In this document: positions 1-64,000 of the stretch, piece by piece | Position numbering within the stretch: the stretch's first letter is position 1 | Layout: each line of letters begins with the position of its first letter | Assembly: GCA_030272155.1 (NCBI GenBank) | Contig: CP126192.1 | Location: forward strand, 2,142,501 to 2,206,500 | Reading direction: 5' to 3' | From: Tetradesmus obliquus | Taxonomy: Eukaryota; Chlorophyta; Chlorophyceae; Sphaeropleales; Scenedesmaceae | Length of the DNA stretch: 64,000 nt | Position numbers and translations under genes: made by a program | Notes under the pieces: model-generated | The model's input: the letters and a program-made list of their open reading frames with translations, nothing else | Databases searched by the model: none | What the model was told of the DNA's origin: nothing

Positions 1-2054
1 TACTGCTAAGTGGCTGTGGGGCTGCTGCTTTGCAGGTGGGATTGTATGCTGCTGTCATGTCCCTGGTGCTTTTCGTGATGGTGGCTGCGACATGCGGCCG
101 CAATGCGCTGCATAAGCAGGGCTGATGGCGTCAGCATGTGGCAGCGGACAGGGTGGATCACTGCTGAAGGTTGAAACCAAGTCGCAGTTGTTGCCTTTGT
201 GTGCTGGCTTGTGTCTTGAGGAAGGAAGCAGCCTGCATGTTATGGACGCAAAAACAAGAGGGTGAAGTGGTGTTCACGGTGGTGAAGTGCTGCAGTGACG
301 TTGTAACAATGCCTACGTACTGGTTGACGGAACCAGTTTGCGCTGTGGCTGTGCGCAGCTGCTGCTGTGCATACGAAGCGCATCTTCTCTTCATCTTGGC
401 ATGTGGGAGTGCATGTGGGAGCAGGTGTGTCAAGTGGCGCTGTCGAATTGTGCCAGCTGAGTGCCCTGCCGCTTTGGGGGTGTGCCTTCTTTGATATGTT
501 GTACAAAGAATCTGAACCATCTTTGATTTGCATCCACTGCTTAACGCTCATGTGTTGCCTGAGTTTGCTGGTGATGGCTGGAGTGTGGATTGGCATGTTG
601 TAGCGGAAAGGCGTGTTGCAGTGGAAATCAACCAAGGAGACAGCAGTCTTGTGAGCGGCCAACCTATTGCTCTGGTGCCAGGACATGAGCGAGGTTGCAA
701 GCGCATGCTGTTGTCAACACATCGCAGATGTTGTGTGCCTTGCAGTCTGACGCCTGTGCTAGGGGATGTGGTTGCTGGAGCGAGGAGATGTGTGTAGTTG
801 TGATGGTGATTGTGCAGCATCAGGTATGTCTGCTTTGATCAGCATGCATGTTTGTGCCTGCGCAGAATCAAAGTGGCATGGTGTTTGTGTGTGCTGCACA
901 TGTCGCAGGGTGGCTAGGCAAAGGGCGGTTGCATTTGCTGGATGCTACTACTGGTCAGGGCGCATTTGGCTCAGGCCAGGGTGATTAGCTGGAAGTAGGA
1001 TGGTTCGAATCGGTCAGCTCACGCTGCTGCTCCACAGCTGCTTGATTGCAGCTGCTGACAAAGCAGCGTCAAGTGTTTTCCACAGTGATGGGGTGACGAT
1101 ATGAAAGTGTTGGTGTGGCTGCTCCTTGCCGGCTGGGTCAGCTGAAACTGAGCCACCGCCAAGACAGCCTGTACCAATCTGGTGTATGGCTCTGCTACTA
1201 TGATGATGCATGCACTGTTTTGGCACATGTGATACACATGTGGCCGCACGGGTCCTTGGCGCAGCACTTGGTGGGCAAGCTGCGCTTGACACGCTGTGAA
1301 GGATGGGTGTTGCAGAGCTTCACAACAGGCCTTGCCACCATCCTGCTGCAGCTGCCGTGTGTTTTGCCACCGCCAAACAGGCAGTAGGGATTGGTACCTC
1401 ATGCTCGGTTATCACACTACAAGTGCTGGGTTAGTGGCAGCAGGGCTAGCCTGTATGTGTCAGCCTAGGTCACAGCTCACCTCTGTCCCTGCCGTGACAC
1501 CTCCTCAGCGACGGTGCTTCCGAATGAGTTTGCGTGTGATGCTCACAGAGCATTCCTTCCTCTGTGTGCACATTTGTGCACCCGTCTGCATCCTGTGCGC
1601 ACCTGTATGTGCGCCTGTGCACCTCTGTGGCAGGCTGCTTCCGGGCAGCAACACGGCTGCTTGCCGATCTCCTTGCTGCACTGCCCAGCCAGGGTTGACT
1701 GATGTGTCTGCATGCGCTATCTAGGTTGGCAAACCTCGGCATGCGAGCAACAAACTCCTGCTGTGCAGCTCAGTATGTGCACCAATGGCCAGTGACAGGT
1801 GCATGCCGTGGATGCCATGCTGCAGGTCGGCAGTCATTGGTCCAATCTGGTTTCTGCTGGCGTGATAGGAAGGCAAAGCCTCGTTGGGCAGGCTTTGCAA
1901 GATGTCACGGCTATCCCACAGTTTGTGTCTGCTTGGATTTGAGGATCTGCGGCCATGGTGTCGCTTTAGCAGATTGTGTGGCGTGTGTGTCAGTGGCAGC
2001 AACTTGAGAATGAGTTGCTTGTGGGTTTAGATGACGTCAAGGCTTCAGGGGCGC

Positions 2055-2073
2055 GGGGGGGGGGGGGGGGGGG
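2055..2073. repeat. Poly-G run (19 bp)
   Basis: Nineteen consecutive G on the + strand inside G+T-rich non-coding sequence. It is capable of G-quadruplex formation, and its length is error-prone in sequencing. Confidence 0.9.
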
Positions 2074-2248
2074 CAATGCCTAGCACCAGCTGCCGTAGAG
2101 TTCCCTTTGCACGTTGTTCAAATGCCTGTTCCATGGCCGATTTGCCGCAACGTGGATGCAGTAGATGAGGCAGCACTGCAGTCTTTTGGCAGCACTATGT
2201 CTTGAAGAACGGCGCCTCTAGCATGTACTACAACAGCAACAGCAGCAT

Positions 2249-2309
2249 ACATCTGCTTGTAGTAGTGCACCACATCATGATCTGCTTGTAGTAGTGTGCA
2301 CCACATCAT
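2249..2309. repeat. Two-copy tandem repeat, about 30 bp
   Basis: The segment beginning ATCTGCTTGTAGTAGTG and ending CACCACATCATG occurs twice head to tail. The second copy differs by an extra TG. It is a simple local duplication with no coding meaning seen. Confidence 0.85.
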
Positions 2310-5200
2310 GCTTGTTGTTTGCTGATACGCTGCCTCGGATTGAGTGCACAGCGGTCAGGTGGGACACCGATGCAACAGGTGGCAACCAGAGGATAGTTGA
2401 ATCACCCCGGTACGGCATCTGCAACAGTCAACCCAGTTGTGGCTTCTGATCCAGGTTGCCCTTCTGGATCTGATGTGTGCAGTGCGCTATGATGCATGTG
2501 TATGCATGGCGTTATATTGCCAGTGCACAGAACGAGAGATATGTTTTACGGGCTGCTTGGTGTGTGCACTGGGCTCGAACTCATGAGTACGCTAGCGTAC
2601 AAAGCGCTTTGTATACCTGCACTTGGTGCTTTGTACAGTGCTGCACCTGGCGAGCGCCTACATGGGATGCGAACATCATGTCGTGTTGTCATGGCATGAA
2701 TGGCAGCGTAGCAAAGTCACTTCTGTTTACACCTCCCCCTACCAAACAGTGACACTCTCACAGTGCTTGTTGCTTTCAGCCGGTCGAGGTTTCCTGCTTA
2801 CGCACAGGTACTGTCACAGCATGGTGTAGTTGTATGCTGCTGCTCAGACGTTGGGTCATGGCTGCTCAATGTCCTTGTGCGGATGCAGAAACCTTATTCT
2901 CGTAACACAGGACTTGGCCTAACAGTGGTGGACAGTACACGGTGGTGCAGATGTCTATTGTGTTCGTAAGGCTGTGCTTACACAGTTCGTGCACTGCTGC
3001 AGCTTGATCCGCCAACGCAATGTGCACTGCCAGCGTCAGCGTATGTGTCTGTGTGAACAAAAGCGCACATCCTGCCAGCCCGAACATGTCTGTATATCAT
3101 GTGGTTTGTGTGTTGGGTGGTGTGTTGTGGCCAACAGAAGAACACATCACCGGGTTTAGTATGTGGTACAGAATGCATGTGAGTGGTGCGTGTTCCATGC
3201 AGGTTGTGGTGGCAGCCTTCAGGCATTGGCACATGTTGCTGATCTTGTTGCACCGCTGTGGCTACTACTTGCCAGACCCCCATGCAAAGTTTGACGTCAG
3301 AGAGGTGCAGTTGCATGCAGGCTTAACGCCTTTGCTTAATATGGCCTGTGCCGGAACGCAACCTCACTCATACATGTGCGTAAAGTTCAGCGCGTGCACA
3401 ATGCCTGTGGAAAGGGAATCTCGCAGCAGCTGCATGGTGCTGTTGGTGGTGTATGTTGCTGTGTGCATGTGGCTTTGGGCTGGCTCTGCTGTTGCGTGAG
3501 GGGTATTCAGTGCGCAGCAGAACAGGCACGGAAGTCGTACGGAAGTGGCACAACATGCGGCGGTGTGCACGATTGCTGGAAGGATGCTGGAAGATGCCCG
3601 GGGCGTGGGACGCGTGTTTGATGGCAGTGAATTGACATGTGGCTGCGTCTGTAGTATTTAAGCATCGCGGTGGTGCGTGTGTGGCCTGTTTCATGCTGCC
3701 AGTGCATGCCATGTTGGAGGTGACTGTACATGTGCCAAGCGACAGCGCGGCGCATGCTGCAACAGCTGTGGCTGGTTGCAGATTTGGCTGTGTTGGAAAT
3801 GTTTTGCAGCAGGTGAATGGTACGCGAGCATTTGATGTCCAGCTGTCGTGCGTGTTGCTTGTCATTGTGCCTGTTCATCACAGCAATACATGCAGAGGGC
3901 GTGTGTGCACGTGGCGTCCATGGGAGTGGAAGCTACTGGCATTGGTCGGGTCATCACAGTCAGGCTCTGTACTTCGACAAGGATGTAGCGCAGTTGGCAC
4001 AAAGCAGCACTGATTGCAGACACTGCTGTTGAGTCTGCTGTTTGCATGTCATGGTCCAGCACCAGAGATGCACTGTCTGAGGTGGCTAGTACAGCGCATC
4101 ACCGAGAATGGGATGATTTTAGTAGTCACAGGCCCTAAAGCTTGATATTGTGGAGTGCTCAGAGGGTGTTGTCATGCATTGTGACGCGGTGCAGTTGAAG
4201 ATGTGCTTAAGGCTGCCTGTTGTTAGAACATGCGCACACATCTTCTTGCTGGCAGCAATGCTTGTGCCTGAGTTGTTAATTTGCATTTTTGCAATGCCAT
4301 GCACAGTGTGTCACGGCCGGGACTGTTGTTGCACAGGTTTATGGGCACAGCAGGCTTGCCACCATGCAGCTGGTGCAGCTGTACAGACAGACTGTTGCCA
4401 TGCGTGCGGCGCATGTTGATTTCCTAATCAGGATTTGCTGTATTGCATGTTTGTACATATATGCTGTGCTCCAACCTGTGCAAGGGTGCAGTGATGCTGC
4501 TTGGACCATGCCAGTGCTGCGTGTGCTTTGGCATGCATCTCGCTGCATGCGGTGCGGCCCAGCAGGCGCAAAGGTTGATTATCATCATCAAGTTACCCAT
4601 CAAAAGGTTGGCATCATGGTCACCATGCTGCATACCACGCACGTGAGTGCAGTGTCTCAGAGCAGGTTCCCTTGGTGTGCGTTGCCTGAGGCTTTTCTAC
4701 ATCGCCACCAGCCCTGCTGTTGGGAACTGCGTGCAGTTCAGCTTGTTGTTGTTTTTTTTCAGGGAGGGTTCAGCTTGTTGTTACCAGTGTGCTTGCATGC
4801 TTGTAGGACTGTGCTTGCAAGGCTTTGCTGAAGAATGCGTTTTACATCGTGGTGGGCAGTACAAGATGCTTGGACCATCTGCTGGCAGCGTCCACTGCAT
4901 GGGCGCGAAGCACACAGGGGTTGGCGCCCCTGATGCTGCACGTACTCGTGTCGCATTTGCCACAGTTTTGGAAGGGCGCAGCTTTGCATGCATGCGGCGT
5001 GTTATGAAGTAGGTATTTGTTTTGCTTTGATAGGTGCCCCTTTGTTGCCAGGTTGTGTAGGTCATGCAGGCGCTGTGCTGTGTAAATTAGTTTGATGGTT
5101 AGCTGTACCGCACGTCCATGAAATTAGGTCTGTGCCCGAGGTTGAGTTGCCAACAATAGGGTGCATGGCATGGAGCAGAATCAGCTGCTGAAGCGCACAG

Positions 5201-5223
5201 CAGACGTGTGTTACACACGTCTG
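5201..5223. repeat. Inverted repeat: 10-bp arms, 3-nt loop
   Basis: The arms CAGACGTGTG and CACACGTCTG flank TTA, a perfect short hairpin. It lies about 350 bp beyond the stop of the menin-like gene, so it could sit in that gene's 3' region; the bottom strand here also carries TGTAA within the loop region. Function is unknown. Confidence 0.7.
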
Positions 5224-5290
5224 TTCCAGATGTAAGCAGTTTGGCAACCACCAGTGACCCCTTATGGTGTGTGCAGATCTCTTATCCGAC

Positions 5291-5310
5291 GATGCAAGAT
5301 ATCTTGCATC
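5291..5310. repeat. Perfect 20-bp palindrome
   Basis: GATGCAAGATATCTTGCATC is identical to its reverse complement. It lies about 260 bp downstream of the stop of the minus-strand menin-like gene and could be a cruciform or a dimeric protein-binding site. Confidence 0.8.
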
Positions 5311-5570
5311 AGGATTGATCCTGTTGTCAGATCAGCAAGGGACTCATGAGCAATAGCTAACTATAGTTTGCTACCCTGCAACCTGCCAACAGCAAAGTAC
5401 CACCAGCCAAACCGGGCGACACGTTGCCCGCCCAGCAGCTGCAGCGGCCAACACTTGTGGCGTACATAAATGATCTGCACACACACGCCTAACCAGCACG
5501 CGGCACAGAGTATTGTGCCACTGCCCACAAGCACAGTGAGCCAGACGTCCAGCACCTTGGGTCATAACGA

Positions 5571-6743
5571 TCAAAGCTCTTTCCGCTTCCTCTTCCTGTT
5601 GCTTGGCATCTGCAGCAGCTGCTGCAGATCCAGGCCCATCTCGTGCCAGGCAGCAGCAGCTGCTCCACCATCCTCACCCAGTGCACGCACCCTGCTGCTG
5701 TGCAGCAGCTGTGCAGTCACAGCCTGGCCGGCTGCCTCTGCCCTTGCAGCACTGGTGAATGCTGCTGCACAGACAAGGAAGTCCTTGACAAAGTCAGCCG
5801 GCAGATCTGCTGATTCGTCTCCAAAGTATGCACAAACCGCATCCATCAACTGCAGCAGCGTCTGCAGCCAGCTGCTGTCACTCAGGATGCCCTCTGTCAC
5901 AAGCACAGGCGCCTGCTGCTGCTGCTGCTGCTGCTGTCCTGCCTGCGTTTTTGATACCGCTGCTGCCAGGTGCATGTTATGGGTGGTGACAGGTGCAGCA
6001 GCTGGCACATCTGATCCCAAGTGACCCGCTTCTGCTGGCTTGCTGCTGCAGCTGAGGTGCGGCTGCTGCTGCTGCTGGCCATCAGCCCTGCTGCTATGCA
6101 CGGCCTCAGCTGCTGAAGATGCAGCCTGCTCCTCAGCTGCTGCAGCTGGCGCTTGCACTCCTGCTGCAGCTGCTGCTGCTGCTGCTGCAGCAGCACTCTG
6201 TTCCTTCGCTGCCGCGCCCTGCAGCTTGAGCAAGCTGGGAGGTGCGTGCTGCTGCTGCAGCTGCTGCTGCTGCCCTGCCATGCACTGCAGGGCTGCCATT
6301 GCCTTGCAGGCATCTGCCAGATTGGCCCACAGGTCCCGCACTGCCTCCAGCAGCTGCTTATCAGCCGACTTGTCAGGCTTGCCAGCAGCGCCAGAGTAGC
6401 GCCTGAGCACCCCAGTGCAACCACCCACGGCTGCCAGCGCTTGCACAAACAGGTGGGTAGCAATAGCCAGCCAGAAGCTTGCACCTGCTGCTGCCGCAAC
6501 CGGGGGCTTGACGTTGTCGCTTGTTGCCACTGCTGCTGCTGTGGCTTGCCAGCTGCTGCTGAGCAGCAGCAGCTCATCTGTGTCCCCGCAGAGCGCCGCC
6601 TGCATGCGGTTCAGCCAGCCAAAGGCAGCACAGCTGTGGGGGTGCCACTGCTGCCCGCTGCTGCGCTGCACAGACTCCGCGTAGCAGCGCTGCGACTGCA
6701 GCTGCTGCGGGCCCAGCAGCGCCAGCTGCTGCAGCTCACCTGC

Positions 6744-6799
<56 letters not shown>

Positions 6800-8759
6800 G
6801 CCTGTCAGAACAGCAAAAGAGCTAGCGACAAGAGCAGGCACATGCGGGACGCTCTGCTGAAGACTGCGATGTCTGCTCAGCGCTGTATCTCTCTGCCTGC
6901 TTCATGTACACATGCAGCGCAATGTTATCTTTCAGTAAGCCAATGCACAAACCAGCAAGCCCCCCACCTGTGCGCCCCGCCTCTGCAGCCGCCACCAGCT
7001 CCTGCAGCTCGTCCCACTCGTGCAGCATGCCCCAGCGGAAGAAGTTGCTGTAGAACAGCGCAGCTGGATACATATCCGCCAGCCTGCCGAGTAGCGCCGC
7101 CTGCACTGCTGCCAGCTGCGCTGCTGCTGCCTCATCTTTCAGCTCCTCTGGCATGAGCCCTGCCACTAGGATGAGTATGACTTGCTGGCTGCTGCAGGGC
7201 GTGCATCCGCTGCCGCCCGCATACAGCCAGTTGGCCGTGTCGGCGTGCTTCAAAGGCCTGCATAATGCGGCAGGCACACAGCAGCATACAGGATGTGGCG
7301 CAGAGTGGCTCCGCAAGGCAGCAGCGGACAGGGTCACAAAGGCAAGGCACAACAAGCACCAAAGCATGAGCTCACAGCAGGGGACGCATGGCAAGGTGAA
7401 TAGCCAGGGTTGCATCCAACAGGGCATTAGAAGCAACAAACCGTGTCATTAGGATCAGCAGCAATTGATTACCTTCAACTACGACTTCTGCAGCACTTTT
7501 GCGGCCAGCTGGGAGCAACCAAGGGCCCACCTGGGGTCAGTCACCTCCACATGAATCAGCTGCTGCACATCTTCCGCGCCACTGCTGCTGGCTGCAACAT
7601 GCCCTGCCTGCTGCTGCTGCTGCTGCTGCTGGGGCAGTGCCAGCCAGCAGTGGTCGTCTGACACCATCATGCGTGCTGCTGCCAAGTCAGCGTGCTGTGT
7701 GCTGTGCTGCGCTGCAATGCTGTGGCACATGCCCAGCACTGCTGTGGCAATGCCGAGGCAGTCCAGCTGCCGTTTGCCTTGGTCACGTAGCGCAGATGGC
7801 AAGTACTGTGCAGTGCACACCGCAGCAGAAGCATACATAACAGCTGTCTTGTTGTAAACCAGAAGCAGCAGGGTTCCTTGGTGTGAATTGTCACGCGTTT
7901 GTGGTGTGGCAGCCGAGCGATGCAGCACTCAAGGGGATACCTGCCTACTACCTGCACAAAGTCAAGCCAGAGGCCGCAACCTGATGTCTGCATGTGCTGC
8001 CACACCGTTACAGCCAAGTGTCGGCTACGCACACCTGACCACTGCGCTGCTGCCTACGTCTGTACACACAACTAGCTACTCAAAGTACCCTTACCACCCA
8101 CCTGTGTGTGCAGCGGCTGCTTGTGTGCTGGCGCCTTTGCCAGCTTGCCCCTGAGGAATTTGGCCAGCGCCACAACCTTGTCCTGCAGGAGAGGACAGCA
8201 GCCAGGCAATGTGACACATTGCATGGCATGGCACAGCATAGGGATGCTCCATTGCAGGTTATGGCGGCAACTTGATGCGTGGCTCTTGCTCACAATTCAT
8301 ATGACACATATGACACAAGCAGGCACCGGCAGGGGGTGCCGCCCCTGCTCACTGCGCGCAACGCCTGATGCTAACGCACCAATGGCCAGCACTGCTGTGT
8401 CATTGGTTTCTTACCTGTGGTGACTTGCACTTGGGTCCCAGCTTGGCTGCTGCTGGCGCTACTAGCTGCTCCTGAAACTTTGCTACATGCTGTGCTACAG
8501 CTACATCAAGTGGCTGCCCTTCATCAGCGCCGTTGAACAGCCACTCCTGCAAGATGCCCAGTATGATGGAAGCTTTGGCTACGCAGGGCTGATGCGAGCT
8601 CAGCTCCTGCTCCAGCAAACTGAGAGCGTCGGCTGCCACGCCATGTAAACCTGGTGCCTGCTGTAGCTGCTGCTGCTGCTGCTGCTGCTGCCATGGCTGC
8701 AGCAGATGTTCCTGCGTCTGCTGCTGCTCAGTCATTACAGTGCGCTTGAAGGTTGGCAT
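5571..8759 (-). CDS. Menin-like protein (777 aa, six exons)
   Basis: Model on the minus strand: exons 8759-8415, 8182-8102, 7996-7952, 7847-7497, 7184-6842 and 6739-5571; every junction keeps frame. In animals menin is a nuclear scaffold that binds MLL/KMT2 histone methyltransferases and transcription factors. Support is a collinear series of matches: a helical N-terminus (about residues 45-140); QLDCLGIATAVLGMC (about 184-198), followed by SDDHCWLAL (about 220-228), which match the menin papain-like fold segment where human menin reads SEDHAW; then IHVEV; then MYPAALFYSNFFRWGMLHEW, matching the helical segment after the fold; then WHPHSCAAFGWLNRM in the TPR-like part. The C-terminal third is padded with Ala and Gln tracts and ends in a basic NRKRKRKEL tail, a likely nuclear signal. 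I know the family mainly from animals, so the assignment rests on motif order rather than high identity. The splice between exons 5 and 6 is the least certain. Confidence 0.68.
6745..6798. repeat. (CAG)18 microsatellite inside an intron
   Basis: Eighteen uninterrupted CAG on the + strand, read as CTG by the minus-strand menin-like gene. It fills more than half of that gene's 102-bp fifth intron, just upstream of the 3' splice site. Confidence 0.95.
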
Positions 8760-9008
8760 ACGCAGGTCTGCTGCGGAGCTGGTGTCTGAGAAGCCTTACC
8801 AAAAGGGGTGTGGACACCCAGGTCACAGGGTCTGCAATATGTCATGACAGGAATCGCATGTACGCCCTCACAACTGTATGCTGCAGTGGCGATGTCATAA
8901 AAACATACAGATCGGATTGGTCAGAGACGCTGCTACCTTGTTGACCCTGCGGCAGAGGAACCCGCCTTGTTCCGGTCTTCTGCTTGAACTTTCTAGCACG
9001 TCGTCAAC
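8760..9008. promoter_or_regulatory. Shared head-to-head upstream region
   Basis: Only 249 bp separate the start codons of the minus-strand menin-like gene and the plus-strand RPAP3 gene. Both 5' untranslated regions and both core promoters must fit here, so it is probably a bidirectional promoter. No clear TATA box is visible. Confidence 0.6.
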
Positions 9009-10946
9009 ATGGAAGCCCAGTTCCAGATACGGCAAAATGCTTTGGAGGCCCAGGATTATGCTCAGGATCTGCTGCAGTGGACGCAGTCTATGAGCAAGAA
9101 GAGCGCGGGCAAGCAGTCCAGCCAGCAGCAGACTGACCAGGGAGTGCCCAGTGTGAGGGGCAGGGCGCCCGGATCGGTGCAAGAAGCACCAGCTAGCATG
9201 CAGCAGCCAGCTTTGCAGCCCAGTAAGCTGTCAGCAGCGCGTGCAGAGCGGCCACCTGCTGCGCACACATACTCCAACTACAGCAAATGGGACAAGTTTG
9301 ACCCAGATGCTGCAGATGGAGCACCAGACCAGCCAGCAGCAGCAAAGCAGGCTAGCAAGCCACATCCTGCAGCAAACAGCACAATCAATCAGCTTCAGCC
9401 CCGCCAGCCTGCAGCGCCGCAGGCCAGCGCAGCTGAGGAGGTGCAGCCCAGCATAACAGCACGCAGCAGCCCAGCAGCAGAAGCAACCGCGCTCAAAGAC
9501 CGCGGCAACAAGCTGTTTCAGGCAGGCTACTATGACGATGCTGTCGGCTGCTACACTCAGAGCATTGCCCTGCAGCCCACTTCGCTTGCGTATGCCAACC
9601 GTGCAATGGCTCGGCTGAAGCTGGGGCAGCCAGCAGAGGCTGAGCAGGACTGCACCGCAGCACTGCAGCTAGACAGCAGCTATATAAAGGCTCTGCACCG
9701 CAGAGGCACAGCACGCAGGCAGCTGGGGCGGCTGCTGGAGGCAGCAGTTGACTTTGAAGAGGCGCTAAGGCTGGAGCCTGGCAACGCCACAGTGCAGGCA
9801 GACAGGGACGCAGCGCTCGAGCAGCACCTGCAGCAGCAGAAGCTGCAGGCAAGCAGCGCTGCCTGGAGCAGCATACCTGTGACAGCACTGCTCCCGCCAC
9901 CAAAGCAGCAGCAGCCGCAGCAGCCCCAGCAGAAGCAAGGCAACCAGGAGCAGGCGGCGGTGATCGAAGCAGCCAGCAGCAAGCATGTCACCTTGCTGGA
10001 TGATACAGCAACAGCAGCAACCGCTGCTGCTCGTGATGCCAATAGCAAAGTAGCAGCAGCAGCAGTCAATGCGATGAGCAGCACAGTAGCAGCAGCAGCA
10101 GCAGCTAGGCAGCCGCCTTCTCGCAGCCCCAGCCCGCAGCAGGTCTCGACTGCCGCTGCAGCAGCAGCTGCTGCTGCCGCACTTGCTGCCCGGCGCGCTG
10201 CCAGCCTGAAGGCGCCCAGGACTGGCAACGACTTTGAGGCAGCTTGGCGCAGCTTCAAAGGCGATGTGCAGCTGCAGGTGGGTGGCATGGCGATAAACAG
10301 CGCAGCAGACAAGGCAGTGTGAAGCTGTGCTTCCGCAGCGGATGCATGTGATCCTGCTGCATGTTTGTTGGCGGCAGGGCAGGTTGTGCTGCATGCACAT
10401 GCTCACTGTATAGCAGGAGGTTGGATGAGTAATGTTTGTGTACGGCGCATCTGCCACACGGCAGCCATCGCTGTGCCATGTGGGCATCCAAATCCCACCT
10501 TTGCCACGCCACTGGTGAGGCATACTTTAGGCCTTGGTATCCTGATGTTGTTGCTGTGCTGGCTGCTGCAGGCGAAGTACCTCGCGCTGCTGCCAGTGCA
10601 GCAGCTGCCAGTCATCTTCAAGACGTCACTCACCGCCCCCCTGCTGCGAGACATCCTGACAGCAGCACTCACAGCCGTGGCAGGAGCAGCAGCAGCAGCA
10701 GCAGCAGCCAGCAGTGAACCAGAGAGCAGTGACGCAGGCAGCAGCAGCAGTGAGCTGTCTGCTGGCCATGCTGTGGGGCTGCTGCAGCAGCTGCCAAAGC
10801 TGCCGCGCTTTGACATGACTGCCATGTGCCTCACCAGCAGGGACAAAGCTGCGCTGAGGGAGGTGTGGGATGCAGCAGCAGCAGCGCTGGGCAGCAGAGG
10901 CATTGCAGAGCAGCTGGCAGCAGTGAGGCCGAAGTACAGGCTGTGA
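9009..10946 (+). CDS. RPAP3: RNA polymerase II-associated protein 3 (RPAP3)-like, TPR co-chaperone
   Basis: Exons 9009-10277 and 10572-10946 give 547 aa. RPAP3 tethers HSP90 to the R2TP (RUVBL1/2-PIH1) complex, which assembles RNA polymerase II, snoRNPs, PIKKs and, in flagellates, axonemal dyneins. Seen here: a short N-terminal helix region; a YSNYSKWDKFD element near residue 95 like that in RPAP3/SPAG1 proteins; three TPR repeats at about residues 160-275 with GNKLF.AG.YDDAVGCYTQ, AYANRAMARLKLG and ALHRRGTARRQLG; a long Ala/Gln linker; and a C-terminal RPAP3_C domain (about 405-547) containing FEAAWRSFKG, AKYLALLP and LLRDILTAAL. The single intron falls inside the RPAP3_C domain. The ATG chosen is the first in frame and gives a normal family N-terminus. 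The linker's Ala and Gln runs are expanded. Confidence 0.92.
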
Positions 10947-11052
10947 TAGCTGCTTAAAAAGCAGCAGCATTTGTACATATGAAGTGCTTTGTAGGGGTCG
11001 GCTGCTGCCGCAGCTGGATGTAGCACTGCCAGTGGCAGATATTGCAGTGTTC

Positions 11053-11057
11053 TGTAA
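11053..11057 (+). terminator. TGTAA poly(A) signal, RPAP3
   Basis: TGTAA, the usual chlorophyte polyadenylation signal, lies about 107 bp after the RPAP3 stop codon in G+T-rich sequence. Confidence 0.6.
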
Positions 11058-11755
11058 TGGCTTGTCTGTTCAGCGGAGTTGCTCACCTACGTGCTCCAGC
11101 CCGTGTTGTCTGTGCTATGTAACATTTCGTGAGCTCAAACATGTTTTGGCGTTTTGATGCAGGCCTCTGCTTGGATTGAATAGCTGCATAGCTGCTTGTG
11201 GCTAGCATGCAGCTGTGCATGCGGCATGGCGCAATGCATGGGCTGGTATGCCTGATGTTCCTTACAAACTCCCGTTTGTTACCTCCCGGTTCCTGGTTCC
11301 AGTAGAACGCATGCATTGGTGAAGGTGTGCAGGTAAATCTCTGTCACGACCTTCCAGATGTTGCACTAAACACCGGTGTTGTGCTGTGTTGACGACGCCC
11401 CACGCTGCAACCCCTCCAACCATGCAATAGGTGTCAGCACCTGCGGTGTCAGCAAATACCACCACGTACCTTCAGCCCTGACAAAACGAAAAATCACTTT
11501 AAGTGCGTTTTGTTGAGCAGCGCAAAATGTGGGTGCTGGAGCATTGGCGCTAAAGCCGGATACGAAACTTGAACATGGATGGCTATTACGATGGACCCCA
11601 TGCATCATGTAGACGCACCGTCCACGCCAAGTGCAGATATAAAATTAAATATAAAAATTCACAGAACTAAATCACAGTGACATCGAGGGGTTTCGCCCGT
11701 AAGTTTGCGAATGACAACAAGTGACTCTGTGACTCACGTGCCGATTGTGCAGCTG

Positions 11756-11802
11756 TATAAAGCCCTCAGACGTCACCAGCAAGTCAACCACAAACTATAA
11801 AA
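11756..11802 (+). promoter_or_regulatory. Two TATA-like boxes upstream of the secreted glycoprotein gene
   Basis: TATAAA at 11756-11761 and TATAAAA at 11796-11802 lie 138 and 97 bp before the start codon at 11899. Together with the A+T-rich stretch just upstream they look like a strong TATA promoter, unlike most genes in this window. Which box is used cannot be told from the sequence. Confidence 0.6.
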
Positions 11803-11898
11803 GAATTGTTTAGCAGTTTCGCAAAGATCGCAGCCATACACCTCTGCTAAAAAAAGTCACCATCGATTACTGGACTATTGTCGCCCACCACCAGCAAG

Positions 11899-13729
11899 AT
11901 GAAGTGCTGCACATTCCTTGCCGTTGCGTTGCTGGCTGCGGCAGCTTTCACACAGGTATGGCATTGCTGTGGCTACATCGTGGACAGGGCATCGACATGC
12001 CTGCAAAGCAGCACACGGCGATGGCTGCTTGAAAGCAGCAGCAACTGCGCTCAGAGGCATCGACAGTCTAAGGATTAGAATATATGTAGCAGTGCAATTG
12101 CATTGAACCAGTCAGCAGCAACGTACGCCTCCACTGTCTGCTCATCATTTGGCGCCGACCACGCAGCACGTTCGCAGCATGCTCATGAACAGGCACGACT
12201 TCTTGTGACGGCGCTAGTAGGTGAATGTTTTTAATTCTGAAATCCTGATGCACACTTTTCATCGCTCCTGCTATTGCTATTGCGACTGCTGCCGACACCC
12301 TCGCGCGCTGACCTTCTGCCTCCTGCGCCCTTGCTGCTGAACAGGCCAGTGCACAGGCAGATGTCGCCCACAAGTTCATCATCACCCCCGTGAACGGCAC
12401 GGTCACCCTGGCTCAGGTCAACGCCCAGGTCAAGGGCATCAAGTTCCTCACCTTCACAGACGTGAGCTCCTGGTCAAAGAAGCTGAACGCCAGCCTGGTG
12501 GATGCCAGCACCATTGCTATCACCTTCACCACCAACAAGACACACGGCCTGGTCAACAAGCTGGAGATTGAGGGAACTGCCAACGTGACCAGCGCCCTCA
12601 AGGGCAAGCACGCACCTGCTGTGGGCACCATCATCAACGCCACCCAGGTCATCACTGTTGCACAGGTGAGGGTGGCAACTGCCGCAGCCTGCCAAACTGG
12701 CCACATGCGTCAGCCTTCTGCTCATGGCAGCTGTTACGTTGAGAACGCTTTGCCAGCGCATGAAGCAAATCTGCTGCGTTGTATACTGTTTGCTGGTGCA
12801 ACAGCATGCCAGGCCTTGCAGCTGGCGATTTTGCAGGCATCATCTGCAGCCAATGTGACGCACGGCAACAGCAGTAGCTGCAGCATACTACTTGGTGTGT
12901 TGCTAGTCCCTACTGCCCGACTCTGCTGTGCACGTGTCAATTATTGTGCATTCGCTGCAACTAACTTGCTGCTGCTGCTGCTGCTGCCGTCTCCAAACCT
13001 GACACCCCTAACTCATCCCCAAACAGCCCCGTGTTGCCAAGCCCCACTCCGCAGAGGACGCCAGCATTGCCGCCGCCGAGGTGACCCACCGTTACAACCA
13101 GGTCTACAAGGTGTGGCAGAACCGCAGCGCCGAGGCCAACGCAACATACACCATCACAGTGGCTGAGCTCAACAACCTGACCAGCAGCAAGCTGGGAGGC
13201 CCCAAGTTCTACAACAAGCTGGCCCTGCTGTCATTCACCGAGGCCGACTCCACCAAGGCCAACATTGCTGTTGCTGCTGACGGCCTGTCCCTGACAGTGA
13301 GCCCCATTGCCAACAAAAAGGACCACATCAAGAATGTGATCCCCATTGTGTTTGAGGGTGTGGCAAACGGCACACTCCCGGCACGCGGAGGCAAGCACCA
13401 GCCGGCAGTGGCCCCTGCTGGCCCCTTCAACGCCACCGGCCTCATCGAGCTGATGCTCTGTGAGTATGCTTTCATGTGTCTCATGATGTGTCTGGTTGGC
13501 TCCCATGTTGCTTGCATGTTTTGCAGCTGACCAGTTTCACCACCCTGCAACATGCAACAGCAGGCTTGCATTTCGGCAGAAAGGCAGTCGTGCCAGCATA
13601 ACTGTCTTTAGCTGGGTGCTGCTGCCTGTACGCACAGCGGGCCCCGCCCGGGGCTGTAGGTAAAACATTGCATTCATCGAACAAGCCTGCGTTGCCTCCT
13701 TCCAGCATGCTTGAGCTCTCGTACTGACT

Positions 13730-13760
<31 letters not shown>

Positions 13761-13776
13761 AGGGAAGACCAACTAA
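11899..13776 (+). CDS. Secreted, heavily N-glycosylated protein of unknown family (274 aa)
   Basis: Exons 11899-11955, 12345-12665, 13027-13459 and 13763-13776 join in frame; the last exon adds only WKTN before TAA. The first 22 residues are a signal peptide (MKCCTFLAVALLAAAAFTQ then ASA), likely cleaved after ASA; an intron interrupts the signal. The mature part has about ten N-X-S/T sequons and is rich in Val, Thr and Ala, suggesting two beta-rich halves. No Cys framework, catalytic motif or membrane anchor is seen. Codon choice is strongly biased to C-ending codons, as in highly expressed algal genes, and a TATA promoter fits that. A cell-wall or extracellular-matrix protein is a reasonable inference, but I do not recognise the family. 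If the last intron were spliced earlier, at 13527, the C-terminus would differ. Confidence 0.8.
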
Positions 13777-14929
13777 GCAAGTGAAGGTTATGGCTGAGCT
13801 GCTTTCGTCTAATGGTCCTCGTGAGGGGTGACGCACGAGATGCAGCCCACCACGAGAACAACGCATGTCTGGATTGTGTTCAACGTTGTGTGCTAGACAG
13901 CTGCAGGCAGCTCGGTGTTGATGCTCTGCCAAGCTGGCATGCCAGGATGCACGGCTGCCCAATCAGGGATGCCGCTTCTGTTTGGAGCTGTTGAGGGGTA
14001 GTGCAGCTGATGGCATTGAGAGAACTGCGTGCTCCGTCTGTTTGCTGTTCTGCACTTCTTCAATGTGACATCAATGGTGGCAAGCCAAGGAATGCCTGTT
14101 ACTGCTTGCTGAGACAGGCATGTTTGGTTGAATGCTTCTGCAGCTGGGTTGTGCTGTTTCGTCTGGCAGTCCCAGGCATATATTGTATTGACTGACATTG
14201 ACATACTGTTGAGCATGTTGCTTGAGTTGCCTGCTTTGACATTATATTATTCCGTTGTCCATAATTTAGCGCTAGCGCTGAGATGTGAGTGACATGACCA
14301 CTGTGTCTTGGTTATGACTTGACGCACTTCAGTGTTCAAACAGCACTATAAGCAGCATTGCCTCTTGAAGTGTCAATCACTGCCACAGCGTGGTGACGAC
14401 CCATCAATGCAGGTCAGTCTGCTGTCAAGGGTCAGTCTGCTGTCAAGAGCGGCTGAGCTGTCACACATCAACATATGTGTCGAGTAGTGCACTGACATGG
14501 TTTCAACAGAATCCAGTCAGTGGGGTTTCTGTACATCAGTATGTGTGTGTGTGTTTGCCTTAGCACAGCAGTCAGCTACAGGGAGTGCCGTGACGTCTGC
14601 TCCAGCACTCTCACCGTGCACTTTGCTAGAGGGATCTGCTGCATGGCTGTTGAGATGCATGCAAGCTGTCCTTGCTACTGTGTGGCTTATGGACCTGCCA
14701 CAGGCTGTGATGGTCTGGCCATGAGCGTAACATGCTTGGTTTTTGACATCCGTGCTGATGTTGCTGATGTAATGCACTGCTTCTCCGCCCCCAAGGATTA
14801 CAGTGGTACTTTGAAACACACAACGGCGGCAGCATCCAGCAATCATGGCAAGAGACTTGTTGCAGCACCGCATACACACAACATGCGTGGCAATGGCTAC
14901 CTGGCATGAAGCCCTCTGGGCTTGCTGAG
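13777..14929. other. Intergenic, mostly G+T-rich
   Basis: Convergent space between the secreted-protein gene and the calpain-like gene. It is G+T-rich on the + strand, has a short (TG)n run near 14540-14556, and an 18-bp unit (GTCAGTCTGCTGTCAAG) repeated twice at about 14413-14448. TTACA at 14798-14802, TGTAA on the bottom strand, could serve the calpain-like gene. No gene was seen. Confidence 0.6.
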
Positions 14930-16974
14930 CTAGCTTCCAGCTGCCTGCTGCATCAGCTGCTCGCCTGCAGCTGCCAAGCCTCCGCTAACATGCTCCAAGC
15001 TGAAATTGCAGCCCGCCCCAGCTGTCCCTGCTACCGATGAAACTGACAGACAGTAGCGCCCAACCACGCCAGGGCCAAATGTACAGGGCACCAGCAGCAG
15101 CACGCCAGCTGGCAGCTGCAGCTCTGCTTCGCAGCTGTCTGCCGGCAGGAACGCAGACTCGAACAGCTGCGCCTGCTTCAGTGCCGCTGCTGCTGACTTG
15201 TGGCGGCCGCCTGCTGCTGTGTGCGGCCGTGCTGCCCGGATGACGTAAAAGCCCAGCATGTCGTTCAGCCGCTGACTGCCTGCTGTCCTGCTGCTGCGTC
15301 CAATGCGTGTGAGGCTGATCCTGCAGGTCACACTGCTGGGTAGGCGCAGCAGGTATGCTGGGTTGTTGACCCACGAAGCGTGGAGGTTGCTGCCGCCTGC
15401 AGTGGCTGCATCCCATGCGCCAGAGTGGCTGATGGTCTGAGCGCTTGGCAGCGGCACGAGCTCAATTGGGTAGGAGCTCAGCAGCCGCAGCTCAAAGGGC
15501 GCCTCGATGCCTGGCAGAAGCAGGGCGCAGCAGGGAGAGGGAGGGAAAAGCGGCACAAGTGGCATGTGTGAAGCGCCTGTCTGACAGGTTTTGCACAGCT
15601 AGCAGCTGTACTTCAGCATGCCGGCGCTGTGACTCACTGGCAGCAACAACTGCTTGCTGAAGCATGCACCCTTGTCATCCACACACTAAGGAACACCTAC
15701 TGCGCGAGTTGCGACTCTGCCATGTGACACACCAGTCCTTTCATATCACTCCCCACCTGGGTCTGCAGTCGAGGGCACCAGCACGTACGGCACCTCAGGC
15801 TGCAGCCGCACCAGCAGCACCGCCTCAGCCATGGTGCAGAAGTCCGACTCAGCATGCACCAGCTCCCTGCCGCTGCTGCCGGGCGGAATGCAGCAGCGCC
15901 TGCCCCAGCCGCCAGGTGTCACCTCTGGCACTGCCAGCGTCAGGCCGATGCACTGCTGCGGGTCAAATGGTTGCGGCACGAGGCTGTTGGCAACGTCTGG
16001 CCGCAGCAGCGCCAGCAGTGCAGTGGTCTCGCGCTGGCAGGAGATGAGGTACTGCGGGTTGCTGCCCCAGCTCGCATGGCAGCTGCGACCTCCAGCCTGG
16101 TGAGCCAGCCACTGGCCGCCTGGACAGATCAGTGCAGCCCACCAGCAGTGAAACTCAGTTCACAGCAAACTCACTCAGCATCACACACTCAAAGGAAGCT
16201 GTTACAGAAGCCATATGTGGTCAACCGCTGCAGGGCTGAAGAGTTACTGCACTGGCCCATTCTCTCTGTATGAGCTGTGCACTGTATATTGCCACAGTGA
16301 ACTCACCAAGCACTAGGCTCATGGGACTGGGCAGCTGCTCCAGCTGCATGGCATGCGGCCCATACACGCGCAGCGTGAAGGGCCCAGTGTCACCAGCACG
16401 CCTGCACAGGGAGCAGCAGTGTGTCATGTGCTAAAGCTTGGCAGCTTTCATCTACAGTGGTAGCAGCAACATATGCTCATTTGACTGTTCACTGACTCGC
16501 CAAACAAGCTGACAAAAATGGGTGTGCATAAACGCCTGCCAGTGACAGCCCATATCAGTTAAAGCAGACAGTTATGCGGCGCTGCAAGAGCATAGCTCGC
16601 CATATTGCACCACCGCAGTGGACGCCCAAAAGGCTTTGACCAGCTCATTGCAATGCTTCAGCGCGCTCACCTGGTGTAGGGCACCAGCATGTAGCTCTCC
16701 CCTGCTTGCGCCCTGAACCGCAGCACAACCTCTCGGCTACTGCTCAGCCCTGTGTCGACCAGCACGGCACCATGGGGTGCCCACACCCTGCCCTCCCTGC
16801 CGCTTGAACCTGCTGCAGTCGCCGGCCTCCTGTTGCCGTTGCTGCCTGCCGTGTGCTTCAGTGTGCTGGTTGGGCTGCATGACCTGCTGCGCCTGCTGCC
16901 TGTTGGTGATGGCGATCGCAGTGCTGCAGCAGGTGGAGAGCCTGCCCTGGTGCCTCGCAATGCACCTGCTGCTG

Positions 16975-17005
<31 letters not shown>

Positions 17006-17392
17006 TGCTGCTGGCTTGTCTCTCAGCAGCGTCAGTCCTATGTGGAAGTCCCGCTGCCTTTTGGGCTGATGACGTTGATGGTGTACCTGCATAACCCACA
17101 GACGAGCAGCATTTGCTGGGCTGTGGCTCTAAGCTATGAGGCACGGCACCTCAAGCATGGCAGCATCCATTGCAGGAAATGCAGTTATCTCTCCTCATGC
17201 TGCAGCTGCACGGCTGGATGTGGACTGACGTGGCGTGTAACTTGACTGAACAGCCACTGCAGCCCTGCGCACCAACCTGTGGATCTTGCTGTCCCAGGCA
17301 CACCATCACGGTGCCACTGCCTGCCACAGACAGCCGAAACTGCGGGTTGCAGCACCAGCTGGATGACATGGACACGGAGGCTCCAGCTAGGC

Positions 17393-17424
<32 letters not shown>

Positions 17425-20000
17425 GGTGATGCTGCACTCTCCAATACACCACCATCCTGAACTGCTTGTGCTACTGTTGACTGGACTTCTCTGCTGTCGT
17501 CTGACGATGGATATGCTTGTGCATGCCCTGGCTCCTTAGCTGCTGCTGCTCCTGGACTACCTGTCGTGGCTGCTGGGCCTCCAGCTGATGCACCCACCCA
17601 GCCGGAGCTCAAGCTGATCTGGTGCCAGCTTTCCGGCATCAGCTGCACCACCCAACACCTGTTGAACACCTGAATGAACTCCCTGCAACCCAGCAGCAGC
17701 AGGCCGAGGAGCTGCTTAGATACATGATACACACAAGTGCGGTATACACTGCAACTGGTGTTCATAGTACACCCTGCAATCACACAGCAAGCAGTGCTAC
17801 TTGTTGCTGATGCGCTGCAGCCTCTCGTGCATTTCATGGCCGGCCACCTCACCAATATGTGCACCAAAATGTGGCTAGGTCCTGCAGGCCAGCTGCCAGT
17901 GCAGCATCCTGTGCCAGCGCTGCTTGCCCCTCCTCCCCCATCCACTCCTGGCTGCTGCACTGCAGGCCCCATGGCCCCTGCCACATGCCATTGGGAGCCC
18001 AGGGGCAGTGCAGGCGCAGCAGCTTGCTGCCGCCTGGCAGCACCCTGGCTTCCAGGATGCTGTAAGGCGTGTTTGGCAGCACGCCCATCAAGCTGCCCTT
18101 TGCTGCATCCTGCGGCTGCTTGGCCATGCAGGCAATGATGCTGCCAGCTGCCAGCCACTGCTCAATGGAGGTCCACAGGCCACCTGGCAGGGAACAGAGC
18201 AGCAGCAGCAGTCAGGATCAGCTGCCAACATTGACCGGTAACGTAACGCACGTTGATGACTTCATGCCACCTCCAACTCTATACGCAGCACGAGCCTGCT
18301 GCAGGAACTGGAAAACTCTACTACTACTGCACTTGACAGGCACTCTTACCCGTGGCAGCGTCTTGCATGTGTTCCTCAGTGGACAGGCTGACCTTGCTGA
18401 CGACACCACCAGTCAGGTCTACCAGTGCGTCACCGACACTGCCTGCTGCAATGGCTGCATACCCGCCATGCAGCCTTGCATACGCCTTCTCGATGAGTGA
18501 GGGCCACAGCTCCTGCATGTGCCAGCAATACACCCATGCAACATATGCTTGTCAGCAGGCATGCTGTGCCCGTTTTGTTGCCAAAACAGCAAGGTGCCGC
18601 ACACATCGCACTTGCAAGCAGCATGTCACTCATGCATGTGCTGCAAGCCTGTGCAGTGAGGCTGATTCACCTGGAGCGAACACAGCAGCGCATGGCATGC
18701 AGCAAATCGCGGTAGCACTGCAGCTGCTGCCACCACACGCAGTACCTGTGCCTGGCCGCTGCTGCAGAATGCGAGCCGCTGCTGCTGCTCCATGCACGGC
18801 AGCCTGTTGTCCACCACCACGGGTCGCCAGCTGCCGTGCTTGAAGAAGCGCACTGTGTACAGGCCGCGCTGAGCACACTCATCCGACACGATGAGGTTGA
18901 GCAGCAGCTCTTGCTTGCGGGAAACTGCTGCCAGCGCCCCCAGGAACCAGCTGCTGCTGCCGCTGCTCTGCAAGACACCCTGTGGTGATCACAGCATACA
19001 CAGCAGAAGCGAAACATCCGGCAGTTATGATATTGGGTGGCCTCTCGGCAGAGCAGAAGAGCTGTGCAGTCACACGTCCGGAGCCGCCCATGGCACAGCT
19101 ACCAGCCATACTTCAGCCTGATGATGAGAGCACTGGCTGCATCGGCTGGGGCCCTAAGCACACCTGTACAAGCCTGGCATGCTGGCTGCTTGGTGTGTAC
19201 AGATTGCCCGTTACGCGCCGCCACACAACAGGCCCATGTGCTTGCTGCTCTTCTGGAGATGTTTCAGTAGGAAACCTGCAGGTTAACATGCACATGTTGA
19301 CTGCTAGCAACTGGTGCTGCGATGATTTGGCATGCCATTCACTCTGAAATCAAAAGCAGTTTTTATCCATCAATGGCTGAAACATTTGCACTGTGCTGCA
19401 ACTTATCTGAGAGCTGTAGCAGTTCGCTGCTAGGTTGGCTGCTGGCCAGCTGGCTCATGCCTGGATACAAAGCAATGCTTGCAAGCACGATGAACCATCC
19501 GCTCTAGAGGGGCGCAAGGCCATTGGCAGGGTTGCTGTGGCTGACGTAATGACGTGCAGGTGTGGTGAAGTCAGCAATGGCATGGCTACAAACCACCCAC
19601 TGTGTATCATTAATGCTGCGTACTGCTTGCCTCACAGCCTGTGCTGCTTACACTGCATCCTCAAAGCTTGGGTTGTCCTGCTCAGCGTTGATGTACTGGA
19701 GCTGCAAGCTGCTGCTGGCAACCAGTTCTTCCTCTGTCAGCTGCTTCAAACGTGGTACTTGCAGCCATTTCTGCCAGAGGTTGCGGCAGAACACACTCAA
19801 GTCAGGTCACCTGCACCGCATGGGACTGCTGCAGTCCGTACTGCACCTGCACCTACCTGGAACAACTCCACAGCCTGCTGGTCATCACACGCCTCACTGA
19901 TGTAGACGGGAGCTTTAAGTTTCGCTGCTGTTGTAACCACGCTCTCTATTTTCGTGCTTGAAGCAGGTCTGCTGGCAGGTCGCGGCGAACTTGACCGCAT
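14930..20000 (-). CDS. Calpain-like protein with degenerate catalytic triad and three C2L (domain III) repeats
   Basis: Firm exons on the minus strand: 20000-19857 (start), 19770-19654, then 18967-18746, 18512-18350, 18183-17865, 17682-17277, 17086-16671, 16401-16307, 16119-15757 and 15510-14930. The stretch 19653-18968 holds one or more unresolved exons. The protease fold is clear: SWFLGALAAV, GSWRPVVVDNRLP, ELWPSLIEKAYARLHGGY and ALVDLTGG match CysPc. However, the catalytic Cys is Ser (GSSSWFL, normally GDCWFL), the His is Thr (LPNTPYSI, normally GHAYS) and the Asn is Cys (LHCPWA, normally RNPWG), so it should not be a protease. Three calpain domain III copies follow, each with a W..A.AGG....W..NP signature: GWVGASAGG/NPQFRL, QWLAHQAGG/NPQYLI and AWDAATAGG/NPAYLL. 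Poly-Gln and poly-Ser insertions interrupt them. It lies beside two ciliary genes on the same strand; a structural or regulatory role is inferred. Confidence 0.82.
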
Positions 20001-20341
20001 GGCTGCAAGGTTCCATAGCAGATCGTCTTTTCTACAACAACGTGTGGATCAGGACAAGACTAGCCGCAGTTTCGTGCAGCAGCTGTCGCGTACTATGCCA
20101 ACACCCCTCTAGGGTTCTGGAGGTTTGACCGACAGTGGGGAACGGTGGCCTGCTCAACAGACGAGTCGTGCACACGATGAACGGAAGTCAAGGCAAGGCA
20201 CTTAGCTGATCTGTTACAAAGCCCAAAAGCCAAGGCGTCTGCTATGAAACCACGTAAGCAGCAGCATGCTGAGCAATGTCCAATGCTGCACTGCAGCTGC
20301 CGTGGGTGTGGAAGGGTTGCCATCGAGCTGCTGGTCTACCA

Positions 20342-21587
20342 TCAATCTGTTGGATGACAGTAATCGTAGGTTGGGCAGTACCTCTGGACAGCAGCTAGGC
20401 CATTGGCGCCACCGCGCTCTACCATCACCTGCAGCGTCTCCTGCACCACATCCATTACACTGCACCTGCAGCAGAACAGGCAGACACAAAGCTTCAGGAC
20501 ACCCCATTCCAGTTGATCATGCTGAAAGATGGGTGTTCACGTGTCACTCATCCAATGCTTCAACCAACAACAGCAAGCTGCACCACCTGTCAGGCCTGTC
20601 CTCAAGGGGCACTGGGCTCACCTCCTGGGCTTGATTGCTGTCCCAATTGCCCTGGGATGAACAGCAGGCGTTTCTCCACCATGTGGTGGGGCTACTGAAG
20701 GTGCTGGCTCTGCTTGTCTGCCACACACGCCCTCCTGAGGGTGCTGTGCTTGCAGCAGCTGCTCGTGCTCCTGCTGCACTTTGGTCTGCAGTGCACTGTT
20801 GAACACTGCACCGCACACTGCACAGCAGCTAGGGCTGCCAAGGAGTGGCGACCCACAGCCTGAGAACGCTCCAACAGGCGGAACACAATAAGGAGGTGGC
20901 AGCAGAAGCCGTTTGCTGAGCTGCGCTGTGCTGGGGCTGTGCCTGCCGCTGCTGATGCCCCTTTCACTGCCCATCAGTAAAGTCATGGCAGGCAGCAGGT
21001 GCTTGTAGTGGGGAACCAGGGCTGGCCCAACGCTCTCGTTGGTGAGCAACAGCCTGCAAGCAGCAAATGAAAAAACGTTAAAGGGTCATGCTGTATAGCT
21101 AACACCGCATGCAGCTGCCAAGAGCACACTTCCATCAGTATCAATAAAACGTTGCCAGCAGCACAAGGTTGGTGCCTGCATGCCAATTTGCAGTGCTGAT
21201 CTGTACAGACAGCCGCCAGCAGCCCACTAAAACGCATCACCTCAGCCCACTAAACACATCACCTCTGCAGCATCAACATCATGTGAGCAGCCAGTGATGG
21301 CTGCAGTGTGTTGAGGCCAGCCTTCACTGCTGCCACCACCTCTGGCAGCACTTCAAGCAGCCATTGCGACTGGGGAGGCGCGTGGCTGCGGGGCCTGGGG
21401 CCTCTGCCGCTGCACTGCTGTGCAGCTGGGTATGCTGCAACTGCCAGCAGGTCCAGCGCTGCTTCGCTGGCAAGGTACCTGTATGGCTCATGCCCCTCCC
21501 GCACACCTGCATGAAAAGCAAGTCAGATAGCTGGCTGTGCTGCACAACATGCGGGCCATGCTGCTATGGTTGCAGCTGTGAAATAAA

Positions 21588-21622
<35 letters not shown>

Positions 21623-22780
21623 GACAAACTGCATCACAGCAAGCTGTTTTTGGGCACCCAGCGGTGGGAGCTACAGGCCAAGACGCGTTTGCAGGCCAGA
21701 GTTCAGCAACACTGTCGCTGCTCACAGCACGCATACCTTCAAACAGCAGCGGCAGCAGCTGCTGGTACTGCTGCTGGGTAAGGTTGGCGGGCCGCATGGC
21801 TTTGCCTTCAGGTGTGGTGCCCTGCCAGCGCACTGGCTCCCCAGCTGCTGTGAGAGCCAGCGGCAGCTCTCTACGCCTGCAGCATGGCACCATGCAGCTG
21901 TTGTACTCCCGTCTCTGGTCATATGTGTGTTACACGGTAGCAACTGCTGAAAGCTGCTGACTACTGGCAGCAGCCACCTCATCACCTGAATGCCCCCTGA
22001 AACTTTGTCTCCAGCATGCCCAGGTTGTCAAAGCGCTGCAGGGGGCTGTAGTGGCCTGGCTCTTCATGGCCGTGCTTGCGGAAGCGTGGTGGCTGCAAAC
22101 AGCGTGCATGACACATGTGATGCACAGCTGTGGAATCCCTTGTGTGATTTGTGTACAAAACCTGAACAAACACAGCAGCAGGCCTGCTGTAGTGGTGCTT
22201 GCAGGAACACGCAGCTCACCAGGTTCAGGTCCACAGGGAAGATGTCTCTGGGTCCTCTGCTCCCTGCCCCAGGGCCAGCGCTGCATGGTCGGCTGTTGCA
22301 CTGATGCTGCAGCTGCTGCTGTGAGCGATCTTCATGCTTTTGATGCTGCTGCTGCTTTGCCTGCCATCCTGCCCTTTCGCCCAAACCAGTGATGGCACTT
22401 GCTGGCCTGACAGCACCTGCAGCCGATTTCACGGCCAGCGTCTTGTTGTGTTGCTCAAACCTGTGACACACAATAATGATACTGAGAAACTCTTGCTACG
22501 CTGGCCTGTAACATGCATCTGTTGGGCACATGGTGCTTGGCACTGCTGTCTCCACTGCCCATCACTGCTCCCTGTGGTACTGCCAGGACAGCCGGGACTG
22601 CACGGCACTGCGCTGCTGCCAACTTGCTAGTCACACTAGCTCTTGCGCGTGCCCAAGGCGCATGTAGCCGGTTTTGGATGCTGCATGGCAGTTGATTCAG
22701 CATTAAACACGACTCATTCACCTGGCTATGGCCTTTGCTGCTGTTCCACTGTGCTTGCCCGTGTACGTTGTTTCTGCCAT
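20342..22780 (-). CDS. PACRG-like ciliary protein (448 aa)
   Basis: Seven exons join in frame: 22780-22722, 22460-22220, 22092-21986, 21876-21737, 21506-21263, 21053-20622 and 20465-20342. PACRG is an axonemal inner-junction protein that links the A and B tubules of doublet microtubules; PACRG-like proteins are close relatives. Seen in order: an unstructured N-terminus, FRKHGHEEPGHYSPLQRF, RRELPLALTAAGEPVRW, then YQQLLPLLFEGVREGHEPYR, corresponding to the PACRG stretch before and through its LPLFFDG segment; the helical repeats with LPEVVAAVKAGLNT; LTNESVGPALVPHYKHLLP; and finally VMDVVQETLQVMVERGGANG with PTYDYC at the end, like the PACRG C-terminus. About 100 residues of low-complexity Ser/Pro/Cys sequence are inserted before the last exon. 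Human PACRG is about 257-296 aa, so this one is enlarged. PACRG and PACRGL cannot be separated here. Confidence 0.85.
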
Positions 22781-23303
22781 TGCTTTTGTGACGTAGTCGC
22801 CAGTTCAAGGTTCATGCAATAGCCCAATGCAACGCACGAGGCTACCCCGCTGCAGCGTGAGCTTTCGAAGAGGCCCGCCAAATCAAGGGCGCGAGACAGG
22901 CGTTTACAGTAGCGTGCAGCTTCGCATAACATTTCTAAAAAACCACCAACTCTTGCCAGGTTTTGGGCTCAGATGCTTGCAAGGGGGTACAATCCACTAA
23001 ACCCGTCCTACTGCTCTGCAGACAAACTTCAAATGTGGCAGTAACTTGGGCACCCTTTGAAGCTTGTTGCTGTTGCGCTGTGGGCTGAGACACCCCTAAA
23101 AGTGATGGAAAGAACGTACATCATTACAACATGCCAGTTTTGCTTGCCCATCGCTGTGCCAGGCACAGCACGCGGCAGGCTGTGCCAATTGTTTAGCCAG
23201 CTGCATGCACAACATCGTGTTTTGCCGGACTGGCTGCACAGATTGCTGTGCTCCCTTCTGCACAAAGCAGACGGTGCATCAGTTGATCTCTCCCGCCTCA
23301 TCC
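22781..23303. other. Intergenic spacer between PACRG-like gene and CFAP299
   Basis: Holds the upstream region of the PACRG-like gene and the 3' flank of CFAP299, both on the minus strand. TTACA at 23124-23128 (TGTAA on the bottom strand) lies about 180 bp beyond the CFAP299 stop and is a plausible poly(A) signal. Nothing else was seen. Confidence 0.6.
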
Positions 23304-25142
23304 TCAGCTCCTCCTGCGCGTCACGTGGTCGTACAGCACCACCTGCAGGTACTCATCCGTGGCCAGCTGCGTGCGCGTGCTGTTGTCCCCTGGGTTTGAG
23401 CATGGGTCCACGTTCATGACCTTCCTGTCACGTTTGTTCTTGAACAGTAATCCCAGAGAGTCATTAGCAATAACCTGCAGTTGCAAATCACAGCAAGTGA
23501 GCTCGTAAACGTTGGCAGTCCAGCCGCATGTGCACCCGTGTGCCAGGCTCTGTGATATACACGCACATGCAACTCGGTCACACATGCTGGCTCATGCATG
23601 GGCTTGCAGCATGCTGCAAATTTCACATCGTCCTCCGCTTCCAGCCGCACACCTGGAAGTTTGGTGTGGGGTTGCTGGTGCTGAGGTGCGTCTCCCAGTT
23701 GTAGAAGCTGAGGTCGCTGTGCTGCGGCATCAGGCGCTTGCTGCGCTCAAAGTAGGCCTCCATGTGCGGGTCAACCTTCAGCCGGTGCGCATAGTCAATG
23801 TACCCGCTGACCTGGCGCCAGCAGGGCAGGGGATGGCGGGCAGGCAGCAGGCACGCAGGAACTCAGAGATCATTGAGGGGGGTTCCATCTATGGACAGGG
23901 TTGCACAGTAGACAGCCGGGTGCTGTCCGTTTCCTGTTGCAGCTTGTTCTCTGGCAGCCACAAACTTGCACATGCGGCCGCAGCCGGTATGCACGATACT
24001 ATGCATACTGCTAGGGAGTGCTGCAATACTTGATGTCCATCATGTCCCAGGCACATCTGCAGCCTGAAACGTCTGCCACCATGTGTCGTAGCTGTTGCTC
24101 CTGCCCTAAACCTCCCTACAACTGCCCACCTCATGCCCCCGTGAGTTCTTGGCCCGTATGAAGATGATTGTGGTGAGCTTGCCATTGCGCACAGCCTCCT
24201 CCCTGTCCCGCAGTGCCTGCAGGACACAGCACTGGTTGCTCGCACAGCATCTGCAACAGCTAAGCAGGCCTGGCAGCCTGTGCTGCACAGCAATGGGCCT
24301 GCATCAACCCATCATGTACATGGCACCAGCGGCAGGTGTGGCAAGTGAATGCGCTGCTGGCGCCATATAGTGTGTTGCTGCTTATGTACAGTATACACCA
24401 GGCAGCTGTAGTACTGGAGTGCTGCTGGTACTGCAACTGCATCTGCGGTACACAAGAGGCAACACAACAGCTGCGGACGGTCACCTGCAGCAGTGGGCAC
24501 CCCTCTAAGTCCTTCCCATGTGATGCTAGTTTTTGTGGCTTGCGATTGAGGCGTGCTTGATGCGCCGCCTCTGCTGCTGCCTTGCGCTGCTCAAATTCCT
24601 CCCTGCGAATGACCTCTCCATTGCCCCGTATGCTGCATACCATATTGGTGTGCAAACACAACAAGCTTAAGAAGTGGCAATAAACAGTGAAGCTGCTGCT
24701 GGCCTCCTTTGTGGTTGCCAGCGAGTGTGTTGATGGTGTGCATGAAAAGAAGAACATACAAGCCATCATGTGCAGCATGTCTGGGTGCACATGTGCAGCG
24801 TTGCAGCTGCCATGATAGACATCTGCTTTGCACAGGTCACCATTTGCTCAGCAAAAGCGTTGTTCAAGTGGCTTGCATGCTGGCCGCTCACCCTAGCTCT
24901 ACCAGGTGCCTCGCCAGCTCCACATCTTCTAGGTAGTACATGTCTGTGCCAGTGATTTGACTGTCCAGGTACTCTTCGTATCTGCAGTGCAGCATGATGC
25001 ATATGCCGTTACACACTTTTTGTAGTGTTGAGCTAGCCATTTATGTTGCCAGCTCAGTTCAAGCAGCTGCTCACGTGGCAAACTCCTCTGCAATAGGGTC
25101 ATATGACCCTGGGCCATTCTTGCTGCCATCGTCATCGTCCAT
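23304..25142 (-). CDS. CFAP299: Cilia- and flagella-associated protein 299 (CFAP299)
   Basis: Six exons (25142-25075, 24981-24892, 24632-24485, 24216-24130, 23811-23653, 23474-23304) give 240 aa, the normal length for this family (human C4orf22). CFAP299 proteins are conserved in ciliated eukaryotes and linked to sperm and cilium assembly; the biochemical role is not settled. Hallmarks visible along the whole length: [87 protein letters not shown] with [36 protein letters not shown] and LYDHVTRR at the end. All junctions keep frame and there is no low-complexity expansion, unlike most neighbours. It starts head to head with SPT2 across 569 bp. Confidence 0.94.
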
Positions 25143-25711
25143 GGTCTTTGGGGAGCCAGGCTGCAGATACCGCGCTGAGTGGCAGCAAAGAGCTATTTGG
25201 ACACAGCTAAGCTACATGGAGCGTTCCCAGTCCAAGGACAGTGTCTGCCTTCAACTGCAGTAGCGCGCTACTGTGACAGGACTGCTGTTGTCCTCGGTCA
25301 GCAGGAAGCAACTTTGCTGAGGCACTTAGGACATTTGATGAGACTCACTGATACGTCAGATACCATAACTTCAACACTGCTGAGCAAATTATTGATGCAC
25401 TGCTAACATTGGCACTTTGTTATGATGCACCATCGTTCAAAAGCAGTGCTGCATCGACGCTGCGGCTACACTCGATTTGTTTAGTACGAGCTTGCCGATT
25501 ATAGCCCTTGCATTGCGAACGCAGCCCACACGCAGCTTCGTGACAACGGCATCGGCTCACGAGCACCGCAAGCTTTTATACATTCATTGGAAAACCTCTA
25601 CATTGTTGTAAAAGGATTGTTTGTGTGGTTGGCAGTGACGTCTGCCGTCGTTCAATTGAATCAGCCACAGTACCAGCCAGAAGGTGAAGGGCACGGCCCT
25701 ACAGCTGTTGC
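25143..25711. promoter_or_regulatory. Head-to-head spacer, CFAP299 / SPT2
   Basis: 569 bp between divergent start codons; both promoters must lie here. No obvious TATA box, repeat or ORF. The bottom half is comparatively A+T-rich (25370-25620). Confidence 0.5.
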
Positions 25712-26872
25712 ATGAGCCACGGTGGCAGGTGTGCGATCCTTGTGTTTGATAGGCTGCCTCACCAGACTGCTGAGGACTGCCATGCTGACAGTAGCAGCTG
25801 CATGTAGTGCCGTGCTGTGCTGTGCTGTCCTTGCAGCTTGGCAGGGCATGTTGAATGCACTGCAGCTTGGCAGTGCATGCCACATGCCCTGCCTGTTACA
25901 TTGCTGGCTGGGCCTATCAGCATCGCGCCTGCAAGCAAACTTTGGTCCTCATGCTCTCTGCTTTGCAGCTCCGCTGCATTTCTGCCCTTTCTGAAGAAGA
26001 AGCCCCTTGCAGCAGCACCAGCACCAGTAAAGGACGATGATGAAGACCCACTGGCAGTGCCCCTATCGCCAGCACCTCAGCCCAGCAAACTTATTGGAGC
26101 AGCAGGCACAAAGTTTGTGTCCAAGCTGAATGGCAAGCCAGGGCCTGGGAAGCCTGGCCATGCGGCAGCAGCAGCTGGCGTCAAGCGGCCTACGCCGCCC
26201 ACAAAGAACTCTGGCATAGCTGGCGTCAACAAACAGACACCAGCGAAGTCAACAGCAGCAGCGGCATCACGTGGCCTTGCTGCCAGGCCAGCAGCAGGCA
26301 AGCCTGGAGCAGCAGGTGCTGCAGCCAACAAGCCGGGTGCTGCAGGAATAGCCAAGCCAGCTGCGCTTTCTCCAGCGCAGGCCAAAGCAGAAGCAGAACG
26401 GCGGCGGCTAAAGCAGCTGCAGCGGCTGGCTAAGGTCGGGTTGCTGGCTCAAGATGCACCGCCTGAGCTGCGAGCAAAGGTGGAGCAGGCTAAGCAGGAG
26501 GCAGCAGCGATTCAGCGGCAGCATGAGCTGGAAGCGAAGCGCAAGGTTGAGATGGAGCAGCGGCGACAGCAGGCCATACAGCAGCGGCAGCAGCAGGAGC
26601 AGCAGCGTGCGGCTGTGCTGGCTGAGAAGCAGCGGCTGCTGGCAGCCAAGCTAGGCAAAGCTGGTGCTGCTGGTGCTGCTGGCGCTGGCAGCCTTAGGGC
26701 CGCAGGTGCCAGGCCAAGCGCTGGTGCTGCAGCAGCAGCCGGGCCCGGCCGAGGGCCTGCAGGGCAGTCGCAGAGGAGCGGGACAGCAGCTGCACCAGCA
26801 GGTGTGGGCAGCAGAGGGCCTGGAGGGACCGGCAGCAGCGCAGCTGGTGGGCGGCCGGCACCACCACAGCAT

Positions 26873-26907
<35 letters not shown>

Positions 26908-27962
26908 TAAGGACCCTTATGCTGGGCTGAATCCCAAGGTGAGCCATTCAAATGCATTGCTGCAGTCGGTGATTGAACAGGTCCTGCTGGCATGTGCATA
27001 TCATTGACTGGCAGCAGTGGTGCAGTGAGTGATGGCTGCTTCAGGCTTCAGCATGATGTGTCACCTCTGCGCCGGACATCAGCAGCTGGCTGCCAAGTCC
27101 ATCACCTGGCCCGTACTGACATTGCCTGGTAATCATTGCCGCTGAACTGCACATGTATCCGCATGTCATGCAGCAACGCGCATTCCTGCTAGCGCGCAAG
27201 CGTGAGCGGGAAGCGCGGCTGGGCGGCCGGCCTGCCGGTAGCCGCGGGGGCGGCGGCCACGGCAGCGATGGCGAGGGCTATGGCGGCGAGGATGACGAGT
27301 ACGACAGCGAAGACTCGTTCATCGATGATGACGAGTCAGGGGACTGGCGGCGTCATCTGCGCAGCTTGACAGGTGAGGGGGCACGAGAGGACAGGGCGTG
27401 CGTGTGCAGCTGCGCTGGTGGTAAGAGGCTGGCCGCTGGCTGAGAAAGAGGCAGCAGCTGGCAGATGGGTCTCACGTCTGCGTGCTGTGCGCCGTGACTC
27501 CCTAGATCTAGGGAAAGCGCGCTGAGATTGATATCGCTGCGGTGCGCAGTGCATGCGTCGCTGATTGGACAGCTCAATTGCACAGCGTTTGTCAAGCCAG
27601 AATGTGCACGCACGTGCGGTTGTGTCATGGTGCCAGATGGCTCTAGTTTTGGCACCCCTCTTTCCTGAATTGCTTTCTGCTTGCCTCACGTTTTGCCCTG
27701 CTGACGCTTCCTGCTGCTGCTGCTGCTGCTTGCACCCCGCACGCCTTCAGGCTACGACCCCAGCAGGTACAAGGACAGCTTCTTTGATGACCGCCGCATG
27801 GAGGCCAGCGCAGCGGAGATTCAGGCGGAGGAGCGTCGCAGCGCGCGCATCGGGCGCACCGAGGATGAGAAGGAGGCAGAAGCTGAGGCGCGGCGGCTGG
27901 CAGCCAAGGAGGCCAAGAAGAAGGGACGGAAGCGCGGCGCAGCAGCGCTGTTTGACGACTGA
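25712..27962 (+). CDS. SPT2: SPT2 chromatin protein (465 aa)
   Basis: Exons 25712-25728 (17 bp, ATG plus five codons), 25969-26938, 27174-27372 and 27751-27962 join exactly in frame; the tiny first exon gives MSHGGSSAAFLPFLKKKP. SPT2 is a histone H3-H4 chaperone and transcription elongation factor acting in nucleosome reassembly. The SPT2 box is unmistakable at about residues 370-440: DEYDSEDSFIDDDESGDW, then YDPSRYKDSFFDDRRMEAS and an EIQAEERRSARIGR helix, with a basic KEAKKKGRKRG tail. The middle is an Ala/Pro/Lys-rich linker with a Glu/Arg/Gln coiled coil (about 220-300) and a nine-Gln run. An upstream in-frame ATG at 25817 lies within intron 1 and would give a longer, odd N-terminus. Confidence 0.93.
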
Positions 27963-28177
27963 GTGTTGTAGGTGTTGAGGGTTGTATAGGCAGCTGTGTT
28001 TGTGTACATGGCCTGTTGGGTAGATGGTTTGCTCAGGGCCGCAATCAGAAATTTGTATCATGTACAGGTTTTGCTTGGTAAGTTGATTGAGCTGCACATG
28101 CTCTGCATCATGTCCCCTTGCTGCACTTCCAGCGTGTTGCCAGCTCTAGGGCTGTAGACCCACAGCGCTACACGAGC

Positions 28178-28182
28178 TGTAA
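28178..28182 (+). terminator. TGTAA poly(A) signal, SPT2
   Basis: TGTAA about 215 bp after the SPT2 stop codon; consistent with a chlorophyte 3' end. Confidence 0.5.
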
Positions 28183-28664
28183 GTGCGCGGTCTCTGGTTG
28201 TTACCCGGCTGGGACCGAGACCAATATGGTATGCGCCAACAACTCCACCATCATGTCACCAACCCAGCCACACCACCGTGCCAACAGACGTGCGACCAAT
28301 TGACGCCGACGAGGAGAGGCAACTACTGCATAGTTTCTCTCTGCCAGCAGCAAAGTGGTGGTCCACGCATGAACAAGATAGGCAACAATTGACCTAGCAG
28401 TCATTGGCGAATCCTTGCACCACTCCAAGGGTCATCAGCTACAGAATGCACAACAGCAAAATATGTGCCAATCATCGAAAACTTGATGATGAGTCAAGGT
28501 GGATAAACTGCGCACTTTTGCAGCGCGGCCTGTCAGTCTTCCTTATGCTGCAAACAAGCTTAGTTGTCTCTCAAGGCTGAGGTGGCAGGGCACTAGTGCT
28601 TGGAGTACTCCAAGCAGTGAGGGGACAACGTTTCTGCCATGGCAACGTAGTGTGTCAAACACAC

Positions 28665-28710
28665 GCAACACGCGATACTGGCCAGTATACTGGCCAGTAT
28701 CGCGTGTTGC
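28665..28710. repeat. Perfect 46-bp palindrome
   Basis: Positions 28665-28687 and 28688-28710 are exact reverse complements with no spacer. The arms start GCAACACGCGATACTGG and the centre is CCAGTATACTGG. It lies in non-coding DNA between two convergent genes. Flanks do not extend the symmetry. Confidence 0.95.
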
Positions 28711-29191
28711 ATGCTGCATGCCTGGTGAAACACCTGCATCTTGGCAGGTGATGACAACGTGTATTGCCACCACGGCCGCTGTCAAGGCAAGCATGCAGCA
28801 AAATTAGGCTTCGTGTGGTTTGAGCCACCATCTGTGCCAGCAAAACCATCCAGCTGAGTAGCCCGCTCTCACACTTGAACCTCAACACAACAGCATGCAC
28901 AGCGTACTGCAAGGTGCACCCACCTGTAATGTACAAAGGAACAGCTGCAAGTTGCTGTTCAAAAACAAATGCACACTGCATACAAGGGGAATAGGGGATA
29001 CAAGGGGAATACAAAGCTGAATAGCAATATGCTATCACAGCAGCCTGTACAGAGGGAAGCCATGCCACGCTACCATCTCTCGCTCAACCCTGCACAACCT
29101 GCCTGTCACACACACCAGCTCAGGTCGTCTGCTTACATGTATCACGAAATATCTGTGTCAGCACCACCCAGCTGCCTACTGCCTGGCAATC

Positions 29192-30236
29192 TCAACCCTG
29201 CAGAGCTGCCAGCTGCCGCGTGTGCATCTTCAGCCTGCCCTCTCGCGACTGAATGCCAGCTTGAAGTGTTTTTGCCCCCAGCTGGGACACCCGCTGCTGC
29301 TGCTGCAAGCTGGCCAGCTCTGCCTCCAGCTGCAGGCAACCGGTGCAGCGCAGGCATAATAAGCAGCGCGAGTCAGCTGAGGAAAGCCCTATTTTGCACA
29401 AACTACCTTCCATGTGCTGCTCCTCACACTTCAACAGAAACTGCAGCAGCACTGACAAGCCCATACACATGGACATCAACCCAATTGCCTGCAGGCCTAC
29501 CACTCATGCTAGATTTGACATGCACAAGCCGAGTCAGACGAGCACATGTGGTATATAAGGAAAGATGTGCGCACTCACGGTGACAGGTGCGGCTTGAACC
29601 ACCTTGTTGTGGTAGAGCTGCACACTGCTGAGGTGCCACTGCGTGCTAGATGCCCTAGCCGCCCTTGCATGCTGCAATTGCTTGAGTTGACGCGTGAGCT
29701 GCTGCTGTTGCTGCTGCTCGCTAGCCAGCTTGGCCTTCATCTGCTTCAGGTCCCGCTGCAGTGCTGCTATGTCACTCTGCAACCGATATCGCTGCAGCTT
29801 CAACTGCAGCCTGCGCTCCTTAGCCTCACTGATACACCTGCACATGATGTCCAGGCAGCCTACGTTACAGGTGTCCAACCATGCATGCCACAGCCAGCAA
29901 ACACCACTGATGAGCAGGCCTGACATCATGCTGCTGCTCCTGCTGCCGCCGCTGCCCACACACGCGCCATGCGTCTATTGCTGTGCATGGCATTAATGTC
30001 ACGCACCTTTCACGGAAAAGCTGCCTGTAGCTGCTGCCTGCAGCTGAGAGAACAGGCACAGTTCCATACTGTTGCTGGTAGCACGCTGCCCAAGCTTGCT
30101 CAGCTGTGCACGCCACCCGATTGAGCCGTCTGCACACTCTGGCGCATCGTAGCAGATCCAGATGATTCAGTTGTTCTGTGCATGAAAGTATACATTCCAA
30201 GCACGCGTCATCTAAGCACAGCATGCTGCCCTCCAT
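29192..30236 (-). CDS. F-box protein with coiled-coil tail (about 208 aa)
   Basis: Model: exons 30236-30007, 29837-29579 and 29329-29192. Residues 5-55 fit an F-box: LDDACLECILSCTEQLNHLD, then LLRCARVCRRLNRVA and an AEQAWAACYQQQYG helix, the usual LxxxxLxxIL...L.....C+.w pattern. F-box proteins recruit substrates to SCF (SKP1-cullin) ubiquitin ligases. The rest is a coiled coil: EAKERRLQLKLQRYRLQSDI, LQRDLKQMKAKL, and a final segment with LEAELASLQQQQ. A possible extra exon (29440-29407) was left out because it breaks the frame of the last exon. An in-frame ATG 99 bp further upstream (30335) would lengthen the N-terminus. Only the fold class, not the substrate, can be inferred. Confidence 0.65.
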
Positions 30237-30604
30237 TGAGCTTGCCACAAGGCATGTCCGATCTGAGCAATAGATCAGAAATCTCGTCGCGAAGAAGTGT
30301 GGGCATACCATGTGGTGCTGCTTCTGTGGGCCCATGAATACTTCTCGGCCAGCGGTTTTGTTGACGTTTCGAAGTCAGCGACAGATGGCTGGTGGTGTTT
30401 GGCTGAGAAGTTAACATCACTTCAAACAAAGGCGCTTTTCGACTACTACTACGGCGTTTGTGCCACGGTCAAACAAAACAGCAGCAACCACCATCTTGTG
30501 CTCCCATTGCGTGTTTCACTCCTGCGAAGAAGATTGTTGCTCAATAAGGGTCGCAAATACTCTTCAGCTGCGTTTAAAGCTGTGCCGACCAGGAGGGCGT
30601 TGTT
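30237..30604. promoter_or_regulatory. Head-to-head spacer, F-box gene / NPF-motif gene
   Basis: 368 bp between divergent starts. Nothing beyond likely promoter and 5' untranslated sequence is seen. Confidence 0.45.
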
Positions 30605-33600
30605 ATGGGCCTGTTGAGCTTGGGGTGCTCCCCCCGGCTCCCAGTCACAGTGCCGGGCAGCCGAGCGCTACGAACGCAAGGGCGAAATGTGAGATAACAT
30701 TTGGCTGGACTGCATCGTTGCTGGGTCAGGCTGTCATAGCATGCCCTTCACCTTGCCCTGGTCTGCTGCTGCTGCTGTTTCTGTTGCTGCACCAAACAGG
30801 TCTGCAGCAGGGCCACATCCGGCTACTTTCCGCACCACAGGCTGCATCTCACGTCAGGCGGAGTACCCATTCCTGAGCTATGGACATCTACTGGCACCTT
30901 TCAGCGCCGTGCACCACGCCTGGCACCTGAACCCAGGACTGGACAGCACAACGCTTACCCACCAGAGCAGCTGGCTGAGTTACTGAGGCCTGAGTCATGG
31001 CAGCTGGCGTATGGCTCAGCTATGCAGGACTTGCAGGCACGGCTGCAGCACCTGTCACAGATACTAGCACAGGCCTACATGCGTGCGAGGCTGCTGTGGC
31101 AGCACGTGGTAGCCAGCTGGCCCGCCTGGACAGCCTCCCTCAAGTACGACGTGGAGTATGTGGTTGAGTATGCCATAGGTGTGCTGCCAGCCTGGCTGGC
31201 AACAGTGCGCGCTGCGCTGCGTGCGGCCTATGATGATGTCAGGGCCACTGCTGCCATGCAGCAGCTGGCCTCCAGCGTGTCCACTGCAGCCAAGGATATG
31301 AGTGTCAACATCAGGCGACTGCAGCAGGCCGTTGCAGACACCAACCAGCTGGCCAGCAACAGGTGGGTCAGCAAGGGACTTTGCAGTGAAGTTGACACAC
31401 CTCAGCGCAACTGTTCAAACAGCTGCGTCAGGTGTGCCCAGTGCCTGGCATCACTGTAGTGCGCATCTGCTGGCCTGTTATTGAGCTGGTAGCAAAAAAC
31501 TGTCCGTGACATGGATTTTACTCTTGTGTCTCGACACTGTTATCTGGCACTGGTGCCCCACGTGCATGTTGCAGGCTTGCAGAGTCGCCACCCTTGCAGC
31601 AGCTGGTGCGACTGGCATCAAACCTGGCCAGCAGGGAGAGCAGCGGCGCTGCCACCAATGTTGCCAGGGGGCTCACACACAGCATGGCAGCGCTGACAGC
31701 AGCAGAGCTTGCAGTGAATGCGCCTGTCAGCAGTGCCAGCGACAGCGGCAATGCACGCAGCAGCCCAGTGTTTGCCTGGGGCCGTAATGAGACTGCCGCC
31801 ATCGCAGAGGTGGCTGGCCCGCCCAGCAGGCGCAGCAGCAACGACCCCAGCATAGATGGCAGGCTGCAGATGGTGGGCTGGCTGCCCTCAGACCTGCACG
31901 CCACCATGTACTCTGTTGGTGCAGCCGGCAGCTCCAGCCTGCAGCACATGGTGATGGAGCCACTGCAGCAGGCTGGGTTCATCTCTGTGAGTATTCGGCA
32001 ACAGTGTTCCTGCAGGATGCTGAGGTCGGCAGTGGCTGCTGTTTGTCATAACATTCGCGTAGATGAAACACAGATTGCTGCTACCTTCATGCTTGTGCTA
32101 CACCTGCCTGCCAGGCACGCACGTGCATACCTTGCCCACTTCCTGCACACATAGCTGACTGAGGCTTGCTTGTACGGCCCCTGCTGCCTGCAGAGCTGCG
32201 GCCGGGGCCCAACACTGGCTGGAGTCATTGCGGCTGCTTCCGTGGTGCTGGCAGGCAGCGTGTACCGCAGCATGCAGCACCAGGCACAGGAGACAGAGGA
32301 GCGCCTGCTGCAGCAAGTGCAGCTGCAGATGAAGGCAGAGAACCTGGCAGCACAGCGCGCGGTGAGAGGCATGCTGCGTGCTTGGCTGCCAGGCCCAATC
32401 AAGTGCTGGTGACCTTGGATGTACACTGGTCGTAACTGCATGTTGTGTCGTCTTGCACCTGCTTGCTTTCCTTCAGATGTGACAGCTGCATGCTCTAAAT
32501 GGCTGACTAGTACCATTCAAGGGATCCTGAATCCATGTGCCACCTTTTATGATCCTGCTGCGCAACAATAACAGAGGTTCCGCCGAGCGCTGGATGACAG
32601 CCAGGCGCAGTCTGCTGGCACTGGCGCAGTTGGGCCTTCAGTCAGCATCAGCACACGCCGCCGTGCTCCATCGCCGCCAGACGGTGATGCCTGGGAGGAC
32701 ACGCTGTCCGCCAGCCCGCTGCTGCCTGCAGCTGGGGCCAATAGCCGCAGCGGCCGGCAGGCTGCTGTGCCGCAGCTGGATGCTGCTGCTGCACGCGAGT
32801 ACCAGCGCTTCATGGCTGGCGCGCGTGCAATGGATGTGCCAATGTGGGACAGCCACATGGTGGAAGACCTGCCTAAGGTGGGTTGGGCCGGCAGGTGTTG
32901 CTGCAGGAAACCATGCTGCAACCAGCAGAGCGTGCTGCACTCTGTGACCCCATACTGCAAATGACCTGCTTGTCATTGGCTTGGGAATGTAGAATTCAAC
33001 ATATCAAACGCTGACGCATTGCATGCTCTGGACACCTGCTTGCCATGCGTGCTGCCAGGTTTCCATGAAGGAGATGCAGCGACAGACGCAGAAGATCCGC
33101 TCAGCAGCAACAGACCAGGAGCGCGCTGACATGGAGGATGCAGAGAAGCGCCGCGAGATAGTTGAGCAGCAGCTCAACAGCCAGCTGGCAGATCTGGCAG
33201 GCGCACCGCTGGGCCGCGCAGCACGCGAGGCCTGGCGAAGGGAGCAGCAGGAGATGAAGCAGCAGCAGGAGCAGCAGCGCCTTGCAGAGCAGCAGGCTGG
33301 GGGTCGCAGCAGAGGCGGCAGCCCAGCGAGCAGCGCTGGTGGTGATGCAGGAGACTTCAACCCCTTTGCTGTCAGCGGTGACGCGCGTGCAAAGTGGGAT
33401 GCAGAGGATCACCTCTACTCTGAGCCTGCGCCACGCAAAGGTGGTGGCTTTGGAGGCTTTGGCGGCTTTGGAGGCCGCCAGCAGCAGCAGCAGCAGCCGC
33501 AGCAGAGCCAACAGCCGCAGGCACGCAGGCGCAAGTTTGCGGACGAGCCTGTAGACAATGGAGCGCTGCAGCCAGCAGCAAGCAGCAGCAGCCCTGGCGC

Positions 33601-34417
33601 CAGCAGCAGCAGCGGCCGCGCGGCAAACCTTTCAGGCCAACCTGCAGGACAGCGCCAGCAACAGCAGCAGCAACCTCCAGCTGCTGCACAGGATGGACCT
33701 GCTGAGGGCAGCCCTGAGTGGGAGGCCCAGGCGCGTGCTGAGATGCTGAAGAATGCTGCAGCTAGGAGGGCCAGGCGCCAGCAGATGGTGCAGCAGCAGC
33801 CGGCCGTGCAGAGCAGTACATCCGCACCACAGGTGGCGGTGCCTTCGGGCAGCCAGCCGCAGCAGTCGCGTGGCACAGGCGGTGTTGTTGCAGCTGCTGC
33901 TGGTGCTGTAGCCTCCCGCAGCATACCCAACAACTCATCTCTGCACCGCCCCAAGTGGCCAGGTGCGGACACGATCGCTGCTGTCGCTGCAGTTGCTGGT
34001 GCTGCTGCTGATGCTGCTGCTGAGCCAGCAGCTACCAGCAACGCTGGCAGCGGCGTGTCTGCTGTGCGCATGCAGAATGAGCTGGCGGCTGCTGCCGCTG
34101 CTGGTGGCAGCCGGCTGGCTGCTGCTGCAGCCAAGGATGTGCATGAGGTCATTCCTGCAGCTGTGCCCAGCTCCGGTAGCATGCAGCGCCTGCAGGACTC
34201 AGCACCACCTGCCGTGACAGCAGCTGCCGCAGTAGATGGCGCAGGTCAGGTCAGGCCCAGCAGCCGCTCCAGCAGCAGGAGCAGCAGCAGGCAAGAGGCT
34301 GAGGACGATGAGGTGAACCCCTTCGCTGTTGACAGGGCTGCCATCATTGATGACGAGACAGCTTATGAGATTGGCAAGGTCGTTGACGAGGAGACTAAGC
34401 GCATCCGGCTGCTCTAA
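30605..34417 (+). CDS. Unrecognised 962-aa protein with NPF motifs, coiled coil and possible membrane segment
   Basis: Exons 30605-30688, 30800-31362, 31575-31986, 32194-32361, 32575-32877 and 33059-34417 keep frame throughout. The first 28 residues (MGLLSLGCSPRLPVTVPGSR...) are Arg/Ser-rich and lack acids, like an organelle transit peptide. Residues about 95-215 form helices rich in Ala, Leu and Trp (WQHVVASWPAWTASLKYDVE). A hydrophobic stretch, LAGVIAAASVVLAGSVY, near 361-377 may be one membrane helix, followed by a charged coiled coil (about 385-410 and 515-590). The C-terminal half is Gln/Ser/Gly-rich (GGFGGFGGFGG). Two NPF tripeptides in the same context, FNPFAV (near 611) and VNPFAV (near 930), resemble EH-domain ligands, and the protein ends in a conserved-looking acidic helix. 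I do not recognise the family. The first exon is the least certain. Confidence 0.72.
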
Positions 34418-35688
34418 GCGGCATGTGCTGCGTGCCTCATGCACGTGCAGTGCTGGGCTGAACGGCGCAGCAGTGGTGGCCAGCTGCTGGAAGGGGCAGT
34501 GATGTATATCTGTCTTGCTGGCGCTGAAAGGCGCTTAAGCCTGCCTGTTCAGCACAAGCTCTTCAGGCAGCAGCGAGCAAGCAGCTGCAGCTGCCAAACA
34601 GTTGGATAGGCCAGTGTGGTAGTAGCGCAGACTGGGATGTTTGTGGCGTGCATTGTATGCCAGCTGTGACTATGTTAAAGACATGGCATGGAGTGGCAGC
34701 TCCACAGCCTCTTGTACAACGACAACTGATAGTCAGCTGCAGTGAGGCTAGTGGTATATCTGCATGGTGTCAGTTTCTTGATGAAACGTAGGTGCTTTTA
34801 CAGGCCTGATTATATTCATCTTTTGATGCATCCATATGCATCTATCAAGTACTGCAGCTGCAGGCATCCAGGGAGCAGATGTAGGGTACAGGGCTGGGAT
34901 TTGGTGCAACCGCAGCCACTGCATTCCTGGCTAAGAGGACCTGAGGAGCTTTTTGATATGTGACAACTTGCATTGCCTTGGGTCGCGTCCACAACTCAGA
35001 TCTGCTGGTGCATTGAGAAGCTTGTGGAAGGCCCTTCCACTGAGTGGTGCATATCATGCCATGCGGTAAACTACAAGCTTGCAATGTTTTACAATTTTCA
35101 CCGACGCTATTATCAAGACTCACTGCATGCGACCCACACATCGATGTGATATCAGTACCACACAGGGTGCTGCTGAAAATCAGTTGATGTGATGCAGTCA
35201 TATTACATGCCAACAAAAGTTGTGCCACAAGAGGTGTGGCAGGCTACCTAGGTGAGGCCTCACACGCTGGGAGCAGACAATGTAATAGTACAAACACGGC
35301 CAGCTTGGCTGACTCAGCAGCCACACCCAACCAACCACAAGCATCCAGCCATGTGCATGCACACCACACCAAGTTTCACGGTAATTACCGCAGTTGTAAC
35401 TGCTGCTGGTTTGCAAAGTCCCACTTGCTGCACAAGGGCAGCACAAGCTGTGCGGCTGCTCTCCAGAGAGATCTTCTTACCTCTCAAATCTCACGTACTA
35501 TGTATGACAGCCGAAAAAGGAAATGCCCACACATCCATGCCTTGCATTCTCTGCACTGTCAATTCTATCAATGAGCAAAACACTGCTGCTGGTTGGGCAG
35601 CGCTGCATGCAGCACAGCCCCCCTGCAGTGCAATGCGTTCACCCATCGACGTTCAGGCTCTACAGTGCAGCAGTGACCACTACTCTGG
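34418..35688. other. Convergent intergenic region
   Basis: G+T-rich on the + strand until about 34.9 kb (3' flank of the left gene), then A+C-rich from about 35.2 kb (3' flank of the right gene). No ORF or repeat of note. Confidence 0.6.
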
Positions 35689-36670
35689 CTACTGCTGTTG
35701 CTGCTGCTGCTGTTGTTGCTCTTGCTGCTGCTGCAGCTGCCGTTCAAGCTGTTCAAATGCATCCAGCGATGCAGCCTCCAGCTGCTGCTTGGACGCCTTC
35801 TTGCCTGCTGCTGCCTGCTGGGCTGGCAGCTGCAGTGGCAACAAACAACAGGCAGCACCGCCAGTGAGTCGAGCGGTTGAACCATGCAGTGCCAGTGGCA
35901 AGGGCAATGCACAATGTGTGTATAGCGGTACACTGCTGTGAGTGCACTGCAGCATGCACTTTGCTCATCCAGCAGGTGACCTGCTCAGTAGGTTCCCTAT
36001 GCCTCGACAGCCTACTCAACACGCAGAGCCAACCATGCACAACCTGCTGACTGGTTCTTCCAAGCATCAGGCATATGATACTGCACAAGCACTGCCGATC
36101 CACACGCGAGCATGTGTGCTGCCGAGCACCGGCCTGCTCACCCCTTGCTGCTGCATGTACTGCATGTAGCGCTTCAGCTCCTGGTTGTAAACCTCCCACA
36201 CACAATGTTCGCATCCACTCTGCAGCAGACGTACAACACAGCAGACATGCTACTGAGCAGCGCCACGTACATGCAGCGGCTGGCTGGTCACCACTCCGAG
36301 CCGATCACAGGCTGTGAGAGAAGAACAACTGCAATGCGAGTGACAGCCGAGAAAGGTTTCATGATAAGGTTGAAACACTTCCAGGCTAATCTGATTGTCA
36401 TCAACTGCTGGCAGCAATTCTCGAGCGCAGGCTCACCTGGCAGCAGTCCTCAGGCCCAGGCTCTGTTGGGCACACAGGAGCGGCGCTTCCGCCACTACTA
36501 TTGCTGCTGATGCTGCTGGCTGCTGTTGCTAGTTGTCTTCTAGGAGCTACTTCCAGGTTACTAGTTTTGCTGTACACATGCCAGCGCAGGCGCCCAAGGC
36601 AGGCGGAGAGGCAATGGTGCATTAAGGTCTGCTGCTGCTCCTCATGCTGCTGCTTCCTGGGTGCAGCCAC
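35689..36670 (-). CDS. Oxidoreductase-like domain protein (OXLD1 type), 150 aa
   Basis: Exons 36670-36437, 36219-36142 and 35829-35689 join in frame. The join of the first two exons recreates the oxidoreductase-like domain: CPTEPGPEDCCQ | SGCEHCVWEVYNQELKRY. This is the family pattern P.EP..DDCC.SGC..CVW..Y..EL, with four conserved Cys. Members are small proteins, often mitochondrial; the biochemical activity is poorly known despite the name. The N-terminus has basic residues and few acids, compatible with a targeting sequence, although HEEQQQ near the start argues for care. The last exon is a helix ending in a Gln-rich run just before the stop. It lies head to head with the METTL21-type gene. 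Confidence 0.82.
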
Positions 36671-36993
36671 CGCCGTGCAGCAGCTTAAAAAAAAGTGGAA
36701 GAAAAGGCTGAATCTTTGACCACGAGTGTTGCTTTATTGGTGCAGAACAGCGTGGGTGTAGGCACAAACCACGTGGGTGACGGGTACAAGAGTCTGGAGC
36801 GGAGCACGGCCTGAGCTGCGACGTCAACAAGTCGAAGACAACGTTCTGAGATTGGAGCGCCTATTCATTCTCGGGGAAGCCTTCAAGTACGCCCATCGAC
36901 AAACCCTAGGGTGTCTGACAAGTGACTGACTGCGCTGCTGTGCAGTGCTCTCAAAGTTTGTGCAGGCACAGCCAACAATCCGACTATTCAACC
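36671..36993. promoter_or_regulatory. Head-to-head spacer, OXLD1-like / METTL21-type genes
   Basis: 323 bp between divergent starts; must hold both promoters. An A-rich patch (36687-36705) is the only compositional feature. Confidence 0.45.
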
Positions 36994-38688
36994 ATGACAT
37001 GTCACCTAGAGACCGACAGCTCAGTTGGCATGGCAGACCAGCAACAAAAGCAGCAGCAGCAGCAGAAGCAGAAGCATGACAAGCTGAAAGAGGAGCAGCA
37101 GGAGCCACACGTGGATGATCTGGGCTGTGTCAGGGACATAGAGCTCACAGAGGACCACACACTGGTAGGCTCATGTGTGCCGGCTGCCATTGCTTATGCC
37201 TTTGCAGCGCTGCTGATGCACGCCCATACCAAGCATTTCAAACACACACTCACGTACTATGCATGAATCCTACATATCACTGCTGTACGATGCTGTGACC
37301 TGCTGCGCCTGCTTCTTGCCGCTGCAGCACGTGGCTGAGCAGCATGGGCTGGCAGATGACTGTGGCTGCGTGGTGTGGGATGCGGCACTCGTGCTTGTTA
37401 ACTACCTGGCAAAGCAGGTGGAGCTAGGCAGGCTGGACCTGCGCGGGAAGCGAGTGATAGAGCTGGGGGCAGGCACAGGTGCGGCTCTGTGCCTTTGCAG
37501 TGAAGAAGGAAAGGATTGGACACCTGGATGCATGACTGCATGCATGAATGATGCTTCCTGTGCTGCATGTAGCGTGCCTGGCATGTACCCAGAAGAGAGG
37601 TGCACTGCTGCTGTGCAAACTGCAGCAGCTGCACATGAGCGGCAGGGGCAGTAGAGCGGCTTACAGCAGCGGCAGGCCTTCACTATTCAAGCTACTGCTG
37701 CTCATGCAGGGGTGGTGGGCTTGACTGCAGCTGCACTAGGAGCAGCAGAGGTGCTGCTGACAGACCTGCCGCACCACGTGCAGCACATTAGCGGCAACAT
37801 CAAGGTGAGGCTTGCAGTGGACGAACTTGTTTCCCACATGCCTTTTCTGCTCAGCATATGAAGCTGCAGCATGTGCCCCCTAAGCACAGCCCTGCTCACC
37901 TCCCCAATCAAACAGCCGTCCGCCATATATCAACGCCGGCCACTGCGTTTGGCTGGTAGTGCTGCACTTGAAGAAGATAGGCTCTCACGCCTGCATCCGT
38001 CAACTGCTCCTGCTCTTGCAGCGCAATGGCCTGCATCACATAGCCACAGCAGCAGCCCTGCAGTGGGGCCAGCAGCCGCTGCCTGCACCCGTGGCCGCGC
38101 CCTATGACATCGTGCTCTGCTCAGACCTAGTGTACCAGCAGCATGCGGTGCAGCAGCTGCTGTCCAGCATGCGTGACCTGGCAGGGCCTGGCAGCGTCAT
38201 TTTCGCCAGCTGTGAGTACAGGGAGGGCGCAGGGCTCGAGGAGATGTGGCGGCTGATGCCTGCCTACGGCTTGCAGGAGGAGCTGGTGAGTGCGCGACAG
38301 CTGTGGTTTGAAAGTTGTTATTTTTGCACAGCAGCAGTAGGCTTGCTCTGCCAGCCAGACACTTGTTTTGGAGAATGTACAGCAAGGATGCTATTTTGTA
38401 TGTTACATTGCAAAGTGCCGGGATCACAGCAGTCCGTGTGTGTCGGGCATGTTGCTGAGCAGGCTACGTCATCATTTTCATAACATATGATGCAGCACAT
38501 CTTCTAAACACATCCATCTTGCTGATCTCGATGCTGATGCGTCATGCTGCTGCTGCTATGCGTGTGACTAGGTGCCTTACACAGACCTGCATGAAGATTG
38601 GTGCAGCCCTGACATACTGGTGTGGAAGATCATCAAGCAGCAGCAGAAGCAAGGGAAGCAAGCTCCAAAGCAAACTGAGCAGCAGTAG
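36994..38688 (+). CDS. METTL21-type protein lysine methyltransferase (265 aa)
   Basis: Exons 36994-37164, 37328-37478, 37710-37804, 38022-38285 and 38572-38688 keep frame. The protein belongs to the Methyltransf_16 family of SAM-dependent enzymes that methylate lysines on chaperones and translation factors (METTL21, VCP-KMT, eEF-KMT types). Seen: GCVVWDAALVLVNYL; SAM motif I VIELGAGTG, completed across an intron by GVVGLTAAALGA; acidic VLLTDLPHHV (motif II); YDIVLCSDLVY, the post-II D-x-x-Y motif; then FASCEYREG. The ends are Gln/Lys-rich. The substrate cannot be inferred. An upstream in-frame ATG at 36922 is possible. Confidence 0.87.
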
Positions 38689-39455
38689 CAGCAGGTGCAG
38701 CAGCAGGGGCTGCTCTGTCTACCGTTCTCCTGATGAGGAACATCACGATGCAACTTGGGTCCAGCATGATGGTTGGCAGCTAAAGCGCTGACTGGGCTGC
38801 TGCAGCAGCAGCCGTTGCTGTACAACTCTGCTGGCTGCGCACTCAGAAGATTCAGCAGTGGCATATGCATGGGTCAGCTCTATGTAGCCTCAGTGCACTG
38901 CAGGAAGGTGTGTGGCACTGCAGCAGCGATCATGCATTCGCATGGCCCTTTGGCGATTGCCTATGCTCATTGTGTCACTGATGCAGGCGATGGCGTTGCT
39001 GGTGTTCAGCATGTTGGCATGTATCCATGCTGTGTTTCAGAATGTGTTGGATGTGCTGGGGCTGTTTCAAGGGCTGGGCTGTATGCCTGATGTACTGCCT
39101 ACACCTGCAGTACATGTACTGCCACAGTCAATTTGCCACTGCATCCACAGCACAGGATGCACTGGCTTGCAAACACATACATGTTCAGTACAAATGCGCA
39201 ATGCACTTGACAATGCATGCGCTGCTGCTGCTGTGTTATTACATTGTGAAACTTGTCGCGTCATTGTGGGTGAGGTTTGGGGTGGGTTTGTTGGTTGTGG
39301 CTGCTGCAGTGGCTACAGCTCCCGGTGCTTTTTCACATTTCAGAGTAACGTATGATTGTGCTGGCTGGGTGGACAAGGGGGCTAGTCATTGATAGCATTT
39401 ACACAGCACACAGCAGCAGGCCCAGCAGAGCTCTGCCTCTACACCGTTTGCGTGC
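38689..39455. other. Intergenic, G+T-rich
   Basis: 3' flank of the methyltransferase gene followed by the upstream region of the E1 gene, both + strand. Strongly G+T-rich from 38.9 to 39.36 kb. No gene was seen. Confidence 0.6.
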
Positions 39456-41767
39456 ATGAGCAAACGGGCAGCCGAGGACGTGCCCGCGACTGATCTGCCC
39501 AAGAAAGCAAAGATGGCCACGGATAATGGGCAGGCACATGTCGACCTGGACGAGAACCTTCACTCCCGCCAGCTCGCCGTGTACGGCAGGGAGGCCATGC
39601 GGCGAATGGCTGGCGCAAACATTCTTGTTGCAGGAGCAAACGGCGTTGGCGTGGAAGTCGGTGAGTGGCTGGGGCCCTGCCTGTGCTCGCAAGCCCGTCA
39701 GCTGCCTGCAGCAAAGCACAGCCCCTCGGCTGATTGCTCACGCTCTGATCCGATTCATTTGCAGCCAAAAACGTGATCTTGGCTGGCGTGCGCGCTCTGA
39801 CGATCCATGATCACAAGAACGTGGAGACGAGGGACCTGTCTGCACAGTTCTACCTCACGGAGGAAGACGTGGGCCAAAACAGGGCAGAGGCATGCAAAGA
39901 CAAGCTGCAGGAGCTGAACAACGCAGTTGCAGTGTCTGCCTCCAGCGCAGAGCTGTCTGCAGAGTACCTGGGCCAGTTCCAGGTGCGTGCCGCTGCTGGC
40001 GCCCTGCTACTGCTGCAACAGAAGCAACCACCAGCGCGACTTGGCAGCGTTAGGCAGTTGCATGCATGCTCATCCAGCACAGCAAGCTCTTTAGCAGCAT
40101 CAATGAGTGCTTTGTGCAACTGGCAGGCTTGTTGCACAGCCACTGCATGCCATGCTGGCAGCCTGACAAGCAGCTGTACAGCAGAGTACTGCCTGCCAGC
40201 AGTGCTCAGCATCCATGCAGCAGCCTATCCTGCAAGCACGTAAGCACTGCCTGCATCTGGTACTGGCTGCACACCCTTTCCTGCAAGCAGGTGGTGGTTG
40301 TAACAGATGCATCCCTGGAGGAGTCGAAGCGCATCGATGAGATCTGCCACGCGCACCAGCCGCCGATCACATTTATCCGCGCGGAGACACGCGGCGTGTT
40401 TGCAAGCGTGTTCTGCGACTTCGGGCCGTCATTCACAGTCTACGACGTGGATGGTGAGCAGCGTGTTGAGTATTTGTCTAGGCAGCAGCAGCAATGGCAG
40501 CAGCAGCAGGTGCGCACAGCAGCAGGTCGTCAGGCCTGCCTGCACAACACGCAGCTGCAGCAGTTATGTTGTGTTGCCTTGTTGGAAGCGCTGAGCAGCT
40601 CAGCTGGCTGCTGCCTCCGCCTCCTGCCCACAGCTTGCACGCTTGGCACAGCAGCATAGCAGCCATCACCCCTGCTCGCCTTGCGCCTCATCACTGCTGC
40701 TGCTGCTGCTGCTGCCGCCAGGCGAGGACCCCCACAGCGGCATCGTGGCGTCCGTGAGCAGCGGCAACCCGGCGCTGGTGACCTGCGTTGATGATGAGCG
40801 CCTGGAGTTCCAGGTGGGGGCAGCTGGCTGATGTATATGTGGCAGGCACACGCGTAGAAGCGGGGAGCAGGCCTGCACTGGCGTGCGTTGTGTGTGGTGT
40901 GTTTCGAGCTCAGGGGCAGCAGCAGCAGCAGCAGCAGCGTCAGAGCAGCACAACACGCAGATGAACTTGATGTGCATGGCGGCAGTTGGGCAGCTTGTGG
41001 CAGCTTGGGCAGCAGCAGCAGCAGCAGCAGCAGCAGCTGCTGCTGCTGCTGCTGCAGCTGTGGGGGGTGGCAGGTAAGCACAGCTGCATGAGGAGAGTAG
41101 CAGCAGCTTTGGGCGATGCATTGGCTGGTGCATTCAACAGCAGGCAGCATTGTGGGTCCCAGCAGTTGTTGTATTGCAGTAGCTGGCACGCTGGCATCCA
41201 CAAGCCACTGCAGCACACACAGCAGCTGATCCAACCCTGATTTCAGGCGCATCACTCTGTCAAGTCATGCAGAGGACACCTGCCACCAAGCAGCGCACCA
41301 ACTGCATCATGCAATGCGGTTGTTGATGGTGTGCTCTGGGCGAGTGCGCTGTGCTTGGCTGCGGCACCCGCTTGTGCTGTCTCGCCACGTCTTCTTGCTG
41401 TGCTGCTGTGCTGCTGTGCTTGCTTGCGTGTGTCTGCTTGCAGGACGGGCAGCTGGTCACCTTTAGTGAGGTGGTGGGCATGACCGAGCTCAACAACCAC
41501 AAGCCGGTCAAGGTCAAGAACTGCAAGGTGCGGCAGTTTGACTGCAGCTGCTGCTGCTTGGGAGCGCTGGTTTGCATCACTCGCATTGTGTTGCGGACAG
41601 CAAAGCACTCTCGTTCACTGCCCGGCTGCTGCAAATGCACTTTGACATCGTGCTTCAGGCATTCTGTATAACCTCATGCTATACACCAGCTGCACTGTGC
41701 CGCTTGTGTCACCGCCCGCTTCCCTGTTGTGGTTCAATCAATGTCATGACAACCCTTGTTGACCATG

Positions 41768-41806
<39 letters not shown>

Positions 41807-42014
41807 GTCTGCCTCGCAGGCTCACTCCTTTGAGCTGGAGCTGGACACCACCGGCTTCAGCGAGTACGTGCGGGGAGGCATCGTCACGCAGCACAAGGAG
41901 CACAAGGTGCGGCTGGGGCACCCGGTGGTGTTTGACGAGTAGCAGCAGCAGCAGCAACATCAAACATGCAGCACACGGAGTGTGGGCCTTGTCATTGCAG
42001 GTCAGCAGCAGCGG

Positions 42015-42059
<45 letters not shown>

Positions 42060-45000
42060 GATTACAGAGCACAAGGATCCCATGGTGTGGCTGGGTTGGT
42101 GTGGAGCAGCAGCAGCAACAGCAGCAGCAATGCCATGGCAGGGCTAGACTCTGAGAACGTGCCCATGCACTGCTTGCACTGCCGGAATCGCAAGACTTCA
42201 CCTTCTGCCAGTCTTCTTGGTGCTGTCACCTTTTCATGGCAAACTGGCTTTGGATCACAAAATCAACCCTGTGCCTACCAGCTGCTAACCATTCTGTTAC
42301 TGCCCCCGCTCACCGCCTGCCCCTGTCAGGTGCTGTCCTTCAAGACGCTGGCGCAGGCGCTGGAGTCTCCCGGGGAGTTCCTCATGAGCGACTTCTCCAA
42401 GTTTGAGCGCCCGCCGCTGCTGCACCTGGCCTTCCAGGCGCTGGACGCATACCAGGTGCGTGAGAAGGGAAGGGTGAGGGAGGGCAAAAGCATTATGCAT
42501 TGCTGTGAGGGAGAGGCCCCAAAGGCCATGCATGGGTTGACGGGGCTGCTGCACCTTCCAGGCGCTGTACACATACCAGGTGCGTGAGAGAGGAGGGCTG
42601 AGGGCGGGCAAAAGCATTATGCATTGCTGTGAGGGAGAGGTCGTCATGTCCATGCATGGGTTGACGGGGCTGCTGCACCTGGCCTTTCACGCGCTGGACG
42701 CCTACCAGGTGCGCGGCTTGGGGGGAGGGGGCGCAATGTGGCCTCGCAGGGGACCAACGGCACTTTGCGCAGCCTGCCGCAACCGGCATGGTTGCGATGC
42801 GGCCAAGTTCGAAATGCCGCTGGACATGTGTTAGATGCTGCTGGCTGGCCTGCGTGCCCTGCAGGCTGAGGCGGGCCGCCTGCCGCATCCCGGCGTTCCT
42901 GGTACTGCTGCCAATTTGCCGAGTCTAGCATTCCTCATCGTCCTTTCAACTCTGTATCCTGTCATATGCGTGCCCTGCAGGGCGAGGCCGGCAGCCTGCC
43001 GCGGCCCGGCGTGGCTGGCGGTGCCGCCACATCTAGCATGCCTTAACGTCCTTTTGACTTTGCATCCTGTCTTTAATGCGTGCCCTGCAGGCTGAGGCGG
43101 GCAGCCTGCCGCGGCCCGGCGTGGCTGGCGATGCCGCCAAGCTGACGGAGCTGGTGGCTGCGCTGGCTGCCAAGCAGACCGACAAGGTGGAGGTGGATGA
43201 GGGCCTGCTGCGCAAGTTCGCGTCGGGTGCGTTGATGGACGTGTTTGTTTCGTGCACTGATGCTTCTTAAAACTAGCTAGCTTGCATGTGGACGAACAGG
43301 CTGCATCAGCTGCTGCTGCTGCTGCTGCTGCCCATCGCATACCGGCTATGCATTGCTGGGCCTGACAGCTGCAGCTAGCTGACTGCATGACACCCACTCT
43401 GCACCACATGTCGTATGTGTCATTACTGTTACTTGTTATTTTCCTGCAGGGTCCAGCGGCGAGCTGAACCCCATGGCTGCCATGTTTGGCGGCTTTGTGG
43501 GCCAGGAGGTGGTCAAGGCGCTCAGCGGCAAGTTCAGCCCGCTGCACCAGTGGTTCTACTTTGACAGCGCGGAGTCAATGCCCGATGAGGTGCTGCCCGC
43601 AGCAGAATACGAGCCCACAGGCAGCAGGTGCGGGCAAGGGGGAGAGGTGTTTGCAGGTCTGGGGTGAGCTGGTGGTTGCTTCGTCGGGTCTGAGCACAGG
43701 AGTACTATTTGAGTGTGTCCTGCCCACAGCAGGTGTTGCGGTGGGCGAGAGGCTGTGGCCATGCGGTTCAGCTTTCAGGACTGCCACCTGCGCAGCTGTG
43801 TTGCACCACTTCATACAGCATGGCATGCTTTGCGATGCTGCTTACTGCTTTCAAAGCGTTGCTGCAAGCCTCTTGACTGATTCTTTGCGCCTGTCTTCAC
43901 CTGCAGGTACGACCCGCAGGTCGCGGTGTTTGGCCGCAGCGTGCAGCAGCGGCTGGCGGGGCTCAAGCTGTTCCTGGTGGGCGCGGGCGCGCTGGGCTGC
44001 GAGTTCCTGAAGAACTTCGCGATGATGGGCATCGCGTGCGGCGGCGAGCAGGGGCTGGTGACGGTGACTGATGACGATGTGATCGAGAAGAGCAACCTCA
44101 GCCGGCAGTTCCTGTTCAGGAACTGGCACATCGGCAGGTGAGAGGGGCGAGAGGAGTGAGCATGCTAGGGGATGCAGTTGGTCATATTTGCGGTGGTTAC
44201 GGGTTGCGCTGAATAGATAGTTATCCTTGCTACACAGAGCACGCTCCACAGAGCAATGATGGTCCCTCTGCATACACGTGCTGCACATCCATGTCCGCCA
44301 CAACCCACAGCTCCTCGCCTCCCTTCAGGCGCTGCTGATATCATCCTGCCACACCCTCTGTTGCTTCCTGCTGCCTGCAACACGTGTACCACACATCACA
44401 TCACCCAAGCCGACTGTCGCTCGTAATTACTACTGTCCCGCAGCTTCTGCTCCTGCTGACACACTTGATTGCCCGACCCCTGGTGCCTGCCACTTACTGT
44501 CACGCTCGCAGCTCCAAGTCGACTGTCGCAGCCGACGCCGCGCTGAAGCTCAACCTGCTGCTAACGCATCCTGCTGCACCCTCTGCTGCTGCCTGCTGCC
44601 TGCCACACGTGGTGCTTGCAGCTCCAAGTCGACTGTCGCAGCTGATGCCGCGCTGAAGCTCAACCCTCGGCTGGCCATCAACCCGCTGCAGAACCGCGTG
44701 TCGCCCGAGACAGAGGACGTGTTCAATGACGGCTTCTGGGAGGGGCTGGACCTGGTGGTGAACGCGCTGGACAACGTGAACGCGCGGCTGTACGTGGACA
44801 GCAGGTGGGATTAAAAACAAATCTGGTGCGGTTGGCGCTGGCATGGGCGTGTGGTCCGGATGTTTTTCTGGTTTGTATTGTAATTGAACTTGTTGTGCAT
44901 GTTAGGAGATTGGACAATCTGTCCTGGTGTTCAGTTCACTGTTCTCTCATGCTGTGCTGATGCGGCCGTGCTCTGCTGCGCCGCGCTGTGCATGCTGGCT

Positions 45001-48000
45001 GACTTGGGAGATCCGTTGAAATATTTGTCGCTACTGTGTGGCTGCTTCATTGCCAGGTGCGTGTACTACTGCAAGCCGCTGCTGGAGAGCGGCACGCTGG
45101 GGCCCAAGTGCAACACGCAGGCAGTCATCCCGCGCACCACAGAGAACTACGGCGCCAGCAGGGACCCCCCTGAGAAGTCGGTGCGTGCCTCCTGCTGCTG
45201 CTGCTGCTGCGGCGGTGGCTGGGTGTTTGCTGATTTGGCCCAGCACGTAGCTTGATGCTAAGTGCCTCATGTGCAGGTTGCATGGAATGCACAGGCAGTG
45301 ATTGTGTGCGTGCTGTGTACGTGTGTCACTTGCAGCTGCCAAGCGTAGTACCGCCGATGCAGCAATGCTTCTCAATGTCTGGTGCTGGTGCCGGTAGCGT
45401 CAAGGTGTCTGGTGCTCCCACATTCAAGCTATTGCGCTGCAGACTCTGCTGATATTTCCACCGTATTCACATGTGCTGCCGCAGGCGCCCATGTGCACGG
45501 TGCACAGCTTCCCTCACAACATCGACCACTGCCTCACCTGGGCGCGCAGCGAGTTTGAGGGCCTGCTGGAGAAGGGGCCCAGCGAGGCCAACGCTTACCT
45601 GGCAGACCCTGCCAAGTACACCGGTGCGTGGGTAGGGTGTAAGGGTTTTAGGGTTGTAGGGTTCATTGTGGGGTTCAGTGTTGGGGTCAGGGTCTGAAGG
45701 CCTGCTAAAGAAAGGGCCCAGCGCATACCTGGCAGACCCCGCCAAATACACCGGTACGTGCTTTCGGGTTTTGGGGTTGTGAGGCAGGGTGAAGGTTCGA
45801 CCCTGCCAAGTACTGGTTGTAGTGAAGATGTTGGGGGCTGCGAGGGGTGCATGGTGCGATGTCGAGCTCAGCTCACCAAACAGGCCTGGGGCGTGCATTG
45901 TCGTCCGTGTGAGCAGTGTTTCTTGTCCCAATCTCTTCGTGGCGTCGTTACACCACAGATGGCCTCACATACTGTATGCTCTGCGTGCCGTGCTTTCCCG
46001 TGCTGTGTGAAATGTCTTACAGAGGCTGTGAAGAGCAGCGCTGACGCTGCTGCGCGTGAGCAGCTGGCCAAGGTGGTGGAGGTGCTGGTGGCTGACAAGG
46101 TGGCCAGCTTCGAGGACTGCATCGCCTGGGCACGCCTCAAGTTCCAGGTGGGGCGAGCTTGATATGTAACGTCACGTTATACTCTGGTGTATGTGCAGGC
46201 AGCTGCTGCTATTGCAACATGTAGGGGTAGCGACATGTAACGGCAATGAGAGTCCTTGCAGCTACTTGCTGCAAAGAATAGGACAGTAAAGGATAAACTG
46301 CCTGGTGTGTGGGCGTGTGTTCTTTGATGTCATATATCTGACGTAAATGCGCTCCTGCTGCCGCCTCCTTGCAGGACTACTTCCACGACCGCATCGCGCA
46401 GCTGACCTTCACCTTCCCCGAGGACGCCATCACCAGCACGGGCGCACCCTTCTGGTCGGCACCCAAGCGCTTCCCGCGGCCAGTCAAGTTTGACGCAGCA
46501 GACCCCGCACACGCAAGCTATGTGCAGGTAGGACGCGCAACCAGGGGCCCGGTGGTAGCCACACTCGTGCTGGCAGCAGTCACATGCTAGCCTTTTGAGC
46601 CTTTTGAGCAAGCAGGCATGTGCGGCTGTATGTTTTGTGTGTCCTGCGCCATGGTGTGGAGGCTCGTTTGTAAATGCATGCAGTGCTGTGTATGCACATG
46701 TGTGTGTCTATACCACATGTGCTTGCCGCAGAGCTGCATGCAACGCCTACCCCGTCCCTTTACGGTTGGTGACTAGTGCTGTCTCCAAACTATCCGCTGT
46801 GTTGTTTACATGACTGTTACATGACTGTTACAATTCCATCACTTCCTGCAGGCCGGGGCCATCCTGAAGGCAGAGGTGTACGGCATCCCGCGGCCGGAGT
46901 GGGCGGCAGACGCGGCGGCGGTGGCAGCAGCAGCAGGCAAGGTGGTTGTGCCGGAGTTTGTGCCCAAGAAGGGCGTGAAGATTGAGACAGACCCCAAGGT
47001 GGGGCGGCGCTTGCTGCTGCTGCTGCTGCTGCTGCTCTCTGTGCTGGGCATGCACTCAAGCACAGGTTGCTGTCCATGCTTATGTGCTGCATGCTGCTGC
47101 TGCATATATGCTACATTAGCTTGCGCCAGCAACCTGAAGGGTTTAAACCTTATGTCTTGTTCGTTCATGCGGCGGCATTCTCACCTGTTGCGTGTGCTGC
47201 GCGCAGGCTGACAACCCCAACCCCTCTGCTGCGTTTGCGGACGACGAGTCCATCATCGACCGCATGGTGGGCCAGCTCAGCCAGGCCACGCAGGGGCTGC
47301 CCGCAGACTTCAAGCTGCAGCCCGTGCAGTTTGAGAAGGTGGGTTGAGTGCTGCGCTTGCTTGGTGTCTGCTGCGTGGTTGATGAGCTGAAACAAGCCAT
47401 AGGCTGCTTGATCTTCCCATGCATCACAGGCGGACTCTGCTGCTGTCACCATGCAATACTGCAAGACGTCGACACCAACCACCTCATGGAGCTGCTTGCT
47501 GCATGCTTGCATGCTGCTGCTGCGGCTGCTGCATCAACCTAATGCTGTCGCCATGCACCACAGGCTGACTTTGCTGCTGTCACTATGCATTACCGCAGGA
47601 CAATGACAATTACTACCACATGCAGCTGATTGCTGCATGCTTGCGTGCTGCCCCTGCACCACTAAGCTGCTGCTGTCACTGCACATTATGCACTGCAGGA
47701 CGACGACACCAACTACCACATGGAGCTGATTGCGGGCCTGGCCAACATGCGTGCGCGCAACTACTCCATCCCCGAGGTAGACAAGCTCAAGGCCAAGCTC
47801 ATCGCGGGGCGCATCATCCCTGCCATTGCCACAGCCACCGCGCTGGCCACGGGCATGGTGTGCCTGGAGCTGTACAAGGTGGGGCAGGCGTGGGCTTGGC
47901 GGGTTGACTCTTGCAGTGGTATGGTGCTTGGCTTTATGTGTGCAAGCATTGACAGCAGTGGCGTCTGCAATCCATATCAAAACTTTTTCTTTACTTTCAT

Positions 48001-49121
48001 TTTGTCTGTGCTGCTGCTGCTGCTGCCAGGTGGTGCAGTCCAAGCCCATTGAGGCGTACCGTAACACGTTTGCCAACCTAGCGCTGCCGCTGTTTGCCAT
48101 GGCTGAGCCCATCCCTGCCAAGGCCTTCGAGCACAAGGAGCTCAAGTGGAGCATCTGGGACCGCTGGATCATCGAGGGGGACAAGACAGTGCAGGTGTGT
48201 GACCGGGGGTCGGTGATGGTGTGTTGAGCTGCTGCTGCTGCTGCTGCTGCTGCTGGCTATCATGCGGGGTGTGTTTGCTGCGTGAAGCTTGGAGCTGCTG
48301 TGCATGCATGCGCACGGGGAAGGTGTGTGGTGTCCTGCACAGCGGATTACATAACCATGCAGCTCACTTGATGGCGAATCATGCTGCCAACACTACTCGC
48401 TGACCGCTGCTCTGCCACTCAACTTCTGCTGCTGCCTCTGCTGCCCGCAGGAGGTGCTGGACTGGTTTGAGGAGCGGGCGCTGCGGGCTTACAGCATCAG
48501 CGCGGGCCAGTCGCTGCTGTACAACGACATCTTCCCCAAGCACAAGGAGCGCCTGGGCAAGAAGATGAGCGAGCTGGTGGTGAGTGTGAGCTGCATGCAG
48601 CAGTGGCAGGGGCTGGGCAGCAGCACAGCAGATGCACGGGCAGCTGCCCTGGCTGCTGACTGACCGTCGATCTTTTGTCAGATCCTCTGTCAGGCGGCGG
48701 CAGGCTGTTTGTTTGGCATGTATGAGGGTGCCGATTGAGTGGGATCATCATATAGGGTGGCTGGAGCCTGCAGCCGTACAGGTTGCGCCGTGTTTGCTGG
48801 CTAGTGAGGGACAGCATAAGCGCTGGGCCAAGGTCTGAACTGTTAACGCCTGACCTCTGCTGCGCGTGTGCTATTTCTACCGTAGGTGACTGTGGCGAAG
48901 CAGGTGCTGCCGCCTGAGCGGCGCCACTTGGACGTGGTGGTGCTGCCAAGTCCTCACCGCTGCCTGCTGTTGATGTGTGTGTGCTGCTGCTGCCGCGTCA
49001 GGTGACTGTGGCGAAGCAGGTGCTGCCGGCTGAGCGGCGCCACTTTGACGTGGTGGTGGCCTGCGAGGATGAGGAGGGCGAGGACCTGGACGTGCCGCTG
49101 GTCAGCATACGCTACAAGTAG
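39456..49121 (+). CDS. UBA1: Ubiquitin-activating enzyme E1 (UBA1), 21 exons, 1038 aa
   Basis: E1 adenylates ubiquitin with ATP, holds it as a thioester and passes it to E2s. Exons: 39456-39660, 39765-39982, 40291-40453, 40722-40813, 41444-41527, 41820-41906, 42330-42455, 43091-43226, 43450-43627, 43907-44137, 44622-44804, 45057-45180, 45485-45623, 46023-46147, 46375-46527, 46852-46998, 47207-47338, 47699-47878, 48030-48194, 48451-48579, 49002-49121. All junctions keep frame. Seen: a basic N-terminal patch (SKRAAEDV...PKKAK) like the nuclear signal of UBA1; the inactive adenylation half ([21 protein letters not shown]); first catalytic half with [18 protein letters not shown]; active adenylation half [14 protein letters not shown] and [18 protein letters not shown]; catalytic Cys613 in [16 protein letters not shown]; and the C-terminal ubiquitin-fold domain ending LVSIRYK. 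Length matches plant and animal UBA1. Several introns carry degenerate copies of adjacent exons, listed separately. Confidence 0.97.
41010..41054. repeat. (CAG)9(CTG)6 inverted repeat in E1 intron 4
   Basis: Nine CAG directly followed by six CTG; 41019-41054 is a perfect 36-bp palindrome able to fold into a hairpin with no loop. It lies inside the intron between exons 4 and 5. Confidence 0.9.
42417..42716 (+). repeat. Three tandem copies spanning an E1 exon end and its 5' splice site
   Basis: A unit of about 125 bp starting CTGCTGCACC occurs at 42417, 42546 and 42670. The first copy contains the true end of exon 7 ([11 protein letters not shown] and its GTGCGTG donor). The second is damaged, and the third again reads [11 protein letters not shown] followed by GTGCGC. 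Each copy thus offers a 5' splice site. Confidence 0.9.
42851..43145 (+). repeat. Three tandem copies of the start of E1 exon 8
   Basis: Copies start at 42851, 42967 and 43077 (TGCGTGCCCTGCAG), each with a 3' splice site and the start of the exon ([16 protein letters not shown] in the true, third copy). The first two copies decay after about 55 bp, keep an AG acceptor, and would bring stops if used. Confidence 0.9.
44501..44660 (+). repeat. Duplicated start of E1 exon 11
   Basis: CTCCAAGTCGACTGTCGCAG with its upstream CGCAG/TGCAG acceptor occurs at 44512 and, 110 bp later, at the true exon start 44622. Both read [15 protein letters not shown], then diverge. A decayed trace (CCGACTGTCGCTCG) occurs near 44408. 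Confidence 0.9.
45562..45760 (+). repeat. Duplicated end of E1 exon 13
   Basis: The exon end reading [10 protein letters not shown] plus GTGCGTG donor (to 45630) recurs at about 45700-45760 with [11 protein letters not shown] and a GTACGTG donor. The copy lacks six codons of the middle. Confidence 0.85.
47428..47740 (+). repeat. Three diverged copies of the start of E1 exon 18
   Basis: The acceptor plus [12 protein letters not shown] of the true exon (47699) is echoed at about 47461 ([12 protein letters not shown]) and 47599 ([12 protein letters not shown]). Each is preceded by a similar GTCAC(C/T)ATGCA stretch. Period is about 100-140 bp. Confidence 0.85.
48886..49062 (+). repeat. Duplicated start of the last E1 exon
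   Basis: GTGACTGTGGCGAAGCAGGTGCTGCC occurs at 48886, after a TAG acceptor, and at 49002, after the CAG acceptor used in the model. The upstream copy reads [19 protein letters not shown], then leaves homology and stops after about 40 codons, so it could give an alternative C-terminus. A further echo of the exon end (GGTCAGCATACGCT) lies at 49159, just past the stop. Confidence 0.9.
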
Positions 49122-49579
49122 GCCGGGGGCGCGGCTGCTGCTGCTGCTGTGGCGGCGCTGGTCAGCATACGCTGCGTGTAGGCTTTAACAGCAGCCGGGC
49201 CGCTGCTGCTGCTGCTGCTGCTGCTGCGGACGGCCTGACACGAGCCTTCCCGAGCAAGGGCGGCTGGCACATAAGCAGCTGGCACGTGCTGAGCTTGGGA
49301 GCTTTCCTGGAGGGCTTGCAGCAGCATGATCAGCCCGGCATGAAGCGGCTGTTGGTGTGGTGGAGCATGCTGCGCACATGTCGTGCAGCGGCAGCAGCAG
49401 TAGGCTGATAGTGTGGTGTTGGCTGGTAGTAGAAGGAGGGCTTGCAGGGTGGCACGGTGGCCGGGTATGGAACCGGTGCAGGCGCCACTGGCAGTGCTGA
49501 TGGCACCAGCACTGGCTGAGCTGCCTCGCTGCAGGGGTGTTTTTTCGAGTGGGCTGATGGCGCCGCTGCTATGGCGCAG

Positions 49580-49584
49580 TGTAA
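49580..49584 (+). terminator. TGTAA poly(A) signal, E1 gene
   Basis: TGTAA about 460 bp after the E1 stop; the first one in that 3' flank. Confidence 0.45.
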
Positions 49585-50583
49585 CATCAACAGATTCCCA
49601 ACAGACAAGGCTTGTGGTACGTGGTCTGCAGAGGTTACGGGTACAACCTGCATGCAGCCATTGGCAGGGTACTAGCAGCGCTAGCGCTGTGCACAGCGCG
49701 TTTGTGTCAGACACACCTCCTAATGCAGAGTTACACCTCTGTGACTTCCAGCTAGACCCTATGCTGCGCTGGGATATCAGTACAACTCCTGCAAAGGCCT
49801 TGATCACAGTTTCAAACAACATCATGACGCCATGCTGTCAATTACGGATGGCATTTCGTGCAACGCGCCTGACGCAAGGTCATTCTGCATCACGCCTGCC
49901 AGCTGAGCTTCATTGAAGCAGAGCATAAAAGCCTGCACACATATGATCTGTAAACCTTCACACAAGCGGCCATCATATGCTTAACCATATCGATATATGA
50001 CAATTGAGCTTTGGCATTGCTGCCATCTGGCAGCCTGCATGTCACCGCATGCCCAGGATGCAGCCCCGTCACCAGGCAGACCTGATGCGCTACGCTGACA
50101 CAGGTGATGATGCGGCACAAAGGTGCCCTTCTGACACACAGCACACTGTGCACTTCAATTCTTCCAACACATTTCATTGCGTGCGTTAGTGCATGCAGAG
50201 CTCCTGCAGCCTCCACCATTACTCTTCTTCAGCGTAAATTTGTCAGGAGTGCCAGTGACGCACATCACAGATGCTGGCAGCTGTGTGGCAAACCACTTCT
50301 GCTGTGAAATCAGCAGAGTGCCACAGGCCCGGGCCTTTTGCTGCCTGCCTGTCAGGCGTTCGGGCCTGCTGTGCGCAGAGAGCACCACTACTGTGACAAT
50401 GTTTTATAAGCTGGTGTCACATATCTGCTTGAGAACGCTATGCAGGCCTCACTGCTGCTGGTTCCTCCGCGCACACAGAGCCATTGGCCGCTGCTTCTAC
50501 CCTTGCTGCACAGGCCTCTCCATCAGTTCAAAACATCAAACTGCTGCAGCCGCAGCATGCCTGTTGCCTCCCGCCAGACGCAG

Positions 50584-50585
<2 letters not shown>

Positions 50586-50645
<60 letters not shown>
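50586..50645. repeat. (CTG)20 microsatellite
   Basis: Twenty uninterrupted CTG on the + strand. On the minus strand it is (CAG)20 beginning about 23 bp after the stop of the 102-aa coiled-coil gene, so it is probably in that gene's 3' untranslated region. Confidence 0.95.
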
Positions 50646-50646
<1 letters not shown>

Positions 50647-50668
50647 GAGTCCTGCTAGCCGCCGCTGC

Positions 50669-51722
50669 TCAGCTGCTGGCGGGCGCGGCCTGTGCGTCTG
50701 CCTGCCGCAGCGAGCGCACCAGGTGCAGGATGCGGTACTGCGCCTTGGAGGCCTCAGCCTCTGCCACCTTTGCTGCCTTCACAGCCTGCAGGACGGCAGT
50801 ACAGATTGAAGCTGAGGTGTCACATGCACACGACGCGTTGCATACGGGTGCGTGGCGCGGTGTATGAAATCAGTTGCATGCGTACAGTGCTGTATGTTGT
50901 TGTTTCGTAGTCATGGGAACCGAGCTGGCAGTGTCTGCCATGCTGCATCAACAACAAACACTGTCGCAGCTGAGGCATACCCGCTGCTGCACATGCACAA
51001 GAAAACCTGCTGGCATAGGCACCCTAGTAGAAGTCGACTACAACATGTACAGCTGTTGCATGTGCTCTGCCGCCAGCTGTGCTCCAGGCAGTCAGTTGCT
51101 GTGGCTACCTGATGCCTGCCCTGCGCGTGAACTGGCCAGCAACACCAGCATCACATATGCTTTTACCATGCTTAGAATCGTCCTATTTACATGCCAGCAG
51201 GCAAAAGTCAGCTGCGCTGCTGTGCCAGCCCACCTGGTCCCGCTCTGCCTTGAGCTGCTCGTTCTCTGCCTTGGCGTCAAGCAGCAGGGCGCGCAGCTGC
51301 TGCAGGTCAGCTACACTGCTGGAAGACAGGCCGCCGCCAGCTGCACGCGATGGGCAGCAATACAGCACAGCGTGTGAGCAACGGCAGCAGCAGACCAACA
51401 GCCGCACAGAGTGAGATGAAGCTGCGCTTCAAGCTTGCAGCAGCACCTGCAGATGCCTTGACCAATAAAACGCATCTTCACCAACCAGAGGAGGAAAGAG
51501 GTTCGGACAAATTGAATAAATTTGAGCACCACCATGTTGCTGCCACAGATGGAACTGTGCTGTGCATCAATGCAGTGCCAGCACAGGCTGCACTGGGCCG
51601 AATTATATGACAAACTGCCATGTGCAGCAGTAAGCACCTGTGATCTTGCTCTCTATTTGTGCAAGCCGCGCCTCTGCCTGTGCAGCCTGCTGCACAAGGG
51701 CTTGCACCACAGCTGGGTCCAT
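50669..51722 (-). CDS. Small coiled-coil protein (102 aa), family not identified
   Basis: Three exons, 51722-51638, 51340-51234 and 50785-50669, join exactly in frame. The protein is almost entirely helical: VVQALVQQAAQAEARLAQIE, a short Gly/Ser hinge (AGGGLSSSS), then LQQLRALLLDAKAENEQLKA and a final KAQYRILHLVRSLRQAD. Heptads of Leu/Ala fit a parallel coiled coil. The last motif (YRI.HLVRSL.EAD) resembles the end of short uncharacterised plant proteins, as far as I recall; I cannot name a function. The start is the first ATG, and no signal or membrane segment is present. Confidence 0.75.
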
Positions 51723-52574
51723 GGCTGCAACCGACTCAAGATAGCGCACTGCACAGTCTAGTACTGTTGCTGATTCAAGGTGTGCACACGCACAGGCAGC
51801 AAGACAGATCGGCCGCTGCAGGCACTACACAAGCAGCAGGCGTGGTCTGCTGTATGTGCACTGTAACTTGCTAGCTGTTTTTTTATGATCGCAAGCAATC
51901 TAAGCAATGTAGGCAGTCAGCAACCACCCGGCTGTTGTTCTTCATCATCACACGAGGTTTGGAAGGGTTTGTTCAGCCAACATCGCACCTTAAGCATGCC
52001 CGTTTGCGTCGCAAACATCTTAAACATCGGGTTTGTTTGACGTTCAAGTTAAAAGCGGCACAATAAGGCTTTGACAGACACTCTAGTTTTTGGAATCCAG
52101 TCTCTGAACCGCCTGTGCATCTCTTTGCTAAGATTCACTTTCGAAAAGACACTTCTGTTTGTACTTGCTGGCTATTCGTGGAAGTCGGCTTTCCTTTGGG
52201 AAAGTAGGTAGGTAGGTGTTTTGCTTGGAGCCGTTCACTCCTGTAAGCGAGGCTGCTGGCCCATGCTTAGGCAGTTGAGGATCCTGAGATGCTTGTTTCA
52301 TACATCATATGTGCAGGCAGTGATGCATGCAGAGATGTGTTGCTCTGCTGACCACGCTGCGAACCTGCACACATCAGCTGCACCTGCGTCACAACGGTGC
52401 TGGACGGGGTTGTGTAGGATAGCAGTGTTGCCAAGTAAACCCGAGCAGCCGAATGTTGCCGAACTGGCCAGACTTGCTGTTTCATCTCTGACATCACACC
52501 ACCCTGGTGCTGTGCAGGGCTGCCACAGCAGGAGGACGGCACCAGTGGGAGTCTGAGGCCTGCCTTCCACGGCT
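51723..52574. other. Divergent spacer
   Basis: Upstream regions of the coiled-coil gene (-) and the Gln/Ala-rich gene (+). It includes an A+T-richer stretch (51880-52200) with GGTAGGTAGGTAGG near 52206. A 5' exon of the right-hand gene could lie here but was not resolved. Confidence 0.5.
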
Positions 52575-53495
52575 ATGGCAGCAGCGTACGCCCTTGCTGG
52601 TGACGCCGCAACTGCTCAAGCTACACAGCCCCAGGCAGCAGCCGCAGCGGCAGCAGCAGCCCATGGCCCTGCGCTGCAGCAGCTGCTGCTGCGTTTTCTG
52701 CCATTCCGTGGTGCCAGCAAGGCAGGCGGCAGCACGGCACAGCAGCAACAGCAGCACAACCGGCATGCACTGCTGGAGGAGCTGCACCGCAACCCCCTGT
52801 GGCGCTTCAGCAGCTTAGATGAGCAGCAGCGGCTGCAGCGCAATAACTTGGGCAAGGCCCTGCCACAGCAAGCACACGACGCTCTGCTGGACTATGTGCG
52901 CATGGCAGCAGATGCCGAGCAGCAGCAGCGGCAGGGCCACAGGCAGCGTGGGCAGCGGTCAGCAGCAGATGCTGCGGCTGAGCTGCATGCGCTGTATGCG
53001 CTGGCAGTGGTGCATGTAGCATCCCAGCAGCAGCCACAGCCGCACAAAGACCATGCCAACAGGCAAGGCAGCTTTGACGGCGGTCACCACAGCAGGTCGC
53101 TAGACGACAACGAGTTTGTGGACCTGCTGAAAGCTTATGTGTCGCTTGATGAGGCAGCCAACAGCAGCAAGCAGCAGCACAGTGAGCAGCACCAGGACAG
53201 CAGCGGCGGACAGCAGCATCAGGCTACGGCAGCAGCAGTGCACGCGCTGTACGCGTTTGCTCAGCTGGCAGAATCTGTGCAGCAAAAGCAGGCAGCGCCC
53301 GGCGAGCTGCAGGCACACAGGAGCGTGTCGGAGCCAGCAGCAGCCATCGGAAGCGCACCTGTTGCGCAGCGCAGCAAGCAGCCCGGCAGTGCACCGGGCT
53401 GGGCTGACGACAGCAGCAGCAGCAGCAACATAGGCGGCCAGCATGACCTGCAGGTGCTGCTGAAGCTGGCACAGCTGAGCACGCAGCAGCAGTGA
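52575..53495 (+). CDS. Gln/Ala/His-rich protein of unknown function (306 aa)
   Basis: A single open exon from the first ATG after an in-frame stop. The first 45 residues are Ala-rich and low in acids (MAAAYALAGDAATAQ), possibly a targeting sequence. A more conserved-looking block follows at about residues 70-110: ALLEELHRNPLWRFSSLDEQ, then RLQRNNLGKALPQQAHDALL. Two later helices (DNEFVDLLKAYVSLDEAAN and AVHALYAFAQLAE) are separated by Gln/Ser/His-rich linkers. No known domain is recognised. It is followed by more than 1 kb of G+T-rich sequence, as expected for a 3' end. Confidence 0.65.
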   Translation: MAAAYALAGDAATAQATQPQAAAAAAAAAHGPALQQLLLRFLPFRGASKAGGSTAQQQQQHNRHALLEELHRNPLWRFSSLDEQQRLQRNNLGKALPQQAHDALLDYVRMAADAEQQQRQGHRQRGQRSAADAAAELHALYALAVVHVASQQQPQPHKDHANRQGSFDGGHHSRSLDDNEFVDLLKAYVSLDEAANSSKQQHSEQHQDSSGGQQHQATAAAVHALYAFAQLAESVQQKQAAPGELQAHRSVSEPAAAIGSAPVAQRSKQPGSAPGWADDSSSSSNIGGQHDLQVLLKLAQLSTQQQ

Positions 53496-54846
53496 CAGAC
53501 CAGCAACACGGAGCTGGCGGGGCACAGGGTGTAGGGTTGACTCATAGTTTGGCCAGGAGGGGTGCTGCTTGCTGATAATGCTGCTTGTTTTGTGGACGTT
53601 TGGTGGCCCTGTGGCCTGCAGAGGGATGCTGCGACAGGTGGCTCATGGGAGCTGTGTCTTGCACCCAACGAGAAGCAGCATCGGGTCTCGGGTCTTCACT
53701 GCACTGAGCGAGGGTGGACCAGTGGCACAGGACTTTGACCTGCCTTCCAGCATCTCATCAACCTGATCACCTATGACAGCAGAGGGAACATATGTTTTGA
53801 GTATGATTGTGGGGTCTGGTATTGCCTCGGTGCAGCAAAGATGGTGGTGTGCGCTGTGCCCTGCCATCAGGCGGCTGCCCAGCTTCCTATCACAGAGCAC
53901 ACTGCACCTGTCGGCGTGTGCGCGTCAGATACATTTGCACTCGCTGGTTTTGTTTGTGTGGACGCAGCTTGCTGTCTTTGCGGCGTTGCTGAAGGGTTGA
54001 TTGCCTGGCATTGCGTCATCTGTGCAACACAATGCTCCATGATGTTGTCTTTAGTGATCAGCAGTGAGCACCTGGATTGCCTAGCGCAGTGTAGATGCTG
54101 GGCAGGCACAGTTGACATGCTTTCAAGTTTGGAGGGGTGTGTGTCAGCCATTTTATGACGCTGCGTACCGCAGTGTGTGACGCTCCAGCCAGCGGCAGCC
54201 CTGGGCATCCAAGCTGCTGCGCAGGTGCAGCAGAGTATTGTGAGGGTTGCAAAGGAGGGCCTAGTGCCTCTTTTCAACTAGAGTAGCAGTAGGAAGCAAG
54301 TTGTCACTACAGGGAGAGGGGTCAAGCACTCGTGGTCTCTTGCTGCGGTCTTCTATCATATGATATGGCCAGTTACACCAGAAGCACGTCATGTCTGGCA
54401 GACTGTGAGCGGAGTGTCGGTGTGTGCTTGTTGTACATCTACGGCCATGATGTTTGCATGCCAGTCATCCTGCATGTGCTTATCGCGGGGTGACAGCTGT
54501 TGGCCAACAACAGCTGTGGTGATGCTTGCAATCTGGCCCCTGTATTTGTTGTTGGGGTGTAGAATACCAGTGTTTGCTGTGGGTGTCATTTTCTATGCAG
54601 GGCTTTGTGATGGTACTTGTGCTGATGAGTTTGCTGTTGCTATGTGGCATGTTTGGGAGCTGTAGGGTCCCTCCAGAGAGGTATGCGCCCTCTGGCAGCC
54701 CCCTGCACCCTAGGGTGTATACCCACCAAGGAGAGCAATGTAGACCTACCTTGCTCTCCGTGGTGTGCATACACAACATGCTGTGATTGGTTGGGTATTG
54801 TTGCGCAGAGACAGGGCAGTCGTGTGTACAACCAATTGTGTAACAG
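53496..54846. other. G+T-rich region between two + strand genes
   Basis: 3' flank of the Gln/Ala-rich gene; upstream exons of the next gene probably lie in its right part but could not be identified. It contains an imperfect inverted repeat at 54716-54775. Other ORFs here look like composition artefacts. Confidence 0.5.
54716..54775. repeat. Imperfect inverted repeat, about 25-bp arms
   Basis: GTGTATACCCACCAAGGAGA and what follows pairs with the stretch ending TGCTCTCCGTGGTGTGCATA across a loop of about 10 nt; the core GGAGAGCAA/TTGCTCTCC is perfect. It could form a long hairpin in DNA or RNA. Confidence 0.75.
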
Positions 54847-55369
54847 GCTGTTCTCTCGAGTGACAATCTGGCTTCAAAGTGGCTTGTGAACAGCATCAAG
54901 CGTGCTCAGCAGAAACGGACAGTCCAACAGGTGCAGCGTGTGCCTGGGTTCATTCGTGAAGCAAATGCGGCAGCAACATTGCTGGAGCTGTCCCACATGT
55001 GGGCATGCCTGATGGTGGTGTTGCATCAGCTGCAGTCAGTTATGCAAGCACACCGTACATGCTGACAGATGCACAATCAAGTTGCAAGGAACCTGAAGTT
55101 TTGCTACATGCTGCTGCGTGCAGTCCTTAGTGCACGTCCTGCCTTCTACTGACACCTTCCATGCCACTGTGTCCTGCCGCTGCTTGCACTTGCAGGCCCT
55201 GAAGTATGACGGCCCCACCATCACCAGCCGCAACAAAGCGTCACAAGTGATTACAGACATCAAGCAGCAGAGGCGCATCGCCTTTCTGGTGGAGAAGGCA
55301 GAACGTCGTGGCATGTCTGCCGCACACATCCAGGGCATTGTTGCATTGATCAAGCAGCATGGGCTGTGA
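54847..55369 (+). CDS. Partial: last two exons of an unrecognised gene
   Basis: Exons 54847-54930 and 55196-55369 join in frame to a stop, reading SDNLASKWLVNSIKRAQQKR, then LKYDGPTITSRNKASQVI and RRIAFLVEKAERRGMSAAHI near the end. The text is charged, helical and free of low complexity, and both introns have good borders, so this looks like a real conserved C-terminus. Upstream exons and the start were not found; they could lie in 53.5-54.8 kb. It might instead continue from the Gln/Ala-rich gene if that gene's final codons were spliced out. Family not recognised. Confidence 0.55.
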
Positions 55370-57199
55370 TGTGTGTGATGCAGCGGCGTTGTGTGTGATG
55401 CAGCTGCTGGTTGTGGTGTCATGGTAATTACCTATTTGTTATGTCTGCCTTCTGGCTGTGATTCTGCTGGTTTGCCGATGCTGGTGCTCGGTAGTGTCAG
55501 GCAATGCACATCTCGATCGGACGTGCTCAGGATACTTCCATGCTTACATACTGCATGCAAACTCCCTGTCAGCAGCAGATGGGTGTCGACTTGGCTCTCA
55601 ATGCACGGCAGAAACTCTTTTGGCAGTGGTCACCAGCAAGCCAAACAAGTGCATACTTACATCAGTGTTATGTTCCATGCTCTGTGAGGTTGTGGATGTT
55701 TTCGGCACACATCAGGCCCAGCGTTCAGCTTCTTTGTTTTTGTTGTTGTTACCAGGGGGGACGAAATCCTACTGGCTAGTCACACGCAACAGTCAGGCGA
55801 ACCTGACTGGAGGGGACACAAAGGCGATGCCTCCACCAGCAAGACACGTCTAACACCCCTATAAAGGAGGTGCCCAGCTCCCGGACCAAAAAAATAAGCA
55901 GAGGAGTTGAACCCCCACACCCCCTTGGTGTGCTACAGCTCAATTGCATGCTGCACACACCCGACCAACACTCAGTGCCGCCCCAATAAAGGAGTCTATA
56001 ATTGTCAAAGTAGTGTCTTGGACAGGGAAAAAGCCGTACCCACTCCAAGAAGCCCCACCAGCTCAGACAACGGCTCCAACACAGATATCTGATCATGGCA
56101 GCGTCGTGAGAGAGAAAAACCAGCCAACGCCAAAAACCCTCACTGGCTGATCCAGTACACGTTCAGCTTCCAACAGCGACAGCCAGCGTGCATGCAGCGT
56201 GTGCAGCTTACTTGCACTGCAAGTTTACTGTTGACATCAACAGAAGCAAACCAACATAAAACAACCCACCAAACAAACAACCACACAACAAAACCAAACC
56301 ATACAAACATACAAACCAACAAACCACAGCAACAAACCACACACATGCAAACAAACAAACAAACTGCATACAAACAAACCCACTACTGCATACAAACCAA
56401 CCAAACAAACAAACCAACTACAAACCAAAACAGTTACCAACAAACCAACTACATACAAACAAAACCTACAACAACAAAGCACAGCCACAAGATGCACAGA
56501 CTGCTTGCCAGTGGTGTGCAACTGCCATAGCCTGAGTTGCGCCTTCAAACCTTAGGGCGGGGGCCGGCACTTTTATGGGTTGTGTTGCTGCAGGGCTTGG
56601 GACCCGTGTCAAAGCGGTGAGATCCTTTACCCGGCCGGAATAATGTGCCCGGCCAACGAAAGCGGTTGATTGTTTGATTGAAACTGGCACCCAGGTGTTT
56701 TTATTTCCTCCGTGCCCGCCATGCTTATTGGTGAGCATGATGTGCAATGAGATGAGATTACCTACTGACGTGCAGTAGGCAGGCAGCTGACTCACAGCAG
56801 CAGCAACGCTCATCGTTGCACAGAATAAGCAAAATACAGCAGTCACGGTGACAGGCATCAACTCCTTACGCCGTGACAGGACACAGCACTGCACCATTCT
56901 CAATGCCGTCCACAACTGAAATTCACCACCACTTCGCTTTTACTGCCTGTTATAACATGTCAACAGGCACCATGAGGCCTGCAGCTCATCAGTCGTTCAG
57001 CTCAGGGCCAAGACATGGCATGTGCTGCCTGCAGTGCTCTCTGGTGTGTTCCTCGCCAAAGGTAACACACCTGCCAAGTCTACACGCCAGCACCAGGCAG
57101 CCACGACCCTTGATCAAGGGTTGAACACCAGCGCAAACACTCTGCTATAGCAACTTTAGCTAAATTGTTAGCTACGCATACACTGCACAATGCCATTGG
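55370..57199. other. Intergenic region with AACA-rich microsatellite
   Basis: The left end is the 3' flank of the + strand gene. From about 55.85 kb the + strand is A+C-rich, as downstream of the minus-strand PRMT gene. It has purine-rich AATAAAGGAG echoes (about 55860 and 55987), an (ACAAACA)n stretch at 56256-56470, and a GC-rich block at 56555-56660. No transposon protein or terminal repeat was recognised. Confidence 0.55.
56256..56470. repeat. (ACAAACA/ACCAAACA)n low-complexity tract
   Basis: About 215 bp made almost only of A and C words such as CAAACAAAC and ACCAAC, with G nearly absent. It is an impure tetranucleotide-like satellite; the ORFs reading Thr/Asn/Gln or Val/Leu/Phe across it are artefacts. 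Confidence 0.85.
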
Positions 57200-60100
57200 C
57201 TATGACATGAACCTCACCAGCAGTGCTGCTGCATGGTGCGGGTCAGCAGCAGGCTGCCTGCCCAGCACACCACTGACAGCGGCTGCTGCTGCAGCACTCC
57301 TGGACTGTGCCTTGGCAGTGGAAGCTGCGCTGTGCCTGCTATTGCTTCCCAACTTTTCTAGCTCAGGCTCCCCACCCTGCTGCTCTCCTATGCTAGCCGC
57401 CGCAGCACCTGCTGTTGCTGTTGCTGCTTCGCTGCCAGTGCTGGTCACTGCAGCTGCCTCCACGCTGCCCCAAGGCCTCATCGCCAGCAGCAGCGCAGCA
57501 GTAGCCAGCCTGCGGTACTCCAGCGGGTCCTGAGCAGCTGCCTTGGCCAGGCTGGCCTGCAGCGCTGACACAGCATCATACGCAGCCTTCCATGCTGGGT
57601 CGACAAACGGGACTCCTGTGGGCTGGGGCGTGCTTGGGACGGCTGCTGCTGGTGCCACCTGAGGAGGCTGCACGATGCCGCTGTCAGCAGCAGTGGCAGC
57701 ACTGCTGGCATTGGCAGCGCAGCTTGTTTGCTGTCTGCCCGAGGCTGAAGGCTGTGGCTGTGCTGCAGCAGCAGCTGCAACGCTGAAGCTGATGGCGTAG
57801 GTGTCATGGCTGGCGGTCAGTGCCAGGCGCTGCCCAGGATGCACACAGTGCTCAGGCAGCAGCTGCACAGCCTGCAGGGCAGCAGGCAGCACCACAGTAG
57901 CAGATGGAGAATGTTGCTACACAATGTGTCAGCTGCTGCAGGCCTGCTGCAGTGCACCAAGTGCCATGGCAACAAGCGACACGGCAGGACTATGCGGCAG
58001 GTGTAACGCGGCCGTGTAATCAGTTTCCTGTGATATGCTCAGATCCAGTGTGAATGTGTCATAGTGCCGACATGCACCTGTCCCTGCAGACAGCACACGC
58101 TACAGTCACAGCAACGGGTGAGAATGTGGCAGATATGGTTACATCGATATGTGGCACGCATGCTGGTGCTGCCAACATGTTGCACCCTACCTGCTTCCAA
58201 GTGGTGTGCTGCCCCTGCTGCTGCACATTGATGTACGGGCTGCTGCTGAGCCATGTCTGCTCGTCCAGTTGCAGCTCAAACCAAAACGCCACTGCATTGC
58301 ACACGCCCGCCGCATCTACAGCAAACTCCAGCTGCTGTGCTGCAGCCTGGAAAGCTGTCAGGGGGTCAGGACAGTTGAAGTCGAACTCAAAGGCCAGCTG
58401 CGGCTGCGCCAGCGGCAGCCAGTGCGGGCCAGCCTCTGCACAACTGCTGCCATCCGCACTGCTGCTGCTGCTGCTGCTGCTGCTGGTGGTGGTGGTGTCG
58501 TTGTGGTGGCTTTGTCTGAGGTTGGCTTCCAAATAGTCCGGCTGCCAGGCGTAGCATCGCAAGGGGCTGGGGTCGCAGATGCCCTGCAGGGCTGGTGCCA
58601 CCTGGATGTTGTACTGGATGGGCTGGCAGTACACCTGCAGCACAGAGGGAAACACAGCAAGCTGGTGCTAACTCGCTATGATCTAGGATAAACAAGTGTG
58701 TGACTGCACTGGGTGAGAAAGCACTGTGATGCACACTATATGCAGGCACGAAGATAGCAGCAAACACCTCAGCAGGCGTACCTTGGCAGCACCTGGCAGC
58801 ACCCTGCCGCCTGGGCTGGACAGCAGCTGTGCGCGTGCAGCTGCCACAATGTGCAGCGCTCCCTCTCCAATCAGCCCACAGTCAAACACCTGCGGAGAAT
58901 CATGGTCAGCACACAGCCTTTCAAATTGGAAAAGGTTGTTGGAAGTAGCACCTAAACCCAAGCAGGAAGTTTGAAGGCCACAAGTCATGGTTTGGAGAAA
59001 ATAAGAGCGCTGAGATCCTGAACTGCATGTTGATGCCCTGAGTATTACATGTAAGCAGAGAAACATTGAAGCTGCCGTTGCTTCTACCCACCACTGCTGC
59101 AACTCCTCGTCCAAGGCTCTTCAAGGCTGCGGTCTGCTGATAAGGCGATTCTGCGTCGGCTTGATATCGATCTATCCCTCAGGTGAGCAGTGTTGCTTGT
59201 GGTTTGCAACTTCTTACTCGTGCCTCGAGACGCATTGATGGTTCAAACTTGCGGGTGCCTTGATCGGCTATGCGTTTGTCTAAATGTTCTATTGTTCTTT
59301 AAGGTAGTACTTGCAAGTCAGACGTAGCTCACCTCAAACGCCAGCAGATCAGCAGGGCGAGGCATGTCGTGGTGCATTGGCCTGTCACTGCTGCTCCCTC
59401 GGCCTTCCACGGACAGGTACCTGCCATCCTTGTGCAGCACACTGATCCTGTTGGCGCAGCCGTCGAGGGCAACAACCGTCTGGGCTGTCTCTGCCAGGTG
59501 CCTGACACTCTCCACTGCTGTGACCCTGTCTGCACCAGCCCTGAGCAGCAACAACACAAGCATGCACAGAGTTAGTTTGTCTTGCTGTCTTGGATTGCTT
59601 CCACCATGCAGGAACTTTGGAACAGAAGCAGTTGACAGAGCGCACGTTGCAGAGCAGCTCAGCATCGGACAGTAACATGGCCTCACTGTTGTCCTGCAAG
59701 TCTGCGGGAGTGGCACGCAGCTCCGTAGCTGCTGCTAGGTGGGCGATGCCTGCCGTTGGCAACAGGCTGATGCAGCTGGCGCCGCAGCAGCAGGTGCCAT
59801 GCAGGCAATTCAACACCAAAGTTCAGGTGGCAAACATGGGAGCGATGCCGCCTGGTGAGCGCGGATGGGTGGGAAGCAGCGTAGCCTACAGCAGCAGCAG
59901 TAATGACTTGCAAAAAGAACTTGCCGCGTATGGTGCATGCATATCATGCAAAGTCGCTGACACGTTGCATGCCAAGCGTGTGGTTGGTGCTACTGCTGAA
60001 GCTGGCCAGCACAGCCGGCACGCGCACTGCAACTACGCGGTCGCACTCCCTGCCATGTGGTTGATCCTGACCTGCTGCTACTGGTGCTGCTTGCTGCTGC

Positions 60101-62780
60101 GTGTAGGCTATGGTGCCGAGGGTGTGCCGCAGTATGGCGAGCCGCCGGCAGCAGCAGCCGGCCAGGTCGGCAGCCCGCCGGTGTTTGTGGACTTTTCTGT
60201 GTACAAGAAGCAGGGCGCCCTGATGGTGAAGCCGATCAAGCCCACCTGGGCGCAGACACCAAACGGCGGCTGGAAGATGGAGAGGTGCGCTGCTGCTGCT
60301 TGCAGGACAGCAGGATGTGTGCAGGACAGCAGGCTGCTGGCGCAGCAGCACTTGAGATGCTTTACAGGAGCTTTGGGGACATTGCAGCAGCTGGGATGTG
60401 CAGCTGTGAACCATGTCGTGGACCTATTGCAGCGGGCAATGGTTCCGCTGGTGCTGAGGAAGCTGGTGGCAAACCACGATTGGACGTCCACACGACAGCT
60501 GCAGCCACAGCTGTAGCGCACAGCAGCGCACGTGTGGGCATCCTTCTGCTGGCCTGGCCTGGCTGACTGTTCGTGCCTGCTGCTTGCAGGAATGGTGCGA
60601 TGCTGTTTGAGCTGGCAAATGCTGTGAGCCCCGGTGAGCGGCGCTACAACTGGGACAAGAAGGTCATGATTGGGCTGCAGGCCAACGAGCTCTCCACCAT
60701 CCTCGCGGAGCCAAATGCAAACCACGATTTCTACCACGACACATGTGAGCTTGCAGCAGCTGCACTGGGTATGGCAGCTCTAGTTGAAGGTCCTAACATA
60801 AGCTTGTAAACAGGGGATGGCAGCAGCTCTAGTTGACGGCCCCGACATAGCTTGTAACCAGGGGATGGCAGCAGAGGGACTCTGGTGTTGGGTTGCATGC
60901 GCTGTGTGAGCCGGCTCTGATGCCAGAAACACTCGTGGAGCAGTGCCGTTGTACGCAGACACACGCAGGGGATGCGTTCTTGTAACCTATCGCGCTTTGC
61001 ATGGCGAGACGCGCATGCCAGACTACATGTCCACGAGCAGCGAGCTATTGATGCACGCACTGATCCGTGTGGTGTGCTGCATGCGCACTGCTTGCTGCCG
61101 CGTTATTTGTGTGCAGTCAAGGGCCAGCAGGGCCGGGAGGGCTCCCTTGTGAAGACGCTCAAGTGGAGCAAGGCACCCGATGGCAAAGCGTACTTCATCA
61201 ACGCCACCGTCAAGGACACCGCAAACAGCATTAATAACAGTGTCAGTGTCAGCATGACCCCGGGAGAGTTCTACACATTCGAGCAGCTGATCAAATTTGC
61301 TATTCCCTACATGCTCGGCTGGGACACTGTGTTCACCACCACCTCCCCATGAGCATGCTGCTAGCCCCAATTGGTCTGGCGTGTTGTCTGCGGTGGGGCA
61401 TGCGGCATGTACCTTGCTGATGGATCATGTCTGCTTATGCGTGTCTTTGCAAGCCGTGCTTGCACCATACACCCAAATCGCTAGTGTAACAGCCAGCCAG
61501 CTGGCCAGCTTCGCTTGTTGGCTGTTGGCCATGCGATTAGTGTGCCTCAGCCGCCTGTGGTATGCCCAACACACTGCAGCAATGCATCCGCAGCTTGGTT
61601 GCGGCTGTGAATAAGTAACGCATCGGGCCGCAAGTGCATGGACGAGGCTGCATGCAGCACTTTAGCAGTTGCTGAAGCGTTGGGACGCCTTGTTGCTGTC
61701 AGGTGCTGTGCTGTCTGTGAGCACATCTGCGGTCATGCAATGACCGACCCCGCAATCAGTGCTGTGCACACTTCAGAACCGGATTGGAAAGTACAAGCTG
61801 GTGCGCATGTACATTGCCAGCATGGTTTTCCCGTCATGTTTATTATGTGGAGTGTGTGGTCCAGGTTGTTGATTGTGGGCTCACACAGCTTGGCGCACGG
61901 ACCAGATTTCATCTGGTTTGCATAGTGTTCAGTTGGGTCGCCTGTGATGCAGTGTCTATGAGGTGTGCTGCTTGTTTGCTGACGGGCTTGCAGCACAATG
62001 TACATTAGTGTTGGTGGTGCCACTGCTGTGCTTGTTTTGGCTTGTTCCCTGTGTGCATTCAGCTCGCACTATAAGTGTTCACTGCATGCTGGGGGTCAAC
62101 TGCCAAGCTTTGTACTGTGTGCTGAGCTCCGCTTGGGTGCTGCACTGTGCTGCCATCGACTGCTGCCAACCTGGCAGGTTGCACTTGCGGCAATTGCGTA
62201 CTGTGTGCGTACTGTGTGCATACTATGCAGCTTGCAAGCTGCATTGTAAGCATGGTATGCGAGTGCTGGCTGCTAGCCAAGGGCATCAAGTACAATCTGG
62301 TGCAGCAACTCTTCACGCACCATCCAGGTGCAGTTCTGGCGCAGCCTGATGCGTATGTGTCTTTGGAGCTGCACTGGCACTTCATCTGTTGGCACGGGCA
62401 TGTGCATGGTGGGCAATGCATGCACAAGTCGCTGCATCAGCTTGTGGCGGTTGCGTGCTTGACTCAAGCTGGCTGCCAGTGGTGTTTGTAACTTCAACAA
62501 GGAATACGTGCATAGGCGCATCTGGCAGCAGATCCTGCCCGGATTTTGTATCGCTAAGGTAACAGCAGTCGCGCAGTGCCTGGCTAGCACTATAGTGCAG
62601 AAGCGGCATGCTGACACAGATGTGGGCGCAAGTCATGTGGCACAGCAGGTCTCAACATACAATCATTGCAGGAATTGCTGTTGCAACCAGTGCTCCTGCA
62701 GTGTGCACCCACCTGACGGCCATCATAGACAGCAGCCCTGTGCCAGCGCCAATGTCCAGCACGTGCACTTCACCATCATA

Positions 62781-62824
<44 letters not shown>

Positions 62825-64000
62825 TAGTGTGCTGCACGGCCCGCTGCTGGCGCTGCGCTGCTACTGCCCGCCTGCAAAACACACAGCAGCAAAGCAGCAT
62901 AGCCAACTCAGTTGATGGTACGTGTCGTGCATGCAGCGAGCTGTTGATTCAAGGTTGACAGCAGCAACAAGCAAAGCCGAGCCAGCGCTGGCAGCACTGG
63001 TATGCCGATCCACCCTACTACTCAGCCAGCACCAGCAGTACACATGGATTCAACCGCACCTGATGGCTGCATCGTAAGCGCTGTTGCGCGCCTCATCTCC
63101 CAGCATGTCAAAGTGCCAGCGAGGCAGCATTGCATGACGAGGCACACCATGCGGCGACCATGTGTAGCCACGCAATGCATCGCTGCTGCTGCTGCTGCTG
63201 CTGCCAGTGCTGCTGCTGCCACTTGGGGACGGTGCTTGGCTGTCAAGCCTGGCAGGTGGCTGCGCAGCTGGTGTGCAAGCAGCGGCAGCGAAGTGCAGGC
63301 GCAGCTGCTGCACCACGCTTGTGTGCACGGTCACCTGTGAGGCGGGAGGCTTGCTGCTGGGGCGCTGCTTTTCCTTCCGCTGCTGATGCCGCTGCTGCTG
63401 CTGAGGGAAGAGGTCTAAAGCTAATGCATTGTCCAGGTAGTACAGACCTAGCCCGAAGCTGTTGCTGACCGCTGCCGGCGCAGCCTCAGTGCTGCCACTG
63501 CTGCTGTTGCTGCCACCGCAATCGCTAGCTTTCCTCAGACTCGCACTGCCGGCAGTATGCTCTTGGCAGGGACTGCTTGGCAGGGTGTGTGGGCCTGTGC
63601 TGACTGATGCGCCTCCCTGAGCATGCAGCTCAAACCACACCAGCAGCGCATCACAATCACCGTGAAGCTTTGTGCTGCTGCTGCTGCTGCTGTTGCTGTT
63701 GCTGCTGCTGCTGGTGCTGCAGTGGGCTGCGGGAGGGGCGCCAGCAGCAGCTGTGTACTGCCTGAGGTCAAAGGAAAGCAACTCAAATGGAGCGGACGCC
63801 GATTGGAAGCAGCGTGGCCTGCAGAATGCAATGCAAGGCGCAGCAAACGTGTCAGTATCAGGCTAGTGCTCACGATCGGCGCTGCTTCACGTGACAGCTG
63901 CAGTGCAGCGTACAGCTATGCTAGGGGCGCAAAACAGCATGCCGGCCCACCTGTCATGCTCAATGCGCTCGATGGTCGGGTGCCACTTGTACTTGCTGAC
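57200..64000 (-). CDS. PRMT7-like protein arginine methyltransferase, 5' end beyond the window
   Basis: Minus-strand exons, all in frame: 64000(open)-63951, 63818-63060, 62871-62713, 59540-59333, 58889-58782, 58634-58191 and 57871-57200. The enzyme transfers methyl groups from SAM to arginine. A complete catalytic module is visible: the WHFDMLGDEARNSAYDAAIR helix, motif I VLDIGAGTGLLSMMAV, AGADRVTAVE, HDMPRPADLLAFE, and FEVFDCGLIGEG with both Glu of the double-E loop. A beta barrel follows (FEFDFN, GVCNAVAFWFELQLDE, SSSP, TTWKQAVQLLP, LTASHDTYAISF). Upstream, exon 63818-63060 carries another barrel-like segment (FELLSFDL, ALLVWFELHAQGG, VSTGP), so a first module probably lies outside the window, giving the tandem PRMT7/PRMT9 plan. 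The C-terminus after the barrel is Ala-rich and does not match a second catalytic site. The WHIRLY gene occupies the 3172-bp intron 62712-59541. Confidence 0.86.
59677..61352 (+). CDS. WHY: WHIRLY single-stranded DNA-binding protein (248 aa), nested in a PRMT intron
   Basis: Exons 59677-59854, 60107-60284, 60590-60744 and 61117-61352 join in frame. WHIRLY proteins bind single-stranded DNA in plastids, mitochondria and nucleus and protect organelle genomes against illegitimate recombination. The N-terminal 50 residues (MASLLSCKSAGVARSSVAAA with many Arg, no acids) are a typical organelle transit peptide. The whirly domain follows: VFVDFSVYKKQGALMVKPIK (the KGKAAL region appears as KKQGAL), NGAMLFELANAVSPGERRYN, WDKKVMIGLQANELSTIL, HDFYHDTFKG, LVKTLKWSKAPDGKAYFINA, and TPGEFYTFEQLIKFAIPYML ending in GWD. 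Length is normal. The whole gene lies within one intron of the minus-strand PRMT gene; TGTAA follows at 61485. Confidence 0.93.
60783..60880 (+). repeat. Two-copy tandem repeat of about 48 bp in WHIRLY intron 3
   Basis: GCAGCTCTAGTTGA(A/C)GG(T/C)CC followed by ACAT(A)AGCTTGTAA and CAGGGGATGGCAGCAG occurs twice head to tail, with a few substitutions. It lies just after the 5' splice site region of the intron. Confidence 0.85.
61485..61489 (+). terminator. TGTAA poly(A) signal, WHIRLY
   Basis: TGTAA 133 bp after the WHIRLY stop, in G+T-rich sequence; it would end the nested transcript inside the PRMT intron. Confidence 0.55.

Follow-up and report, generated by a model that had tools for sequence, protein, structure and literature searches.

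The window analysed here, a stretch of DNA 64 kb long (C2:2142501-2206500; contig C2 measures 8.85 Mb and belongs to an assembly of 17 contigs totalling 104.66 Mb), carries a gene whose product we read as a strongly diverged homologue, and probably an ortholog, of menin, encoded by an apparently single-copy gene of a photosynthetic alga. We give this reading as a whole a probability of about 0.7; that the protein is a real, divergent menin homologue is, on the matches described below, very probable. Menin is a chromatin scaffold protein, tumour suppressor and leukaemia drug target that is best known from animals.

Gene model, host and surroundings

The menin-like gene lies on the minus strand, with its ATG at 8759 and a TGA stop at 5571, and is modelled as five exons (Table 1) with 2202 coding bases for a protein of 733 amino acids; all four introns are GT-AG. 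A preliminary description of this DNA had the same start and stop coordinates but counted six exons, one more than our GT-AG model contains, and every sequence block that it quoted is found on the minus strand in the order claimed. The exon 3 acceptor (between AAG and ACA at 7847) was picked by eye and is the junction of lowest certainty in the model. Chlorophyll-a/b-binding matches are plentiful in the genome (52 places, a tally by exon and not by gene), so we take the host to be photosynthetic; it is likely a green alga, the label it had been given before, which fits these matches.

Several features of the surroundings were recorded as well. A long CTG run on the minus strand (window ~6750–6800) ends, by eye, at most about 10 bases from the exon 5 acceptor, so a change in repeat length could alter splicing of the menin-like gene. 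A TPR protein is encoded on the plus strand at window 8997–10322 (TPR_1 E 2.8e-19, three stretches), and by eye it also has Gln/Ala repeats; its gene points away from the menin-like gene and begins ~250 bases from it, and since the two genes are close and divergent, a promoter region may be common to both. The long open frames at 17151–18161 (minus), 25808–27007 (plus) and 32993–34417 (plus) have no Pfam match at E 0.01, and tRNA and Rfam searches of the 64-kb window gave no matches.

Table 1. Exons of the menin-like gene (window positions) and domain matches of the KMT2/ATX-type gene (positions on contig C2).
Feature	Position	Strand	Content
Exon 1	8759-8415	-	Gln-rich start, then SLLEQELSSHQPCVAKASIILGILQEWL; canonical donor
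Exon 2	8182-8102	-	27 codons; AG acceptor, GT donor, phase 0 at both ends
Exon 3	7847-7531	-	transglutaminase/papain-like core, including poly-Gln loop
Exon 4	7257-6968	-	NWLYAGG block, then helix-like stretch as far as MYPAALFYSNFF
Exon 5	6739-5571	-	palm region, Gln/Ala-rich linker, C-terminal block ILSDSSWLQTLLQLMDAVCAYF, basic tail
KMT2/ATX-type gene	C2:4974703-4980111	domains on one strand	PWWP, FYRN, FYRC and SET matches
PWWP	C2 4974703	same strand as SET	22.8 bits, under the cut-off of 25.6
FYRN	C2 4975861	same strand as SET	KMT2/ATX-type gene
FYRC	C2 about 4976311	same strand as SET	KMT2/ATX-type gene
SET	C2 4979866	same strand as FYRN	KMT2/ATX-type gene

Matches to menin

The full-length 733-residue protein gave no match in Pfam. 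Five trimmed pieces had been cut before any of their scores were known, and the best Pfam score came from residues 141–330 (Menin, E 1.9e-4, 20.3 bits), with residues 36–330 close behind (Menin, E 2.4e-4, 20.0 bits); once the poly-Gln loop was cut out, Menin was matched at no more than 11.6 bits (E 0.082), and neither the palm piece nor the C-terminal piece matched it. The earlier suggestion that large Ala/Gln insertions may have hidden the gene agrees with the data in part: trimmed pieces match and the full length does not, but removal of the poly-Gln loop lowers the score. The open reading frame (ORF) of exon 3 alone finds Menin with E 0.0099 and 14.7 bits, those of exons 4 and 5 alone do not, and the Menin stretch extends into exon 4 when the spliced piece is searched. 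Menin is the only significant Pfam family for the protein, and three shuffled sequences (of four made) and one reversed sequence gave no Menin match. The family profile, PF05053, had been named in the preliminary description as a check; a Menin match with the E-value above was obtained, but its score lies below the family's curated cut-off of 23.6 bits, and we therefore speak of a menin homologue and not of a certified PF05053 member.

A search of the PDB by sequence with the whole protein gave 3re2_A as the sole match up to E 10 (E 1.4e-4), in three colinear stretches, with almost all of the score coming from the central one; phmmer aligns protein 46–71 (exon 1) with 3re2 20–45 and protein 628–698 (exon 5) with 3re2 370–440, worth 0.6 and 2.0 bits by themselves, respectively. 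With residues 36–330 the 3re2_A match has E 5.7e-5 and the next match, at E 1, is unrelated. We take 3re2 (titled ‘Predicted protein’) to be Nematostella vectensis menin, and it matches human menin at E 1.1e-140. When human plus partial Nematostella menin was compared with the protein in hhalign, the local mode gave P 4.4e-6 and a probability of 86.7% over 124 columns with 31% identity (human 152–280 with algal 170–315), and the global mode a probability of 0.2 and nothing useful. The local profile, made of human menin and Nematostella residues 127–440, scored the protein at 29.0 bits (E 5e-7, with the search space fixed by us at 20000) and three variants without the loop and/or the linker at 23.8–26.6 bits. 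The core motifs LD..G, S[ED]DH.W and WLY are identical or near-identical across the three sequences of alignment A1. Six-frame genome searches missed the locus both with the Pfam Menin profile, which was silent in the control genomes too, and with Nematostella menin, whose best place lay elsewhere (E 4.6).

Controls for chance matches

Not one of 3000 block-shuffled versions of the protein reached 29.0 bits with the human plus Nematostella profile (the best had 12.5). The individual exons were ranked with the menin profile against a background of 2575 six-frame ORFs (50 amino acids or longer, some overlapping) from the window and from loci of the same genome: the exon 3, exon 5 and exon 4 ORFs rank 1, 2 and 3 (18.3, 7.4 and 4.7 bits, respectively), and since the fourth-ranked ORF stands at 4.6 bits the margin of exon 4 is thin (0.1 bit); the exon 1 ORF, at rank 57, is weak alone. 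Shuffles of single ORFs equalled the real score in 0/1000 cases for exon 3, 0/1000 for exon 4, 1/1000 for exon 5 and 43/1000 for exon 1, and for exon 2 no menin match of its own was seen. The ORFs of exons 1, 3, 4 and 5 match profile positions 17–48, 148–206, 215–271 and 377–472, which is menin order, and leave 272–376 without coverage; this order and these ranks are independent of the splicing model. The menin match of the protein is more than chance, and the homology first proposed from the letters alone is supported by Pfam (under the curated cut-off), the PDB sequence search, the local profile, and the way the exons are ordered and ranked.

Correspondence with the parts of menin

Judged from sequence, the protein is colinear in its homology with animal menin through N-terminal helices (weak), a transglutaminase/papain-like core, a WLY segment and a C-terminal helical block. 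The exon 1 segment SLLEQELSSHQPCVAKASIILGILQEWL is the counterpart of the first menin helices (profile 17–48); exon 3 contains, in order, LDC with the Cys, SDDHCW with the His, the poly-Gln loop and LIHVEVTDP with a candidate Asp; exon 4, ending in MYPAALFYSNFF, corresponds to human menin about 218–280; and in exon 5 the palm region is followed by a Gln/Ala-rich linker of ~120 residues and then by the C-terminal block ILSDSSWLQTLLQLMDAVCAYF, which matches profile 377–472 and is followed by the basic tail NRKRKRKEL and the stop. The palm (profile 272–376), which forms half of the MLL pocket, has no confident alignment to menin. For the MLL/JUND pocket residues given in excerpts of PMC8022399 and PMC11209892, placement by hhalign and the profile shows Ser178, Asp180, His181 and Tyr276 kept in the alga; Ser155, Leu177, Glu179 and Ala182 changed to L, V, D and C, and Phe238, Cys241, Ala242 and Met278 changed to I, A, G and A, respectively; and Tyr319, Met322, Tyr323, Glu359 and Glu363 without an alignable counterpart. 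An AlphaFold model of a single read-through sequence, introns included and without an alignment, had a pLDDT of 41, and Foldseek found no match to it at E 0.001. At so low a confidence the model places a helix across the stretch with the Cys, strands close to the His and to the candidate Asp, and then mainly helices, an arrangement compatible with the menin fold (a transglutaminase-like domain plus a TPR-like palm) but no proof of it.

KMT2-type and other chromatin partners

Relatives of the H3K4-methylation machinery are, by their domain matches, present in the genome: an FYRN-FYRC-SET gene of KMT2/ATX type (Table 1) and four Dpy-30 matches. Among three FYRN places, a SET match is listed nearby only at one, on C2. 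The core menin-binding motif of KMT2 partners is FPxRP. In all six frames it is absent from six 10-kb stretches around the three FYRN places (including 20 kb at the KMT2/ATX-type gene) and it is absent from 32 loci of the genome, a negative result that covers motifs not split by an intron within those stretches and loci; a looser pattern had one match, in locus L022 on the strand opposite to the SET match of that locus, which we judged to be chance. The SET and PHD patterns were silent even on the SET domain later shown, so they support no statement on absence. The LEDGF integrase-binding domain (PF11467) had no matches in the genome, and none of 14 control genomes was positive either. In the region C2:4966000-4985999 the KMT2/ATX-type gene lies downstream of, and on the same strand as, exon matches to GAS (PF13851), which we take to be of the ciliary GAS8 type, and its 5′ part has stretches that look Tudor/agenet-like by eye only.

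The menin-like product would be a nuclear protein with a peptide-binding cavity bounded by an alpha/beta core and a helical palm, and it might serve as a scaffold for recruiting partners to chromatin, with a KMT2/ATX-type methyltransferase as the natural candidate partner; we regard such a nuclear scaffold role as likely, if far from assured. The preliminary description had pointed to the role of menin in animals as an MLL/KMT2 scaffold and looked to a KMT2-type partner with a menin-binding motif: the gene of that type was found, but the stretches examined around it contain no FPxRP, and the palm part of the pocket cannot be aligned.

Copy number, origin and alternative explanations

A six-frame genome search with the core of the protein returned no places other than the two exons of the window in which this core is encoded, and the gene is apparently single-copy. 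We consider it extremely improbable that the match is due to chance or to a mis-built gene model: the protein is Ala/Gln-rich and of low complexity, the E-values are moderate, the exon 3 acceptor is uncertain and exon 4 stands 0.1 bit above the next ORF, but shuffles that preserve local composition never reach the score (0/3000), and the separate exon ORFs agree independently of the splicing model. Another reading is a different papain/transglutaminase-like protein with helical repeats, for example of the SirB1 type, with only the superfamily Cys-His core in common with menin. In its favour, the strongest signal falls in the core (exon 3) and the palm is unalignable; triad-like residues, moreover, are common throughout the papain/transglutaminase superfamily in excerpts of PMC10318531. 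Against this reading, which we think quite improbable, Pfam lists to E 10 (where HMMER filters remove most matches above ~0.1) contain no further family of transglutaminase- or papain-like type, and the exon 4 and exon 5 ORFs beat nearly all of their own shuffles and do so in menin order. Transfer of the gene from an animal or another eukaryote would agree with a patchy distribution of menin (land plants are not known to have it), but seems very improbable to us: in alignment A1 alga and Nematostella are 24% identical and Nematostella and human 58%, values that speak against a recent origin from animals, the gene has four introns, the adjacent TPR gene shows Gln/Ala repeats as well when inspected by eye, and the locus lies well inside its contig. 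An old transfer from a non-animal donor is conceivable. Two scans of viral contigs (34 and 600 pattern matches) and two of prokaryotic genome contigs (64 and 590) confirmed no relative, and the menin family is ‘solely eukaryotic’ in excerpts of PMC10318531. In the literature on menin outside animals, no title or abstract among the matches listed concerned algal or plant menin, and neither PMC3457860 nor PMC9102325 uses the word ‘menin’ in its main text.

A further reading, which on sequence we hold to be unlikely, is a menin-like enzyme (protease, deamidase or transglutaminase) whose Cys-His-Asp site works and from which animal menin would have descended with loss of activity. The alga has Cys at the position of human menin Ser154, as does Nematostella, a conserved His at the position of human His181, and, roughly where the third triad residue would fall, a candidate Asp in VEVTDP; excerpts of PMC10318531 describe human menin as without the Cys and some other family members as keeping the full triad, so the triad would not be new to the family. 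However, the position of the Asp comes from matching the shared EVT anchor by eye, phmmer and the profile align the VEVTDP stretch differently, and the structure prediction, with its pLDDT of 41, is unusable. The Cys-His-Asp set might be a residual or working active site, which is less likely than the scaffold role, and we regard retained enzyme activity as a doubtful possibility. Equally tentative is a history in which menin arose before animals and green plants diverged and was first a nuclear Cys-His-Asp enzyme of papain/transglutaminase type, with the alga keeping the site and the MLL pocket arising later in animals. 

For a diverged menin homologue, an earlier origin of the family is the simplest reading; a divergent relative in a photosynthetic alga-like genome suggests that menin could long predate animals and could at one time have acted as an enzyme.

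A homologue from a photosynthetic lineage would serve as an outgroup for the ancestral functions of menin (peptide-binding scaffold, chromatin recruitment, enzyme activity lost in humans) and would help to date the menin-KMT2 link. It also illustrates how, in a genome rich in repeats, an old family can score under the usual profile cut-offs.

Comparison with known systems

In the transglutaminase/papain-like superfamily (Pfam clan Peptidase_CA), of which no other member is matched by the algal protein in Pfam, the Cys, His and candidate Asp have the order that is found in the alga. Nematostella 3re2 is the best sequence match: LDC-G, S-DH-W, WLY and the C-terminal block are common to both in equal order, but identity is 24% (A1), the alga has the long Gln/Ala linker, and the palm and acidic pocket residues of 3re2 are unrecognisable in it. 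Human menin (MEN1; PDB 8gpn, 3u84) has Tyr319, Tyr323, Glu359 and Glu363 in its pocket (per the excerpts cited above), with no confident counterparts in the alga, and by eye it differs in having Ser154 in place of the algal Cys and, after EVT, Trp in place of Asp. Nonetheless, the order of the blocks is equal in the human and algal proteins, 31% of residues are identical over human 152–280 and alga 170–315, and both end in a basic C-terminus (by eye), KRQRKGL in human menin and KRKRKEL in the alga.
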